Source: a virus. Taken from it: 38,990 nt of DNA. The stretch spans positions 1-38,990 of the IMG/VR virus record IMGVR_UViG_3300036851_000210, one strand, 5' to 3'. This document shows, piece after piece, positions 1 through 38,990 of the stretch (position 1 is its first letter; each line of letters starts with the position of its first letter). The notes beneath the pieces are model-generated. The model was not told where the DNA came from. It was given only the letters and a program-made list of their open reading frames with translations, and searched no databases. Position numbers and translations under genes: made by a program.

Positions 1-2
1 AA

Positions 3-137
3 AACACGCTTGAAGTCGCCAGACCGCTATATTTTGCCGGATTGGGCACCGTAGACCGCGAAACCCGCATCGCAGCAGCCGAGCAAGACGGCAGAGCATT
101 TGCAGAGGAAATGAATGGCCGATTCAGTGGTAACTGA
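3..137 (+). CDS. C-terminal end of a phage gene, cut by the window edge
   Basis: An open frame enters from the left edge and ends at a TGA overlapping the portal start by 23 bases. The visible 44 residues contain the stretch ARPLYFAGLG and end in RFSGN. No family can be recognised from so little. Its position directly upstream of the portal, together with the small terminase gene at the other end of the window, makes the large terminase subunit or a small gene after it the likely identity; this is inference from gene order only. Confidence 0.5.
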   Translation, partial: NTLEVARPLYFAGLGTVDRETRIAAAEQDGRAFAEEMNGRFSGN

Positions 138-1980
138 GAAGCGGCGCTTCGACGCTAGGGATTTCGATACTATCTCGGAGTTTCTGCAAGAAGAATACGG
201 CGACAGGAAGCGCAAGCGCAAAGACAAAGAGGCTCAGTGGAAGGAAATCGACCGTCAATTGGCCATGGAGCCAAAGACGGCATACAAGATCAATCCATTT
301 ACTGGCCGTAAGAAGCCAGGAATGGCATGGCTTCCTGAAAAAGAGCTTCCCCTTCAAGCGCAAACGCTAGAGATTCTCTGCGCTGATGCTAGACGCATGA
401 TCTTTCCAGATAACGGGCCATGGTTCCGCGCCCATGCTCTGGTAACGGACGAGTACCTGCAAAAGGTCGATTTTGCCGCCATGATTTCTGGCGACGAGAA
501 CGACATCCCATCCCGCATCAATCAAGACAATGCCGACAAGCTGGTTGAGGGCGTTATCGGCAACCTGCATGAGGAGGCGGGCTTCTTTGCCCAGATCGAC
601 CGTTTTAATGCCGAAGCCTTCAAGTACGGCACTGGCGTTGGGCGTGTCCGCAAGGCCAAGAAGCCGGTCTATATCGAAACAGCCAGGGGAACCTCTAAGG
701 AGGAAACGCTACTCCCGGTGTTCTTTGCCACGTCGATTAAGGACACCTACCTGGACGAGACGCCGCAGTTTGTGATGCAGGAGGGCCACGTCTTAGGCCC
801 CGGCACCATCTTCTTTAAGCGCCAGAAGTTAACCGACCTACAGCTTGCCGCCAAGTACGGGTCTAAAGACCCGCACAATGAGGACGGCGGGTGGATGCCG
901 AAAGAGTTGAAGGACGTTGAGTCTGATAGCGATGGCTGTGTGGACACTATTCGCTGGGAAGGCGATTTGGTTGTTGACCGCAAGACGGTAGACAACATCT
1001 ACGTTCCTGGGGCGATCTGCACCGTGGTTGTCAGCGGGGGTAAGCCGCGCATCGTGCGTATGGCTTTCCGCGACAAGCCGTTTACCTCATACGTCACCCA
1101 GCCGTACCACATCGAGCAGGTTAATTCGCCATATGGCGTTAGCCCGCTGATGAAGGGTGAGCCGCTCCAAGCAGCGGCAACCGAGATGTTCTGCCGCCTG
1201 TTGCAGTCGGCAATTCTGGCTACTGAGCCTCCAATTCAGTACGACCCGGATGACCCCGGCTTTGCCTCTACTGGTGGCCCGATCATCGAGCCTCGCGCTC
1301 TCTGGGCCTCGTCTGGAGAAGTCACGCCGCACAAGATTGGTGATCCGCAAGCCTTGCTGTCGGCATACCAAGCCATTGTGACGCACTATTCCGATGTGAC
1401 TGGAATGCATGCTCCTCGGCTGGGCCAGCAAACGGTGTCGCACACCACGGCCTATGCCAAGGAGGCAGAGCTATCGCGCGGTCAGGTTAGGACGGTCGAT
1501 TACGCCAACTCCCTACTCGACGGCGCGCTAGGGCGCATCCTGGATATGCAATTTGCGTATCTCAGGGATGTGTGGACCACAGAACGTGACATCTGGATTC
1601 CAGACTATGGGGGATTTGTCCGAGTCATTAAGGACGCTATTCCTCCTGGCTGTATCTTTGAAATCTTCGGTTCTGCCGGTCCCGCCGAGCAACGGGCACG
1701 TCTACAAGACCAGATGGGAGCCATCCAACAGGTCATTCAGATCGACGCTCTGCAAAAGCAGATGGGTGTTGGTCAGCCTATGGACTATGACGCCATCAAG
1801 AAACTGATTCTGAAAAACGCAGGATTTGCCGATGTCGATGTCATCTTTGCCGCCGCAACTACAAACCCGGCTATCCCGGCTCCGGGCGGACCCGGAATTC
1901 CTGGAGCTACTCCGGGCGATCCCGGCACCACATCCACCGCGCTACAGGCGCTCGCTTTCGGCGGGGGCGGCGGAACTTAG
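115..1980 (+). CDS. Portal (head-tail connector) protein
   Basis: 621 residues, the usual size of podophage portals. It would form the dodecameric ring at the unique capsid vertex through which DNA is packaged and ejected. The region around residues 340-370 (PYGVSPLMKGEPLQ) matches the portal pattern in which a conserved Pro-Gly turn leads into a long helix, and the following helices are amphipathic. The last ~40 residues are Pro/Gly-rich low complexity. The start at 115 is chosen over the ATG at 111 because it is in frame and preceded by AGAGGA. Its position just before scaffold and capsid genes supports the call. The 3' end is overlapped in another frame by a small gene. Confidence 0.88.
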   Translation: MADSVVTEKRRFDARDFDTISEFLQEEYGDRKRKRKDKEAQWKEIDRQLAMEPKTAYKINPFTGRKKPGMAWLPEKELPLQAQTLEILCADARRMIFPDNGPWFRAHALVTDEYLQKVDFAAMISGDENDIPSRINQDNADKLVEGVIGNLHEEAGFFAQIDRFNAEAFKYGTGVGRVRKAKKPVYIETARGTSKEETLLPVFFATSIKDTYLDETPQFVMQEGHVLGPGTIFFKRQKLTDLQLAAKYGSKDPHNEDGGWMPKELKDVESDSDGCVDTIRWEGDLVVDRKTVDNIYVPGAICTVVVSGGKPRIVRMAFRDKPFTSYVTQPYHIEQVNSPYGVSPLMKGEPLQAAATEMFCRLLQSAILATEPPIQYDPDDPGFASTGGPIIEPRALWASSGEVTPHKIGDPQALLSAYQAIVTHYSDVTGMHAPRLGQQTVSHTTAYAKEAELSRGQVRTVDYANSLLDGALGRILDMQFAYLRDVWTTERDIWIPDYGGFVRVIKDAIPPGCIFEIFGSAGPAEQRARLQDQMGAIQQVIQIDALQKQMGVGQPMDYDAIKKLILKNAGFADVDVIFAAATTNPAIPAPGGPGIPGATPGDPGTTSTALQALAFGGGGGT

Positions 1981-2098
1981 TTCACAGCAGCAGAAAGACG
2001 ATTGGATTTTCGCCAGCGGCTTAGCCCAGGGATGGGAGAAGCTGATGGCAACGCTGGGGGCGACCCCGACCAAAGTAGGAGAAGTAAACCGTGAGTGA
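1832..2098 (+). CDS. Small protein overprinted on the portal 3' end
   Basis: 88 residues in the +1 frame relative to the portal. An AGGA seven bases before the ATG at 1832 fits a ribosome site. The overlapped part reads as a normal charged helix (SRLRADPEFLELLR) and the non-overlapped part (DDWIFASGLAQGWEKLMATL) also looks like protein, continuing to a TGA inside the scaffold start. The Pro/Gly-rich portal tail may therefore be a by-product of the overlap. Small genes of unknown role between portal and scaffold are common in podophages. No function is assigned. Confidence 0.55.
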   Translation: MSMSSLPPQLQTRLSRLRADPEFLELLRAIPAPHPPRYRRSLSAGAAELSSQQQKDDWIFASGLAQGWEKLMATLGATPTKVGEVNRE

Positions 2099-2720
2099 AG
2101 AAGATAAGAAGACCGAGCAGACTGCGGTTGCCGAGGAAACCAAAGAGGCTCCGAAAGAGGAGACCTCTGCGGATGGTGGCGCTGCGCAGCAAGTGGACTT
2201 GGATGACCTTCTAAAAGAGTTTGACGAACGTAAAGATTCGGCAACCTCAGAGGAAACCAAGGCCAAACCCGAAGCAAAGGAACCAAGCCAAGTTGACTTG
2301 GAAGCCATTGCTACCTTGGAACGCCGCCTAAACGAGCAGGAGCAGCGGGAGCAAAGACGAGAGCTTGAGCGACTATTCGATCAAATCTCGGACGGCACCA
2401 ATGGCGATGCTGTTTATGCGGAAGCCTACCTTAACGCACAGGCCATTCGTAACCCAAAACTAAATCAGGCATGGGCACAGAGAAACTCTAATCCAAAAGC
2501 CTGGGATAAAGTCTTTGGGGAGCTAAAGAGCGGCTTCGTTAAGTTTGCAGGCAAAAGGGTAGACAAGCAGGCAACTGAGAGCAAGGAGGCTGTGGCTTCT
2601 GCGATTCGGAGCGCATCAACCGCAGCGCCGCAGAGGGACATTACCAACAGAGAAGTTGAAACCATGTCGAAGTCTGACTTTGACGAGCTTCAACGGAAGA
2701 TGGGGGTAAGTCCGGTCTAA
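2091..2720 (+). CDS. Capsid scaffolding-like protein
   Basis: 209 residues, strongly acidic and Glu/Lys/Gln-rich. The first ~65 residues are low-complexity and probably disordered, and residues ~75-100 form a likely coiled coil with heptad-like E/R/L spacing. The C-terminal part has short basic helices, as expected for a capsid-binding tail. It starts with GTG at 2091 behind AGGAGA. It lies between portal and major capsid genes, where phage scaffolds normally lie, and would guide capsid assembly and then leave the head. The call rests on composition and position, since scaffolds diverge quickly. Confidence 0.75.
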   Translation: MSEEDKKTEQTAVAEETKEAPKEETSADGGAAQQVDLDDLLKEFDERKDSATSEETKAKPEAKEPSQVDLEAIATLERRLNEQEQREQRRELERLFDQISDGTNGDAVYAEAYLNAQAIRNPKLNQAWAQRNSNPKAWDKVFGELKSGFVKFAGKRVDKQATESKEAVASAIRSASTAAPQRDITNREVETMSKSDFDELQRKMGVSPV

Positions 2721-2751
2721 GGTGCTGCTCACACTCTAAAGGAGCAGACCA

Positions 2752-3828
2752 ATGACTGTGACAGATACCACAGTTATCCAAAAGCCGGTAAACGTGATGT
2801 TTACGCGGCGCTTCTTGGAGCGTGCGCAGTATAAGACCCATTACTTTATGGGTTCCGATCCTGCTTCACTCTCCAAGAACGCAGGCACCGCCACCGCTTT
2901 GTGGCGGCGCATTGAGCATCTCACGCCTTCCACGACTGCACTGTCGGAGCTAACCGGCGAGGCTTATCCGACTCGCACTGGTGTCACTCCAACTGTGACT
3001 GACGTGCAGAAGGCCGTGAGCAAATACGGCACGCATATCCTCTTGAACGAGGAAGCCGATGTCTTCAACTTCAACGGCACGACCGCTGAGTTGCTCGACA
3101 TTCTGGCTGACAATGCGGGCCGCGTTGTGAACATGATCGTTCGCAACGAAGTGGAGGATAACGCTACCATTGTTTACACTGGTGGTGGCGCTTCTGATGG
3201 TAACACTTCTGCCGTGATTAACGCGCAGATTTTGAACTACACCATCAACATCCTCCAACGCAACGTGGCAGACACGTTCCTGGCCATGACTCGTGGCTCT
3301 GTGAATGTCGGCACCGTTCCGATCTTGGCAGCCTACTATGCGGCTTGCCACCCGGACGTGGCCTATGACGTTTCGCAGATCACCGGGTTCACTTCGGTTG
3401 AGAAGTATGCTGGTCAGGTGAGCGTGATGCCGGGTGAGTTTGGCTACTATGGCCTTGCTGGAACCGGCATTCGCTTCATGTCTACGCCAGATGCGTCCGT
3501 AGACTCAGGCTTGGGCGGCACCGGAGCCGGTGCTGGCGATAAGCGCACGTCTTCGGGCGACAACGCTGACCTCTACTCGACCGTGGTTTGGGGCCGCCAT
3601 GCCTTTGGCACCCTGGGTCTCGGCAAGGAGGTTCCAACCGATGCTGGAGATGTTGGACGCAAGATGTCCGTCATCGAAATCATCAACAAGCCGTTCGGCT
3701 CTGCCGGTACTGCTGACCCGCTCAACGAGTATTCCACGATGGGCTGGAAGGCATGGTGCGCAGCGAAAATCCTGAACTCCAATTGGCTCAGGACTATCCG
3801 TTCGGGTGCTACCGACATTAGCGACTAA
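2752..3828 (+). CDS. Major capsid protein, N4-gp56 type
   Basis: 358 residues forming the icosahedral shell. The N-terminal part (FLERAQYK, then TRTGVTPTVTDVQ) and the block YGTHILLNEEADVF at about residues 93-106 resemble the N4-gp56 major capsid family, in which a YG-x-x-x-LT/NEE element follows the N-terminal arm. The ATG at 2752 is preceded by AAAGGAG. The gene follows the scaffold directly. Codon use looks even and biased to GC-ending codons, as in a highly expressed gene. Confidence 0.85.
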   Translation: MTVTDTTVIQKPVNVMFTRRFLERAQYKTHYFMGSDPASLSKNAGTATALWRRIEHLTPSTTALSELTGEAYPTRTGVTPTVTDVQKAVSKYGTHILLNEEADVFNFNGTTAELLDILADNAGRVVNMIVRNEVEDNATIVYTGGGASDGNTSAVINAQILNYTINILQRNVADTFLAMTRGSVNVGTVPILAAYYAACHPDVAYDVSQITGFTSVEKYAGQVSVMPGEFGYYGLAGTGIRFMSTPDASVDSGLGGTGAGAGDKRTSSGDNADLYSTVVWGRHAFGTLGLGKEVPTDAGDVGRKMSVIEIINKPFGSAGTADPLNEYSTMGWKAWCAAKILNSNWLRTIRSGATDISD

Positions 3829-3901
3829 TAGCTTAGGGCTGTCGCTCAATGTCACTCCTGGGTACGAGGATAAACTGCCCACTTTCCTTAAGAGGGGACA
3901 A

Positions 3902-4450
3902 ATGGATTCTCGCGCACAACTAATCAAGATGACCGATCCGGCTGAGCCAGACACTCAGGCCAGAATCGCTGGTAGGGACTTATATGGCACCATTGTCGGC
4001 TCGCTACGGCGCGTCGAACTTTGGCGACTAGCCAATCTGTGGGGGATGCAATTTCCAGCAGGGGCCAGCAAGGACTACATGCTGCCGTTTTTCATGCAGT
4101 TGGAGGCCGAAGGGAAGAACCCGCTACGTCCACCCGGCATGGTGGTGGAAACAACAGCCGACCTCCGCTCGCGCAACGTGAAGTTTGCGCCTCAAAACCA
4201 TGCCGAATTTGAGATGGTGGTTGCCCACCCGGACACCGGGGAGCCAGTGGCCGTCAAGGACGGCTTGCTGGTGCAGCCCAATCCGAAATCTGATTTTGAA
4301 GCCAAGCTGGAGAAGCTCCACCATGGCCAACTCAAGAAAATCTGCAAGATGCGTGGCATCCCACAGACAGTGAAGGATAGGAAAGCGGACCTTATCGCCC
4401 GAATCGTTGCTGCTAGCGAGGGCATAGATTTTGAGCAAGACCTTACTTAA
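3902..4450 (+). CDS. Virion-associated protein with SAP/HeH-like C-terminus
   Basis: 182 residues. The start at 3902 is chosen because GAGGGG precedes it, although the frame is open further upstream. The N-terminal half is mixed alpha/beta without a recognised fold. Residues ~138-172 (LEKLHHGQLKKICKMRGI and on) match the helix-extended-helix pattern of SAP/HeH domains, which bind DNA or serve in assembly. It sits between the capsid gene and the head-tail adaptor gene, a common place for head completion or decoration proteins. Function is inferred only from position. Confidence 0.6.
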   Translation: MDSRAQLIKMTDPAEPDTQARIAGRDLYGTIVGSLRRVELWRLANLWGMQFPAGASKDYMLPFFMQLEAEGKNPLRPPGMVVETTADLRSRNVKFAPQNHAEFEMVVAHPDTGEPVAVKDGLLVQPNPKSDFEAKLEKLHHGQLKKICKMRGIPQTVKDRKADLIARIVAASEGIDFEQDLT

Positions 4451-5087
4451 CGGGATCAATGATGTCCTGGAACGTGTTGGCATCTTAGACTCCAACAACA
4501 CTCTGTCCAGCCTGACAAACCTGGGTAAGCAGCTTTACATCGACTTGGCAATCCAGGTTTGGAACGAGACGGTCGATGATGTCTGCAACCTTATGGGCAT
4601 CCCCCATTCGGGGGAGACTGGCTCAGCGTCAATCACGCTGGTATCTGGAACCCGCGAATACGATCTGCCTTCTGATCTGGTGCAGATCAGGTGGCCGCTG
4701 ATCGACCAGACCAACGGCAATTATATCCAGGAATACCCTGGGGGTTATGAGCAAATGCGAGCCGATCAGCAAATTCCGGCTGACTGGCTTGGCTTGCCAT
4801 ATTCCGCCGCCATCAATCCCACCACTGGCGATCTGCGCTTAGAGCGGACCCCAACCTCTACTGAGGCTGGCAAGGTCTACAACATGCTCTACGACAAAGA
4901 CCTAGTGATGGATGCGGCTGCCGACACCTTCCCATTCTCGGATTCCGCTTACCGCGCGATTATGCCGGTGGTTGCTTCTAGTTGGGAGCGGCGCAAGCGC
5001 AATGACTTCGACCGTGAGGAATACCTACACCAACTGAGCCGCGCTCTCCATTTTGTTAATCAGATCAATCGGAGGTCGCATTGGTAG
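4431..5087 (+). CDS. Head-tail adaptor-like protein
   Basis: 218 residues starting with TTG at 4431 behind GAGGG and overlapping the previous gene by 20 bases, which suggests translational coupling. The pattern of an N-terminal helix (LNGINDVLERVG), a long second helix, a beta segment (GTREYDLPSDLVQIRW) and a C-terminal helix with many Arg residues resembles podophage adaptor/gatekeeper proteins such as the SU10 adaptor and tail-tube A proteins. These form the ring between portal and tail. Gene order (capsid, adaptor, nozzle) agrees. Confidence 0.65.
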   Translation: MSKTLLNGINDVLERVGILDSNNTLSSLTNLGKQLYIDLAIQVWNETVDDVCNLMGIPHSGETGSASITLVSGTREYDLPSDLVQIRWPLIDQTNGNYIQEYPGGYEQMRADQQIPADWLGLPYSAAINPTTGDLRLERTPTSTEAGKVYNMLYDKDLVMDAAADTFPFSDSAYRAIMPVVASSWERRKRNDFDREEYLHQLSRALHFVNQINRRSHW

Positions 5088-6688
5088 GTAAAGTCGCCCC
5101 ACGCACCACCATTGCGGCTAATGAGTCTGAGTATAAGCTCCGCTTCGGCGGCGGCATGAATACGCGCGCGTCTTCTGACGAGATTGATCCTAGAGAGTGC
5201 GCTGACGGCCAGAACTTTGACCTCGATCTTGGTAATACCCAGTTCCGTCCGCGCAAGCCGTTTGATCTGGTCGGGACCGCCCCTAACGCCGGTCGCATCA
5301 ATGGTTTTGCCCAACTAATCAAGACTGACGGCACCATCAGCACGCTTATCCAGGCGGCTGGCAATGTCTACAAAGTCACCCCGGACTGGGCTACCTGGAC
5401 GTTGGTTGGTACGGTCAGCACGTCAGCGCGGATACGCGGTCCCAAAACACATATCTGGAACTTAGATGATGTGGTGCTGATTAGTGATATTGCCGGTGTG
5501 GAGCCGGTCATGCAGTGGGACGGCACAACTCTGGCTGATGTTTACCACATGCTGGGCGGTGACTTCATTGCCAAATATATCCATATTGAGAATGAGCGAG
5601 CCTTCTTTGCTAATGTGACTAGCAACGGCGTTGCTACGCCTCATGTGGTGGTGGCATCAGCTAGAAGTGATTATGAAACCCTCTCCACCGGAACGAGGCC
5701 GTCAAGCTCTATCGGGGCTGCCGACGCATGGTTCCTGCCAATGCCAGACCTTAAGCCCATTAACGGCTTGGCTGGCGCATACGGCCTGCTCGTGTTCTCC
5801 ACTCTGCGTGGCCAGATGCACAAGCTGACTGGCACTACGGTCAGCGACTTTGAGATTGAGTCGCTGTTCTTCGGCTCCTATGCGGACGGCATCGAGTCGA
5901 TGGTAGTGTCCTCAAACGACATCATCTATGGCCGCCCAGGCCGCATCGAGAGCTTAATCGGCACTGACCAGTTTGGCGATGTTGAGACCAACGACCTGAC
6001 TATCAAGATTTCAAATGAAGTGGCCAGCTTTGAAGGCTGGCGCATGATGTATAGTGGCCGCCATCAGCGCGTCTACTGCCAACCAGAAGACGAGGCGGTG
6101 CTGTGGGTGTACCACCTACCGCTTGCCGAGACTGGATTGTCGCCATGGATGCAATGGACCTCCAGCCACGCTCTTGGCTTTAACCCAACTACTATGTGGA
6201 CCATGCTTGATGTAGAGGATGGCCTAGAGTACCCGTTTATGGGCGATGCCTCTGGCAAGGTTTATCGCTTGGAGGGAAGCGGCACAACGGATGGCGGCAC
6301 AGCTAACATTAAAGCGCACCGCACGTCCAAGCTAGAGAGCGGCCCCGGCCATGCGCAAATTTATGACGTGCAGGGAGCGGTTAAATACAGGCCGGTTATA
6401 GGCGAGGAATCTACCCTGATTATACAGTTTTTCTGGCAGGGTGCGTCGGTGTTTGATACGGAAATCCAGGTAACTCTGGAATCTGCCGCTGCGAACGCTG
6501 TTTTTGGTGGGCAATTCTATTTTGGGGATTCGGATGTCGTCTTTGGATCGCACTTTGAAGGAAGGCTTGCAAGAGAAAGATTTGTTGTCCCAGGACAGGG
6601 CAATGAATTCCAAGTCTACACCGAAATCGACGGTGATGCGGCCTTCCAAATCAACGAAATATACTTCGGATTCAGGGCAGCCGGTTAG
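5081..6688 (+). CDS. Tail nozzle-like beta-propeller protein
   Basis: 535 residues, TTG start at 5081 with GGAGG close upstream, overlapping the adaptor gene by 7 bases. The N-terminus (LRFGGGMNTRASSDEID) is the entry strand seen in podophage tail-nozzle proteins of the T7 gp12/P22 gp10 kind, and the middle shows repeated short beta blades such as NLDDVVLISD and DASGKVYRLEGS. It would form the hexameric distal tail tube below the adaptor. Assignment is by pattern and gene order, so an equivalent structural role under another name is possible. Confidence 0.65.
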   Translation: MVGKVAPRTTIAANESEYKLRFGGGMNTRASSDEIDPRECADGQNFDLDLGNTQFRPRKPFDLVGTAPNAGRINGFAQLIKTDGTISTLIQAAGNVYKVTPDWATWTLVGTVSTSARIRGPKTHIWNLDDVVLISDIAGVEPVMQWDGTTLADVYHMLGGDFIAKYIHIENERAFFANVTSNGVATPHVVVASARSDYETLSTGTRPSSSIGAADAWFLPMPDLKPINGLAGAYGLLVFSTLRGQMHKLTGTTVSDFEIESLFFGSYADGIESMVVSSNDIIYGRPGRIESLIGTDQFGDVETNDLTIKISNEVASFEGWRMMYSGRHQRVYCQPEDEAVLWVYHLPLAETGLSPWMQWTSSHALGFNPTTMWTMLDVEDGLEYPFMGDASGKVYRLEGSGTTDGGTANIKAHRTSKLESGPGHAQIYDVQGAVKYRPVIGEESTLIIQFFWQGASVFDTEIQVTLESAAANAVFGGQFYFGDSDVVFGSHFEGRLARERFVVPGQGNEFQVYTEIDGDAAFQINEIYFGFRAAG

Positions 6689-6734
6689 ACCGGCTCCACG
6701 GAGAACCCGGCTATTCCGTGGACGCTTCGTCACG

Positions 6735-7220
6735 ATGCGTCTTACAGATGCTGATGATATGAAATACCTCTATGCGGCATGGCGGCTCGGTAGCAAGCCG
6801 CTTGACCAGATAGAAGCGGTTGATCCCGACTCCTTTGCCGAGGCTTTTGCGGAACATGCGGCAGCCCGCTATCAGTCGGCCTATACACTGATCGCTTCAC
6901 CGCCGAATCGTGAGCCTATGCCGGTAGGGGTGGTTTTTGGCATCAAGCCATTCTATGGCAAGAATGTTTTATGGATTGGCGACTTCCTTTGGTTCTCCTG
7001 GGCATCGTCACGCAACAAGCTGGAGACAGCCGTGCATTTCTTCAATCAGATGCGCAAAGAGACCGCCATCATCGGTTTCTCTGAACCAGAATCAATCGAC
7101 TTTTTTGAGCATATCTGCCGGTACGGCGTAATGCGAAGGGCGGGCACCGTTTTTGACTTCCTCAATGAGGGGCCGATGGCCGTGTTTCAAACACGCAAGC
7201 CATATATAGCGGGGAAATAA
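6735..7220 (+). CDS. GNAT-like protein of the tail/ejection cluster
   Basis: 161 residues from ATG 6735, the first usual start after the nozzle stop; only a weak GTGGA lies upstream and the frame is open into the previous gene, so the start is unsure. The layout MRLTDADDMKYLY, then a beta hairpin PMPVGVVFGI and a final helix resembles small N-acetyltransferase-fold proteins found among podophage internal virion genes (the T7 gp13/DUF2833 group). Whether it has acetyltransferase activity cannot be said. It sits just before the large ejection-type proteins. Confidence 0.6.
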   Translation: MRLTDADDMKYLYAAWRLGSKPLDQIEAVDPDSFAEAFAEHAAARYQSAYTLIASPPNREPMPVGVVFGIKPFYGKNVLWIGDFLWFSWASSRNKLETAVHFFNQMRKETAIIGFSEPESIDFFEHICRYGVMRRAGTVFDFLNEGPMAVFQTRKPYIAGK

Positions 7221-7221
7221 T

Positions 7222-8193
7222 ATGGGCGGGCTTTTCGCTTCCGACACAGCCAACAAGTATAATAAGCAGCAGGCAGCCATGACTGCGGCGGCTACCAAAA
7301 AGTCGCTCAAACAGTTTACCAATGAATATGACGACATCCTGGAGAACCAATACAATAAACTCTTGGATGGCGGTGGATTCCGTCCGGTGTCGTATACTGG
7401 TCCGGGGCATAACATCAATATCGACGGCGGCGGCAACATCAACATGGGCCGCACAGCCGAGTCGCAAGGTTTTATGGACAGGCTGCTTGCCGGTCTTGGT
7501 AACGACGAAAATGCTTTTACCGAACTGCTTTCCCAGATTAGACCTGGATTTGGCCGTCTGAGCGACATGCGTGGCCGCGAGGTTGACCAAGCGCGCGAGC
7601 GCGGTGTCAGCAATTTGCGCGACCAGTTGGCCAAGCGCCGGGTACTGGGAGCCTCTTTTGCCAACGACCAGATCGGCAGCCTTGAACGTCAATATATGAT
7701 GGACAAGGACAAGGTGCTGGCCGAGGCATGGCAGCAAGAGATGGAGGCTACCATGCAGGCCCTCACTTCCCGCACCCAGGCGCGCAATCAGACCATTACC
7801 ACTGCGCTTAATGAGATTCAGTTTGAGACCGGCGTAGGCGCGCAACTGCTCCAGCAAGTATCGTCTTCGATGCAGGACATGCAGATGGCCATGGTGGACA
7901 TTGCCAAGCTGCGCGGCTCCCTGATGCTCCAGCGGGATATAGCTAAGTCGGGGATAGTCTCCAATCTTGCCATGCCCGGTCTCCAATCCCAGACCGAATT
8001 CGCCAATCTGGAATCGCAAGAGAAGGCAGCTCCGGGACAGCTTCTTGGCTCGCTTGCGGGCATGGCAATAGGTGGATTCACCGGAGGATTGGGTGGATTT
8101 GGTGCCCTTGGCAGCATGCTTGGCGGAGCACAGCAAATCGCCGGTGGCGCTAAAATTGGCCCCGGCATCACCACTCCATCCTTCCTCCAGTAG
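7222..8193 (+). CDS. Internal virion/ejection-type protein 1
   Basis: 323 residues beginning one base after the previous stop. The N-terminal part is Ala/Lys/Gln-rich and helical, with a Gly-rich patch at residues ~50-75. The middle is long helix (GREVDQARERGVSNLRDQLAKRR onward in pieces), and residues ~270-310 are a hydrophobic Gly/Ala-rich stretch able to enter membranes. This pattern is typical of podophage proteins stored in the head and ejected to make the DNA channel, such as P22 gp7 or T7 gp14. The role is inferred from composition and neighbours. Confidence 0.65.
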   Translation: MGGLFASDTANKYNKQQAAMTAAATKKSLKQFTNEYDDILENQYNKLLDGGGFRPVSYTGPGHNINIDGGGNINMGRTAESQGFMDRLLAGLGNDENAFTELLSQIRPGFGRLSDMRGREVDQARERGVSNLRDQLAKRRVLGASFANDQIGSLERQYMMDKDKVLAEAWQQEMEATMQALTSRTQARNQTITTALNEIQFETGVGAQLLQQVSSSMQDMQMAMVDIAKLRGSLMLQRDIAKSGIVSNLAMPGLQSQTEFANLESQEKAAPGQLLGSLAGMAIGGFTGGLGGFGALGSMLGGAQQIAGGAKIGPGITTPSFLQ

Positions 8194-8203
8194 GAGATAG
8201 AAA

Positions 8204-9475
8204 ATGCCCTATGGATTTGGCGGCGGCTTAGCCGAAGGCTTCACTACTGGCGTTCAGCTTGGCCAAAATCAGCAAGAGATTAGGCTGCGCCGGGATGCGC
8301 TGCTTAAAGAGCAGATCAACGCTCAAATTGAGCGTACTTCGGCGCTGGTTACTACGCAACTTAAGGCGATTGAGGCGACAGTAACCCAGGCACCCCAACG
8401 CACGCCAGCAGTTGAGCAGGCTGTTGAGGCGCAAAAGGGCCAGATTCAAGATATGATTTCGATGCTTTCCGGACTATCTCCGGAAGCCCAGCAGGCTGCC
8501 AATGCGCTGCTACAGCAAGTCAATGCTGTGGTGCCCAACTTCCAAACTCTGTCGGAAGCCAATATGGCCAAACATCTTAGTGAGGCTGGTGGCGCACTGG
8601 GCGCGGCTAAGCAGATGCCATCAGTTCTTGCTGGTGGACAAGCCGTAATGCCTACAACTGCCCCGGCAGCAAACACGCTACCTTGGCTCGCTGAGACTGC
8701 TGCGCCGACAGCGGGGGCACCAACCGCTCCAGCCCCGGCAGCGGCGGCACCGGACGCTCCTGTTCAGGTAACTCAGGCTGCGCCTAATGCTCCTGCCGCT
8801 CCCGCTGGCAGCACGCTAAGCCCAGAGCAAGATGAATGGTTTAGGCGTTTCCTTGGTGATAAAGGTGGTGAAGGAGAAAAGCTCGCATCTGGTTCTGAGG
8901 GGCGACTCGCCATCTTGCAGTCCGGTATTGAAGGACTTGACATACCAATCAACGAAGACGGCATGAAAGCCAGGGAATTGCTTAGTAAGCCCTCTACCTG
9001 GAACACGTTACAGGCTATGGGCTTGCCAGGAAGGGCCGTTGGAACCGAACTGCAACGCGCGCAAGATCAGGCGCTTAAGGTTGCTCGCGGCGCTTTTTAC
9101 GCCCTAACGGGTGCCGCAGCCCCCGATACTGAGTCCAAGCAGTTGTTTTCTTTGTTCGTGCCAAGCTACCTAAATGATGACGACAAGTCGGCAGCGCTAA
9201 AGATAAAGGGCCTTTACGACTTCGCCGGTCGCGCCATGGAGTTCTATCGGACAAAGCGGGGGAATAGGATGTCCCGCGACGAGGCCATGCTGATTGCCGG
9301 TTTGCCGTTTGATGAGGTTTATAGCGACACCGCTATCGCTGCACCGGAAGGGGCTAATATGGGGTCTGCGGCTACTGCCGCCCCGGCTGCTCCAGAACCC
9401 GGTACGGTGGAGGACGGCTATCGCTTCAAAGGCGGCGACCCCGCTGATCCGAATTCTTGGGAGAAGGTCCAGTAA
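8204..9475 (+). CDS. Internal virion/ejection-type protein 2
   Basis: 423 residues. The first ~120 residues are helical (QNQQEIRLRRDALLKEQI), residues ~145-205 are an Ala/Pro-rich linker (many AAPAAP-like steps), and the C-terminal ~200 residues are mixed helical with a final Pro/Ala/Gly tail. A GGAGATAG site precedes the ATG. It lies between two other ejection-type genes and ends in TAATG overlapping the next start. It most likely travels into the host with the DNA, but no enzymatic motif is visible. Confidence 0.6.
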   Translation: MPYGFGGGLAEGFTTGVQLGQNQQEIRLRRDALLKEQINAQIERTSALVTTQLKAIEATVTQAPQRTPAVEQAVEAQKGQIQDMISMLSGLSPEAQQAANALLQQVNAVVPNFQTLSEANMAKHLSEAGGALGAAKQMPSVLAGGQAVMPTTAPAANTLPWLAETAAPTAGAPTAPAPAAAAPDAPVQVTQAAPNAPAAPAGSTLSPEQDEWFRRFLGDKGGEGEKLASGSEGRLAILQSGIEGLDIPINEDGMKARELLSKPSTWNTLQAMGLPGRAVGTELQRAQDQALKVARGAFYALTGAAAPDTESKQLFSLFVPSYLNDDDKSAALKIKGLYDFAGRAMEFYRTKRGNRMSRDEAMLIAGLPFDEVYSDTAIAAPEGANMGSAATAAPAAPEPGTVEDGYRFKGGDPADPNSWEKVQ

Positions 9476-11262
9476 TGGCTCCTTGGGAGAAGTATCAAAC
9501 ACAGCAGTCTACGGCAGCCCCGGCTGGGCCGTGGTCCAAATATGCTGTGCCCGCCAAAGAGGGAGAGGACACTGAATGGTCTGACCTCCCCGGCAATATC
9601 TTGCCATCGTTGGGTAAGCTTGCAGGTGACACGGCATCTGCCCTTGCTCCTTGGAATTGGGATGACATTGCCACCAACCTTTACAATGCCGGTTTTTCTG
9701 GCATAGCGGACTTCTATGCCCAGCGCTACGGCAGTCTGGAGAACGCCAAGAAAACCGTCATCAACGACCCTGCTGGCGCAGTTGGTGATCTAACCGCCTT
9801 CTTAACTGGCGGCGGTGCAGCGGCAGCACGGCTTCCTGGTGTGGCTGGTAAGGTCGGAGCCGCAGCCCAGAAGATGGGCAAGCACATCGACCCACTCATG
9901 GGCACGGTGCCAGAGCAGGCCGTCAAAAAGGTAGGTAAAGCCGCAGCTTGGGCCGTCCCAGGTGTTGTTGGTGCCACTACCGGCGCTGGCAAGCGCGCAA
10001 TCGACTACGCTGCTGGCGCAGGCTTTGAATCTGTTGGCGGCAACAAGAAGGTTGCCAAAGACTTCCGTGGCCACATTACCGGCAAGATGGACCCAGAGAC
10101 TTCTGTGTTTGAGGCTCGCGGTTCGCTAGCGAGCATTAAGCGTGACCGCCGACTGGAGTATCAGGACGGTATGCGGCAAATCCTGGCTGATCGCACCCCA
10201 CTGCCATGGACCGAAATTGATCGGGCCATCCGGAGCGCGGTTGGGATTAGGAAGTTTAAGGCCCTGTCCACATCCACCAAAAGCTCCAACATTGTCGGTG
10301 AAATGGTGAAATCAGTTAACCTGTGGAAGCGGTATTCTAGGCGAGACACCGACTACCGCACCATGGGCGGCTTTGACGGTCTTAAGAAGCGGCTTAATGA
10401 AATCCGCCTCAACGCCAAAGCTGGCACGCCCCAGCGGACGGCTGCCGACACTCTCTATCATGGCGTGCGCAAGGCTATTGTTGATGCCAGTGCTGGCCGC
10501 ACCATTACTGGTGGCACCAGGGGTGGCAAGACTTATGCCGAAGTCATGAAGGCGTATGACGAGGCCACTGACCTAATTGACGAGATTACACGCACGCTAT
10601 CGCTTGGTGACACAGCCACAGTAGATACCGCATTGCGCAAGCTACAATCGGTCATGCGGGATACGGCCTTTACCAACTACGGTGCTCGCGCCAATTTGGT
10701 GCAGGCATTGATAGACAATGGCTCCGAAACTTTGATGCACCAACTGGCTGGCCAAGCGCTCAGGCCGGTGCTCAAGTCTGGTCCCGGCGCTCAATTTGGC
10801 CTCCTCATGGGTGGTGGCGCGGCGCTGTCTGGTGTGGTGAACCCCAAGTTCCTGGCTATCCTGGCTATGTATTCGCCCAGGATCATGGGTGAGACCGCAT
10901 ACCGCGCTGGACAAGTTGGAGCCACCATTGCCAGACCAGCGATGGTCACTCAGAGGTTCCTGAATAATCGGGGCATCTCCTATCGCGGCATAGGCTTGGC
11001 CGCACAGCAGGCTGGCAAGGTCAGTGATGCTGTCGAGGGCGCTGCCCAGTTTAAGGCCGCCTTATCCGAACAGGCCCAGAAGATGGGTTACAACATCCAT
11101 CCTAGCGTGATCGACCGTCTGGCTAGAGATATTATGTCGGACGACTTGGCGGCAGTTGATCGGGGCATCAGGACTATTGGCAAGAATCCACGCATTCTAA
11201 AAATGATTATGGACGAGGGGGCACAGGGGGATGACAGTATCCTACACGCAGGTAACGGTTAG
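9475..11262 (+). CDS. Internal virion/ejection-type protein 3
   Basis: 595 residues from ATG 9475, which overlaps the previous stop as TAATG and follows GGAGAAGG. The N-terminus repeats a PWxKY motif (APWEKYQ, GPWSKYA) common at the start of large podophage internal proteins. Residues ~75-170 are Ala/Gly-rich with hydrophobic stretches, the central part is long charged helix, and another Gly/Ala hydrophobic segment lies near residues ~440-480. No lytic transglycosylase Glu motif is seen. It probably belongs to the ejection channel. Confidence 0.6.
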   Translation: MAPWEKYQTQQSTAAPAGPWSKYAVPAKEGEDTEWSDLPGNILPSLGKLAGDTASALAPWNWDDIATNLYNAGFSGIADFYAQRYGSLENAKKTVINDPAGAVGDLTAFLTGGGAAAARLPGVAGKVGAAAQKMGKHIDPLMGTVPEQAVKKVGKAAAWAVPGVVGATTGAGKRAIDYAAGAGFESVGGNKKVAKDFRGHITGKMDPETSVFEARGSLASIKRDRRLEYQDGMRQILADRTPLPWTEIDRAIRSAVGIRKFKALSTSTKSSNIVGEMVKSVNLWKRYSRRDTDYRTMGGFDGLKKRLNEIRLNAKAGTPQRTAADTLYHGVRKAIVDASAGRTITGGTRGGKTYAEVMKAYDEATDLIDEITRTLSLGDTATVDTALRKLQSVMRDTAFTNYGARANLVQALIDNGSETLMHQLAGQALRPVLKSGPGAQFGLLMGGGAALSGVVNPKFLAILAMYSPRIMGETAYRAGQVGATIARPAMVTQRFLNNRGISYRGIGLAAQQAGKVSDAVEGAAQFKAALSEQAQKMGYNIHPSVIDRLARDIMSDDLAAVDRGIRTIGKNPRILKMIMDEGAQGDDSILHAGNG

Positions 11263-12052
11263 CGGCTACAATTCTTCGCCGCCACCAGACGATGGCTCTA
11301 CCGGGTCAGACAATCAGGTTACTTGGGCCAAGATCAAGACCAAGTTATCCGATCCGCTCAAGACTGCGCTTGATTCGATTGACGATAATGTTGCCGCAGC
11401 CATTGCTTTGGCAGAGAGCGACATGAACACGGTGGAGGCTGCCGCTGCCGCCGCACAGGCTACAGCCGATACCTACACCGCTGCCGATGTGCTCACCAAG
11501 ATCAAGACGGTGGATGGTGCTGGTTCGGGCCTCGATGCCGACCTGCTGGATGGGCTGAGCAGTGCTGCCTTTGCGCAGGTGGCCAACAACCTCTCAGACG
11601 TTGCCAGCGCTGCCACCGCCTTCACCAACATTAAGCAGGCTGCTTCCGCTACCGCAACTGGCGTGGTGGAACTGGCAACTGATGCCGAGGTAGCGACAGG
11701 TTCCGACACGGCGCGCGTGGCTCCGGTCAGCGCCATGGGTAAGCATCAGGCGGTGGCCAAGGCGTGGGGCTATGTGACCATTTCAGGAGGAACCCCGACC
11801 CTTGCCGATAGCTATGGCGTTACCTCGATCACGGATGACAGTGAGGGGGATTTTACTGTCAATCTATCGGTTACTATGGGCAATGCAAACTACTGTGTTG
11901 TAGCTTCGGCCAGCACTGGCGCAAATAAAACAAATAGTTGTATGCCGCACACCAGGACAACTACCACATTCGCCATCAAAATTAGAGACCACACCAATGC
12001 AGACGCAGACCCAGATAGCTTCAATTTTGTGGTGTTTGGCGATCTGGCTTAA
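11231..12052 (+). CDS. Tail fibre protein, probable receptor binder
   Basis: 273 residues; the ATG at 11231 overlaps the previous gene by 32 bases. Residues 1-80 form a helical, Ala-rich trimer-type stalk. Residues 94-108 carry the phage fibre repeat G-SGLDADLLDG, and residues 144-160 carry the second common fibre repeat, GVVELAT followed by GSDTARV. The last ~100 residues are Thr/Asn-rich beta structure, likely the receptor-binding tip. The gene is short for a fibre, so it may attach to another adhesin. It closes the virion gene block. Confidence 0.85.
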   Translation: MTVSYTQVTVSGYNSSPPPDDGSTGSDNQVTWAKIKTKLSDPLKTALDSIDDNVAAAIALAESDMNTVEAAAAAAQATADTYTAADVLTKIKTVDGAGSGLDADLLDGLSSAAFAQVANNLSDVASAATAFTNIKQAASATATGVVELATDAEVATGSDTARVAPVSAMGKHQAVAKAWGYVTISGGTPTLADSYGVTSITDDSEGDFTVNLSVTMGNANYCVVASASTGANKTNSCMPHTRTTTTFAIKIRDHTNADADPDSFNFVVFGDLA

Positions 12053-12104
12053 GCTTAATGGCTGAATCGGCCTTCAACGGGAGCAGAACAAACAGGGAAC
12101 CAAA

Positions 12105-12359
12105 ATGGATACCGAGTGGTTAAAGGAAGCGTTAACCCAAATAGCCACTCATGGACCGTGGGCCATTCTCGCTTTTTTCTTAGTTACCAAGTTGCTGAAC
12201 AGACCGCATGAAGACAAAGAAACACTAGAGAAGATTATTGATTCTTACCATGAGGCTATCGTTGATAATACTAAAGTAACCGAAAGACTTGCTCTGTTGA
12301 TAGAGGAACGCACTAGGCGTCAAACCTATGGACGAAATGGCGGACCAGAAGTTAACTAA
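12105..12359 (+). CDS. Holin-like protein with one membrane span
   Basis: 84 residues. One hydrophobic segment at residues ~18-31 (GPWAILAFFLVTKLL) follows a short amphipathic helix, and the rest is a charged helix (ETLEKIIDSYHEAI and on). This layout resembles BhlA/UviB-type phage holins. It lies directly upstream of the endolysin gene with one small overlapping gene between. It would permeabilise the inner membrane at the end of infection. A second holin-like gene follows the endolysin, so the two may act as holin and antiholin. Confidence 0.65.
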   Translation: MDTEWLKEALTQIATHGPWAILAFFLVTKLLNRPHEDKETLEKIIDSYHEAIVDNTKVTERLALLIEERTRRQTYGRNGGPEVN

Positions 12360-12525
12360 CGTGCTGGACAAACTAAAGTCAGCAAATCTACGCCTGAGAG
12401 TAGCAATGGACGGCACTGTTCAAAACTGGCCCAACACTGTCAAATGCTGGATAGACCAGATCAGCGAACCTACAACGCTACTAGCAAAACATAGGCTTCT
12501 ACCGGAGCCAAAAAAGGGGGAATAA
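12328..12525 (+). CDS. Small protein between holin and endolysin
   Basis: 65 residues, overlapping the holin-like gene by 32 bases and ending one base before the endolysin ATG. ATG codons at 12328 and 12337 are both possible; upstream GGAAC is a weak site. The protein is basic (KLTNVLDKLKSANLRLRV) with no membrane segment. It is likely translated by coupling from the gene before it. No family is recognised. Confidence 0.5.
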   Translation: MDEMADQKLTNVLDKLKSANLRLRVAMDGTVQNWPNTVKCWIDQISEPTTLLAKHRLLPEPKKGE

Positions 12526-13941
12526 ATGGTTTGGCGGGGGGGGTTTACCGGGCGTGGTTACACGCGCGAGGAGTTTCGTGCATTCTTAAGAACCCAAAAC
12601 AGACCTACTTGGGTCCAGTTTTTTGTCGCGCATAATACCGCTGCCCCGTATATTAAGCCACCTGTAACGCCCGCCCAGCGGGTCATCAATCTCGCTCATT
12701 ACTATAAGACCAAGGGGTGGCCGACAGGCCCTAACCTCATTGCTATTTATGACCGTGTATATGTCGGAACTCCCCTGGCATATGCTGGCACCAATTCCCC
12801 TGGCTTCAATGGAAAAGGTCTCGGTGTCGAGGTCGAGGGTGATTACGATGGAACCCATAATCCTCTCCTGGGTGATGGCCTAGTTGCCTGGAAAACAGCA
12901 GCCTGGGTATTTGCTGAATTGTCTGAATGGCTTAACATACCAATAGATAATGTCGGCCTTAAGCTGCATAAGGAAGACCCCAGAACTACCCACGATTGCC
13001 CCGGCAAACTGGTCAAAAAGCCCTGGCTCCTTGATTTGGTGCGGGAGGCTCAAGGGAGAAAGGGTGAAGACCTTAAACCTCCCGCAGGACCGGAGGTCAA
13101 GGTCACGGCCCCAGTTAAAATCCCAAAACAGATGTTCCCTGTCAAGGAGATTCAGGAGCGGCTCCTTGTGCATGGCTACAAGCTGCCAAAATGGGGCGCT
13201 GACGGCATCATGGGGGCTGAGACCTATGCCGCTATCGTGGCCCTCCAGGTGGACTTACGGGTCTCTCCAAGCGGCCTCGTCGGTCCCTGGGTCATGGAGC
13301 AGTTGCGTAAGACGACCAAGCCTGAGCCGGTGCCGGTGCAGCCTGACCCGCTGCCAATCCCAGCCATCCCAAATGTAGCGCTCTCACAATCACCGCCTGT
13401 GATCCCCATAGTGGCTCCAGGCCAGCCTGAGCCTAATCCGGCCAAGGCTATGCGCCTGCTACAAACTGTAGCGCTCTGGCCCAAACACTGGGCTGCTGGG
13501 GCTGTCGCCCAAGCACAGCGAGAATCTTACCCAGACCTACGGCCTTGGGCGCAGGGTGACTGGTTCCTTCACGGCAAGCCGTCCAAGAAGGGTGTCGAAG
13601 GAGCCAAACCTACTGCCTTTGGCATCTGGCAACTCAGAAACGACCGCTACGACAATTTCTTGTCGTTTGCAGCCGAACGCGGCACGTCATGGGACGACTT
13701 TGAAACTCAAGTCCTATGGTGCCCGCTTGAACTAAAGACCAGCGAGAAGCTGGCGTGGAAGTGGCTCCAACGGGCGCAGACTGTAGAACAGGCCAATGCC
13801 GCCATGGTGTGGTACGAGCGGCCTGCTGGCTACATTTCTTCCAGAGCCAAAGCAGCCACGACTTGGGACGAAGTATTTAATGTCTCTGAGAAGTGCGATG
13901 GGTATGACGTGAGGCTGAAATTCGCTAAAGCACTCATGTAA
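12526..13941 (+). CDS. Three-domain endolysin: amidase, PG-binding, tail-lysozyme type
   Basis: 471 residues, ATG behind AGGGGGA. Residues 1-170 are an Amidase_2-type N-acetylmuramoyl-L-alanine amidase with probable zinc ligands H36 (VAHNTA), H148 and C158 (THDCPG). Residues ~203-262 are a peptidoglycan-binding domain of the type EIQERLLVHGY ending GPWVMEQL. A Pro-rich linker (263-303) joins a C-terminal domain whose QRES (E333), AFGIWQL and QVLW blocks resemble the phage tail lysozyme family. It therefore probably cuts both the peptide-sugar amide bond and the glycan. An eight-G run lies at codons 4-7. Confidence 0.88.
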   Translation: MVWRGGFTGRGYTREEFRAFLRTQNRPTWVQFFVAHNTAAPYIKPPVTPAQRVINLAHYYKTKGWPTGPNLIAIYDRVYVGTPLAYAGTNSPGFNGKGLGVEVEGDYDGTHNPLLGDGLVAWKTAAWVFAELSEWLNIPIDNVGLKLHKEDPRTTHDCPGKLVKKPWLLDLVREAQGRKGEDLKPPAGPEVKVTAPVKIPKQMFPVKEIQERLLVHGYKLPKWGADGIMGAETYAAIVALQVDLRVSPSGLVGPWVMEQLRKTTKPEPVPVQPDPLPIPAIPNVALSQSPPVIPIVAPGQPEPNPAKAMRLLQTVALWPKHWAAGAVAQAQRESYPDLRPWAQGDWFLHGKPSKKGVEGAKPTAFGIWQLRNDRYDNFLSFAAERGTSWDDFETQVLWCPLELKTSEKLAWKWLQRAQTVEQANAAMVWYERPAGYISSRAKAATTWDEVFNVSEKCDGYDVRLKFAKALM

Positions 13942-13954
13942 TATGGAGGGTCAG

Positions 13955-14080
13955 ATGTATGGCCCGCTCATTGAAGTCTATCTAAAATACCCAAAAACTA
14001 GCCGTTTCTACCTATGGTGTCGATGGATATTCTATCGAGTTCTTCTCGGTAAGAGTGCATGCACCGGACTAAAACTATGA
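13955..14080 (+). CDS. 41-residue aromatic/basic small protein
   Basis: A short gene behind a strong GGAGGG site (13945-13950), ending in a TGA that overlaps the next ATG (ATGA). The product has a central aromatic, partly hydrophobic stretch (FYLWCRWIFYRVLL) with Arg residues inside it, so it could lie on or in the membrane. No family is recognised; the position between endolysin and second holin suggests a lysis accessory role. Confidence 0.5.
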   Translation: MYGPLIEVYLKYPKTSRFYLWCRWIFYRVLLGKSACTGLKL

Positions 14081-14433
14081 CTTGCGAACGACAGCCGCCG
14101 TCGCTGTCCCGCACCCTACCCTTTGATGGGTTGAGCGTGGGTGAATTAGAGGCCCTTGCGGTTGAGGGCCAACCAAAACCTGTATACGGGGGAAGCATAA
14201 TGGATAGACTGATGAAGCTCTTTATGGGGGGCTGGATTCCGCAAGGCAAGCGCACGCAGTGGGCTGCCTTCGGCGTTGCACTCTCCGCTGTTGTCGTAGC
14301 ATTTGTCCAGTGGGGTTCCGGTGAGATGAACCTCACCGAGCTTATGAAGCTACTGGGCGAGAAATGGGAAATCCTCGCATTCGCATTCGGCGGCTACTTT
14401 GTGGCCGAGAAGATTGATGCTGCGAAGAAGTAA
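14077..14433 (+). CDS. Second holin-like membrane protein, two possible starts
   Basis: 118 residues if translation starts at 14077, which overlaps the previous stop. A second ATG at 14200, preceded by GGGGGAAG, gives a 77-residue form. The 77-residue part has two hydrophobic segments (WAAFGVALSAVVVAFVQW and ILAFAFGGYFV) flanked by charged residues and ends in a basic tail AEKIDAAKK, the general form of a class II holin. The extra N-terminus is soluble and Pro-rich. A dual start as in lambda S is possible but unproven. Confidence 0.65.
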   Translation: MTCERQPPSLSRTLPFDGLSVGELEALAVEGQPKPVYGGSIMDRLMKLFMGGWIPQGKRTQWAAFGVALSAVVVAFVQWGSGEMNLTELMKLLGEKWEILAFAFGGYFVAEKIDAAKK

Positions 14434-14749
14434 CCTAGTCCTGGTGGGGGTGGTGGCGCTAGCTGCCACCCTCGCAGGCTGCCAAGGCTCTCACGTTGAC
14501 GCCATCAGGGCGGCGGCGAACGGCCTTTGCGGTGTCTTGCCCAGCGTGGCCAGCACTACTGCTCTTGTTGCTACTGGTCAGCCACTTGCTGGTGTGGCCG
14601 CAGAAGTTGCCGCCAAGGCAATCTGCAACGTCTATAAGAGCCGCCTTGCCATGAATGCCACGGAGCAAACCGCTTCCTGTCCAAAGGTGAGCGGGGTCTG
14701 TGTCTGGGCTGAGTCTGTCAACATCAAAAAACTCAAGGAATACAAATAA
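14417..14749 (+). CDS. Small lipoprotein of the lysis cassette
   Basis: 110 residues from ATG 14417, overlapping the holin-like gene by 17 bases. The N-terminus has the basic start MLRR, a hydrophobic core (LVLVGVVALAATLA) and the lipobox LAGC, so Cys would be lipidated and the protein anchored in the envelope. The rest is Ala-rich with three further Cys. Its place after holin and endolysin would suit an outer-membrane spanin subunit, but it lacks the usual Pro-rich sequence and no clear partner is seen; another envelope role is possible. Confidence 0.65.
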   Translation: MLRRSNLVLVGVVALAATLAGCQGSHVDAIRAAANGLCGVLPSVASTTALVATGQPLAGVAAEVAAKAICNVYKSRLAMNATEQTASCPKVSGVCVWAESVNIKKLKEYK

Positions 14750-14967
14750 TGGAATTCCCCAATCACTACCAGGAAAAGCGAGAAAAGAGCCAGGGCGAGC
14801 TTACCCAGGAGTATGCCGCCTTGATTGAAATGGCTACCTTCTTGATCGGCGCTAGACTGACGGACAAGGAGAAGGCTGCTGTTCCCATAGTGATTGGGGC
14901 CTTTATGCGTGAACGCAAGAACATTGACTTGGGGCCGTTGACCGATTTGCTTAAGCGGTTTGCCTAA
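14749..14967 (+). CDS. 72-residue helical protein
   Basis: Starts in the TAATG overlap with the lipoprotein gene. The product is a soluble helix-rich protein, with charged N-terminal helix (NHYQEKREKSQGELTQEY) and a less polar middle (ALIEMATFLIGARL). No family is recognised. It lies in a run of overlapping small genes after the endolysin and is probably co-translated with them. Confidence 0.55.
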   Translation: MEFPNHYQEKREKSQGELTQEYAALIEMATFLIGARLTDKEKAAVPIVIGAFMRERKNIDLGPLTDLLKRFA

Positions 14968-15105
14968 ATGCAAGACTGGCCCACCCCCATAATTTCACCA
15001 CATTCCCCACCTAGCGTCTGGAAGACTGCGCTTTGGGTGGGCCGTGTGGTGCTAGTCGTGGGGGTGGGGTGGCTAATCATTCTTGGACTGACAAGTATAA
15101 TCTAA
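14968..15105 (+). CDS. 45-residue single-span membrane protein
   Basis: The ATG directly follows the previous TAA (TAAATG). Residues 1-16 are Pro-rich and polar; residues ~21-45 form a hydrophobic span (VVLVVGVGWLIILGL) reaching the C-terminus. No own ribosome site is visible, so translation is likely coupled. Such proteins are typical of phage lysis regions, but the role is unknown. Confidence 0.5.
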   Translation: MQDWPTPIISPHSPPSVWKTALWVGRVVLVVGVGWLIILGLTSII

Positions 15106-15452
15106 AGCTTGTCCCTGGGATTGTCGAGATTAAGTGGGAGGGGATTACGCTTCCGCTTACGCCATCCCACAGAGAAATCTTCCTAGACTTGCTGCGTGGA
15201 CCAATTTGCTTGGACTCATACTGCCCAAACAGGAGCAGAAAAAGCACTATCGTCCTGATTTCGCAGATGCGCTCTCTCCTAGAAGACGTGGGATTTCCCC
15301 TCAAAATCAAGAACTTGCAAGGACGCAGGCTAGGCATGGAATACTATACGTTCGTAGAGCAGCCCTCTCCAGGGCTTGGAGTGCCTGGAGTAGATGGGGG
15401 AGACCATTATGAGCATAAGTATACCGCCAATTCTCGTGCTGATCGTCTGTAA
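15069..15452 (+). CDS. Small protein, possibly winged-helix DNA-binding
   Basis: 127 residues if GTG at 15069 is used; TTG at 15033 is an alternative, and both lie inside the preceding membrane gene. The stretch PLTPSHREIFLDLLRG, then helix ISQMRSLLEDVG and a short beta wing (MEYYTFV) follows the order seen in winged-helix transcriptional output domains. The C-terminus is Gly-rich and overlaps the next gene. Function is uncertain. Confidence 0.45.
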   Translation: MANHSWTDKYNLKLVPGIVEIKWEGITLPLTPSHREIFLDLLRGPICLDSYCPNRSRKSTIVLISQMRSLLEDVGFPLKIKNLQGRRLGMEYYTFVEQPSPGLGVPGVDGGDHYEHKYTANSRADRL

Positions 15453-15837
15453 GACGGTTATTGCTGGTCCACCAGACCAGAACGCCGACTTTACACATTG
15501 GGAAAACCGGACCTGGGCCACCGAGAACTCGATGATGGTCTGTCGCCGCCATGAGGTTCAGCTATATGACCCAGCCGAAGGGCAGAAGCTGAGCGAATCA
15601 GATGACCCGGCATTCCCGTTACGGCCTAACTTTATGGACTATAGCCAGTGTGCCAGGGCTGGCATCCGCCTGTCCATGGACTGGGACGATAACCACCGGA
15701 ACGGGCCATGGCGGGTGTGGCGTGTCGGCTGCCCAACACCCATTGTCGATAGCCAAACCGGCCAGATCGTGGGCTACAAGCTCCCAGACTGCGGGCATAG
15801 GGAAACTGTTGTCTGCGAGGTCGATTCTGTGATATAG
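15409..15837 (+). CDS. Secreted Cys-containing protein
   Basis: 142 residues from ATG 15409 behind GGGGGAGA. Residues 1-20 form a signal-peptide-like start (ISIPPILVLIVCKTVIAG) and the mature part has five further Cys, some at spacings that could form disulfides, plus many Trp and Asp. It is probably exported to the periplasm. No family is recognised. Its place in the lysis region would suit an envelope role. Confidence 0.55.
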   Translation: MSISIPPILVLIVCKTVIAGPPDQNADFTHWENRTWATENSMMVCRRHEVQLYDPAEGQKLSESDDPAFPLRPNFMDYSQCARAGIRLSMDWDDNHRNGPWRVWRVGCPTPIVDSQTGQIVGYKLPDCGHRETVVCEVDSVI

Positions 15838-15920
15838 TGATCGAATTCAGGCTGCTAACCGTCAGCGTCCTAACCGTTGGCGGGGCGTTTGTCGGTATGG
15901 TTAGGCCGACAGCCCACTGA
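15837..15920 (+). CDS. Possible 27-residue hydrophobic peptide
   Basis: A GTG overlapping the previous TAG opens a 27-codon frame for a hydrophobic peptide (LLTVSVLTVGGAFVGMV in its middle). There is no ribosome site at a good distance, so only coupling could start it. The coding status is doubtful. Confidence 0.25.
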   Translation: MIEFRLLTVSVLTVGGAFVGMVRPTAH

Positions 15921-15940
15921 AACTGGGTGCGCCTGTAATA

Positions 15941-15970
15941 ACCCCCTGGGGCTGCGCAGTCTCAGGGGGT
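15941..15970 (+). promoter_or_regulatory. Hairpin covering the exonuclease ribosome site
   Basis: ACCCCCTG (15941-15948) pairs perfectly with CAGGGGGT (15963-15970), with the palindrome CTGCGCAG in the loop. The right arm contains the AGGGGG that would serve the ATG at 15977. No T-run follows, so this is more likely a translational control hairpin than a terminator. Confidence 0.45.
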
Positions 15971-15976
15971 CCATTT

Positions 15977-16720
15977 ATGAGGGGGGACATGGCGGGAACA
16001 AATGGTGAACCGAAGATTCTGTTTTTCGACATCGAGAGTACCGGGCTAAACGCCACTTTTGGCACAATCCTTTGTATCGGTTACAAATTCCTCAGCGACC
16101 CAGAGGTCCATGTCCCCACCATCCTGGATGGGCGAAAACGGGCCTCCATGCTGGACGACAAGCGCCTAGTAGAGCGCTTCGCTAAGGTCTACAACCACTG
16201 CGACTACTCAGTAGGCCACTACTCGTCCCGGTTCGATCTGCCAATGATCCGAACCAAGCTCCTCAAATGGGGACTTCCTCCCCTTCCTCCAAAACCTCAC
16301 ATCGACACATGGTGGGTCGCGCGGCGCGAGCTTAAGCTCCACTCTAACCGCTTGGCCGTGCTCCAGGACTTCCTGGGCTGCACTGCGGCCAAAACGCCGC
16401 TCAAGCCTGACGATTGGATTCAGGCCGCACATGGCTCCAAGGACGCCCTGGAATACATCGTGGAGCACTGTCGCCAAGACGTGCTGGTGCTGGAGGAGGT
16501 CTTCGTAAAACTTAGACCCCTGGCGAAGGAGGAGCCTAATCGTGTGCTATTTGTCCCCGACGCAGCGGATAGCTGTCAAAGCTGCGGCAGTGGCCGCCTA
16601 ACCAAGCAGGGCTATCGGGTGGCTAAGTCCAGGCGCTACCAGCAATACCAGTGCCAGGACTGCGGTAGGTGGTGCAGAAGTAACTATGCCGACAAACTAG
16701 CGAGGGCTGAACTGGTATGA
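15977..16720 (+). CDS. YprB-like 3'-5' exonuclease with C-terminal zinc ribbon
   Basis: 247 residues. The RNase H-like exonuclease motifs are visible: FFDIES (D18, E20), SRFDLPMI (D87) and HCRQD (H164, D168), as in the DEDD-type YprB/RNase_H_2 family, so it likely removes nucleotides from DNA or RNA 3' ends with two metals. Residues 200-229 add a zinc ribbon (C200, C203, C226, C229) that may bind nucleic acid. ATGs at 15977 and 15989 each have a ribosome site (AGGGGGT and GAGGGG); the upstream one is listed. It is the only clear DNA enzyme in the late block. Confidence 0.75.
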   Translation: MRGDMAGTNGEPKILFFDIESTGLNATFGTILCIGYKFLSDPEVHVPTILDGRKRASMLDDKRLVERFAKVYNHCDYSVGHYSSRFDLPMIRTKLLKWGLPPLPPKPHIDTWWVARRELKLHSNRLAVLQDFLGCTAAKTPLKPDDWIQAAHGSKDALEYIVEHCRQDVLVLEEVFVKLRPLAKEEPNRVLFVPDAADSCQSCGSGRLTKQGYRVAKSRRYQQYQCQDCGRWCRSNYADKLARAELV

Positions 16721-16914
16721 GGCCGCCAGGACAGGATGATGACGGGCGACCGCGAGACTATGGCGTGGTCGATGGGATGCTAGTGCATAAGCGCTGGCTC
16801 AACCCAGACGGCTCTCGCAAGGATGGCCTAGAACTCAAGAAGGAGCAGATGCTGGTAGAGCTTCAACAGCTAACCAAGCGGCTCCTGGCGCTGGCCAAGG
16901 AGCTTGGGGCATGA
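16717..16914 (+). CDS. 65-residue small protein
   Basis: Overlaps the exonuclease stop by four bases (ATGA). The N-terminal half is Asp/Gly/Pro-rich, and the C-terminal half is a coiled-coil-like helix (EQMLVELQQLTKRLLALAKEL). No family is recognised. Coupled expression with the exonuclease suggests a shared function but this is only inferred. Confidence 0.5.
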   Translation: MRPPGQDDDGRPRDYGVVDGMLVHKRWLNPDGSRKDGLELKKEQMLVELQQLTKRLLALAKELGA

Positions 16915-17060
16915 GCCAATGGTATTTCACCATAGCTATTCTTGGCATGTATCTGGCCAACTGTGTTTGGCTGGCCTCTCTTGGTAACTTTTGGGCTGCT
17001 GGATATTGGTTCTGTGCGGCGGGGATAACAATATGTGCGATGATGGGACTGGCGAGATAG
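16911..17060 (+). CDS. 49-residue membrane protein
   Basis: ATG in a four-base overlap with the gene before, with AAGGAG nine bases upstream. Nearly the whole product is hydrophobic, with two likely spans (TIAILGMYLANCVWLA and GYWFCAAGITICAMMGL) and few charges. The stop codon abuts the CCA end of the opposite-strand tRNA gene. It may be another lysis or envelope protein; the role is unknown. Confidence 0.5.
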   Translation: MSQWYFTIAILGMYLANCVWLASLGNFWAAGYWFCAAGITICAMMGLAR

Positions 17061-17135
17061 TGGCTGGAGAGGTAGGACTCGAACCTACGACCAAGAAGTT
17101 AACAGCTTCCTGCTCTACCACTGAGCTACTCCCCA
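17061..17135 (-). tRNA. tRNA-Asn, anticodon GTT, CCA encoded
   Basis: 75 bases fold as a full cloverleaf: acceptor TGGGGAG with CTCTCCA (one G-T), D-stem GCTC/GAGC, anticodon stem GGAAG/CTTCT with loop CTGTTAA (anticodon GTT), T-stem GTAGG/CCTAC with loop TTCGAGT, G73 and encoded CCA. It is at the far end of the leftward block and is convergent with the rightward late genes. It probably supplements host Asn decoding. Confidence 0.93.
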
Positions 17136-17137
17136 GT

Positions 17138-17251
17138 AGGTGTCCTTTCTGTGGTTGCCAGGATTACCGAGAGGTTCAAGAGCATGGGCATTACCGAACC
17201 GAGTGCTGCAAGCAAATCACGGCGGGCTGCTGCAATGGAGAACAAGGGTGA
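17138..17251 (+). pseudogene. Zinc-finger (Lar-like) remnant next to tRNA-Asn
   Basis: A frame directly after the tRNA reads R-CPFCG-C, then ECCKQ about 17 residues later and a CC pair, resembling the CPFCG start and second Cys pair of small Lar-type zinc finger proteins. No usual start codon exists between the tRNA and the first Cys; the frame stays open only through the tRNA itself. It therefore looks like a gene whose 5' end was replaced by the tRNA. Function is doubtful. Confidence 0.4.
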
Positions 17252-17480
17252 AGTCTGGCTTCCAGAGAACGAACAAGACGCTGTAACCATGGCCGTGCGT
17301 GACATCCTGCGCGCTGCTAAGACGCTTTGCGCGGCTGCCGATCTAGCCGGGGAGGGCATCGCAATAGACCACTACATCAACTCCGCCATCAGGTTGCGCG
17401 ACTTGGCAGATTCCTTGTCACCAGACAAGCCGGAATGGCCAGCCAATGTTATCCAGTTTATGCCTCGTCGGTCCTGCTAG
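17235..17480 (+). CDS. 81-residue helical protein, last gene of the late block
   Basis: ATG 17235 opens a frame with normal protein character: MENKGEVWLP, a helix AVRDILRAAKTLCAAADLAG and a second helix NSAIRLRDLADSL. Upstream extension to 17184 or 17151 is open but runs antisense in frame over the zinc-finger remnant and looks less natural. It overlaps the stop of that remnant by 17 bases and the 3' end of the leftward gene by 23 bases. No family is recognised. Confidence 0.5.
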   Translation: MENKGEVWLPENEQDAVTMAVRDILRAAKTLCAAADLAGEGIAIDHYINSAIRLRDLADSLSPDKPEWPANVIQFMPRRSC

Positions 17481-18309
17481 CTAAGGCGGAGCGGGCGTCT
17501 AGGATGCAGAGGCGCAGCAGGTCAGCCGGAGTATGTTCGGTGTCGTTCTTGCGCGCTTCTATTTTCTCTAGCGCCTCTCGCAATTTGGCTATCTCCTCCG
17601 CTTGGGAGGCGATGGTGGATTGGAGTATTACATTCGCTAGAGCCGCACGCTCAAGCCGCTCGATGGCGGCGGCGGATTCTTCTAGCGTCTCTGGCGCAAT
17701 GCAGACATAAGGCGCGTAGCAACATTCGCCGGGGCCATCTTTGTCGTCTGGGTCACGTCGCTTGACGGCCCTCTTCAACCGCTTCACCAGCGCACTGTCC
17801 CCGGTGGAGGGGGAGGGCTTGGTTGCGTGGCAGTAGATACAGACCCCATCTTGGGCGTAGTAATGCCCACATTCCTCTCCCCCAGGCTGAGCCGGGAGAG
17901 ATGACGGCGGCTCATAGACCGTTTTCGGCTGGTAGCGTTCTGGCAATCCAGCGAAGCCTTCCCCTCCCGATAGGGAGCCGGTAGCCGTCACAGGGTCGCA
18001 CTTATCCTGTGACGGCTGCGCTACAGGTCGTCTTGAATTATCGTCTTGGTCAGGCGGCATCACCTCCAGTCCATCTTCTCTCTCCTGTTGTTCCTCCCCG
18101 CTCGGGCAGCCATCATTCAGCCTAGGCATCGTCGCCTTTAATTCAGCGTCGGATTGCTGGATGGCGGCTTGCTCGGCTAATAGGCTACGGCGGGCGGCGG
18201 AGAACACAGCACTAATCTTCTGCGCGAATGGCGTTGTGTCTTGCCCAACAAGACGCCTCTCCAAATAGTCCAACTCCTCCACACTTAACGTCTCGCTGTC
18301 GTGGGTCAT
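17458..18309 (-). CDS. Large hypothetical protein with C-terminal coiled coil
   Basis: 283 residues. The N-terminal ~60 residues are helical (EELDYLERRLVG). The middle is acidic, Gly/Pro/Ser-rich and probably disordered, with a possible zinc pair CGHYYAQDGVCIYCHA at about residues 145-160. The C-terminus is a coiled coil (ASQAEEIAKLREALEKIEA). Phages often encode such modular proteins of unknown role. The ATG overlaps the HNH gene stop (ATGA), so it ends the leftward operon. Confidence 0.6.
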   Translation of the reverse strand: MTHDSETLSVEELDYLERRLVGQDTTPFAQKISAVFSAARRSLLAEQAAIQQSDAELKATMPRLNDGCPSGEEQQEREDGLEVMPPDQDDNSRRPVAQPSQDKCDPVTATGSLSGGEGFAGLPERYQPKTVYEPPSSLPAQPGGEECGHYYAQDGVCIYCHATKPSPSTGDSALVKRLKRAVKRRDPDDKDGPGECCYAPYVCIAPETLEESAAAIERLERAALANVILQSTIASQAEEIAKLREALEKIEARKNDTEHTPADLLRLCILDARSALASRTDEA

Positions 18310-18725
18310 GGCTCTACAGGCTCATACCTTCGCTTAGACCAATTATACCGCCATTTACCCTTGTTGGGACTCTGGAAACCAGAACGCTTCTTTGCCCTCT
18401 TATAAGCTGGGCGCATTTCGACACGTCTGGCTGTCCTAGCTTTTTCAGCCACGTCTTCGCATGTCTTATCTGGGTGACATAGTTCGCATAACGGCCTGAG
18501 ATTAGTCTCTCGATTGCCATGTGGTTCTGGGCCATTCCAATTCACCAAGGCTATAGTGTGGTCACACTGTAATTCTTTGTATAAAGATGGGTCGCGGAAG
18601 CACCGCTGACAAGTCCAGCTAAACTTCGCAAAGACTCTTTTTTTCACCCGCTCCGGGATCGCTGAGTCTTCTGTTTTGCCCACCCATTCTGGCGTTTCTC
18701 TTGCCAAGCAGCCCTCCATTCTCAA
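18306..18725 (-). CDS. HNH endonuclease
   Basis: 139 residues. The zinc pair C39-x-x-C42, the DH at 55-56, N75, the second pair C80-x-x-C83 followed by H84 and the KT-x-x-D at 87-91 give the full HNH pattern of a metal-dependent DNA-nicking or cutting enzyme. The N-terminus RETPEWVGKTEDS followed by IPERVKKRVF is the usual lead-in of phage and bacterial HNH proteins. The gene overlaps the previous one by 107 bases in another frame. It may help packaging or recombination, or be a free-standing homing-type enzyme. Confidence 0.85.
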   Translation of the reverse strand: MRMEGCLARETPEWVGKTEDSAIPERVKKRVFAKFSWTCQRCFRDPSLYKELQCDHTIALVNWNGPEPHGNRETNLRPLCELCHPDKTCEDVAEKARTARRVEMRPAYKRAKKRSGFQSPNKGKWRYNWSKRRYEPVEP

Positions 18726-19056
18726 AGCCCCACAGCTTTAAGACAAGCTCGACCGGGACGCCGGTTTCCCGCGACTCCTCCTGGGCCATCTTGAGCGGCT
18801 TGCCGCGTCGTTGCCAAGCATTCGTGCGCTTTCTCCATTCGTGCTTATTATGCCGAACGCGCTCTTTATTGCGCTGCTTCCAGGCATTACTTAATGCTGT
18901 ATGTCTGGCGCGGTATTCGTGGTTATTCACCCAGCGCTCTTTGTCGTAGGCGCTCCGGTTTGCCTTCTTGCATTCATCACAGCGCTTCTGGTGCGCCCCC
19001 CTCCCTTTATAGGGCGGCAGCACAGCCGTACAGTCCTGGCAAAGCCTATTACCCAT
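18619..19056 (-). CDS. Basic zinc-finger protein
   Basis: 145 residues. An N-terminal zinc finger (C6, C9, C26, C29) is followed by a very basic helical region (KQRNKERVRHNKHEWRKR), as in phage HNH-associated and DNA-binding proteins with an N-terminal CxxC-CxxC knob. The last ~35 residues lie in the overlap with the HNH gene and look like out-of-frame text. It may form a pair with the HNH protein, or the two may descend from one gene by frameshift. Starts next to the NinB-like stop. Confidence 0.6.
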   Translation of the reverse strand: MGNRLCQDCTAVLPPYKGRGAHQKRCDECKKANRSAYDKERWVNNHEYRARHTALSNAWKQRNKERVRHNKHEWRKRTNAWQRRGKPLKMAQEESRETGVPVELVLKLWGFENGGLLGKRNARMGGQNRRLSDPGAGEKKSLCEV

Positions 19057-19516
19057 CGCTATCCGGCACAGTCAGCACTATGCCCTTCTCTGTGAAATAC
19101 TTATAGACGGCATCCAGGTATGCCGCCTTCTGCTTAGTGGTCATAATCCTGGTGACTGGCAGATCAAGCGGCTCCATCATTAACTCAATCTTCTGCTCAT
19201 AATCAAGCGTCTTCAAAATGCGATCATATTTCTCGCGGAAGGAGTCGGACTCAGAGCGCAATATTGGCACGCCAATGGTCAGTTTGCAGTAGCCCCTGAC
19301 TTCTTCTGGCGTCTGCCCGGTCTGCTCGGAGACCTCCCGACACCACAGGCGCTGGAGCCGGTTCTGCTCTATGGTCCGCTTGTTGCCCTTGGTAAGGGTG
19401 GCGATAAACGGCATGGCTTGCTCGTTGATAAACTTAACGAGCATTCCTCGCTGCCACTCGTTCTCCACGAACCTGAGCAAGGCTCCGTGCCACGGCCTAT
19501 CTTTTTCTCCTGACAT
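19049..19516 (-). CDS. NinB/Orf-like recombination protein
   Basis: 155 residues, close to lambda NinB (146). The signature NKRTIEQNRLQRLWCREVSE matches the K/R-RT-x-x-QN element of that family, followed by the expected helix and a LTIGVPIL strand. Lambda NinB binds single-stranded DNA and supports recombination in place of host RecFOR. ATG 19516 follows AAGGG and lies inside the end of the preceding gene. Neighbouring SSB-like and nuclease genes agree with a recombination block. Confidence 0.7.
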   Translation of the reverse strand: MSGEKDRPWHGALLRFVENEWQRGMLVKFINEQAMPFIATLTKGNKRTIEQNRLQRLWCREVSEQTGQTPEEVRGYCKLTIGVPILRSESDSFREKYDRILKTLDYEQKIELMMEPLDLPVTRIMTTKQKAAYLDAVYKYFTEKGIVLTVPDSDG

Positions 19517-19718
19517 AGACCCTTGCGTCCCGCCCTGAGCGCGTCTTGCGCGTCTCGTTGGTGTAGACGATCATTTTGTCCTTCACCATGCCGCACAATG
19601 TCGAGCTAACCGTAGATGCCTTATAGCCTGTGCGCAACTCCAACTCGTCGGCGGTGACGCCGCGAGGGCTGCGCAAAATCATGTCCAGGATGCGCAGCTT
19701 CTTGCTGCCCCTGTCCAT
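19497..19718 (-). CDS. Small winged-helix regulator
   Basis: 73 residues from ATG 19718, preceded by AGGAG; a GTG at 19778 would add 20 residues but has a poorer site. The sequence KLRILDMILRSPRGVTADEL, then TGYKASTVSSTLCGMVKDK and a basic wing (RDARVYVRRKR) has the order of a winged helix-turn-helix protein. It may regulate the leftward block. It overlaps the NinB-like gene by 20 bases. Confidence 0.65.
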   Translation of the reverse strand: MDRGSKKLRILDMILRSPRGVTADELELRTGYKASTVSSTLCGMVKDKMIVYTNETRKTRSGRDARVYVRRKR

Positions 19719-19779
19719 GCGGCTCCTGGAAAAAATCGTGATGCGCGGAGTAAATTGATAATCAGATGTAATTGCCACT

Positions 19780-20262
19780 TTACCATTCGAGGTCTTTGTT
19801 CTCGTCCTTCTCTGGGTCGTATGCCAGCCTCAAATATTCTTCCGGCGTAGTCCCGGCTTCTTCTGGGTCGTCAGGATCAACCCACTTCTCAATCTTGGCC
19901 TCGGCAACAACGGTCTTGCCACCCTTCTTGCTGGCCTTTTCAATTACCTGTCGCTTAGAGCTAATGCGCTTCTCCAAGACTTCAATATCCAGATCACGGA
20001 AATTCCGCACGTCAGTCAGCACTGCTCGCAACTTGTCGCCTTCATAGAGGCGCAGCGCCCAACACTCGTCGTACCGACCACTGTTTTTGCGCTCAAACGG
20101 AACCGTTGGGCCAAATGTGACCTTCCAGTCCCTCGGCACGGTTAACTTCCTCTGGGAGCCACTCTTGGTTTCCAGCAAGTAAACCTTTTTCTTCTCCTCC
20201 CCTTCCGGGGAAGAAGAAGGGGCCTCCCTTTCGGAAGGCCCCCCATACTTTGCTTTTGCCAC
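19780..20262 (-). CDS. Hypothetical early phage protein
   Basis: 160 residues with a GTG start. A Ser/Glu/Lys-rich N-terminus is followed by a beta-rich core (VYLLETKSGSQRKLTVP, then WALRLYEGDKLRAVLTDV), a helix with many Lys and an acidic tail (PDDPEEAG). No family is recognised. The first ~15 codons form a strong hairpin on the mRNA (see the element at 20219-20242). It is part of the DNA-handling operon between the winged-helix protein and another unknown. Confidence 0.55.
   Translation of the reverse strand: MAKAKYGGPSEREAPSSSPEGEEKKKVYLLETKSGSQRKLTVPRDWKVTFGPTVPFERKNSGRYDECWALRLYEGDKLRAVLTDVRNFRDLDIEVLEKRISSKRQVIEKASKKGGKTVVAEAKIEKWVDPDDPEEAGTTPEEYLRLAYDPEKDENKDLEW
20219..20242 (-). promoter_or_regulatory. 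Hairpin in the first codons of the 20262 gene
   Basis: GGGGCCT and AGGCCCC pair as seven perfect base pairs around a 10-base loop, about 20 bases inside the coding region of a leftward gene with a GTG start. Such an early hairpin could slow translation. There is no T-run, so it is not a terminator. Confidence 0.3.
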
Positions 20263-20282
20263 TACGAACCGGCCCTTACAAG

Positions 20283-20828
20283 TTACTCAGTAAACTCAGT
20301 AGCCAGCAGCTTCTCCAGGGGTGCCAGATCAAAGCGATCAATCAGCCACAAGTCGTAGCCATCCCAGCCAACCACCAGAGGGTCGTCGTAGTTGGCATGG
20401 GTATCCTCGTCGCTACTGTGCTTAAAGTTCTTACCCGGCGCAGCGACATGGACACTGGCAAACTTCTTCTTTGCCTTCTCGATCTTCTCCATCGTGCTGG
20501 CAGGAATGCCACCGGCATAGGTGCAGGCAATCGTGTGCGGCTTGCCATCAAGGATTGACGCGAGCTTGAGGTTCTCAATCACGTCACGATAGCATTCCCG
20601 CAACTCACCCTTCGGAATGTCAATGGCAAGCTCAGTGACGGCGCGGTTATCGCGGACCTTAGACTTGACACTGATATGGAATTCCAGGCTATCGACATTG
20701 AGGAGGACCAAGCTAGGCTCGCCCCTCTCATTGCGCCAGCGAAGCATGTCGAGGGTCGCAAACTTGCGCGGTCCCTCTACAGGCTTAGCCTCTGCTAGCC
20801 GTTCAGCACGATCAATAACTGTCAACAT
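20283..20828 (-). CDS. Hypothetical protein of the DNA-handling block
   Basis: 181 residues, ATG behind GAGGAGA. The protein is alpha/beta with a beta-rich N-terminal half (PSLVLLNVDSLEFHISV), a central IPASTMEKIEKAKKKF helix and a C-terminal half with WDGYDLWLIDRF. No catalytic motif is seen and no family is recognised. It lies between an SSB-like protein and another unknown, so a role in DNA metabolism is likely by context only. Confidence 0.55.
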   Translation of the reverse strand: MLTVIDRAERLAEAKPVEGPRKFATLDMLRWRNERGEPSLVLLNVDSLEFHISVKSKVRDNRAVTELAIDIPKGELRECYRDVIENLKLASILDGKPHTIACTYAGGIPASTMEKIEKAKKKFASVHVAAPGKNFKHSSDEDTHANYDDPLVVGWDGYDLWLIDRFDLAPLEKLLATEFTE

Positions 20829-20852
20829 TGACGGTCTCCTCTACGGGTAGTC

Positions 20853-21341
20853 CTAGAATGGAATCTCGTCCGAGGCTTCATCCGGTTGGATTGGCTGTGG
20901 GCGGGATGTCGGGCCTAATGGAGCATTCATAGCCCTATTCCAGGCAGCGCGCAAGCCCAAAATTTGCTCGTAGGCAACATCTTCGAGCGGCACTATGCCG
21001 GTGCCCTGGTAAGACCTATTCATCAGTCCCATGACGAACATTTCTTCGGCCCTCGCGGGCTGGCCATGGGTGGTGCCCGGTCGAGTAGCGGCGGCTTGCC
21101 CTGGTAGCGGGCTTTGACCAGTACCATTCGTGATAACACGCTTAACAGTGTTCCACTGACGGTTCTGGCTATCGGTCTCGGTGTCGTACTCGATGCTGTA
21201 ACGACCGCCCTTCTGAAACTGATACAGCTTGTCGGCCCAGACGCCATAATAAACGCCGTCTTCGCCCTTAATGCTGCCCTTTTTGGAGCCTGGTGTCTTC
21301 GGTGGGTTAACAAAAGCCACCGTTATATTTGCTACTGGCAT
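20853..21341 (-). CDS. Single-stranded DNA-binding (SSB)-like protein
   Basis: 162 residues. The N-terminal ~75 residues form a beta-rich domain with a pattern fitting an OB fold (ITVAFVNPPK, DGVYYGVWADKLYQF, YSIEYDTE, WNTVKRV). The linker is Gly/Pro/Ala-rich and the protein ends in DEIPF, the acidic tail with final Phe by which bacterial SSBs contact partner proteins. It would coat single-stranded DNA in replication and recombination. ATG overlaps the previous stop (TAATG) behind GAGGGGG. Confidence 0.72.
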   Translation of the reverse strand: MPVANITVAFVNPPKTPGSKKGSIKGEDGVYYGVWADKLYQFQKGGRYSIEYDTETDSQNRQWNTVKRVITNGTGQSPLPGQAAATRPGTTHGQPARAEEMFVMGLMNRSYQGTGIVPLEDVAYEQILGLRAAWNRAMNAPLGPTSRPQPIQPDEASDEIPF

Positions 21342-21673
21342 TATATCCCCCTCGCCAAAGCCATACTGATCGCTTTGTCAAATACCAGCAGCACGTCTGC
21401 ATGGCCGGTGTCAGGGTTATCATTCCAACCCTCGATGTCTACATCGCCACAGGCATCCTGAAGGAACGACCTCGCCTGTAACATCCAGTAGCTATCCGAT
21501 GACCATAATGCCGGCATGCCACGACTGGCAACCATACTCACGGCTCCCACAACGCAAAACTGTTTCCTGCTCCTGTCCATGTATGTGCCCTTGGCCCAGC
21601 ATTCTGGAGTTTCCACCAGTTTCCTGGCGTCAATCAGCAGTTTGGCCACTTGGCCCACCTTGCGGTCACTCAT
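21341..21673 (-). CDS. DUF6197-like small protein
   Basis: 110 residues from ATG 21673, preceded by a strong AAAGGAGT. The pattern AKLLIDARKLVETPECWAKG, then FCVVGAVSMVA and a C-terminal DVLLVFDKAISMA resembles a family (DUF6197) common in phages and actinobacteria, in which a Cys-hA element follows an initial helix. Its function is unknown. It is translationally coupled to the SSB-like gene. Confidence 0.6.
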   Translation of the reverse strand: MSDRKVGQVAKLLIDARKLVETPECWAKGTYMDRSRKQFCVVGAVSMVASRGMPALWSSDSYWMLQARSFLQDACGDVDIEGWNDNPDTGHADVLLVFDKAISMALARGI

Positions 21674-21804
21674 GGCTGACTCCTTTAATTGTGGCTTCAC
21701 GGCTTACGATCCCTACGCCGATCCGCCTAGACAGCCTGTAGGGCGAGGCTCTCCTCGGACAGGAGCCTAGAATTTCTTTGGCCCACCATCCTGACAATCA
21801 TTAT

Positions 21805-22548
21805 TTACCCTCTCGGCCAAATTTCCGCAGCCATCTGCTGCGCCTCCTGACTCTTCCAGTAGAAGTGGTCTAAATCGGGTATGAAGATTTGCGCTAGCTC
21901 GTGCTTGTCCCTAAATACGGCAAGGGCACGCCGCATGGTGTGCGCGTGCCACTCTAACCTCTTAAGATGTAAGGCAGATTCATCCACTGACAAGTTGCGA
22001 ATCGCAGCCTTCTTCTCGGTGACGTAAAGCAGATCATAGGGTTTCCCCCTTGCCGCTTGATATAGACTAATCTGGCGGGCGTGTCTACCGGGTATCTCGC
22101 TCGGCATCCGGTTGGCCGTTTTTAGGTCTGTTCCGAACTCTGCCCACTCATAGTCGGTGTACCCCACCACAGGCACTTCAATTCCATCGAACCAGAACTC
22201 AATTTTAAGCTGTCTTGCGTTGGGAGAAGGCTTGTTCCCCATAAGGCGGACGGCTTGGTCCAGCATTGGGCATATTTTAGACCGCTCTCGGTCAACCGCA
22301 TCATCAAGATCGCCCATTGCATCGAGTTCAAACCGACCAAGAGCGGCCACATAAGCAGCCTCGGTGTCACGTTTGTATAGCCAGGAATCAAGGCCAGCCT
22401 CCACTGCAAGCCCCCGCCACATCATCGGCGTAGATTCTTTTAACCCAAACAAATACTTAGCCGCCCAAAAGGCAGGTTGCTCGGCATAGTAATTTAGGGC
22501 GCTGGCACTCAAATGGTCGATACCATGCGCCTCAAACGGATTCCCCAT
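21805..22548 (-). CDS. PD-(D/E)XK nuclease, Cas4/RecB-like
   Basis: 247 residues from ATG 22548 (GTGGGGGAT upstream); an ATG at 22575 is possible. Catalytic residues fit the RecB/Cas4-type exonuclease fold: E50 in the first helix, D132 in GYTDYEW, the DLK at 141-143 and the Q159-x-x-x-Y163 pair. The four-Cys iron-sulphur cluster of Cas4 is absent. It would process DNA ends in recombination. It is the first gene of the leftward block and starts back to back with the rightward replication operon. Confidence 0.75.
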   Translation of the reverse strand: MGNPFEAHGIDHLSASALNYYAEQPAFWAAKYLFGLKESTPMMWRGLAVEAGLDSWLYKRDTEAAYVAALGRFELDAMGDLDDAVDRERSKICPMLDQAVRLMGNKPSPNARQLKIEFWFDGIEVPVVGYTDYEWAEFGTDLKTANRMPSEIPGRHARQISLYQAARGKPYDLLYVTEKKAAIRNLSVDESALHLKRLEWHAHTMRRALAVFRDKHELAQIFIPDLDHFYWKSQEAQQMAAEIWPRG

Positions 22549-22588
22549 ATCCCCCACCCCCCGATTCAGGACCATAGCCTATGCGGGC

Positions 22589-22617
22589 TTGACAAGCAAG
22601 TGGAAATTTTGTAGGGT
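22589..22617 (+). promoter_or_regulatory. Sigma70-type promoter for the rightward replication operon
   Basis: A perfect TTGACA (22589-22594) is followed after 17 bases by TAGGGT (22612-22617), which keeps the important first T-A and last T of the -10 box. The next gene starts at 22650, giving a leader of about 25 bases. It lies between two divergent gene blocks. It is the best-matching promoter I found in the window. Confidence 0.7.
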
Positions 22618-22649
22618 GGCTGCTCGGCTTAGCTCATGGGGGAGAGCAA

Positions 22650-23129
22650 ATGGGGGGCTATCGGCTTGAATCCTGCCCGGAAATCATCGGGGAAATCTGG
22701 TACAGCGGCGGTGAGGCTCTCGACCTAGATTGGGATGCAGAAGACATCCGGCGCAAGTGCCGTGAGGGCACAGAGCGCGAACGGCAAGCCTATATCCGGG
22801 CTGGCTACCAAGTAGACCCAGACAAACAAGACCCGGTTGCTGCCCTCCTAGAACGTCCAAACAAAGCCTCCATCAAGGAAATGGCCCAGGCTGTTGCCCA
22901 GCGGCACCGCCTGACATTTGACGAGCTTCTCAGTCGCAACAAGCAAGAAAAATTCGTAAACGCTCGCCGCGAAGCCTACCACATTTGTTACACTAAGCTT
23001 GGAGCTTCGCTGCCACAGCTTGCTCGTGTCTTTGGGCGAGACCCAAAGATTATTCACCAACACTTAAAACAGATGCACACAGAAATGCGTGCCAAGGGCC
23101 ATCCTGGCTTCCTTTGGGTGCGTGGCTAA
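22650..23129 (+). CDS. DnaA-domain-IV-like DNA-binding protein
   Basis: 159 residues. Residues ~82-142 follow the C-terminal DNA-binding domain of DnaA: VAQRHRLTFDELLSRNK, then FVNARREAYHICYTKL, SLPQLARVFGRD and the recognition-helix region KIIHQHLKQM. The AAA+ domain of DnaA is absent. Such proteins may recognise DnaA-type boxes or act as regulators. It is the first gene after a good promoter and heads a replication/recombination operon, so a role at the phage origin is plausible. GGGAGAG precedes the ATG. Confidence 0.75.
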   Translation: MGGYRLESCPEIIGEIWYSGGEALDLDWDAEDIRRKCREGTERERQAYIRAGYQVDPDKQDPVAALLERPNKASIKEMAQAVAQRHRLTFDELLSRNKQEKFVNARREAYHICYTKLGASLPQLARVFGRDPKIIHQHLKQMHTEMRAKGHPGFLWVRG

Positions 23130-23476
23130 TGGCCACTTACCTAATCAGTTGGCCACCATCCACCAATTCGTTGTGGCGGGCATTCCGGGGACGCAACATC
23201 CTCTCCAGACAAGCCAGACTATGGGCTGAATCTGCTGCCAAAGAGCTTATGGCTCAACAAGCCAAACCTATATTAGGCCAAGTTATTATTGACATTGAGC
23301 TTAACTCACCTTACAAACGACCATATGACCCTGATAATCGTGTCAAGGCAGTCATGGATTTACTTGTAAAGAACGACATTATCCAAGACGATAGCAACAA
23401 GATCATTAAGCGCTTCACAGTGACTACAGATGTCGATGGATTTGAGGGGGCCAGGATAACCATATCCGTGGCGTAG
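23129..23476 (+). CDS. RusA-like Holliday junction resolvase
   Basis: 115 residues, close to RusA (120). ATG overlaps the previous stop (TAATG). The family start SWPPSTNSLWR and the catalytic Asp block (YDPDN at residues 66-70, D77, D87-D88 in IIQDD) are present. RusA-type enzymes form dimers and cut four-way DNA junctions symmetrically, here likely to resolve replication and recombination intermediates before packaging. Confidence 0.85.
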   Translation: MATYLISWPPSTNSLWRAFRGRNILSRQARLWAESAAKELMAQQAKPILGQVIIDIELNSPYKRPYDPDNRVKAVMDLLVKNDIIQDDSNKIIKRFTVTTDVDGFEGARITISVA

Positions 23477-23487
23477 GGGGGGGATCA

Positions 23488-24246
23488 ATGGGGGTAATTT
23501 CTGTGGCTGTGAAGCATTTGACTCGCCTGGGGGCCACACCAGAGCAGATTCTTGAGTTAATTCAAGAGCTTGAGGCCGAAATTGGAGTGCATAAACCAGC
23601 GACGGAACCAACCACTGATTTTGGTGGTAAAAACACCCAAGAGAATCAGTTAGTTACATCCGTATCTGGACAATATATAGATTATAAACCTGGGAAAGGG
23701 GATAGGGGGGTACGGGGGGAAAGGGGGAAACCCGTAAAAACTCCAACCACCGATCTGGAATTCAATCGCTTCTGGCAAATTTACCCACGCCGGGAGGCCA
23801 AGGGTGCCGCGCAGCGGGCATTCCGCTCGGCGCTCAAGCGTGGCGAAGTCGAGCCGATCTTGGCCGCAGCGCGGAAATACGCCGAAAAGCGCCGTGGCGA
23901 GGACAAGCAATACACCGCCATGGCCGCGACTTGGCTCAACCAGGACCGCTGGCTTGACGAGGAGCAAACCAAGCAATATCAAGTGCTTGATGGCCCAAAA
24001 CGGACTTATGCCGAAATCAAAGCGGAGAGGGAACGCAATGCGCTGGTATGCGGTGATGACGAAGGCCCGAAAAGAGGAGCTAGCCCAAAAAAATCTGCGT
24101 TTTCAAGGGTATCAGACTTTCTACCCGCACTACACGGAGTGGACCAACCCCAAGAAAACCAAGCCCCGTTGCTTGCGGAAGCCGTATCTGACGAGGTATC
24201 TTTTTGTGGGAATCCCTGGGACGAACCCGAAGCATTCGATCTATAA
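23488..24246 (+). CDS. Replication-O-like / helicase-loader-type protein
   Basis: 252 residues. Residues ~92-158 contain the block FNRFWQIYPRREAKG, a Lys/Arg-rich helix and ATWLNQDRW, which is the widespread C-terminal module of phage replication-O and DnaD/DnaT-like proteins used to bring in the host helicase. The N-terminus has a small helical part (TPEQILELIQELE). The last ~70 residues are overlapped by the NusG-like gene in another frame and look like secondary text. It probably starts DNA replication with the DnaA-IV-like protein. Confidence 0.65.
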   Translation: MGVISVAVKHLTRLGATPEQILELIQELEAEIGVHKPATEPTTDFGGKNTQENQLVTSVSGQYIDYKPGKGDRGVRGERGKPVKTPTTDLEFNRFWQIYPRREAKGAAQRAFRSALKRGEVEPILAAARKYAEKRRGEDKQYTAMAATWLNQDRWLDEEQTKQYQVLDGPKRTYAEIKAERERNALVCGDDEGPKRGASPKKSAFSRVSDFLPALHGVDQPQENQAPLLAEAVSDEVSFCGNPWDEPEAFDL

Positions 24247-24661
24247 CATCAACTGCACCATTGGGGTCTCCACGGTTGTTTATTGCGGCATAGAGGCCCT
24301 ACAAATCCCGCCCTGTATCATCGGAGAATTGAGGGGTAGAGCCGACGATTCTGGTGAGGTCCACCAAGAAAAACCAAATACAGGCTTCCCTGGCCGTCAC
24401 GGAGACCTTATCAAGTTCAAGGAAACCAGCCCGTTATTTGGCTTCCTGGCTGAGATAAAAAGTGTTGACAAGGGCGGTAAACTTATGGTAGAGTTAGACA
24501 AAATGTTGGGGACGGGCCGTCAGGTCGCGGTCAGCGTCTCGGATGTGGGGGCGATTATCCATCGGGTTAAGCCCCCACGGCCATCTAGGGCCTACCACGC
24601 AGAAAAGCGTTTTCTGCGGAATGGCGGTAGCCTGTGCCGAGGGGGTGACAATGGCCTTTAA
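24038..24661 (+). CDS. NusG/RfaH-like transcription elongation factor
   Basis: 207 residues from ATG 24038, behind GAGAGGGA and 209 bases inside the previous gene. The N-terminal domain has the NusG pattern: MRWYAVMTKARKEE, a helix, GYQTFYPHY, a basic stretch, then the strand YLTRYLFVGI and GVSTVVYCG. Residues ~120-160 (GDLIKFKETSPLFGFLAEI and on) match the KOW domain. NusG proteins bind RNA polymerase and reduce pausing; RfaH-type paralogues act only where an ops sequence occurs. The gene carries such a sequence and two strong hairpins near its end. It may be an antiterminator for phage transcription. Confidence 0.8.
   Translation: MRWYAVMTKARKEELAQKNLRFQGYQTFYPHYTEWTNPKKTKPRCLRKPYLTRYLFVGIPGTNPKHSIYNINCTIGVSTVVYCGIEALQIPPCIIGELRGRADDSGEVHQEKPNTGFPGRHGDLIKFKETSPLFGFLAEIKSVDKGGKLMVELDKMLGTGRQVAVSVSDVGAIIHRVKPPRPSRAYHAEKRFLRNGGSLCRGGDNGL
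24545..24618 (+). promoter_or_regulatory. Two strong hairpins near the end of the NusG-like gene
   Basis: GTGGGGGC (24545-24552) pairs with GCCCCCAC (24571-24578), and CGCAGAAAA (24598-24606) pairs with TTTTCTGCG (24610-24618) over a three-base loop. Both are perfect and lie inside coding sequence. No T-run follows at terminator distance. They precede an ops-like sequence by four bases. Confidence 0.6.
24623..24634 (+). promoter_or_regulatory. ops-like element
   Basis: GGCGGTAGCCTG matches the RfaH-recruiting ops pattern GGCGGTAGCGTG in 11 of 12 positions, including the GGCGGTAG core and the TG. It is four bases after a strong hairpin and 17 bases before the next gene, inside the 3' end of the NusG-like gene. 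In enterobacteria ops pauses polymerase and loads RfaH; whether the phage protein reads this site is not known. Confidence 0.45.
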
Positions 24662-25043
24662 GGATGATTTGCAGAAGTCTATCGACGCGCTTGACCTTGC
24701 GGTGTTTGAAGGTGGTCTAGCTGAGATGGGTGGTCTCACTGCTGGGGCTACAGCCCAAGGTCCAGAGCCGACTAATGTGGTCAACTTCGGCCAGGAGCGG
24801 CTGGCCCGTGTGCCAGAAAAGCTGTCTGCTACAGACATCACGCCAGACCAGCTAATCCCATTTATTGCCAATGACATCAAGACGATGGGCACCATTTCCA
24901 AGTGCTATGTCACCCTAGTCTCCGAGGAAGCAGATTGTTTCCATGTGACGAACTACCGGGCTGGCCTGAACCGCACTGAGGAGATTGCCTATCGCCTGTT
25001 AGGCGTTCTGGAGGCCATGGAGAACTGGCGCGCGGATCGGTAA
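24651..25043 (+). CDS. Hypothetical protein of the replication operon
   Basis: 130 residues from ATG 24651, behind GAGGGGGTG and overlapping the NusG-like gene by 11 bases. An N-terminal helix (DDLQKSIDALDLAVFEG), a Gly/Ala loop, and a C-terminal helix (EEIAYRLLGVLEAMENWR) are visible. No family is recognised. The preceding ops-like site and hairpins lie in its leader. Confidence 0.6.
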   Translation: MAFKDDLQKSIDALDLAVFEGGLAEMGGLTAGATAQGPEPTNVVNFGQERLARVPEKLSATDITPDQLIPFIANDIKTMGTISKCYVTLVSEEADCFHVTNYRAGLNRTEEIAYRLLGVLEAMENWRADR

Positions 25044-25220
25044 ATGCCAAAAGTTCGCAAGTATCTAGCCAAGAAGGTTAAGGAATCCAAGGCCACTGTT
25101 GAGGCCGAAGGCAAGAAGCCTGGGCGTAAGAGCGGCAAGTATTCCTTCGCCAAGAATCCGATGTCTAGCTTTCGTGGCAACAAGACTACGATGAAGCGTC
25201 CTTCGGGGCGGAAACGATAG
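25044..25220 (+). CDS. 58-residue very basic protein
   Basis: ATG directly follows the previous TAA. About 21 of 58 residues are Lys or Arg (KYLAKKVKESK, GRKSGK, SGRKR) with few acidic ones, so it is likely to bind DNA or RNA. The run of basic residues and absence of a hydrophobic core resemble histone-like or ribosomal tails. It ends the rightward operon and overlaps the next leftward gene tail to tail by 35 bases. Confidence 0.6.
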   Translation: MPKVRKYLAKKVKESKATVEAEGKKPGRKSGKYSFAKNPMSSFRGNKTTMKRPSGRKR

Positions 25221-25491
25221 CGATAGTCATTGCTGTCATGGGCTTGTTAGGACGGCCGTCTGGACGCAGCGGGAGCGTCTCTGACTGGCGGTTCCAGTCT
25301 TCGAGGGCTTCCTTAGCGGAAGGCCACGTATAGGCTTCATGGGCGTGCCTAGTCCACATCACAGCGCCCCGGCCATGGTTAGCCTCAATGTCGAAATTCT
25401 CGACATAGGCTGGCTCACGGCTAATCTCGGTTAGGTCTGTATGGCTACCCATACCATCGCTGATGGCTAGCACTTGCATTATGACGGCCAT
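25186..25491 (-). CDS. Hypothetical protein
   Basis: 101 residues with MQVLAISDGMGSHTDL near the start and an acidic, aromatic middle (AHEAYTWPSAKEALEDWNRQ). No family is recognised. It overlaps the next upstream leftward gene by 13 bases and the convergent rightward gene by 35 bases, so it ends its operon. Confidence 0.5.
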   Translation of the reverse strand: MAVIMQVLAISDGMGSHTDLTEISREPAYVENFDIEANHGRGAVMWTRHAHEAYTWPSAKEALEDWNRQSETLPLRPDGRPNKPMTAMTIAIVSAPKDASS

Positions 25492-25700
25492 TTGCGCCCC
25501 ATCAGAGATTCTATAATCTCCTGGTACAAGGCGGAAGTAGTCCTGTTAAGCCAGAACCAACACGCGCTTGTTAGACCGAGACCGCCAGCGAATCCGTTGA
25601 GGGCTGGCCAGCTAGACTCACCAAAAAAAGCGTCGTAGGTGTTAAGCATTCCAAATACTAGGTTTAAGCCAAACAGCGCCCAGTCTAGCGGTCCCTTCAT
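25479..25700 (-). CDS. 73-residue two-span membrane protein
   Basis: Two hydrophobic segments (WALFGLNLVFGML and GFAGGLGLTSACWFWL) joined by a short polar loop with DAFFGESSW. The C-terminus is a charged helix. It overlaps its neighbours on both sides by a few bases. Likely an inner-membrane protein; the role is unknown. Confidence 0.55.
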   Translation of the reverse strand: MKGPLDWALFGLNLVFGMLNTYDAFFGESSWPALNGFAGGLGLTSACWFWLNRTTSALYQEIIESLMGRKWPS

Positions 25701-25894
25701 TGAGTAGACTCCAGTTCTAGGGCGGCAACTTCATCTGCTGCATCGGCGCAGTCGGTAAACCAGAAATACTCACAAGTATTGCAGGTGTGTTTCATTTCAT
25801 CTAAGTCTGCGTCTACGGCTAAACGGTAGCGCAGGCTGATGTCGCCAGACCCACACTTTGGGCATTTTGGCTTTGGGTTAAACGGTCTTGCCAT
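25697..25894 (-). CDS. Small zinc-ribbon protein
   Basis: 65 residues from ATG 25894, behind GGAG; the frame is open to 25927. Two Cys pairs (C11-x-x-C14 and C38-x-x-C41) with the GSGDISLRYRL strand between form a zinc ribbon like those of transcription or DNA-binding accessory proteins. The C-terminus is acidic. It overlaps the XRE gene by 17 bases. Confidence 0.65.
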   Translation of the reverse strand: MARPFNPKPKCPKCGSGDISLRYRLAVDADLDEMKHTCNTCEYFWFTDCADAADEVAALELESTQ

Positions 25895-26111
25895 TTCTCC
25901 ATCCCTTCGGGATACCATAAGCGTCAAACATTAACATCAGCCGTTCTTCCTGGGGTGGGATAGCCCTATAACCTAGCTCCCAGCGTCTTATCTGAGCCTC
26001 TAGGCTCACGGGCTTGCCCTTGTACCCCATCGCGGTGGCTAGCTCTACCTCGGTCAGCCCTAGCCTCAGCCGCATCGCCCTCATTCGCTCTCCAGCGGTT
26101 TGTTTGGACAA
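25878..26111 (-). CDS. XRE-type helix-turn-helix regulator
   Basis: 77 residues, TTG start at 26111 behind GGAGG. The helix-turn-helix is clear: ERMRAMRLRLGLTEVELATAMGYKG, then the recognition part EAQIRRWELGYRAIP. Such proteins are DNA-binding repressors or switches. It is the first gene of a small leftward operon and has its own promoter-like box and a nearby palindrome. As no integrase is seen, it more likely times early expression than lysogeny. Confidence 0.8.
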   Translation of the reverse strand: MSKQTAGERMRAMRLRLGLTEVELATAMGYKGKPVSLEAQIRRWELGYRAIPPQEERLMLMFDAYGIPKGWRNGKTV

Positions 26112-26131
26112 AACTGGCCTCCGTCATTGAT

Positions 26132-26137
26132 TTTATA
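26132..26137 (-). promoter_or_regulatory. -10 box upstream of the XRE regulator
   Basis: On the minus strand TATAAA lies about 20 bases before the TTG start of the XRE gene. A weak TTCGCT is 18 bases further upstream. The -10 is good and the -35 is poor, so an activator or a weak promoter is possible. Confidence 0.4.
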
Positions 26138-26174
26138 GGCGGATGGTGTTATGCAAGCGAACGGGTTGGCCTGA

Positions 26175-26187
26175 ATAGGACTCCTAT
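26175..26187. promoter_or_regulatory. 13-bp palindrome, possible operator
   Basis: ATAGGA-C-TCCTAT is a perfect palindrome around one base, about 40 bases upstream of the XRE promoter box. Its symmetry and place suit a dimeric repressor site. Part of it also reads AGGAGT, like a ribosome site, without a following gene. Confidence 0.35.
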
Positions 26188-26221
26188 GGTCAATTCGTGT
26201 GAGTACCCTCCATCGGGTTGG

Positions 26222-26248
26222 GGGGGCTGGCCCGGTAAGCCAGCCCCC
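26222..26248 (-). terminator. Strong hairpin after the 26692 gene
   Basis: GGGGGCTGGC pairs with GCCAGCCCCC over a seven-base loop, seven bases beyond the stop of the leftward gene. The minus strand lacks a T-run; the plus strand has a weak one (TTCCCTTT). It most likely limits leftward read-through or protects the mRNA end. Confidence 0.55.
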
Positions 26249-26254
26249 TTCCCT

Positions 26255-26692
26255 TTACCCGCTCTGGGCAACACCCAGGCTTTCAGCAAAGGCTGCACCT
26301 GTCCGCTGGTACTGACCCCTGCCGAGTTTCCGCAGGTTGCCAGCGGCAATTTCCAGCTTGATGGCACGGAAAATGGTCGGTGCTACAATACCTTCTGCCA
26401 TAGCCTTTGACATGATGTCGGTCAGGGCAATAGGCCCTGCGCCGAAACTGTTAAGGACGGCAACCGCCTTGCGCTGAATCGAGCCGTCACGCTTACGTCC
26501 CGGCTTGTTCCCACGCCTTTCCTTGCGTACTGCCGTTCCCTTGATAAGGGATGGCTGGCGCTGTGGTGCTGGCCGAGGACGGCCTACGGCTGGGTCAATA
26601 CTGACCTGGGATGGGTCAATTCCAGACTCATGTAGGGTCTGGAGAACCACGCCAAGCTGGTCGGGCTTGACGATTGTGGTTAGCTTAAACAT
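26255..26692 (-). CDS. Basic protein with possible winged-helix C-terminus
   Basis: 145 residues, ATG behind GGAGAAA. A Val/Leu-rich N-terminal helix-strand (KLTTIVKPDQLGVVLQTL) is followed by a Lys/Arg-rich linker (GNKPGRKRDG) and a C-terminal part (PIALTDIMSKAMAEGIVAP, then AGNLRKLGRGQYQ) with the order of a winged helix. It probably binds DNA. No family is recognised. Confidence 0.55.
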   Translation of the reverse strand: MFKLTTIVKPDQLGVVLQTLHESGIDPSQVSIDPAVGRPRPAPQRQPSLIKGTAVRKERRGNKPGRKRDGSIQRKAVAVLNSFGAGPIALTDIMSKAMAEGIVAPTIFRAIKLEIAAGNLRKLGRGQYQRTGAAFAESLGVAQSG

Positions 26693-26718
26693 TATATTTC
26701 TCCATTATGCTCTGGGGT

Positions 26719-27291
26719 TTATGTACCGTACCCGGCGTCGGGCACTTCCTTGCGGAACTGCACCATGCCGCGTCCATCACGGACACCATGCAGGGTGGCA
26801 GAGACGACGCGGACGCCAGACATTTGGGCGCGCTGGCCCTTACTCTGACGCTCGGTGTCATTGCGCCAATTGCGCCCATACTCACGCTGAGCATCGAGCT
26901 TCTGGCTAGGGGCAGGTCTGGACAGCAAAAAGCCGCCTTCCGCACCCTCGCCAGTCTGGTCGAAGTGGATGATCTTCTCCCGGACATCTCTGCCAATCTC
27001 GAACCGATTGACGAAGCGCCGACCAGTTTCGTCTGGCAGGTCTACATACGCCTTGGTCCGAAGGAAGACGATCTTGGTCGCGCCGAACAGACGGCGGCAA
27101 GCCTCTGCATAGACGCAGTGCTCCGGGTCTTGCGGCTTGGCCTTGCGGATGTCCGCAGCAGTAACGAATACTCGGAGGTTGTCTTTAGCGTCAACCACCG
27201 GCAAGCCCTCGAAATATCGCTCCGAGACTTGCTGCTCCAAGCGCCTGATTGTGGCTGCCTTGGAAACCTTATTTTTGGCCTTTCTTGCCAT
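26719..27291 (-). CDS. Conserved-type phage hypothetical protein
   Basis: 190 residues. After a basic start (MARKAKNKVSKAA), the block TAADIRKAKPQDPEHCVYAEACRR followed by VFLRTKAYVDLP resembles a protein often found in phage early regions, in which a Cys-x-A-x-A-C element precedes a strand; its function is unknown. The C-terminus is Arg-rich and flexible. The leader has ATGGAGT before the start, like several other leftward genes here. Confidence 0.55.
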   Translation of the reverse strand: MARKAKNKVSKAATIRRLEQQVSERYFEGLPVVDAKDNLRVFVTAADIRKAKPQDPEHCVYAEACRRLFGATKIVFLRTKAYVDLPDETGRRFVNRFEIGRDVREKIIHFDQTGEGAEGGFLLSRPAPSQKLDAQREYGRNWRNDTERQSKGQRAQMSGVRVVSATLHGVRDGRGMVQFRKEVPDAGYGT

Positions 27292-27309
27292 TTTAGGACT
27301 CCATGTTTG

Positions 27310-27360
27310 GGTCGCACCACCACGGTGCGACGAAGCTATGTAGCATGACAGCTACCAAAG
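27310..27360 (-). promoter_or_regulatory. Two leader hairpins upstream of the 27291 gene
   Basis: GTCGCACC pairs with GGTGCGAC over five bases, and GTAGC pairs with GCTAC over six bases, in the 75-base gap between two leftward genes. The first is followed by the leader ATGGAGT. There is no clear T-run. The pair resembles the hairpin-plus-leader modules found further right. Confidence 0.45.
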
Positions 27361-27366
27361 CGCAAC

Positions 27367-27783
27367 TCAATGTTTGTAAATTTTTTCGGCGCTGCCATCT
27401 TTTCCGCAGGGCAGTGCATTTCGTTGGTTTTCCAGGACCAGATTGAAGATGGTTTTGCTCAGTTGCGAGCAGACGTTTAATGTTGCGGTGGTGGCGTCTT
27501 CCTTGTCACCACAGGCTGCCCCGACCATCAGGGCTAGGAACAGACCGAAGGCGTTGACTGCCGCGCTGATCTGATCGTCAACCGACCAATTGCCACGCTT
27601 GGCCTCGGCCATGGCCAGCACGAAGCCTTTGGAGACCTGTTCGAGCCAGACCCCATCGCGGTGGTAGTCGCCTTCAAGCGCCTTGAGATTGAAGGCTAGC
27701 TCTTGCAGGGACGCCGCCAACTCGGCGGGGTCGTTGAGGTTCATTGGTGTGGACAGGGCGATGTCGATACCCTTCTGTTTCAT
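27367..27783 (-). CDS. Hypothetical helical protein
   Basis: 138 residues, mainly helical (ELAASLQELAFNLKALEGD, VSKGFVLAMAEAKRG), with one hydrophobic stretch (VNAFGLFLALMVGAACG) that could be buried or membrane-bound. GGAAGGAT precedes the ATG. No family is recognised. It is separated by only five bases from the coiled-coil gene upstream and is probably co-transcribed. Confidence 0.55.
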   Translation of the reverse strand: MKQKGIDIALSTPMNLNDPAELAASLQELAFNLKALEGDYHRDGVWLEQVSKGFVLAMAEAKRGNWSVDDQISAAVNAFGLFLALMVGAACGDKEDATTATLNVCSQLSKTIFNLVLENQRNALPCGKDGSAEKIYKH

Positions 27784-27788
27784 TTTGG

Positions 27789-28004
27789 CTATCCTTCCAG
27801 ACCAGATAGGTCGCTCACAGCAGCCTCTAGCACGTCAATAATCTCCTGGAGTTTGTCCAGGCGTTCCTGGGCCTCCTGGCCCACATCGCTTTCTTGCCAC
27901 TTCTCGCTCTTGTCATCAAAGACATCTTGCTGTTCCTGGAGAGCCTCGCTCACCAGGGCTTGCGCTTTCTCGATCATGTTTGCGGCTTCGGTATAGTTCT
28001 TCAC
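27789..28004 (-). CDS. 71-residue coiled-coil protein
   Basis: GTG start behind GGAGGAG, overlapping the previous stop. Almost the whole protein is a Glu/Gln/Leu-rich helix (EKAQALVSEALQEQQDVF, QERLDKLQEIIDVLE) with regular heptads. It is likely a small coiled-coil dimer; the function is unknown. Confidence 0.55.
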   Translation of the reverse strand: MKNYTEAANMIEKAQALVSEALQEQQDVFDDKSEKWQESDVGQEAQERLDKLQEIIDVLEAAVSDLSGLEG

Positions 28005-28195
28005 TGAGACTCCTCCTCAAGGGTTGTGATCTGCCGCCACAGTTGGCGGCCCGGACGGTGCCTGCCATTTTCCCAGGCATTGACGGTCGCATAAGTCACG
28101 CCCAGCACCGCCGCGAACTGCTCCTGGGTCATGCCCAGTCGCTTGCGCAAATCGTAGATTTGCACTGGGAAGTCAGTTGGTGCGGTTGCTAGCAT
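28001..28195 (-). CDS. XRE-type helix-turn-helix protein
   Basis: 64 residues from ATG 28195; the frame is open to 28276 but that part looks non-coding. The helix-turn-helix is typical: QIYDLRKRLGMTQEQFAAVLGV, then TYATVNAWENGRHRPG. It resembles small regulators of the Cro/antitoxin kind. It forms an operon with the coiled-coil protein downstream. A toxin partner is not evident. Confidence 0.75.
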   Translation of the reverse strand: MLATAPTDFPVQIYDLRKRLGMTQEQFAAVLGVTYATVNAWENGRHRPGRQLWRQITTLEEESQ

Positions 28196-28263
28196 GAGCC
28201 TGTCCTGTTGTGGTGCCGTGGCGCGCTGATTTGACGGAAGATGCCCAGGGAGCAAAAGCTCCC

Positions 28264-28337
28264 CCCGAAGGCCCACCGCATCAGCGCTCTCTACTTAGTT
28301 GGATGCACGGCCACCCAGCGGAAATGGGGCCTTCGGG
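28264..28337 (-). ncRNA. Structured leader with 11-bp closing stem
   Basis: CCCGAAGGCCC and GGGCCTTCGGG pair perfectly over a 52-base interior that itself contains GCATC/GATGC, giving a branched shape. It lies just after a leftward gene stop and before the XRE gene, followed by GGGAGC-AAAA-GCTCCC. No T-run is seen. It may be an attenuator or a processed mRNA end. Confidence 0.4.
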
Positions 28338-28343
28338 TTATAG

Positions 28344-28610
28344 CTATTTGGTCAGACGAGCCTTTCTGCGGCGACGGTAATTCGCGCTGTTGGTATATCG
28401 CTTCTCAGGGTTAAGCGCAAAAAATACAGCCGGTGCAGAGCAATCATAGATAAGGGCGACCTGCTTAAAGGTCAACCGATTGGGTGGAGCAAGTAGCTCA
28501 AGTAGAACCTCAAAGGAGGGCAGCTTTCGGTCGCTGCGTACCTTGCGTTGCTTCCGCCCCTCGCCCTTAATGCGGTAGTAGTCTATTCGCTCACCGTATT
28601 CCAATGTCAT
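28344..28610 (-). CDS. Small helix-turn-helix-like protein
   Basis: 88 residues. After a basic N-terminus, the part LAPPNRLTFKQVALIYDCSAPAVFFAL fits a helix-turn-helix, and the C-terminus is strongly basic (YRRRRKARLTK). It probably binds nucleic acid. ATG lies in a four-base overlap with the previous stop. No named family is recognised. Confidence 0.55.
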   Translation of the reverse strand: MTLEYGERIDYYRIKGEGRKQRKVRSDRKLPSFEVLLELLAPPNRLTFKQVALIYDCSAPAVFFALNPEKRYTNSANYRRRRKARLTK

Positions 28611-28831
28611 GGCACTTTCTCTTTGATGTAATATTCTTGCAAGCTGCGGGTCATGCTTATCTTATATCTCTCTAACAGGTTCATAGCGTCATCGCCATAC
28701 TCGATCATGCTGAGCACCTTAATCAAGGCCCCTGCTAGCACCTGACTACCTTCTATGGGGTCGTAGTCCTGGTCAGCCAATAGATCAACGATGTCGAAGA
28801 TGGCTTGGATTTCTTTGTCATGCTTGGCCAT
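28607..28831 (-). CDS. 74-residue helical protein, first gene of its operon
   Basis: Helical and mildly acidic (EIQAIFDIVDLLADQDYDP, ALIKVLSMIEYGDDAMNLLERY). No family is recognised. It is the first leftward gene after the 350-base gap and follows the promoter-like boxes at 28916-28943, so it begins a leftward operon. Confidence 0.55.
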   Translation of the reverse strand: MAKHDKEIQAIFDIVDLLADQDYDPIEGSQVLAGALIKVLSMIEYGDDAMNLLERYKISMTRSLQEYYIKEKVP

Positions 28832-28915
28832 GGTGGGAACATATCCCCCCGGCTAGCGGTTGGCAAGGTAAAAATATCCCCCGCCTGCAAATTTTTTGGC
28901 AGCAATGCCGCCACC

Positions 28916-28943
28916 CCTATAGAAGTTTTAATAGGCAAAGCAA
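28916..28943 (-). promoter_or_regulatory. Sigma70-like promoter for the leftward operon
   Basis: Read on the minus strand, TTGCTT is followed after 16 bases by TATAGG, about 85 bases upstream of the first gene at 28831. Spacing and both boxes are reasonable. The plus-strand region is AT-rich, unlike its surroundings. Confidence 0.5.
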
Positions 28944-28957
28944 ATCAATTAGTTAGT

Positions 28958-29031
28958 TGGTTCCCGCTTCACGACTCGAACGTGAATTACCTGAGTCAAA
29001 GTCAGGTGTCCTACCATTAGACGAAGCGGGA
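28958..29031 (-). tRNA. tRNA-Gln, anticodon TTG, CCA encoded
   Basis: Folds as a cloverleaf: acceptor TCCCGCT/AGCGGGA, anticodon stem CCTGA/TCAGG with loop CTTTGAC (anticodon TTG), T-arm with loop TTCGAGT, discriminator A and encoded CCA. It reads CAA and, by wobble, CAG. It lies between an operon promoter and a repeat-rich stretch. Confidence 0.92.
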
Positions 29032-29095
29032 ATTTCCAGCGCGAGCGATGGAATTTTCCAGTCCCGGCGATGGAGTTCGCCAGCCGGGGCGACCC
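29031..29095. repeat. Three imperfect ~22-bp direct repeats
   Basis: Units 29031-29051, 29052-29073 and 29074-29095 share the pattern A-TT-(T)-CCAG-C/T-N3-GGCGA-TGG. They start at the 5' end of the tRNA-Gln gene. Iteron-like spacing (21-22 bases, two helix turns) would suit repeated protein binding, but gene fragments of a tRNA-side duplication are also possible. Confidence 0.55.
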
Positions 29096-29155
29096 GTTAT
29101 ATGCGCGCGCACGCGCGCGACCCGGAACAAACCGGGAACGAATCAGGAACGAATC
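29096..29155. other. Alternating CG palindrome and GGAACGAATC repeat
   Basis: After a TATAAC on the minus strand (29096-29101, a possible -10 box for the tRNA) comes an alternating GCGCGCGCACGCGCGCG run, the inverted repeat CCCGG/CCGGG and two copies of GGAACGAATC (29135-29144, 29146-29155). No gene is seen in 29032-29180; this is the rest of the ~350-base gene-free gap. Confidence 0.5.
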
Positions 29156-29180
29156 GAGCACTCTGATTTCTCCTATTACG

Positions 29181-29453
29181 TTATCCTCTAACCCGCTCCT
29201 GATTTAGCCAATACTCAACCATATAGGCAATATAGCGGGAGTCGTTTTCCTGTCCAGTGACCATATTGATGCGCGGCATGATAGGCGCGATAATCTGGTC
29301 AATCAGTAAATCGTTGAAGCTGACACCATGCGCGATGTCATAGTGGTCAGCCTTAATCTCGTGGTATCGCTTATACAATGCTCTGGCCTGCTCAGTTTCC
29401 GCAAAGTCAAGAATATCTCCAAGCGATACAGTCTTGTATTTGTTTTTAGTCAT
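29181..29453 (-). CDS. Hypothetical protein
   Basis: 90 residues with helical parts TEQARALYKRYHEIKADH and SRYIAYMVEYWLNQERVR. No family is recognised. It overlaps the membrane microprotein upstream by eight bases (ATGACTAA), so the two are coupled. Confidence 0.55.
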   Translation of the reverse strand: MTKNKYKTVSLGDILDFAETEQARALYKRYHEIKADHYDIAHGVSFNDLLIDQIIAPIMPRINMVTGQENDSRYIAYMVEYWLNQERVRG

Positions 29454-29559
29454 CTAGGTGTGCCATCCATACGATTAGTAACACGAAAGCAATAATCCAA
29501 AGCCAGCTAGAAATGTTGGCTTCAACAAATACAAACGGCAAAAGATTAAGTAAAGCCAT
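29446..29559 (-). CDS. 37-residue single-span membrane microprotein
   Basis: ATG 29559 with AAGGA nine bases upstream. Residues 18-33 form a hydrophobic span (SWLWIIAFVLLIVWMA) after a weaker hydrophobic start (LLNLLPFVFV). It overlaps the next gene by eight bases. Size and layout resemble small phage membrane proteins; the role is unknown. Confidence 0.5.
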   Translation of the reverse strand: MALLNLLPFVFVEANISSWLWIIAFVLLIVWMAHLDD

Positions 29560-29577
29560 TGTTCTTTTTCCTTAAAG

Positions 29578-29606
29578 TAAAAGGGAAGGGGCAAGGGGCC
29601 CCTTCC
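29578..29606 (-). terminator. Terminator after the metallopeptidase gene
   Basis: On the minus strand GGAAGGGG pairs with CCCCTTCC over a seven-base loop and is followed by CTTTTACTTT. It lies about 8 bases beyond the peptidase stop. A T-rich tail makes it a normal intrinsic terminator. Confidence 0.75.
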
Positions 29607-29613
29607 TGTGCTT

Positions 29614-30807
29614 CTATTCGCCATGCGGGTTTGCTTCATCTCCATTATCGGGATCATGGGTTCTGCCTAGCATCGCAGGTGGAATGGCCCCGCCTTTGGC
29701 GAAAACATAGTCTGCGACTTCTTCGGCTCCTAAGCCGTAATCCTCCAATAGATCGGCAATCTCGTCTGGGTTGTCCTCAATAAGCTGAAAGAGCAGGGCG
29801 CGTTCACGCTCTGCTTTTTCTTCTGGTTCTTCCCAGCCATAACCGGAAAGGGTGGCTTGGCGAGGCGATGGCTCCCTATATTGCTTGAACCATTCGCCGT
29901 TTTCGTCCTTCATCCATATTCCGTCAGGCACATGGATGATTTTGCCGTCCTTAGAAGTGGTGGCTGGGATAAAGCCGGTGGTTAGCGCCTTGCTATGTCG
30001 GCGGTTGTTATGGGTTGGCCCATAGTCGCCATAGTCGCCATAGTCATAAGCGGTATAGTATTTGCTGTAATCAGCCTCTCCTGGCTTGCGAACATAATCC
30101 AGGAGAGTGTGGTCAAACTGGAGCATTGCGTCCCTAAGCTCCTCCAGATACTTGAGGTCTAGGGATTCGTAATTGCTATGCTCGTGGTCATAACCGACAC
30201 TGACGTTAGTGCATTCCCCAACAAGGTCCATATACTGGGCCGTATCGGTGACTGAACCGCCAGTGTCTTTTTTGTGTCCAAGGCCGATAGCCTTGGAGAG
30301 AGAGTCGGCAAATGCGTCTGAACAGCAACGGCCACGCCATTGTCTGGTGATAATGGAGTTGGTGCCGCGCCGATCAAAAGCGATGGCCGCCTTAATGCCT
30401 TCCGCCATTTGCGGTGCATGTTTGGCGATCCACTTAGAGCCGATACAGCCAACCTCCTCTCCCCTATGGAACACATAGAGGCCAGGGTGCTTGGCCTTAA
30501 TCATTTCTCGCATAATCCATATGCCAGCGCCATCATCTGCCCCTAAGCAAGAGGATTTCTCTTTGGGGTGTAGACGAAGCTTGCCCCCGAAATAGGACAA
30601 GTATTGCTGGCCAGCAAAGCCATGCACAGTATCGGTATGGCAAGAATAGAGGATGGGCGAGTCCCCAATCCTCTTGTATAGATTGCCAGCCCTGTCCTGT
30701 GTCATGCCTAATGGCCGCAAGAACCGATTGATAAATCGTCGCTCGGTCTTACTGCCTGCTGGACGTTTATGCGTCAGCAAGGTAGACACACTGTGTCTAA
30801 TAGACAT
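29614..30807 (-). CDS. M20/M28-like zinc metallopeptidase with acidic C-terminal extension
   Basis: 397 residues. The cocatalytic zinc peptidase pattern is clear: SCHTDTVHG (H57, D59), LGADDGAG (D91-D92), GEEVGCIGS (E117-E118), AFDRRG (D145) and DHEHSNYE (H208/H210), as in PepT/M20 and M28/M42 aminopeptidases and deacylases. Residues ~245-397 are an added acidic, low-complexity extension with YDYGDYGDYG. Substrate is unknown. Such an enzyme is unusual in a phage and could remove residues from peptides or hydrolyse an acylated small molecule. It has its own terminator and leader (CTGGAGGA). Confidence 0.8.
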   Translation of the reverse strand: MSIRHSVSTLLTHKRPAGSKTERRFINRFLRPLGMTQDRAGNLYKRIGDSPILYSCHTDTVHGFAGQQYLSYFGGKLRLHPKEKSSCLGADDGAGIWIMREMIKAKHPGLYVFHRGEEVGCIGSKWIAKHAPQMAEGIKAAIAFDRRGTNSIITRQWRGRCCSDAFADSLSKAIGLGHKKDTGGSVTDTAQYMDLVGECTNVSVGYDHEHSNYESLDLKYLEELRDAMLQFDHTLLDYVRKPGEADYSKYYTAYDYGDYGDYGPTHNNRRHSKALTTGFIPATTSKDGKIIHVPDGIWMKDENGEWFKQYREPSPRQATLSGYGWEEPEEKAERERALLFQLIEDNPDEIADLLEDYGLGAEEVADYVFAKGGAIPPAMLGRTHDPDNGDEANPHGE

Positions 30808-30841
30808 TTCTGAATCCTCCAGTGGGTAATACTGTGGTTAC

Positions 30842-30882
30842 GCTTTCAAGCGCACCAAGAGGCCCCATCAAGAGGATGGGGC
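30842..30882 (-). terminator. Hairpin between the 30895 and 30807 genes, with second hairpin
   Basis: GCCCCATC pairs with GATGGGGC over five bases just after the stop of the leftward gene at 30895. A second inverted repeat, CGCTT-GA-AAGCG flanked by GGT/ACC, follows directly. The T-run is weak (CTCTTGG). The arrangement repeats the terminator-plus-hairpin module seen at other gene borders. Confidence 0.5.
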
Positions 30883-30894
30883 TAGTTGCTACGC

Positions 30895-32169
30895 TTAGGC
30901 TTGTTCTAATGGCAAGGCTTGCTGCCCATCGAGCTTATCCGCGCATGGGCGGCAAACATGGCGCATTTGGTCGTCTAGCTTTCTAAGCACAGTCTCGCCA
31001 GCACGGAAGTATTCGCTGCATAGACGGCACCGATGACCGCCGTTATCGCTCCAATAGTACCGTGCCCACACTACACCATCATGCAGTGTGACGATATTGT
31101 CCTCATTGCCATAATACTGCTGTGTGGCTTCACAGCGATGCAGGTATTCAGTGGCGCATTCGTCGCACCACCGCTCCCCAAAGTCTTGAACAACAATGGG
31201 GTGGTCTATCTCCTCGCAGTAATTGCCGCAGTTGCCACACTCATAGCTAAAAGGGCCAGCGCGGCCATCCGTCCGCGAACCGTCCAATTGGACGTACTTA
31301 GCACTTGACGGGCGACCGATGACGAGATGATCGTCCGTAACATGGACGATTCGCTCACCATCTACATATGGGCAGATGTAGGTTTTTTTCATTCCAGGGA
31401 CCAGTATTTTACTCATTCTGGCCCCGGCCAGATTGCCTTGTTTGTAGCCATCCTTGTGAAGCGCGGAAGCCAGTCTATAGCTATCGCCATAGATGCGGCT
31501 GTAAAGCTTCTTTTCAGGCCAGCATACTGTCCTTGCTGTAATGCGCCGTTGAACTTTAAGATAGGCTATGGCAAGATCAGGTCCAGCATATGCCCTTACC
31601 GGGTGAATGCCCTTGGTGGCATAGCTATCGACTGGTGCGGACATGCAAGAGTTAGGCCCACGCAGATAGGCTAGCTCAATTTGTTTTGCAGTTCGCGCCA
31701 GCGCATATTTGACCGGATTATAGGTGGCAGCATATTGCGTGGCTAGGTCTTTGATTTGGGTCTTAGTGATACGCTCACTAAAGAACCGCATCAAATACCG
31801 ACCAGGACTAAGCATCGTCTTAAGGTCAGCCGCACCCTTTTTAGCGTTCTCTGTAAACGCAATTTTACTAGGGTCTTTTCTGCTGATATGAGCATAATGT
31901 CCTGGAATGGCCTTGTACCACAGAGCATTGATCCAAGGCAATTGGATATACTCGCCTTTGGCAAAGCGTCCCCTCTCCCTTAGCTCCCAGTTAGAGTTAT
32001 CTTCTGGGACCGGGCGCGGTTGGAACTTCCTACCAGGATACTGGCGCATCATCATGGTACACCATTCTTGAGCGCCAGGGCCACTAGGCCAGCTATATGG
32101 CGAGGTTTCATTTGGCTGTAATGTCTCCACACCATTACTGTCCACCAATACCGCATAAAATCTGGGCAT
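30895..32169 (-). CDS. Large protein of unknown function with C-terminal zinc knuckles
   Basis: 424 residues from ATG 32169 behind GAGGAGT; the frame is open further up but that part covers a tRNA-like element. The stretch RAYAGPDLAIAYL followed by TARTVCWPEKKLYSRIYGD is characteristic of a protein often seen in phage early regions, with no known function. The C-terminal ~110 residues hold four or more CxxC pairs (CGNCGNYC, CDECATEYLH, CRLCSEYF, CRPCADKL), likely zinc ribbons. It may act on nucleic acid or polymerase. Confidence 0.65.
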   Translation of the reverse strand: MPRFYAVLVDSNGVETLQPNETSPYSWPSGPGAQEWCTMMMRQYPGRKFQPRPVPEDNSNWELRERGRFAKGEYIQLPWINALWYKAIPGHYAHISRKDPSKIAFTENAKKGAADLKTMLSPGRYLMRFFSERITKTQIKDLATQYAATYNPVKYALARTAKQIELAYLRGPNSCMSAPVDSYATKGIHPVRAYAGPDLAIAYLKVQRRITARTVCWPEKKLYSRIYGDSYRLASALHKDGYKQGNLAGARMSKILVPGMKKTYICPYVDGERIVHVTDDHLVIGRPSSAKYVQLDGSRTDGRAGPFSYECGNCGNYCEEIDHPIVVQDFGERWCDECATEYLHRCEATQQYYGNEDNIVTLHDGVVWARYYWSDNGGHRCRLCSEYFRAGETVLRKLDDQMRHVCRPCADKLDGQQALPLEQA

Positions 32170-32205
32170 GGTAGTTCTGACTCCTCTTATTGGGGTTTGA
32201 AAGAA

Positions 32206-32283
32206 TGGCAATGCAGCCCAGATTCGAACTGGGGTTTCCAAGCTTGAGGGGCGAGGCGTCCTAGACCGCTAGACGACTGCATT
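32206..32283 (-). tRNA. tRNA-Glu-like element with abnormal anticodon arm
   Basis: Acceptor AATGCAG/CTGCATT (7 perfect pairs), D-arm with GG, T-arm CCCAG-TTCGAAT-CTGGG, G73 and CCA are all present and resemble tRNA-Glu. The anticodon arm is wrong: CCTCGC/GCTTGG pairs with two central mismatches, the arm is two bases too long and the loop CCCTCAA has C where T33 should be. If functional, the anticodon is CTC. It may be a degenerate tRNA or a tRNA-like processing signal. Confidence 0.6.
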
Positions 32284-32289
32284 GTGAGT

Positions 32290-32368
32290 TGGTACTACAG
32301 CCTGGATTTGAACCAGGGTCTCCCTACCGAGCGGTAAGGTATCCTAGACCGGGCTAGACGAATGTAGT
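32290..32368 (-). tRNA. tRNA-like element with tetraloop in place of anticodon loop
   Basis: Six bases from the previous one. Acceptor ACTACAT/CTGTAGT (one mismatch), D-arm TCTAG with GG, T-arm CCTGG-TTCAAAT-CCAGG and CCA are present. The anticodon arm folds best as CC-bulge-TACC with a GCTC loop and GGTA-GG, so no seven-base anticodon loop is formed. A forced normal fold would give GCT, but with C37 and mismatches. It is more likely a decoy or a processing signal than a decoding tRNA. Confidence 0.5.
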
Positions 32369-32372
32369 ACGG

Positions 32373-32392
32373 TAGTGCTTTTAACAGCACTA
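32373..32392 (-). repeat. Inverted repeat of the post-terminator module, copy 1
   Basis: TAGTGCT and AGCACTA pair perfectly over six bases, directly after the terminator T-run on the minus strand and just upstream of the second tRNA-like element. It is one of four related copies with co-varying arms. Confidence 0.6.
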
Positions 32393-32435
32393 AAAGGGCC
32401 ACGGCTCGCACAGGCGTATACAACCTACCGTGGCC
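32393..32435 (-). terminator. Terminator after the 32459 gene
   Basis: On the minus strand GGCCACGG pairs with CCGTGGCC over a 23-base interior, followed by CTTTTAG. It lies 23 bases after the stop of the leftward gene. Confidence 0.65.
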
Positions 32436-32458
32436 TAGTTAGTGATGTCAGAGTGTTT

Positions 32459-32827
32459 TTAGTTGATAGTACGGGGCTGGTTAGCCATACGGCTAAACCC
32501 AGCCATTTCGGCGCTGTTGACCATTTGCACATCAGCACCATAAGCGCCGCCGATCAACTTGATAGCCAGGGGAATGGCCAGTTCAGGCGGCAAACCGGAA
32601 TCGGCGCAAGCCGCAGCAAAGGCCATGCCGGTTGCAACGATAATGACCTGCATGTCGTCTCTGCTGAGAGTCTTCTCGTCCTTATTCAGAGGCTCTTTAT
32701 CGAGAACCTCTTTCTCGCTACGCGAGAGAGGCTTTACGCCGTATTTGTTGCCAACAAACTCAATGACCTGATCGCGCAGGTCACTGGCTTGTTTCAGCAT
32801 CTTGCAATGTTTTTCGTCATTGCACAT
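32459..32827 (-). CDS. Hypothetical protein
   Basis: 122 residues from ATG 32827, with GGGAGT in the leader CCCGATGGGAGTCGGAA; the frame is open upstream but covers the terminator-like region. A helical N-terminus with Cys (CNDEKHCKML) and Lys/Glu-rich helix is followed by a hydrophobic stretch (GMAFAAACADSGLPPELAIPLAIKL) that may be buried. No family is recognised. It stands as a single-gene unit between two terminators. Confidence 0.6.
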   Translation of the reverse strand: MCNDEKHCKMLKQASDLRDQVIEFVGNKYGVKPLSRSEKEVLDKEPLNKDEKTLSRDDMQVIIVATGMAFAAACADSGLPPELAIPLAIKLIGGAYGADVQMVNSAEMAGFSRMANQPRTIN

Positions 32828-32875
32828 TTCCGACTCCCATCGGGTTAAACATGCGGCATGGCGTACACCATGCCG

Positions 32876-32891
32876 AGTGCCAAACAGCACT
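32876..32891 (-). repeat. Inverted repeat of the post-terminator module, copy 2
   Basis: AGTGC and GCACT pair over six bases, right after the terminator T-run of the ATPase gene. One of four related copies. Confidence 0.55.
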
Positions 32892-32894
32892 AAT

Positions 32895-32929
32895 AAGCCC
32901 CCATACTGGTACAGCCAGTATAGGGGCTT
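32895..32929 (-). terminator. Terminator after the AAA+ ATPase gene
   Basis: AAGCCCC-x-ATACTGG pairs with the reverse half over five bases with one mismatch (15-base arms) and is followed on the minus strand by TTATTAG. It lies 22 bases after the ATPase stop. Confidence 0.8.
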
Positions 32930-32950
32930 GACTGGTGATGTTTAGTGTTC

Positions 32951-33856
32951 TTAGCTCAGCTTCTTGGCCAGATACTTCCGGAAGTTTTCAGCCACTTCGC
33001 CACAGCCTTCACTCTCCCAGTAGAGACATTGGCTAGTTATGGCTGCATCGAGCATCATGCTTTTCAGGGCACGCTCTAGGCTCGATTGTTTCGGCTCCTT
33101 ATCGGCATTGAGATAGGCGAGTTGCGGTCCCATAGAGTGGACGGCAGCGATAAGTGAAGCTTCATCTACCAGTGCTACGCCATGTGCAATGCGAGCCAGC
33201 TTAGACCGCTCAACTACCTCACGGATAGTCGCGGGGATTTGGCCAGCCAACATAGCACCAACCGTATCAAGCTTCTCGCCGTGCTTGATAAGGCCGCGCC
33301 CGTACAGATGGATAAGCCTTTGGACGGCTTCCGCATCTGGGGGCGTAACTTCGATTAGAGCGTCAATGCGACCGGGCCGCAACATGGCTTGGTCAATGCG
33401 CTCAGGGTGATTGGTGGTCAACATGACCATCACATCGTTGCTGGCACTCAACACGCCGCTAAGCGTATTGAATATCGTATTGGCACTTTCCGTGCGCTCC
33501 TCAGCAACGCGGTCAATGTCCTCTGCGATTAGCAAGCATGGCTGCCAACGCTTTGCATTCTCCAAAGCATCGGCAAGGCGGGCAGTATCATCAAGGTAGA
33601 TGACTGTCCAGCCATGCTCTTGAGCGAGCTTAGCCGTAACGGCGCAGCCCATGCTCTTGCCAGTACCATAGATGCCAGATAGCACTACAGTTCTCTTGAT
33701 CGGCGTTCCGTCAGCCTTGACCTTGGCGGTATGCCGGATATGGGTCCAGACGTTGACCAATATCGAGTCTTGTACCGGGCGAGACAGAATAAGCTCTGCC
33801 TCGTTCATATGCCCGAATTTGAGGAAGATGGGCTGTGCATCCCAACGACTCGGCAT
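32951..33856 (-). CDS. AAA+ ATPase, C-terminal (ATPase) part of a frameshifted gene
   Basis: 301 residues. Walker A GIYGTGKS (61-68), Walker B CLLIAEDID (107-115), sensor 1 TTNHPE (147-152) and Arg finger LRPGRID (159-165) are intact, so the ATPase core is complete. The first codons (MPSRWDAQ) are in the middle of a conserved stretch, since the +1 frame upstream reads KDNSIYQGKAFR into it. This part therefore probably lacks its own N-terminus, which is in the next entry. The family is a remodelling/unfolding ATPase often found in phage early regions; target unknown. Confidence 0.75.
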   Translation of the reverse strand: MPSRWDAQPIFLKFGHMNEAELILSRPVQDSILVNVWTHIRHTAKVKADGTPIKRTVVLSGIYGTGKSMGCAVTAKLAQEHGWTVIYLDDTARLADALENAKRWQPCLLIAEDIDRVAEERTESANTIFNTLSGVLSASNDVMVMLTTNHPERIDQAMLRPGRIDALIEVTPPDAEAVQRLIHLYGRGLIKHGEKLDTVGAMLAGQIPATIREVVERSKLARIAHGVALVDEASLIAAVHSMGPQLAYLNADKEPKQSSLERALKSMMLDAAITSQCLYWESEGCGEVAENFRKYLAKKLS

Positions 33857-33857
33857 C

Positions 33858-34418
33858 CTAAAAGCTTTGCCTTGGTAGATGCTGTTGTCCTTGAGATAAA
33901 CACCGAACTAGGGCCGCCAGTGCGGTTAGCAATGGAGCTTGATATTTCTTGCACTCAGCGATTAAGTGCAAGCCCCTCTGCTGCTTGTCGAATTGTACCG
34001 TAAAGGACAAGCCTTTGAGGCTTGGAAGCGTGATCGTGCCCATGGGGGCTTGAATCACATCCTCCGGTTCTGGTCCGGTTTTCACGTCCACCATCATGGG
34101 CGGAATAGGACCAAAGAAGCTTGGCGTGTCCTTGGTGACTGCCCAACCGAATTCCCGCTTAAGCACAGCGTGGAACGCGGCCAGCGCATCGAAAGGGTTC
34201 CCCTCGATAAGCTCATGGGCATTGACGGTAGAATTCTCCTCCTGCTCCTTCAAGAGCAGGGCGTCGGCAGCGTCTTTGTAGGACATTGGCTCTGGCTCTT
34301 TGGGGAGTTTTAGAACTTTGCCCTCATGCACTATGCCGTTAGCTACGATGTCTGCCACGCGAAGCGAAACCGCCTTTAAGGCGACTCGGCCGCTATCGGG
34401 TTTTGTCTTGGCCGTCAT
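33858..34418 (-). CDS. N-terminal part of the same AAA+ ATPase, ended by a frameshift
   Basis: 186 residues from ATG 34418, in the leader AATGGAGTTGGAAATG. The N-terminal domain ends in GLHLIAECKKYQAPLLTALAALVR, then runs out of frame at TGTTTATC. Removing one T from the TTT (plus-strand AAA, 33898-33900) would join RCYLKDNSIYQGKAFRMPSRW and give a ~489-residue protein. The break is a one-base indel: a sequencing error, a real mutation or programmed frameshifting. Confidence 0.65.
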   Translation of the reverse strand: MTAKTKPDSGRVALKAVSLRVADIVANGIVHEGKVLKLPKEPEPMSYKDAADALLLKEQEENSTVNAHELIEGNPFDALAAFHAVLKREFGWAVTKDTPSFFGPIPPMMVDVKTGPEPEDVIQAPMGTITLPSLKGLSFTVQFDKQQRGLHLIAECKKYQAPLLTALAALVRCLSQGQQHLPRQSF

Positions 34419-34439
34419 TTCCAACTCCATTGGGTTAAG

Positions 34440-34453
34440 CCAGTGTTAACTGG
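34440..34453 (-). repeat. CCAGT/ACTGG hairpin in the ATPase leader
   Basis: A short inverted repeat just upstream of the ribosome site of the ATPase gene and just after the copy 3 repeat. It may add to a structured 5' leader. Confidence 0.4.
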
Positions 34454-34455
34454 CT

Positions 34456-34475
34456 AGTGCTGCGGTAACAACACT
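34456..34475 (-). repeat. Inverted repeat of the post-terminator module, copy 3
   Basis: AGTGCT on the plus strand faces AACACT; in RNA read from the minus strand AGTGTT pairs with AGCACT through one G-U. One of four related copies with changed but still pairing arms. Confidence 0.55.
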
Positions 34476-34500
34476 AAAAAACCCCGCTAAATGCGGGGCT
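34474..34500 (-). terminator. Intrinsic terminator after the 34512 gene
   Basis: On the minus strand GCCCCGC-ATTTA-GCGGGG is followed by TTTTTTTAG, a textbook intrinsic terminator, 12 bases after the stop. Confidence 0.9.
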
Positions 34501-34511
34501 TGCTAGTGTGG

Positions 34512-34979
34512 TTAGCAGGCTATGGCCTGAAAAGCATATGGGACTTGTTGTTCGTCGTATGGGCGGCATCTGTCATATAGCGTGCCATCCACACTTGCGA
34601 TATAATGGCAAGCATAGAAATTGTTGGCGTATCCCCATCTGTAGAATAGGACAAAGCGTCCCCTCTTATGGTTGGCGGCGAACTCCAGCGGTGAATTGTT
34701 TTTATTCAGCGTCACCAGCTTGAAGCGATAACCGTTGAATTCACGGCATAGCATCAGCTTGTGTATGCTAGGGTACTTAGGCTCCACGAACATGAAGCTC
34801 TTAAGGACGGAAGCGTAGGTGCTGCTCGTCGCAATGGCGATAGCCCGTACTTGGCAGTCGCCGTTATGAGCATACCATGGCTGTTTAGAGCGCAAGTGGA
34901 ATTCATTAGCTCCACCATCTGTACGGATATAGCCAACATATTTCCGCCCGTACCGTATACGCTCAAGGTCGGGTTGCAT
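34512..34979 (-). CDS. Papain-like cysteine peptidase-type protein, copy A
   Basis: 155 residues. The block NGDCQVRAIAIATSSTYASV (C42) and, near the C-terminus, ACHYIASVDGTLYD (H125, D136) match the Cys-His-Asp/Asn order of papain-like phage proteins, in which a DC-x-VRA helix starts the fold. A basic middle (KRGRFVLFYRW) separates them. It has a clear relative at 35425-35838 with the same layout. Activity is inferred; an inactive fold or transferase role is possible. Confidence 0.6.
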   Translation of the reverse strand: MQPDLERIRYGRKYVGYIRTDGGANEFHLRSKQPWYAHNGDCQVRAIAIATSSTYASVLKSFMFVEPKYPSIHKLMLCREFNGYRFKLVTLNKNNSPLEFAANHKRGRFVLFYRWGYANNFYACHYIASVDGTLYDRCRPYDEQQVPYAFQAIAC

Positions 34980-34982
34980 GGG

Positions 34983-35126
34983 CTACATTCCCCAGATTTC
35001 AGAGCGCCAGTCATTCTCCTGGCAAGCGCGCAGATACTTAATCTCAGCTTGAGCGTGTAAGTATTTGCGATAGCCAATATAGTAACCAGCGCAAAATGCT
35101 AGCACTATAGTTATAGTTGTCCACAT
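34983..35126 (-). CDS. 47-residue single-span membrane protein
   Basis: ATG 35126 in the leader ACCCGATGGAGTTGGAAATG. A hydrophobic N-terminus (TTITIVLAFCAGYYIGY) is followed by a charged helix. The stop lies three bases before the peptidase start, so the two are co-transcribed. It may hold a partner at the membrane; unknown. Confidence 0.5.
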   Translation of the reverse strand: MWTTITIVLAFCAGYYIGYRKYLHAQAEIKYLRACQENDWRSEIWGM

Positions 35127-35145
35127 TTCCAACTCCATCGGGTTC

Positions 35146-35164
35146 GTGTTGCACTTAACAACAC
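35146..35164 (-). repeat. Inverted repeat of the post-terminator module, copy 4
   Basis: GTGTTG and CAACAC pair perfectly over seven bases, directly after the terminator T-run. The arm sequence differs from copies 1-3 at positions that still pair. Confidence 0.6.
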
Positions 35165-35193
35165 TAATAAGCCCACTATCGCACAGTGGGCTT
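35165..35193 (-). terminator. Terminator after the 35205 gene
   Basis: AAGCCCACT pairs with AGTGGGCTT over seven bases and is followed on the minus strand by TTATTAG, 12 bases after the stop. Confidence 0.8.
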
Positions 35194-35204
35194 GATTGCT
35201 GTTG

Positions 35205-35441
35205 TTAGATTTCCCAGCAAGTAAACTGGACGCCTAAGCCATGGTAATCAGGCTGGCCACGATATGTCTCCACAGCGGGGCATAGTGTTGGGTCCGACAG
35301 GATAAGTTCTGCTTGAGCCTTAATAGCCAGAAATTCCGTTGTCTGGATATGGTAGGCCCAAGACATTAGGCCGATGATGCCAATCATGCAGTAGACCATC
35401 AGCCATAGGCACATTTCATCGAAGTTATGCAAAGTGCGCAT
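35205..35441 (-). CDS. 78-residue membrane protein
   Basis: ATG 35441 behind CGGAG, overlapping the papain-like gene by 17 bases. A hydrophobic span (MCLWLMVYCMIGIIGLMSWAY, residues ~9-29) is followed by a Glu/Asp/Pro-rich soluble part with two Cys. The frame is open much further upstream but lies inside the papain-like gene. No family is recognised. Confidence 0.55.
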   Translation of the reverse strand: MRTLHNFDEMCLWLMVYCMIGIIGLMSWAYHIQTTEFLAIKAQAELILSDPTLCPAVETYRGQPDYHGLGVQFTCWEI

Positions 35442-35838
35442 TGTCATTCTCCGGTGTTGCTTCAAACACGCAATCGACATGCGTGTAACCCATAGAGTTA
35501 ACAAGCTCGCCGTCGATACATGCCGAATAGTGGTGACAGCGCTTGCCTTTGCCCCATTTCTGGTAGAGTATAAATCTCCCAGTGGGATGCGCCTTAGCAA
35601 AGCGTACTGGCGTTAGATACCTGATACGGTATCGGGTGAACTTGTATCCTAGATGCGTTGAGCGTCTAAGGACATGGCCCAAGTAAAGATGCCCTTTGAG
35701 CCTGTTCATCGCAAGCTCATAGGACATGCTTAGGCACCAAGCTAAGGCCCGTACACCACAATCGGCGTTAGACAGGGGATTGTAGGTGTATCCCTGCTTG
35801 CGCCAGTAAGCGTTACATTCACGGGATAGGTTGCGCAT
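35425..35838 (-). CDS. Papain-like cysteine peptidase-type protein, copy B
   Basis: 137 residues, GAGGAG upstream. It shares with copy A the block NADCGVRALAWCLSMSYELA (C27), the GRFILYQKWGKG stretch and HHYSACIDGELVNS (H102/H103, N114). The catalytic order Cys, His, Asn would suit a papain-like peptidase or amidase. The two copies are about 30% alike by eye, indicating an old duplication. The N-terminus here is shorter and basic. Confidence 0.6.
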   Translation of the reverse strand: MRNLSRECNAYWRKQGYTYNPLSNADCGVRALAWCLSMSYELAMNRLKGHLYLGHVLRRSTHLGYKFTRYRIRYLTPVRFAKAHPTGRFILYQKWGKGKRCHHYSACIDGELVNSMGYTHVDCVFEATPENDNAHFA

Positions 35839-35843
35839 GGTGG

Positions 35844-36068
35844 CTAGAAGCTCCTCAACATGAGCTTAAGCTCTTTGGCGCGATCACCACGCCAATAACT
35901 CATATTGCCCAGGATATACGGGATTTGAGCTTTGATGTCCGTCTCATTATGGCACTTGTCTATGCCTATCTTGGCGTAAGCCTGTGCATATGAGTTCGGG
36001 CAATACCGGATGACGTTCTGGCATACCCAGTGAAACATCTGGACCCTATCAAGTTTATCTCTGCACAT
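35844..36068 (-). CDS. 74-residue hypothetical protein
   Basis: AAAGGAGG precedes the ATG. Aromatic and Cys-containing, with QMFHWVCQNVIRYCPN and a basic C-terminus (RGDRAKELKLML). No family is recognised. It is probably transcribed with the papain-like gene downstream, and a hairpin-type terminator lies upstream of it. Confidence 0.5.
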   Translation of the reverse strand: MCRDKLDRVQMFHWVCQNVIRYCPNSYAQAYAKIGIDKCHNETDIKAQIPYILGNMSYWRGDRAKELKLMLRSF

Positions 36069-36093
36069 ATCTTCCTCCTTTCCTATTAGTGGG

Positions 36094-36114
36094 AACCAAG
36101 GAGTCGCCTTGGCT
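36094..36114 (-). terminator. Hairpin terminator after the 36125 gene
   Basis: On the minus strand AAGCCAAGG-CGACT-CCTTGGTT is followed by CCCACTA, so the T-run is short. It lies about 11 bases after the stop of the leftward gene and precedes AGGAAAGGAGG. Confidence 0.55.
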
Positions 36115-36124
36115 TGATAAAGCT

Positions 36125-36514
36125 CTAGTTCAGTATTGCGGTGGATAGTCGGAATCTTTCCGCTACATCCGCAACATTGCGCTTGAACAAGGTAAGGAAA
36201 TCTTCCGCCAAGTCATACTCATTCTTGGCTGCCTCGTCATGGGCAACCTGTAGTTCAGTGAGCAAACCCTCGTGCTCACCAAACATTGACCGGAGGTTGG
36301 GATAGTCCTGCAATAGTATATGGACAGGCTTATCCTCCATATGCTCCTCGTATAGTTCATCTGGAATTAGTATTCCAAATGCACATTTGCGGTTGTGGTT
36401 AGGGTCGCGGTATAGGCAGACGAAACCATCTCTATCATCTAGCCTATAGCCCGCAGGACCGCCTTGGGCGATAACGCCGCCCACAGAACGGTCAAAGATT
36501 TCTTGTGGTGTCAT
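36125..36514 (-). CDS. Phage hypothetical protein (Cys-Ala-Ile type)
   Basis: 129 residues from ATG 36514. The pattern TPQEIFDRSVGGVIAQGGPA, then CLYRDPNHNRKCAFGILIPDEL with a later Y/M-E pair, is that of a protein common in phage early regions (a KCA-x-G-x-LIPDE core); its function is unknown. Its ribosome site GAGGCGAC is inside a seven-pair hairpin that touches the ATG. Confidence 0.6.
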   Translation of the reverse strand: MTPQEIFDRSVGGVIAQGGPAGYRLDDRDGFVCLYRDPNHNRKCAFGILIPDELYEEHMEDKPVHILLQDYPNLRSMFGEHEGLLTELQVAHDEAAKNEYDLAEDFLTLFKRNVADVAERFRLSTAILN

Positions 36515-36538
36515 GTCGCCTCGCTTTCTCAAGGCGAC
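36515..36538 (-). promoter_or_regulatory. Hairpin sequestering the ribosome site of the 36514 gene
   Basis: On the minus strand GTCGCCT pairs with AGGCGAC over ten bases, ending exactly at the ATG. The second arm is the only ribosome site. It should lower translation unless opened, so it could be a switch. Confidence 0.5.
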
Positions 36539-36551
36539 TCTTTGTTTCCCA

Positions 36552-36597
36552 CAGATAACAGAAAGGGCCGAGAGACTAAGCTCCCGGCCCTTATCTG
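36552..36597 (-). terminator. Terminator closing the non-coding unit at 36.6-37.1 kb
   Basis: GGGCCG..CGGCCC with an inner AG/CT pair, extended by CAGATAA/TTATCTG on the outside, forms a long hairpin. The minus strand shows TTTCTGTT after it. No gene lies between it and the previous terminator, so it would end a non-coding transcript. Confidence 0.6.
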
Positions 36598-37118
36598 CAT
36601 TGTCCCAATAGGATTGGAATCAGAAAGTCAAATCTCCAGTGCATGGTGAATCCAATGCGTGGAGATTCGACCACTAGCCTATTCGCTAAACGCGGCACGG
36701 CGTCTCGGTTAAGGCTATTACGGGCCGCTTATGGTCAATCCCATGCCCGACCTTAACCGCGCCCATGCTCGCAAGGCATAGCGTGTTTGGCTAATGTGCT
36801 CGATTCGATTGTCTAAGAGCCTGCCAAGGTTCAGGGCTTGTTTTGGCGTTTAGCACGCTTGGCGATTGCCCTAATGCGGCGAGGCTCTTAGATGCTAAGC
36901 CATTGATTCGCGGGGCGAATTTCGAGCTGGCAGGATGCCACGGCACGGCCCGCGTGCGCAAGCGAAAAAATTTCGCGCGGCGGTTGCAAGCCGGTTGTGG
37001 CTGGCAGGGAAGCCCGTACAAGCCCGGAAGGCTTGCCCGGTAGTCGGCAACGGGCCGAAGGCTTGCGGGGCGTGTGGCGCGATCCTGGCGCGGCTGGCTG
37101 GCAAAATCCGGGCAACAA
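36598..37118 (-). ncRNA. Candidate structured non-coding RNA, about 520 nt
   Basis: No convincing gene lies here. Perfect or near-perfect arms occur one after another: AATCTCCA/TGGAGATT (36631-36667), CGGTTAAGG/CCTTAACCG with CGGGC/GCCCG inside (36706-36759), CTAAGAGCCT/AGGCTCTTAG with AGGGC/GCCCT inside (36813-36891), ATTCG/CGAAT (36906-36920), TGGCA/TGCCA (36928-36940), GCACG/CGTGC (36943-36957), GCGAAA/TTTCGC (36962-36976) and CAAGCC/GGCTTG (37019-37035). Terminators bound it on both sides in the leftward direction. No promoter is evident, and an origin or packaging region is an alternative. Confidence 0.5.
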
Positions 37119-37158
37119 AAAACCCGGTAGGGCGAACCGTACCGGGTTAGGTTTTTGC
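37119..37158. terminator. Bidirectional terminator after the 37566 gene
   Basis: AACCCGGT pairs with ACCGGGTT over 12 bases. On the minus strand TTTTTTG follows; on the plus strand AGGTTTTTG follows. It lies 9 bases past the stop of the leftward gene and so ends it, and it also blocks rightward transcripts. Confidence 0.85.
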
Positions 37159-37167
37159 TAGTGGAGC

Positions 37168-37566
37168 TTACTTGCCTTTGCCTTTGGGCTTGTCGGCAGA
37201 AACCGGCGTTCCCCATTTGGCGGCTGGCGCCTTAGCTTTCCGCTCGATTTTGGCTTCGACAGGAATAGCCGCAAGGCTGAACTTGCCGAAGTTATAGCCG
37301 TAAATCGGCGTGAAACCTTCGGGAACCATCGGCCTATCATGGCCGTCATGCGGGACGGTTGCTGTGGTACTTAATGCCGTAGCTTCCGCTTCCATCTTGG
37401 TCTCGATTGCCTTTACCGCCTGAACAAGCGTCTTGCGCTCATCAAACAAGGCTTGCAGATTGCCGACAAGCGGGACCTCGTGATATTTGGGCTTGATTGT
37501 GGTCTTGCCGGTGTCCTTGTCGGTCTTGACTGTGACTGTCCAAGGGTGCGTTTTGGCATGCTGCAT
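37168..37566 (-). CDS. Hypothetical basic protein
   Basis: 132 residues from ATG 37566, with the leader TTATGGAGTCC; two further in-frame ATGs lie just upstream. A central helix (LFDERKTLVQAVKAIETKMEAEA) and a Lys/Ala/Pro-rich C-terminus (KIERKAKAPAAKWG, ending KPKGKGK) are visible. No family is recognised. It is the first leftward gene after the terminase region and has its own terminator. Confidence 0.6.
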   Translation of the reverse strand: MQHAKTHPWTVTVKTDKDTGKTTIKPKYHEVPLVGNLQALFDERKTLVQAVKAIETKMEAEATALSTTATVPHDGHDRPMVPEGFTPIYGYNFGKFSLAAIPVEAKIERKAKAPAAKWGTPVSADKPKGKGK

Positions 37567-37590
37567 AGTGGACTCCATAAGTTGTGCCAT

Positions 37591-37783
37591 AGTGCGCTTA
37601 AAGCTTCGCTCTAAGCGGGTATGGCGGGTTCAGTTGTCAAAGAGCCGTGCGGGTTAGCCAATGCGTCGCCGCACGCTTCCAAGATAGCCACGCGGCTAGC
37701 CGATTGCAAGAGGCTTGGTGAAAGCCAAGCGATGCCAACAACTTGCCGCGTGTTTTGTAACGCGCGCTAAAAAAGGATCGACT
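37591..37783 (+). promoter_or_regulatory. Divergent region between a leftward gene and the small terminase
   Basis: About 190 bases with two hairpins: CGCTTA/TAAGCG (near 37597-37617, leader of the leftward gene) and GCTTGG-tgaaag-CCAAGC (37713-37730). CGCGT/ACGCG lies close before the terminase ribosome site AAGGA. No convincing sigma70 box was found for the rightward side. A packaging start site could be here or inside the terminase gene. Confidence 0.35.
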
Positions 37784-38404
37784 ATGCCGAACTATCCTCG
37801 CACGCGGAAAGCTAAGCAAAGCCAAAGGCTTGCGGCGGTTGCAGACCCGGAATCGGGCTTACCTAAGCTCACTGCAAAGCAGGAAAGATTTGCGCTAGAA
37901 TTACTTTCTGGCAAATCAGCAAGGGAAGCATATAGACTAGCTTATGACTGTTCCAAGTGTAGTGAAGCCACTGTTACGGCCCATGCGTTCAAAGCAACGC
38001 GTAACGCTCAAATCGCGCTTTTTATTCGTCTCCACCAACGGATCGGCCTAGAAAACGCTGCAATATCAATGGGTTCGCACTTAGCTGAACTAGCACGACT
38101 CCGTGAGCTTGCGGTGGAGAATCAGCAAGTAAGCGCTGGCGTTCAGGCCGAACACTACAGAGGCCGCGTTGCTGGCCTATACAACGACAAGCTAACCTTA
38201 GCTGTCGGCCCAAGCGACGATGCCATTCTAAGCCAATTAGCCGCGATTTTTGGCCATGAATCGGCGGAAGCTATCGGGGAAGCCCTTGGCGTCAAACGTG
38301 GCTCTGCGGTTATCCTAGAGGCTACAAACGACAGCCATACCCTTGCCCTGCCTTCGCCGCTTGAGTCTTCCCCGCATGGGGACAAGGAAACTGATTTGCC
38401 ATAA
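37784..38404 (+). CDS. Terminase small subunit
   Basis: 206 residues from ATG 37784 behind AAAGGA; the frame is open further upstream but that part lies over a hairpin. The block LTAKQERFALELLSGKSARE (residues 29-48) and the following helix with CSKCSEATVTAHAFKATRNAQI is the Terminase_2-type DNA-binding domain with N-terminal helix-turn-helix. Residues ~90-160 form the central oligomerisation helix, and the C-terminus is flexible. It picks the phage DNA and feeds it to the large subunit, which lies outside or at the edge of the window. Confidence 0.85.
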   Translation: MPNYPRTRKAKQSQRLAAVADPESGLPKLTAKQERFALELLSGKSAREAYRLAYDCSKCSEATVTAHAFKATRNAQIALFIRLHQRIGLENAAISMGSHLAELARLRELAVENQQVSAGVQAEHYRGRVAGLYNDKLTLAVGPSDDAILSQLAAIFGHESAEAIGEALGVKRGSAVILEATNDSHTLALPSPLESSPHGDKETDLP

Positions 38405-38597
38405 TAAATGTTATGCGAATCAATTGGCTTAAGTTATTGATTTGATTAGTGTTTATGATGTTAAGAGCATTAGCTATATGGGCCATGAGGCCGCTTTTGG
38501 GGGTAGTGGGGCCACCCCCAGGGCCGCGCGAAATCGCTCTAGTAGCGGTCTTTAGCGCCCCCCGCATGAACGGTTTTTCAACCGGAGGTAGAGTAGG
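38405..38597 (+). other. Gap after the small terminase gene
   Basis: The first half is AT-rich, with TATGAT that could serve as a -10 box but has no good -35. The second half is GC-rich with GGGGGT/ACCCCC (38499-38519), GGCCATGAGGCC and a small CGGTT/AACCG hairpin next to GGAGGT. It is a candidate packaging or control region, with nothing more specific to support. Confidence 0.35.
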
Positions 38598-38837
38598 GTG
38601 AAGCTGGAGAAGCTGTGGGACGCCAAAAGATGCGGGCGGATACCAGTATTGCGGGAAAACACCCTGAGAGCGGCCAAATTGACCGGGGCCAAGTATGCCA
38701 GGATTTTGCGCCAATACGAGGAACGCCAAGCTGAAATCCGAGCCGACCTAGAGCTAACGGTTAAGCCCCAGACGGGAACGGCTAGTTCTGCCCAGGGCCT
38801 AACCGGAGCCACCCCCCACCGCTCCGACCTGGCTTAA
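38598..38837 (+). CDS. 79-residue basic hypothetical protein
   Basis: GTG start at 38598 with GGAGGT eight bases upstream. The first ~50 residues are a basic helix pair (LRENTLRAAKLTGAKYAR and RQYEERQAEIRADLEL), and the rest is Thr/Gly/Ser-rich. It lies between small terminase and the gene cut by the right edge, a usual place for small packaging genes. No family is recognised. Confidence 0.55.
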   Translation: MKLEKLWDAKRCGRIPVLRENTLRAAKLTGAKYARILRQYEERQAEIRADLELTVKPQTGTASSAQGLTGATPHRSDLA

Positions 38838-38966
38838 CGGGGGGGTTTCGCCACGTCAGGGTTCGCGGGTTGGTGGGCGTCTCAGTCGCCCCGACGCGCG
38901 TTCCTGCTGATTGGTTCCAAGGATTCTAGCTTGCGCTGAGCCACGGTCTAGGCTACGCTGCGGCGA

Positions 38967-38990
38967 ATGAAGAAAATCAAGAAGAAGAAT
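38967..38990 (+). CDS. Possible start of the next rightward gene, cut by the window edge
   Basis: An ATG near the right end is followed by MKKIKKKN with a Lys-rich start. No good ribosome site is seen. If real, it could be the large terminase subunit or a small gene before it. 38838-38966 holds no other feature that I can support. Confidence 0.25.

Follow-up and report, generated by a model that had tools for sequence, protein, structure and literature searches.

A terminator-bounded structured segment in the leftward gene cluster of a podovirus-like phage is a candidate non-coding RNA gene

Our analyses revealed a non-coding segment, closed on both sides by leftward intrinsic terminators, whose 3′ ~350 nt are probably a real structured RNA, as judged from the predicted fold. 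The window analyzed is the whole of IMG/VR virus record IMGVR_UViG_3300036851_000210, positions 1 to 38,990. Our leading reading, on which we place about half of our confidence, is that the segment is a phage-encoded structured non-coding RNA gene that would occupy one slot of a leftward transcription unit.

The gene content of the record, as seen in PHROG and protein matches, is podovirus-like, with a portal, a major head protein and a terminase small subunit (TerS), and the phage looks like an unclassified podovirus. The portal protein has three close IMG/VR relatives (L005, 81%; L006, 82%; L007, 74%) and many more at 42 to 54%. None of the tested proteins was recognized as a large terminase, the gene for which is found a few kb upstream of the portal gene in the relative L005; the record is therefore probably incomplete. 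When the right end of the record was compared with the DNA of annotated phages, nothing alike was returned. The candidate segment lies in this part, in a cluster of leftward genes, with a single gene between it and TerS, which is divergent and starts ~0.9 kb away (Table 1). Elsewhere, the start of the major head protein gene (positions 2721–3060) has a predicted fold much stronger than that of shuffled controls, on either strand.

Table 1. Coordinates of the candidate segment, its parts and the genes discussed
Feature	Position	Strand	Details
Portal/head-tail adaptor	115–1980		
Major head protein	2752–3828		
NusG/RfaH-like protein	24038–24661	plus	Pfam NusG PF02357, E 5.7e-10, 40 bits vs cut-off 22.2
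Inter-gene terminators with recurring outer repeat, then hairpin and near-constant RBS block	32838–32938, 34426–34525, 35143–35262		
Next leftward gene	36125–36532	minus	PHROG 17693, unknown function
T2, downstream intrinsic terminator	36552–36597	minus	Stem 36563–36592, inside outer CAGAUAA/UUAUCUG repeat; terminator scan; z −5.83
Small hairpin between HC and T2	36601–36622	minus	MFE fold of 36598–36905
Stem-loop HC	36627–36671	minus	GUCGAAUCUCCA/UGGAGAUUUGAC stem; inverted repeat I7
Stem-loop HB	36672–36796	minus	Long imperfect hairpin, ~45 bp, internal loops
Stem-loop HA	36812–36892	minus	11-bp perfect outer stem UCUAAGAGCCU/AGGCUCUUAGA, inner stem(s); inverted repeat I8
GC-rich (66%) non-coding 5′ part, 219 nt, without excess structure	36900–37118	minus	z-score, ensemble, no coding signal
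T1, upstream intrinsic terminator	37119–37158	minus	UUCG-loop stem 37121–37148, then U-tract; closes gene 37168–37590; inverted repeat I9
Preceding leftward gene	37168–37590	minus	Good codon score; no relatives found
Terminase small subunit (TerS)	37784–38404	plus	PHROG 51, E 1.2e-10; divergent from leftward unit

The two terminators, T1 and T2, are separated by 521 nt. T2 was returned by the terminator scan as a canonical intrinsic terminator, while T1, the stem of which contains one mismatch, was missed by the scan and emerged from the search for inverted repeats. In a sensitive BLAST search, the matches to the interval were confined to its two ends. Specifically, T2 matches a hairpin of Stenotrophomonas phages with 91% identity across 35 nt (best E 1e-3), and T1 gives a match, weak on its own (E 0.2–0.6), to a hairpin of Rhizobium phages. 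These hairpins follow a gene at a distance of 29 nt and 20 nt, respectively, and both matches are in the same orientation. Their assignment as terminators is thus independently supported by likeness to gene 3′ sequences of unrelated phages. Within the interval, the codon scores of the open reading frames are negative in every frame, compared with +0.07 to +0.17 in frame for most real neighboring genes, and these frames gave zero Pfam matches, and on these grounds a protein-coding reading was rejected. Both the leftward terminators and the lack of a credible gene between them, as given in a preliminary description of this DNA, were therefore borne out.

That description had also proposed comparing folding energies with shuffled controls on both strands. 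The minus-strand RNA of 36552–37158 has a predicted folding energy of −269 kcal/mol compared to −212 ± 5.6 kcal/mol for shuffled sequences, corresponding to a z-score of −10.2 (20 shuffles), and the plus strand gives −4.7; given the small shuffle numbers, all such z-scores are approximate. The excess is unevenly distributed. Without T2, the 3′ half (36598–36899) gives z-scores of −7.5 on the minus and −4.5 on the plus strand, and its ensemble is well defined, with a mean MFE pair probability of 0.91 and 82% of pairs above 0.9. In contrast, the folding energy of the adjoining 36900–37118 is that expected of shuffled copies (z 0.02 on the minus strand and 0.24 on the plus), and its ensemble is ill-defined, with 11% of pairs above 0.9 and a mean MFE pair probability of 0.69. 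This GC-rich stretch is possibly a leader or promoter region. Thus, the structured unit spans ~350 nt at the 3′ side, preceded by an unstructured stretch, and the ~520-nt unit originally described holds for 36552–36899 but not for its 5′ part.

The predicted fold of these ~350 nt (36552–36899, minus strand) is an unbranched row of simple stem-loops, HA, HB and HC, followed by a small hairpin and T2; the "eight or more inverted repeats" noted earlier come down to these three large imperfect stem-loops, the one small hairpin and the terminator. Among 458 windows of 340 nt covering the whole record on both strands, 36552–36891 on the minus strand has the largest energy excess, with single 120-nt windows elsewhere in the record coming close. 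On the minus strand, HA has a z-score of −3.99 (0 of 200 shuffles as good), HB of −4.24 (36675–36800) or −4.84 (36671–36812), with an independent SVM z-score of −5.79, and HC of −4.49 (36598–36675), values that coding segments of the window and its relatives match on single 120- to 140-nt stretches. The preference for the minus strand is one of folding energies only; G-U pairs do not mark one strand, with 10 on the minus and 11 on the plus.

Could such a fold arise without a dedicated function? The interval may be the remnant of a gene, or a gap that has gathered the 3′- and 5′-end hairpins of its neighbors, and its structure may do no more than terminate transcription and stabilize mRNA. Hairpins are indeed common between the leftward genes, excess structure is lacking in the 5′ part of the interval, and a homologue was absent in everything we searched. 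However, HA, HB and HC are each significant independently, and their combined fold is the strongest in the record; moreover, long non-coding gaps are selected against in phage genomes. We consider this explanation rather unlikely.

The arrangement of the neighboring genes bears on what the segment could be. Near the segment, the leftward genes repeat one pattern, in which a terminator flanked by the two arms of an outer repeat, AACAACAC...GTGTTGTT or a variant, is followed by a small hairpin, an RBS block and the gene. The RBS block, AACCCRATGGAGTTGGAAATG, occurs at 35124 and 34416 and more loosely at 32825. In the next leftward gene, a GUCGCCU/AGGCGAC hairpin lies in the start region and covers the likely RBS. 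Near-identical terminators also follow three of the leftward genes of the relative G002 (L039). Because several neighboring leftward genes share this plan of terminator, 5′ hairpin, RBS and gene, the segment fits as one more cassette; in this plan, it would be a slot filled by an RNA in place of a reading frame.

The reading as an RNA gene is therefore favored by the stronger folding of the minus strand than of the plus, the rank of 1 in 458, the well-defined ensemble, the lack of coding potential, the terminators on both sides and the cassette plan. Counting against it are the lack of a homologue, the lack of a convincing sigma-70 promoter near the segment, the undecided G-U pairs and the presence of long imperfect hairpins elsewhere in the phage group. 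Were there such a gene, leftward transcription would start at a promoter in the GC-rich 36900–37118 or read through from the preceding gene, with the transcript ending at 36563–36552. The product, a separate RNA ~350 nt long (up to ~520 nt), would then accumulate, shielded by its 3′ terminator hairpin. With low confidence, we suggest that during infection this RNA might have a trans-acting role, its structure serving as a scaffold or decoy for a partner that is either a protein or another RNA.

The main rival to the RNA-gene reading, possible but unlikely in our estimation, draws on analogy with known antitermination systems. The segment could act in cis in the nascent RNA near the start of the leftward operon, as a put-like element or a loading site for the phage's NusG paralogue, rendering RNA polymerase terminator-resistant and allowing read-through between the leftward genes. 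Several of these genes are parted by intrinsic-terminator-like hairpins that leave too little room for an obvious promoter, and the phage encodes a NusG-family protein, as does G002 (L039:6324-7001, PF02357 E 1.5e-15). The presence of this NusG/RfaH-like protein suggests phage-specific control of elongation or termination, and on its sequence the protein is a candidate trans factor for antitermination. In G002, moreover, a structured segment (L039:15139-15261) lies directly ahead of the first leftward gene beside TerS, with no terminator call between. There are also precedents: the HK022 putRNA, ~70 nt with two stem-loops, lies downstream of an early promoter (PMC9378689), and LoaP binds a small UNCG hairpin in an operon leader (PMC12691694). 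As with putRNA, the hairpins described here belong to a phage operon rich in terminators, and as in the LoaP/RfaH systems a NusG-family protein is encoded together with leftward genes that carry intrinsic terminators. Unlike putRNA, however, the segment is bounded by terminators and lies downstream of the leader, with a gene and its terminator between it and the likely leftward start, and its length is several times that of putRNA or the dfn hairpin. Binding of a leader hairpin is LoaP's feature; what is read here is a NusG-like gene and hairpins only. Matches to ops-like sites were not above chance, and the two phages have no sequence in common at these elements. UUCG loops do occur, at the level of sequence, in the phage's terminators. 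A bolder version, which we regard as a long shot, is a new class of phage RNA in which a three-hairpin nascent RNA, together with the phage's own NusG/RfaH-like protein, would make polymerase ignore inter-gene terminators, with an equivalent, sequence-unrelated element in the relative.

Returning to the RNA-gene reading, we compared the segment with the large structured non-coding RNAs ROOL and GOLLD, the functions of which are unknown. Published members of these phage families range from ~660 (659) to >800 nt, have elaborate folds and are often near tRNA islands (PMC12286853). The segment resembles them as a structured non-coding RNA candidate encoded by a phage. Unlike these RNAs (~600–900 nt, branched), however, it consists of ~350 nt of serial hairpins in a 521-nt cassette, and of the three tRNAs scattered over the window the nearest (32206–32283) is 4.3 kb distant. 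Rfam, including ROOL and GOLLD, gave zero matches to the segment at the gathering score, in a search of the whole window, and zero at E ≤ 10 in 36500–37200. Identity with ROOL or GOLLD is thus ruled out by the negative Rfam search, a length of about half, the unbranched fold and the lack of a tRNA island. From the dedicated non-coding layout initially proposed, the structured non-coding segment closed by leftward terminators and folding better on the minus than the plus strand stands, but the large ornate RNA does not, as the structured part is a ~350-nt series of simple stem-loops and the Rfam covariance check was negative. Immediately upstream of tRNA-Glu, positions 32292–32380 (minus strand) also resemble a tRNA; called by neither ARAGORN nor Rfam, this second sequence is perhaps a degenerate tRNA.

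Searches for relatives of the segment were likewise negative. DNA BLAST of phages and plasmids returned only terminator matches or chance matches. No homologue was found by BLAST over the records of 26 relatives, by BLAST and nhmmer over 117 loci (1.2 Mb), or when 45 sources (597 kb) were searched with covariance models, each built from one sequence, of HA and HB. Pattern scans of IMG/VR gave few matches, all by chance, and a 22-nt match in L007 and the matches L128, L129 and L133 were also judged to be chance. The closest relative, G002, has a portal 81% and a TerS 54% identical to those encoded here. On both sides of its TerS, the non-coding DNA of G002 carries long imperfect hairpins of its own (L039:15139-15261, 17752-17834 and 17838-17949, the latter two within 17752-17949; minus-strand finds), similar in look to those of the window and unrelated in sequence. 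The likeness may be meaningless, or it may reflect a layout common to both phages in which the sequences turn over rapidly. By eye, no such structure was evident upstream of TerS in the more distant relatives L049–L051, and no comparable structured segment was adjacent to the PHROG 17693 relatives in L004 and Cr30. In an unrelated contig, one long imperfect hairpin (L002:3635-3760) lies upstream of a PHROG 17693 homologue; it may be a terminator.

The G002 hairpins also bear on whether the inverted repeats might act in DNA, forming a site close to the terminase gene for packaging (pac/cos) or recombination. A packaging site stays a candidate because the TerS start is ~0.9 kb away; the hairpin-rich non-coding DNA flanks TerS on both sides in G002 as well, and the plus strand of the segment also folds better than chance. 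Nevertheless, the excess is larger for the minus-strand RNA, the segment is closed by transcription terminators, and the palindromes of the relative place the origin elsewhere. We judge a DNA-level site to be distinctly improbable. As to that origin, G002 has repeated GGACTCCAAAATGGAGTCC-type palindromes inside its replication-initiator gene (L039:5762-6038), in a lambda-O-like origin layout, and the homologue of this gene in the window (23488–24246) is 12 kb from the segment. No iterons were found in the segment. On these sequence comparisons the segment is probably not a replication origin, and the origin put forward earlier as an alternative is disfavored.

At present, the segment is a well-supported predicted fold without a family match or homologue. 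If transcribed, it would be a phage non-coding RNA outside any described family, from a lineage that has scarcely any annotated relatives and encodes a NusG-type elongation factor of its own, and thus an addition to the small set of structured RNAs from phages. It would also be a specific starting point for studying how an operon filled with terminators is expressed in this phage group.
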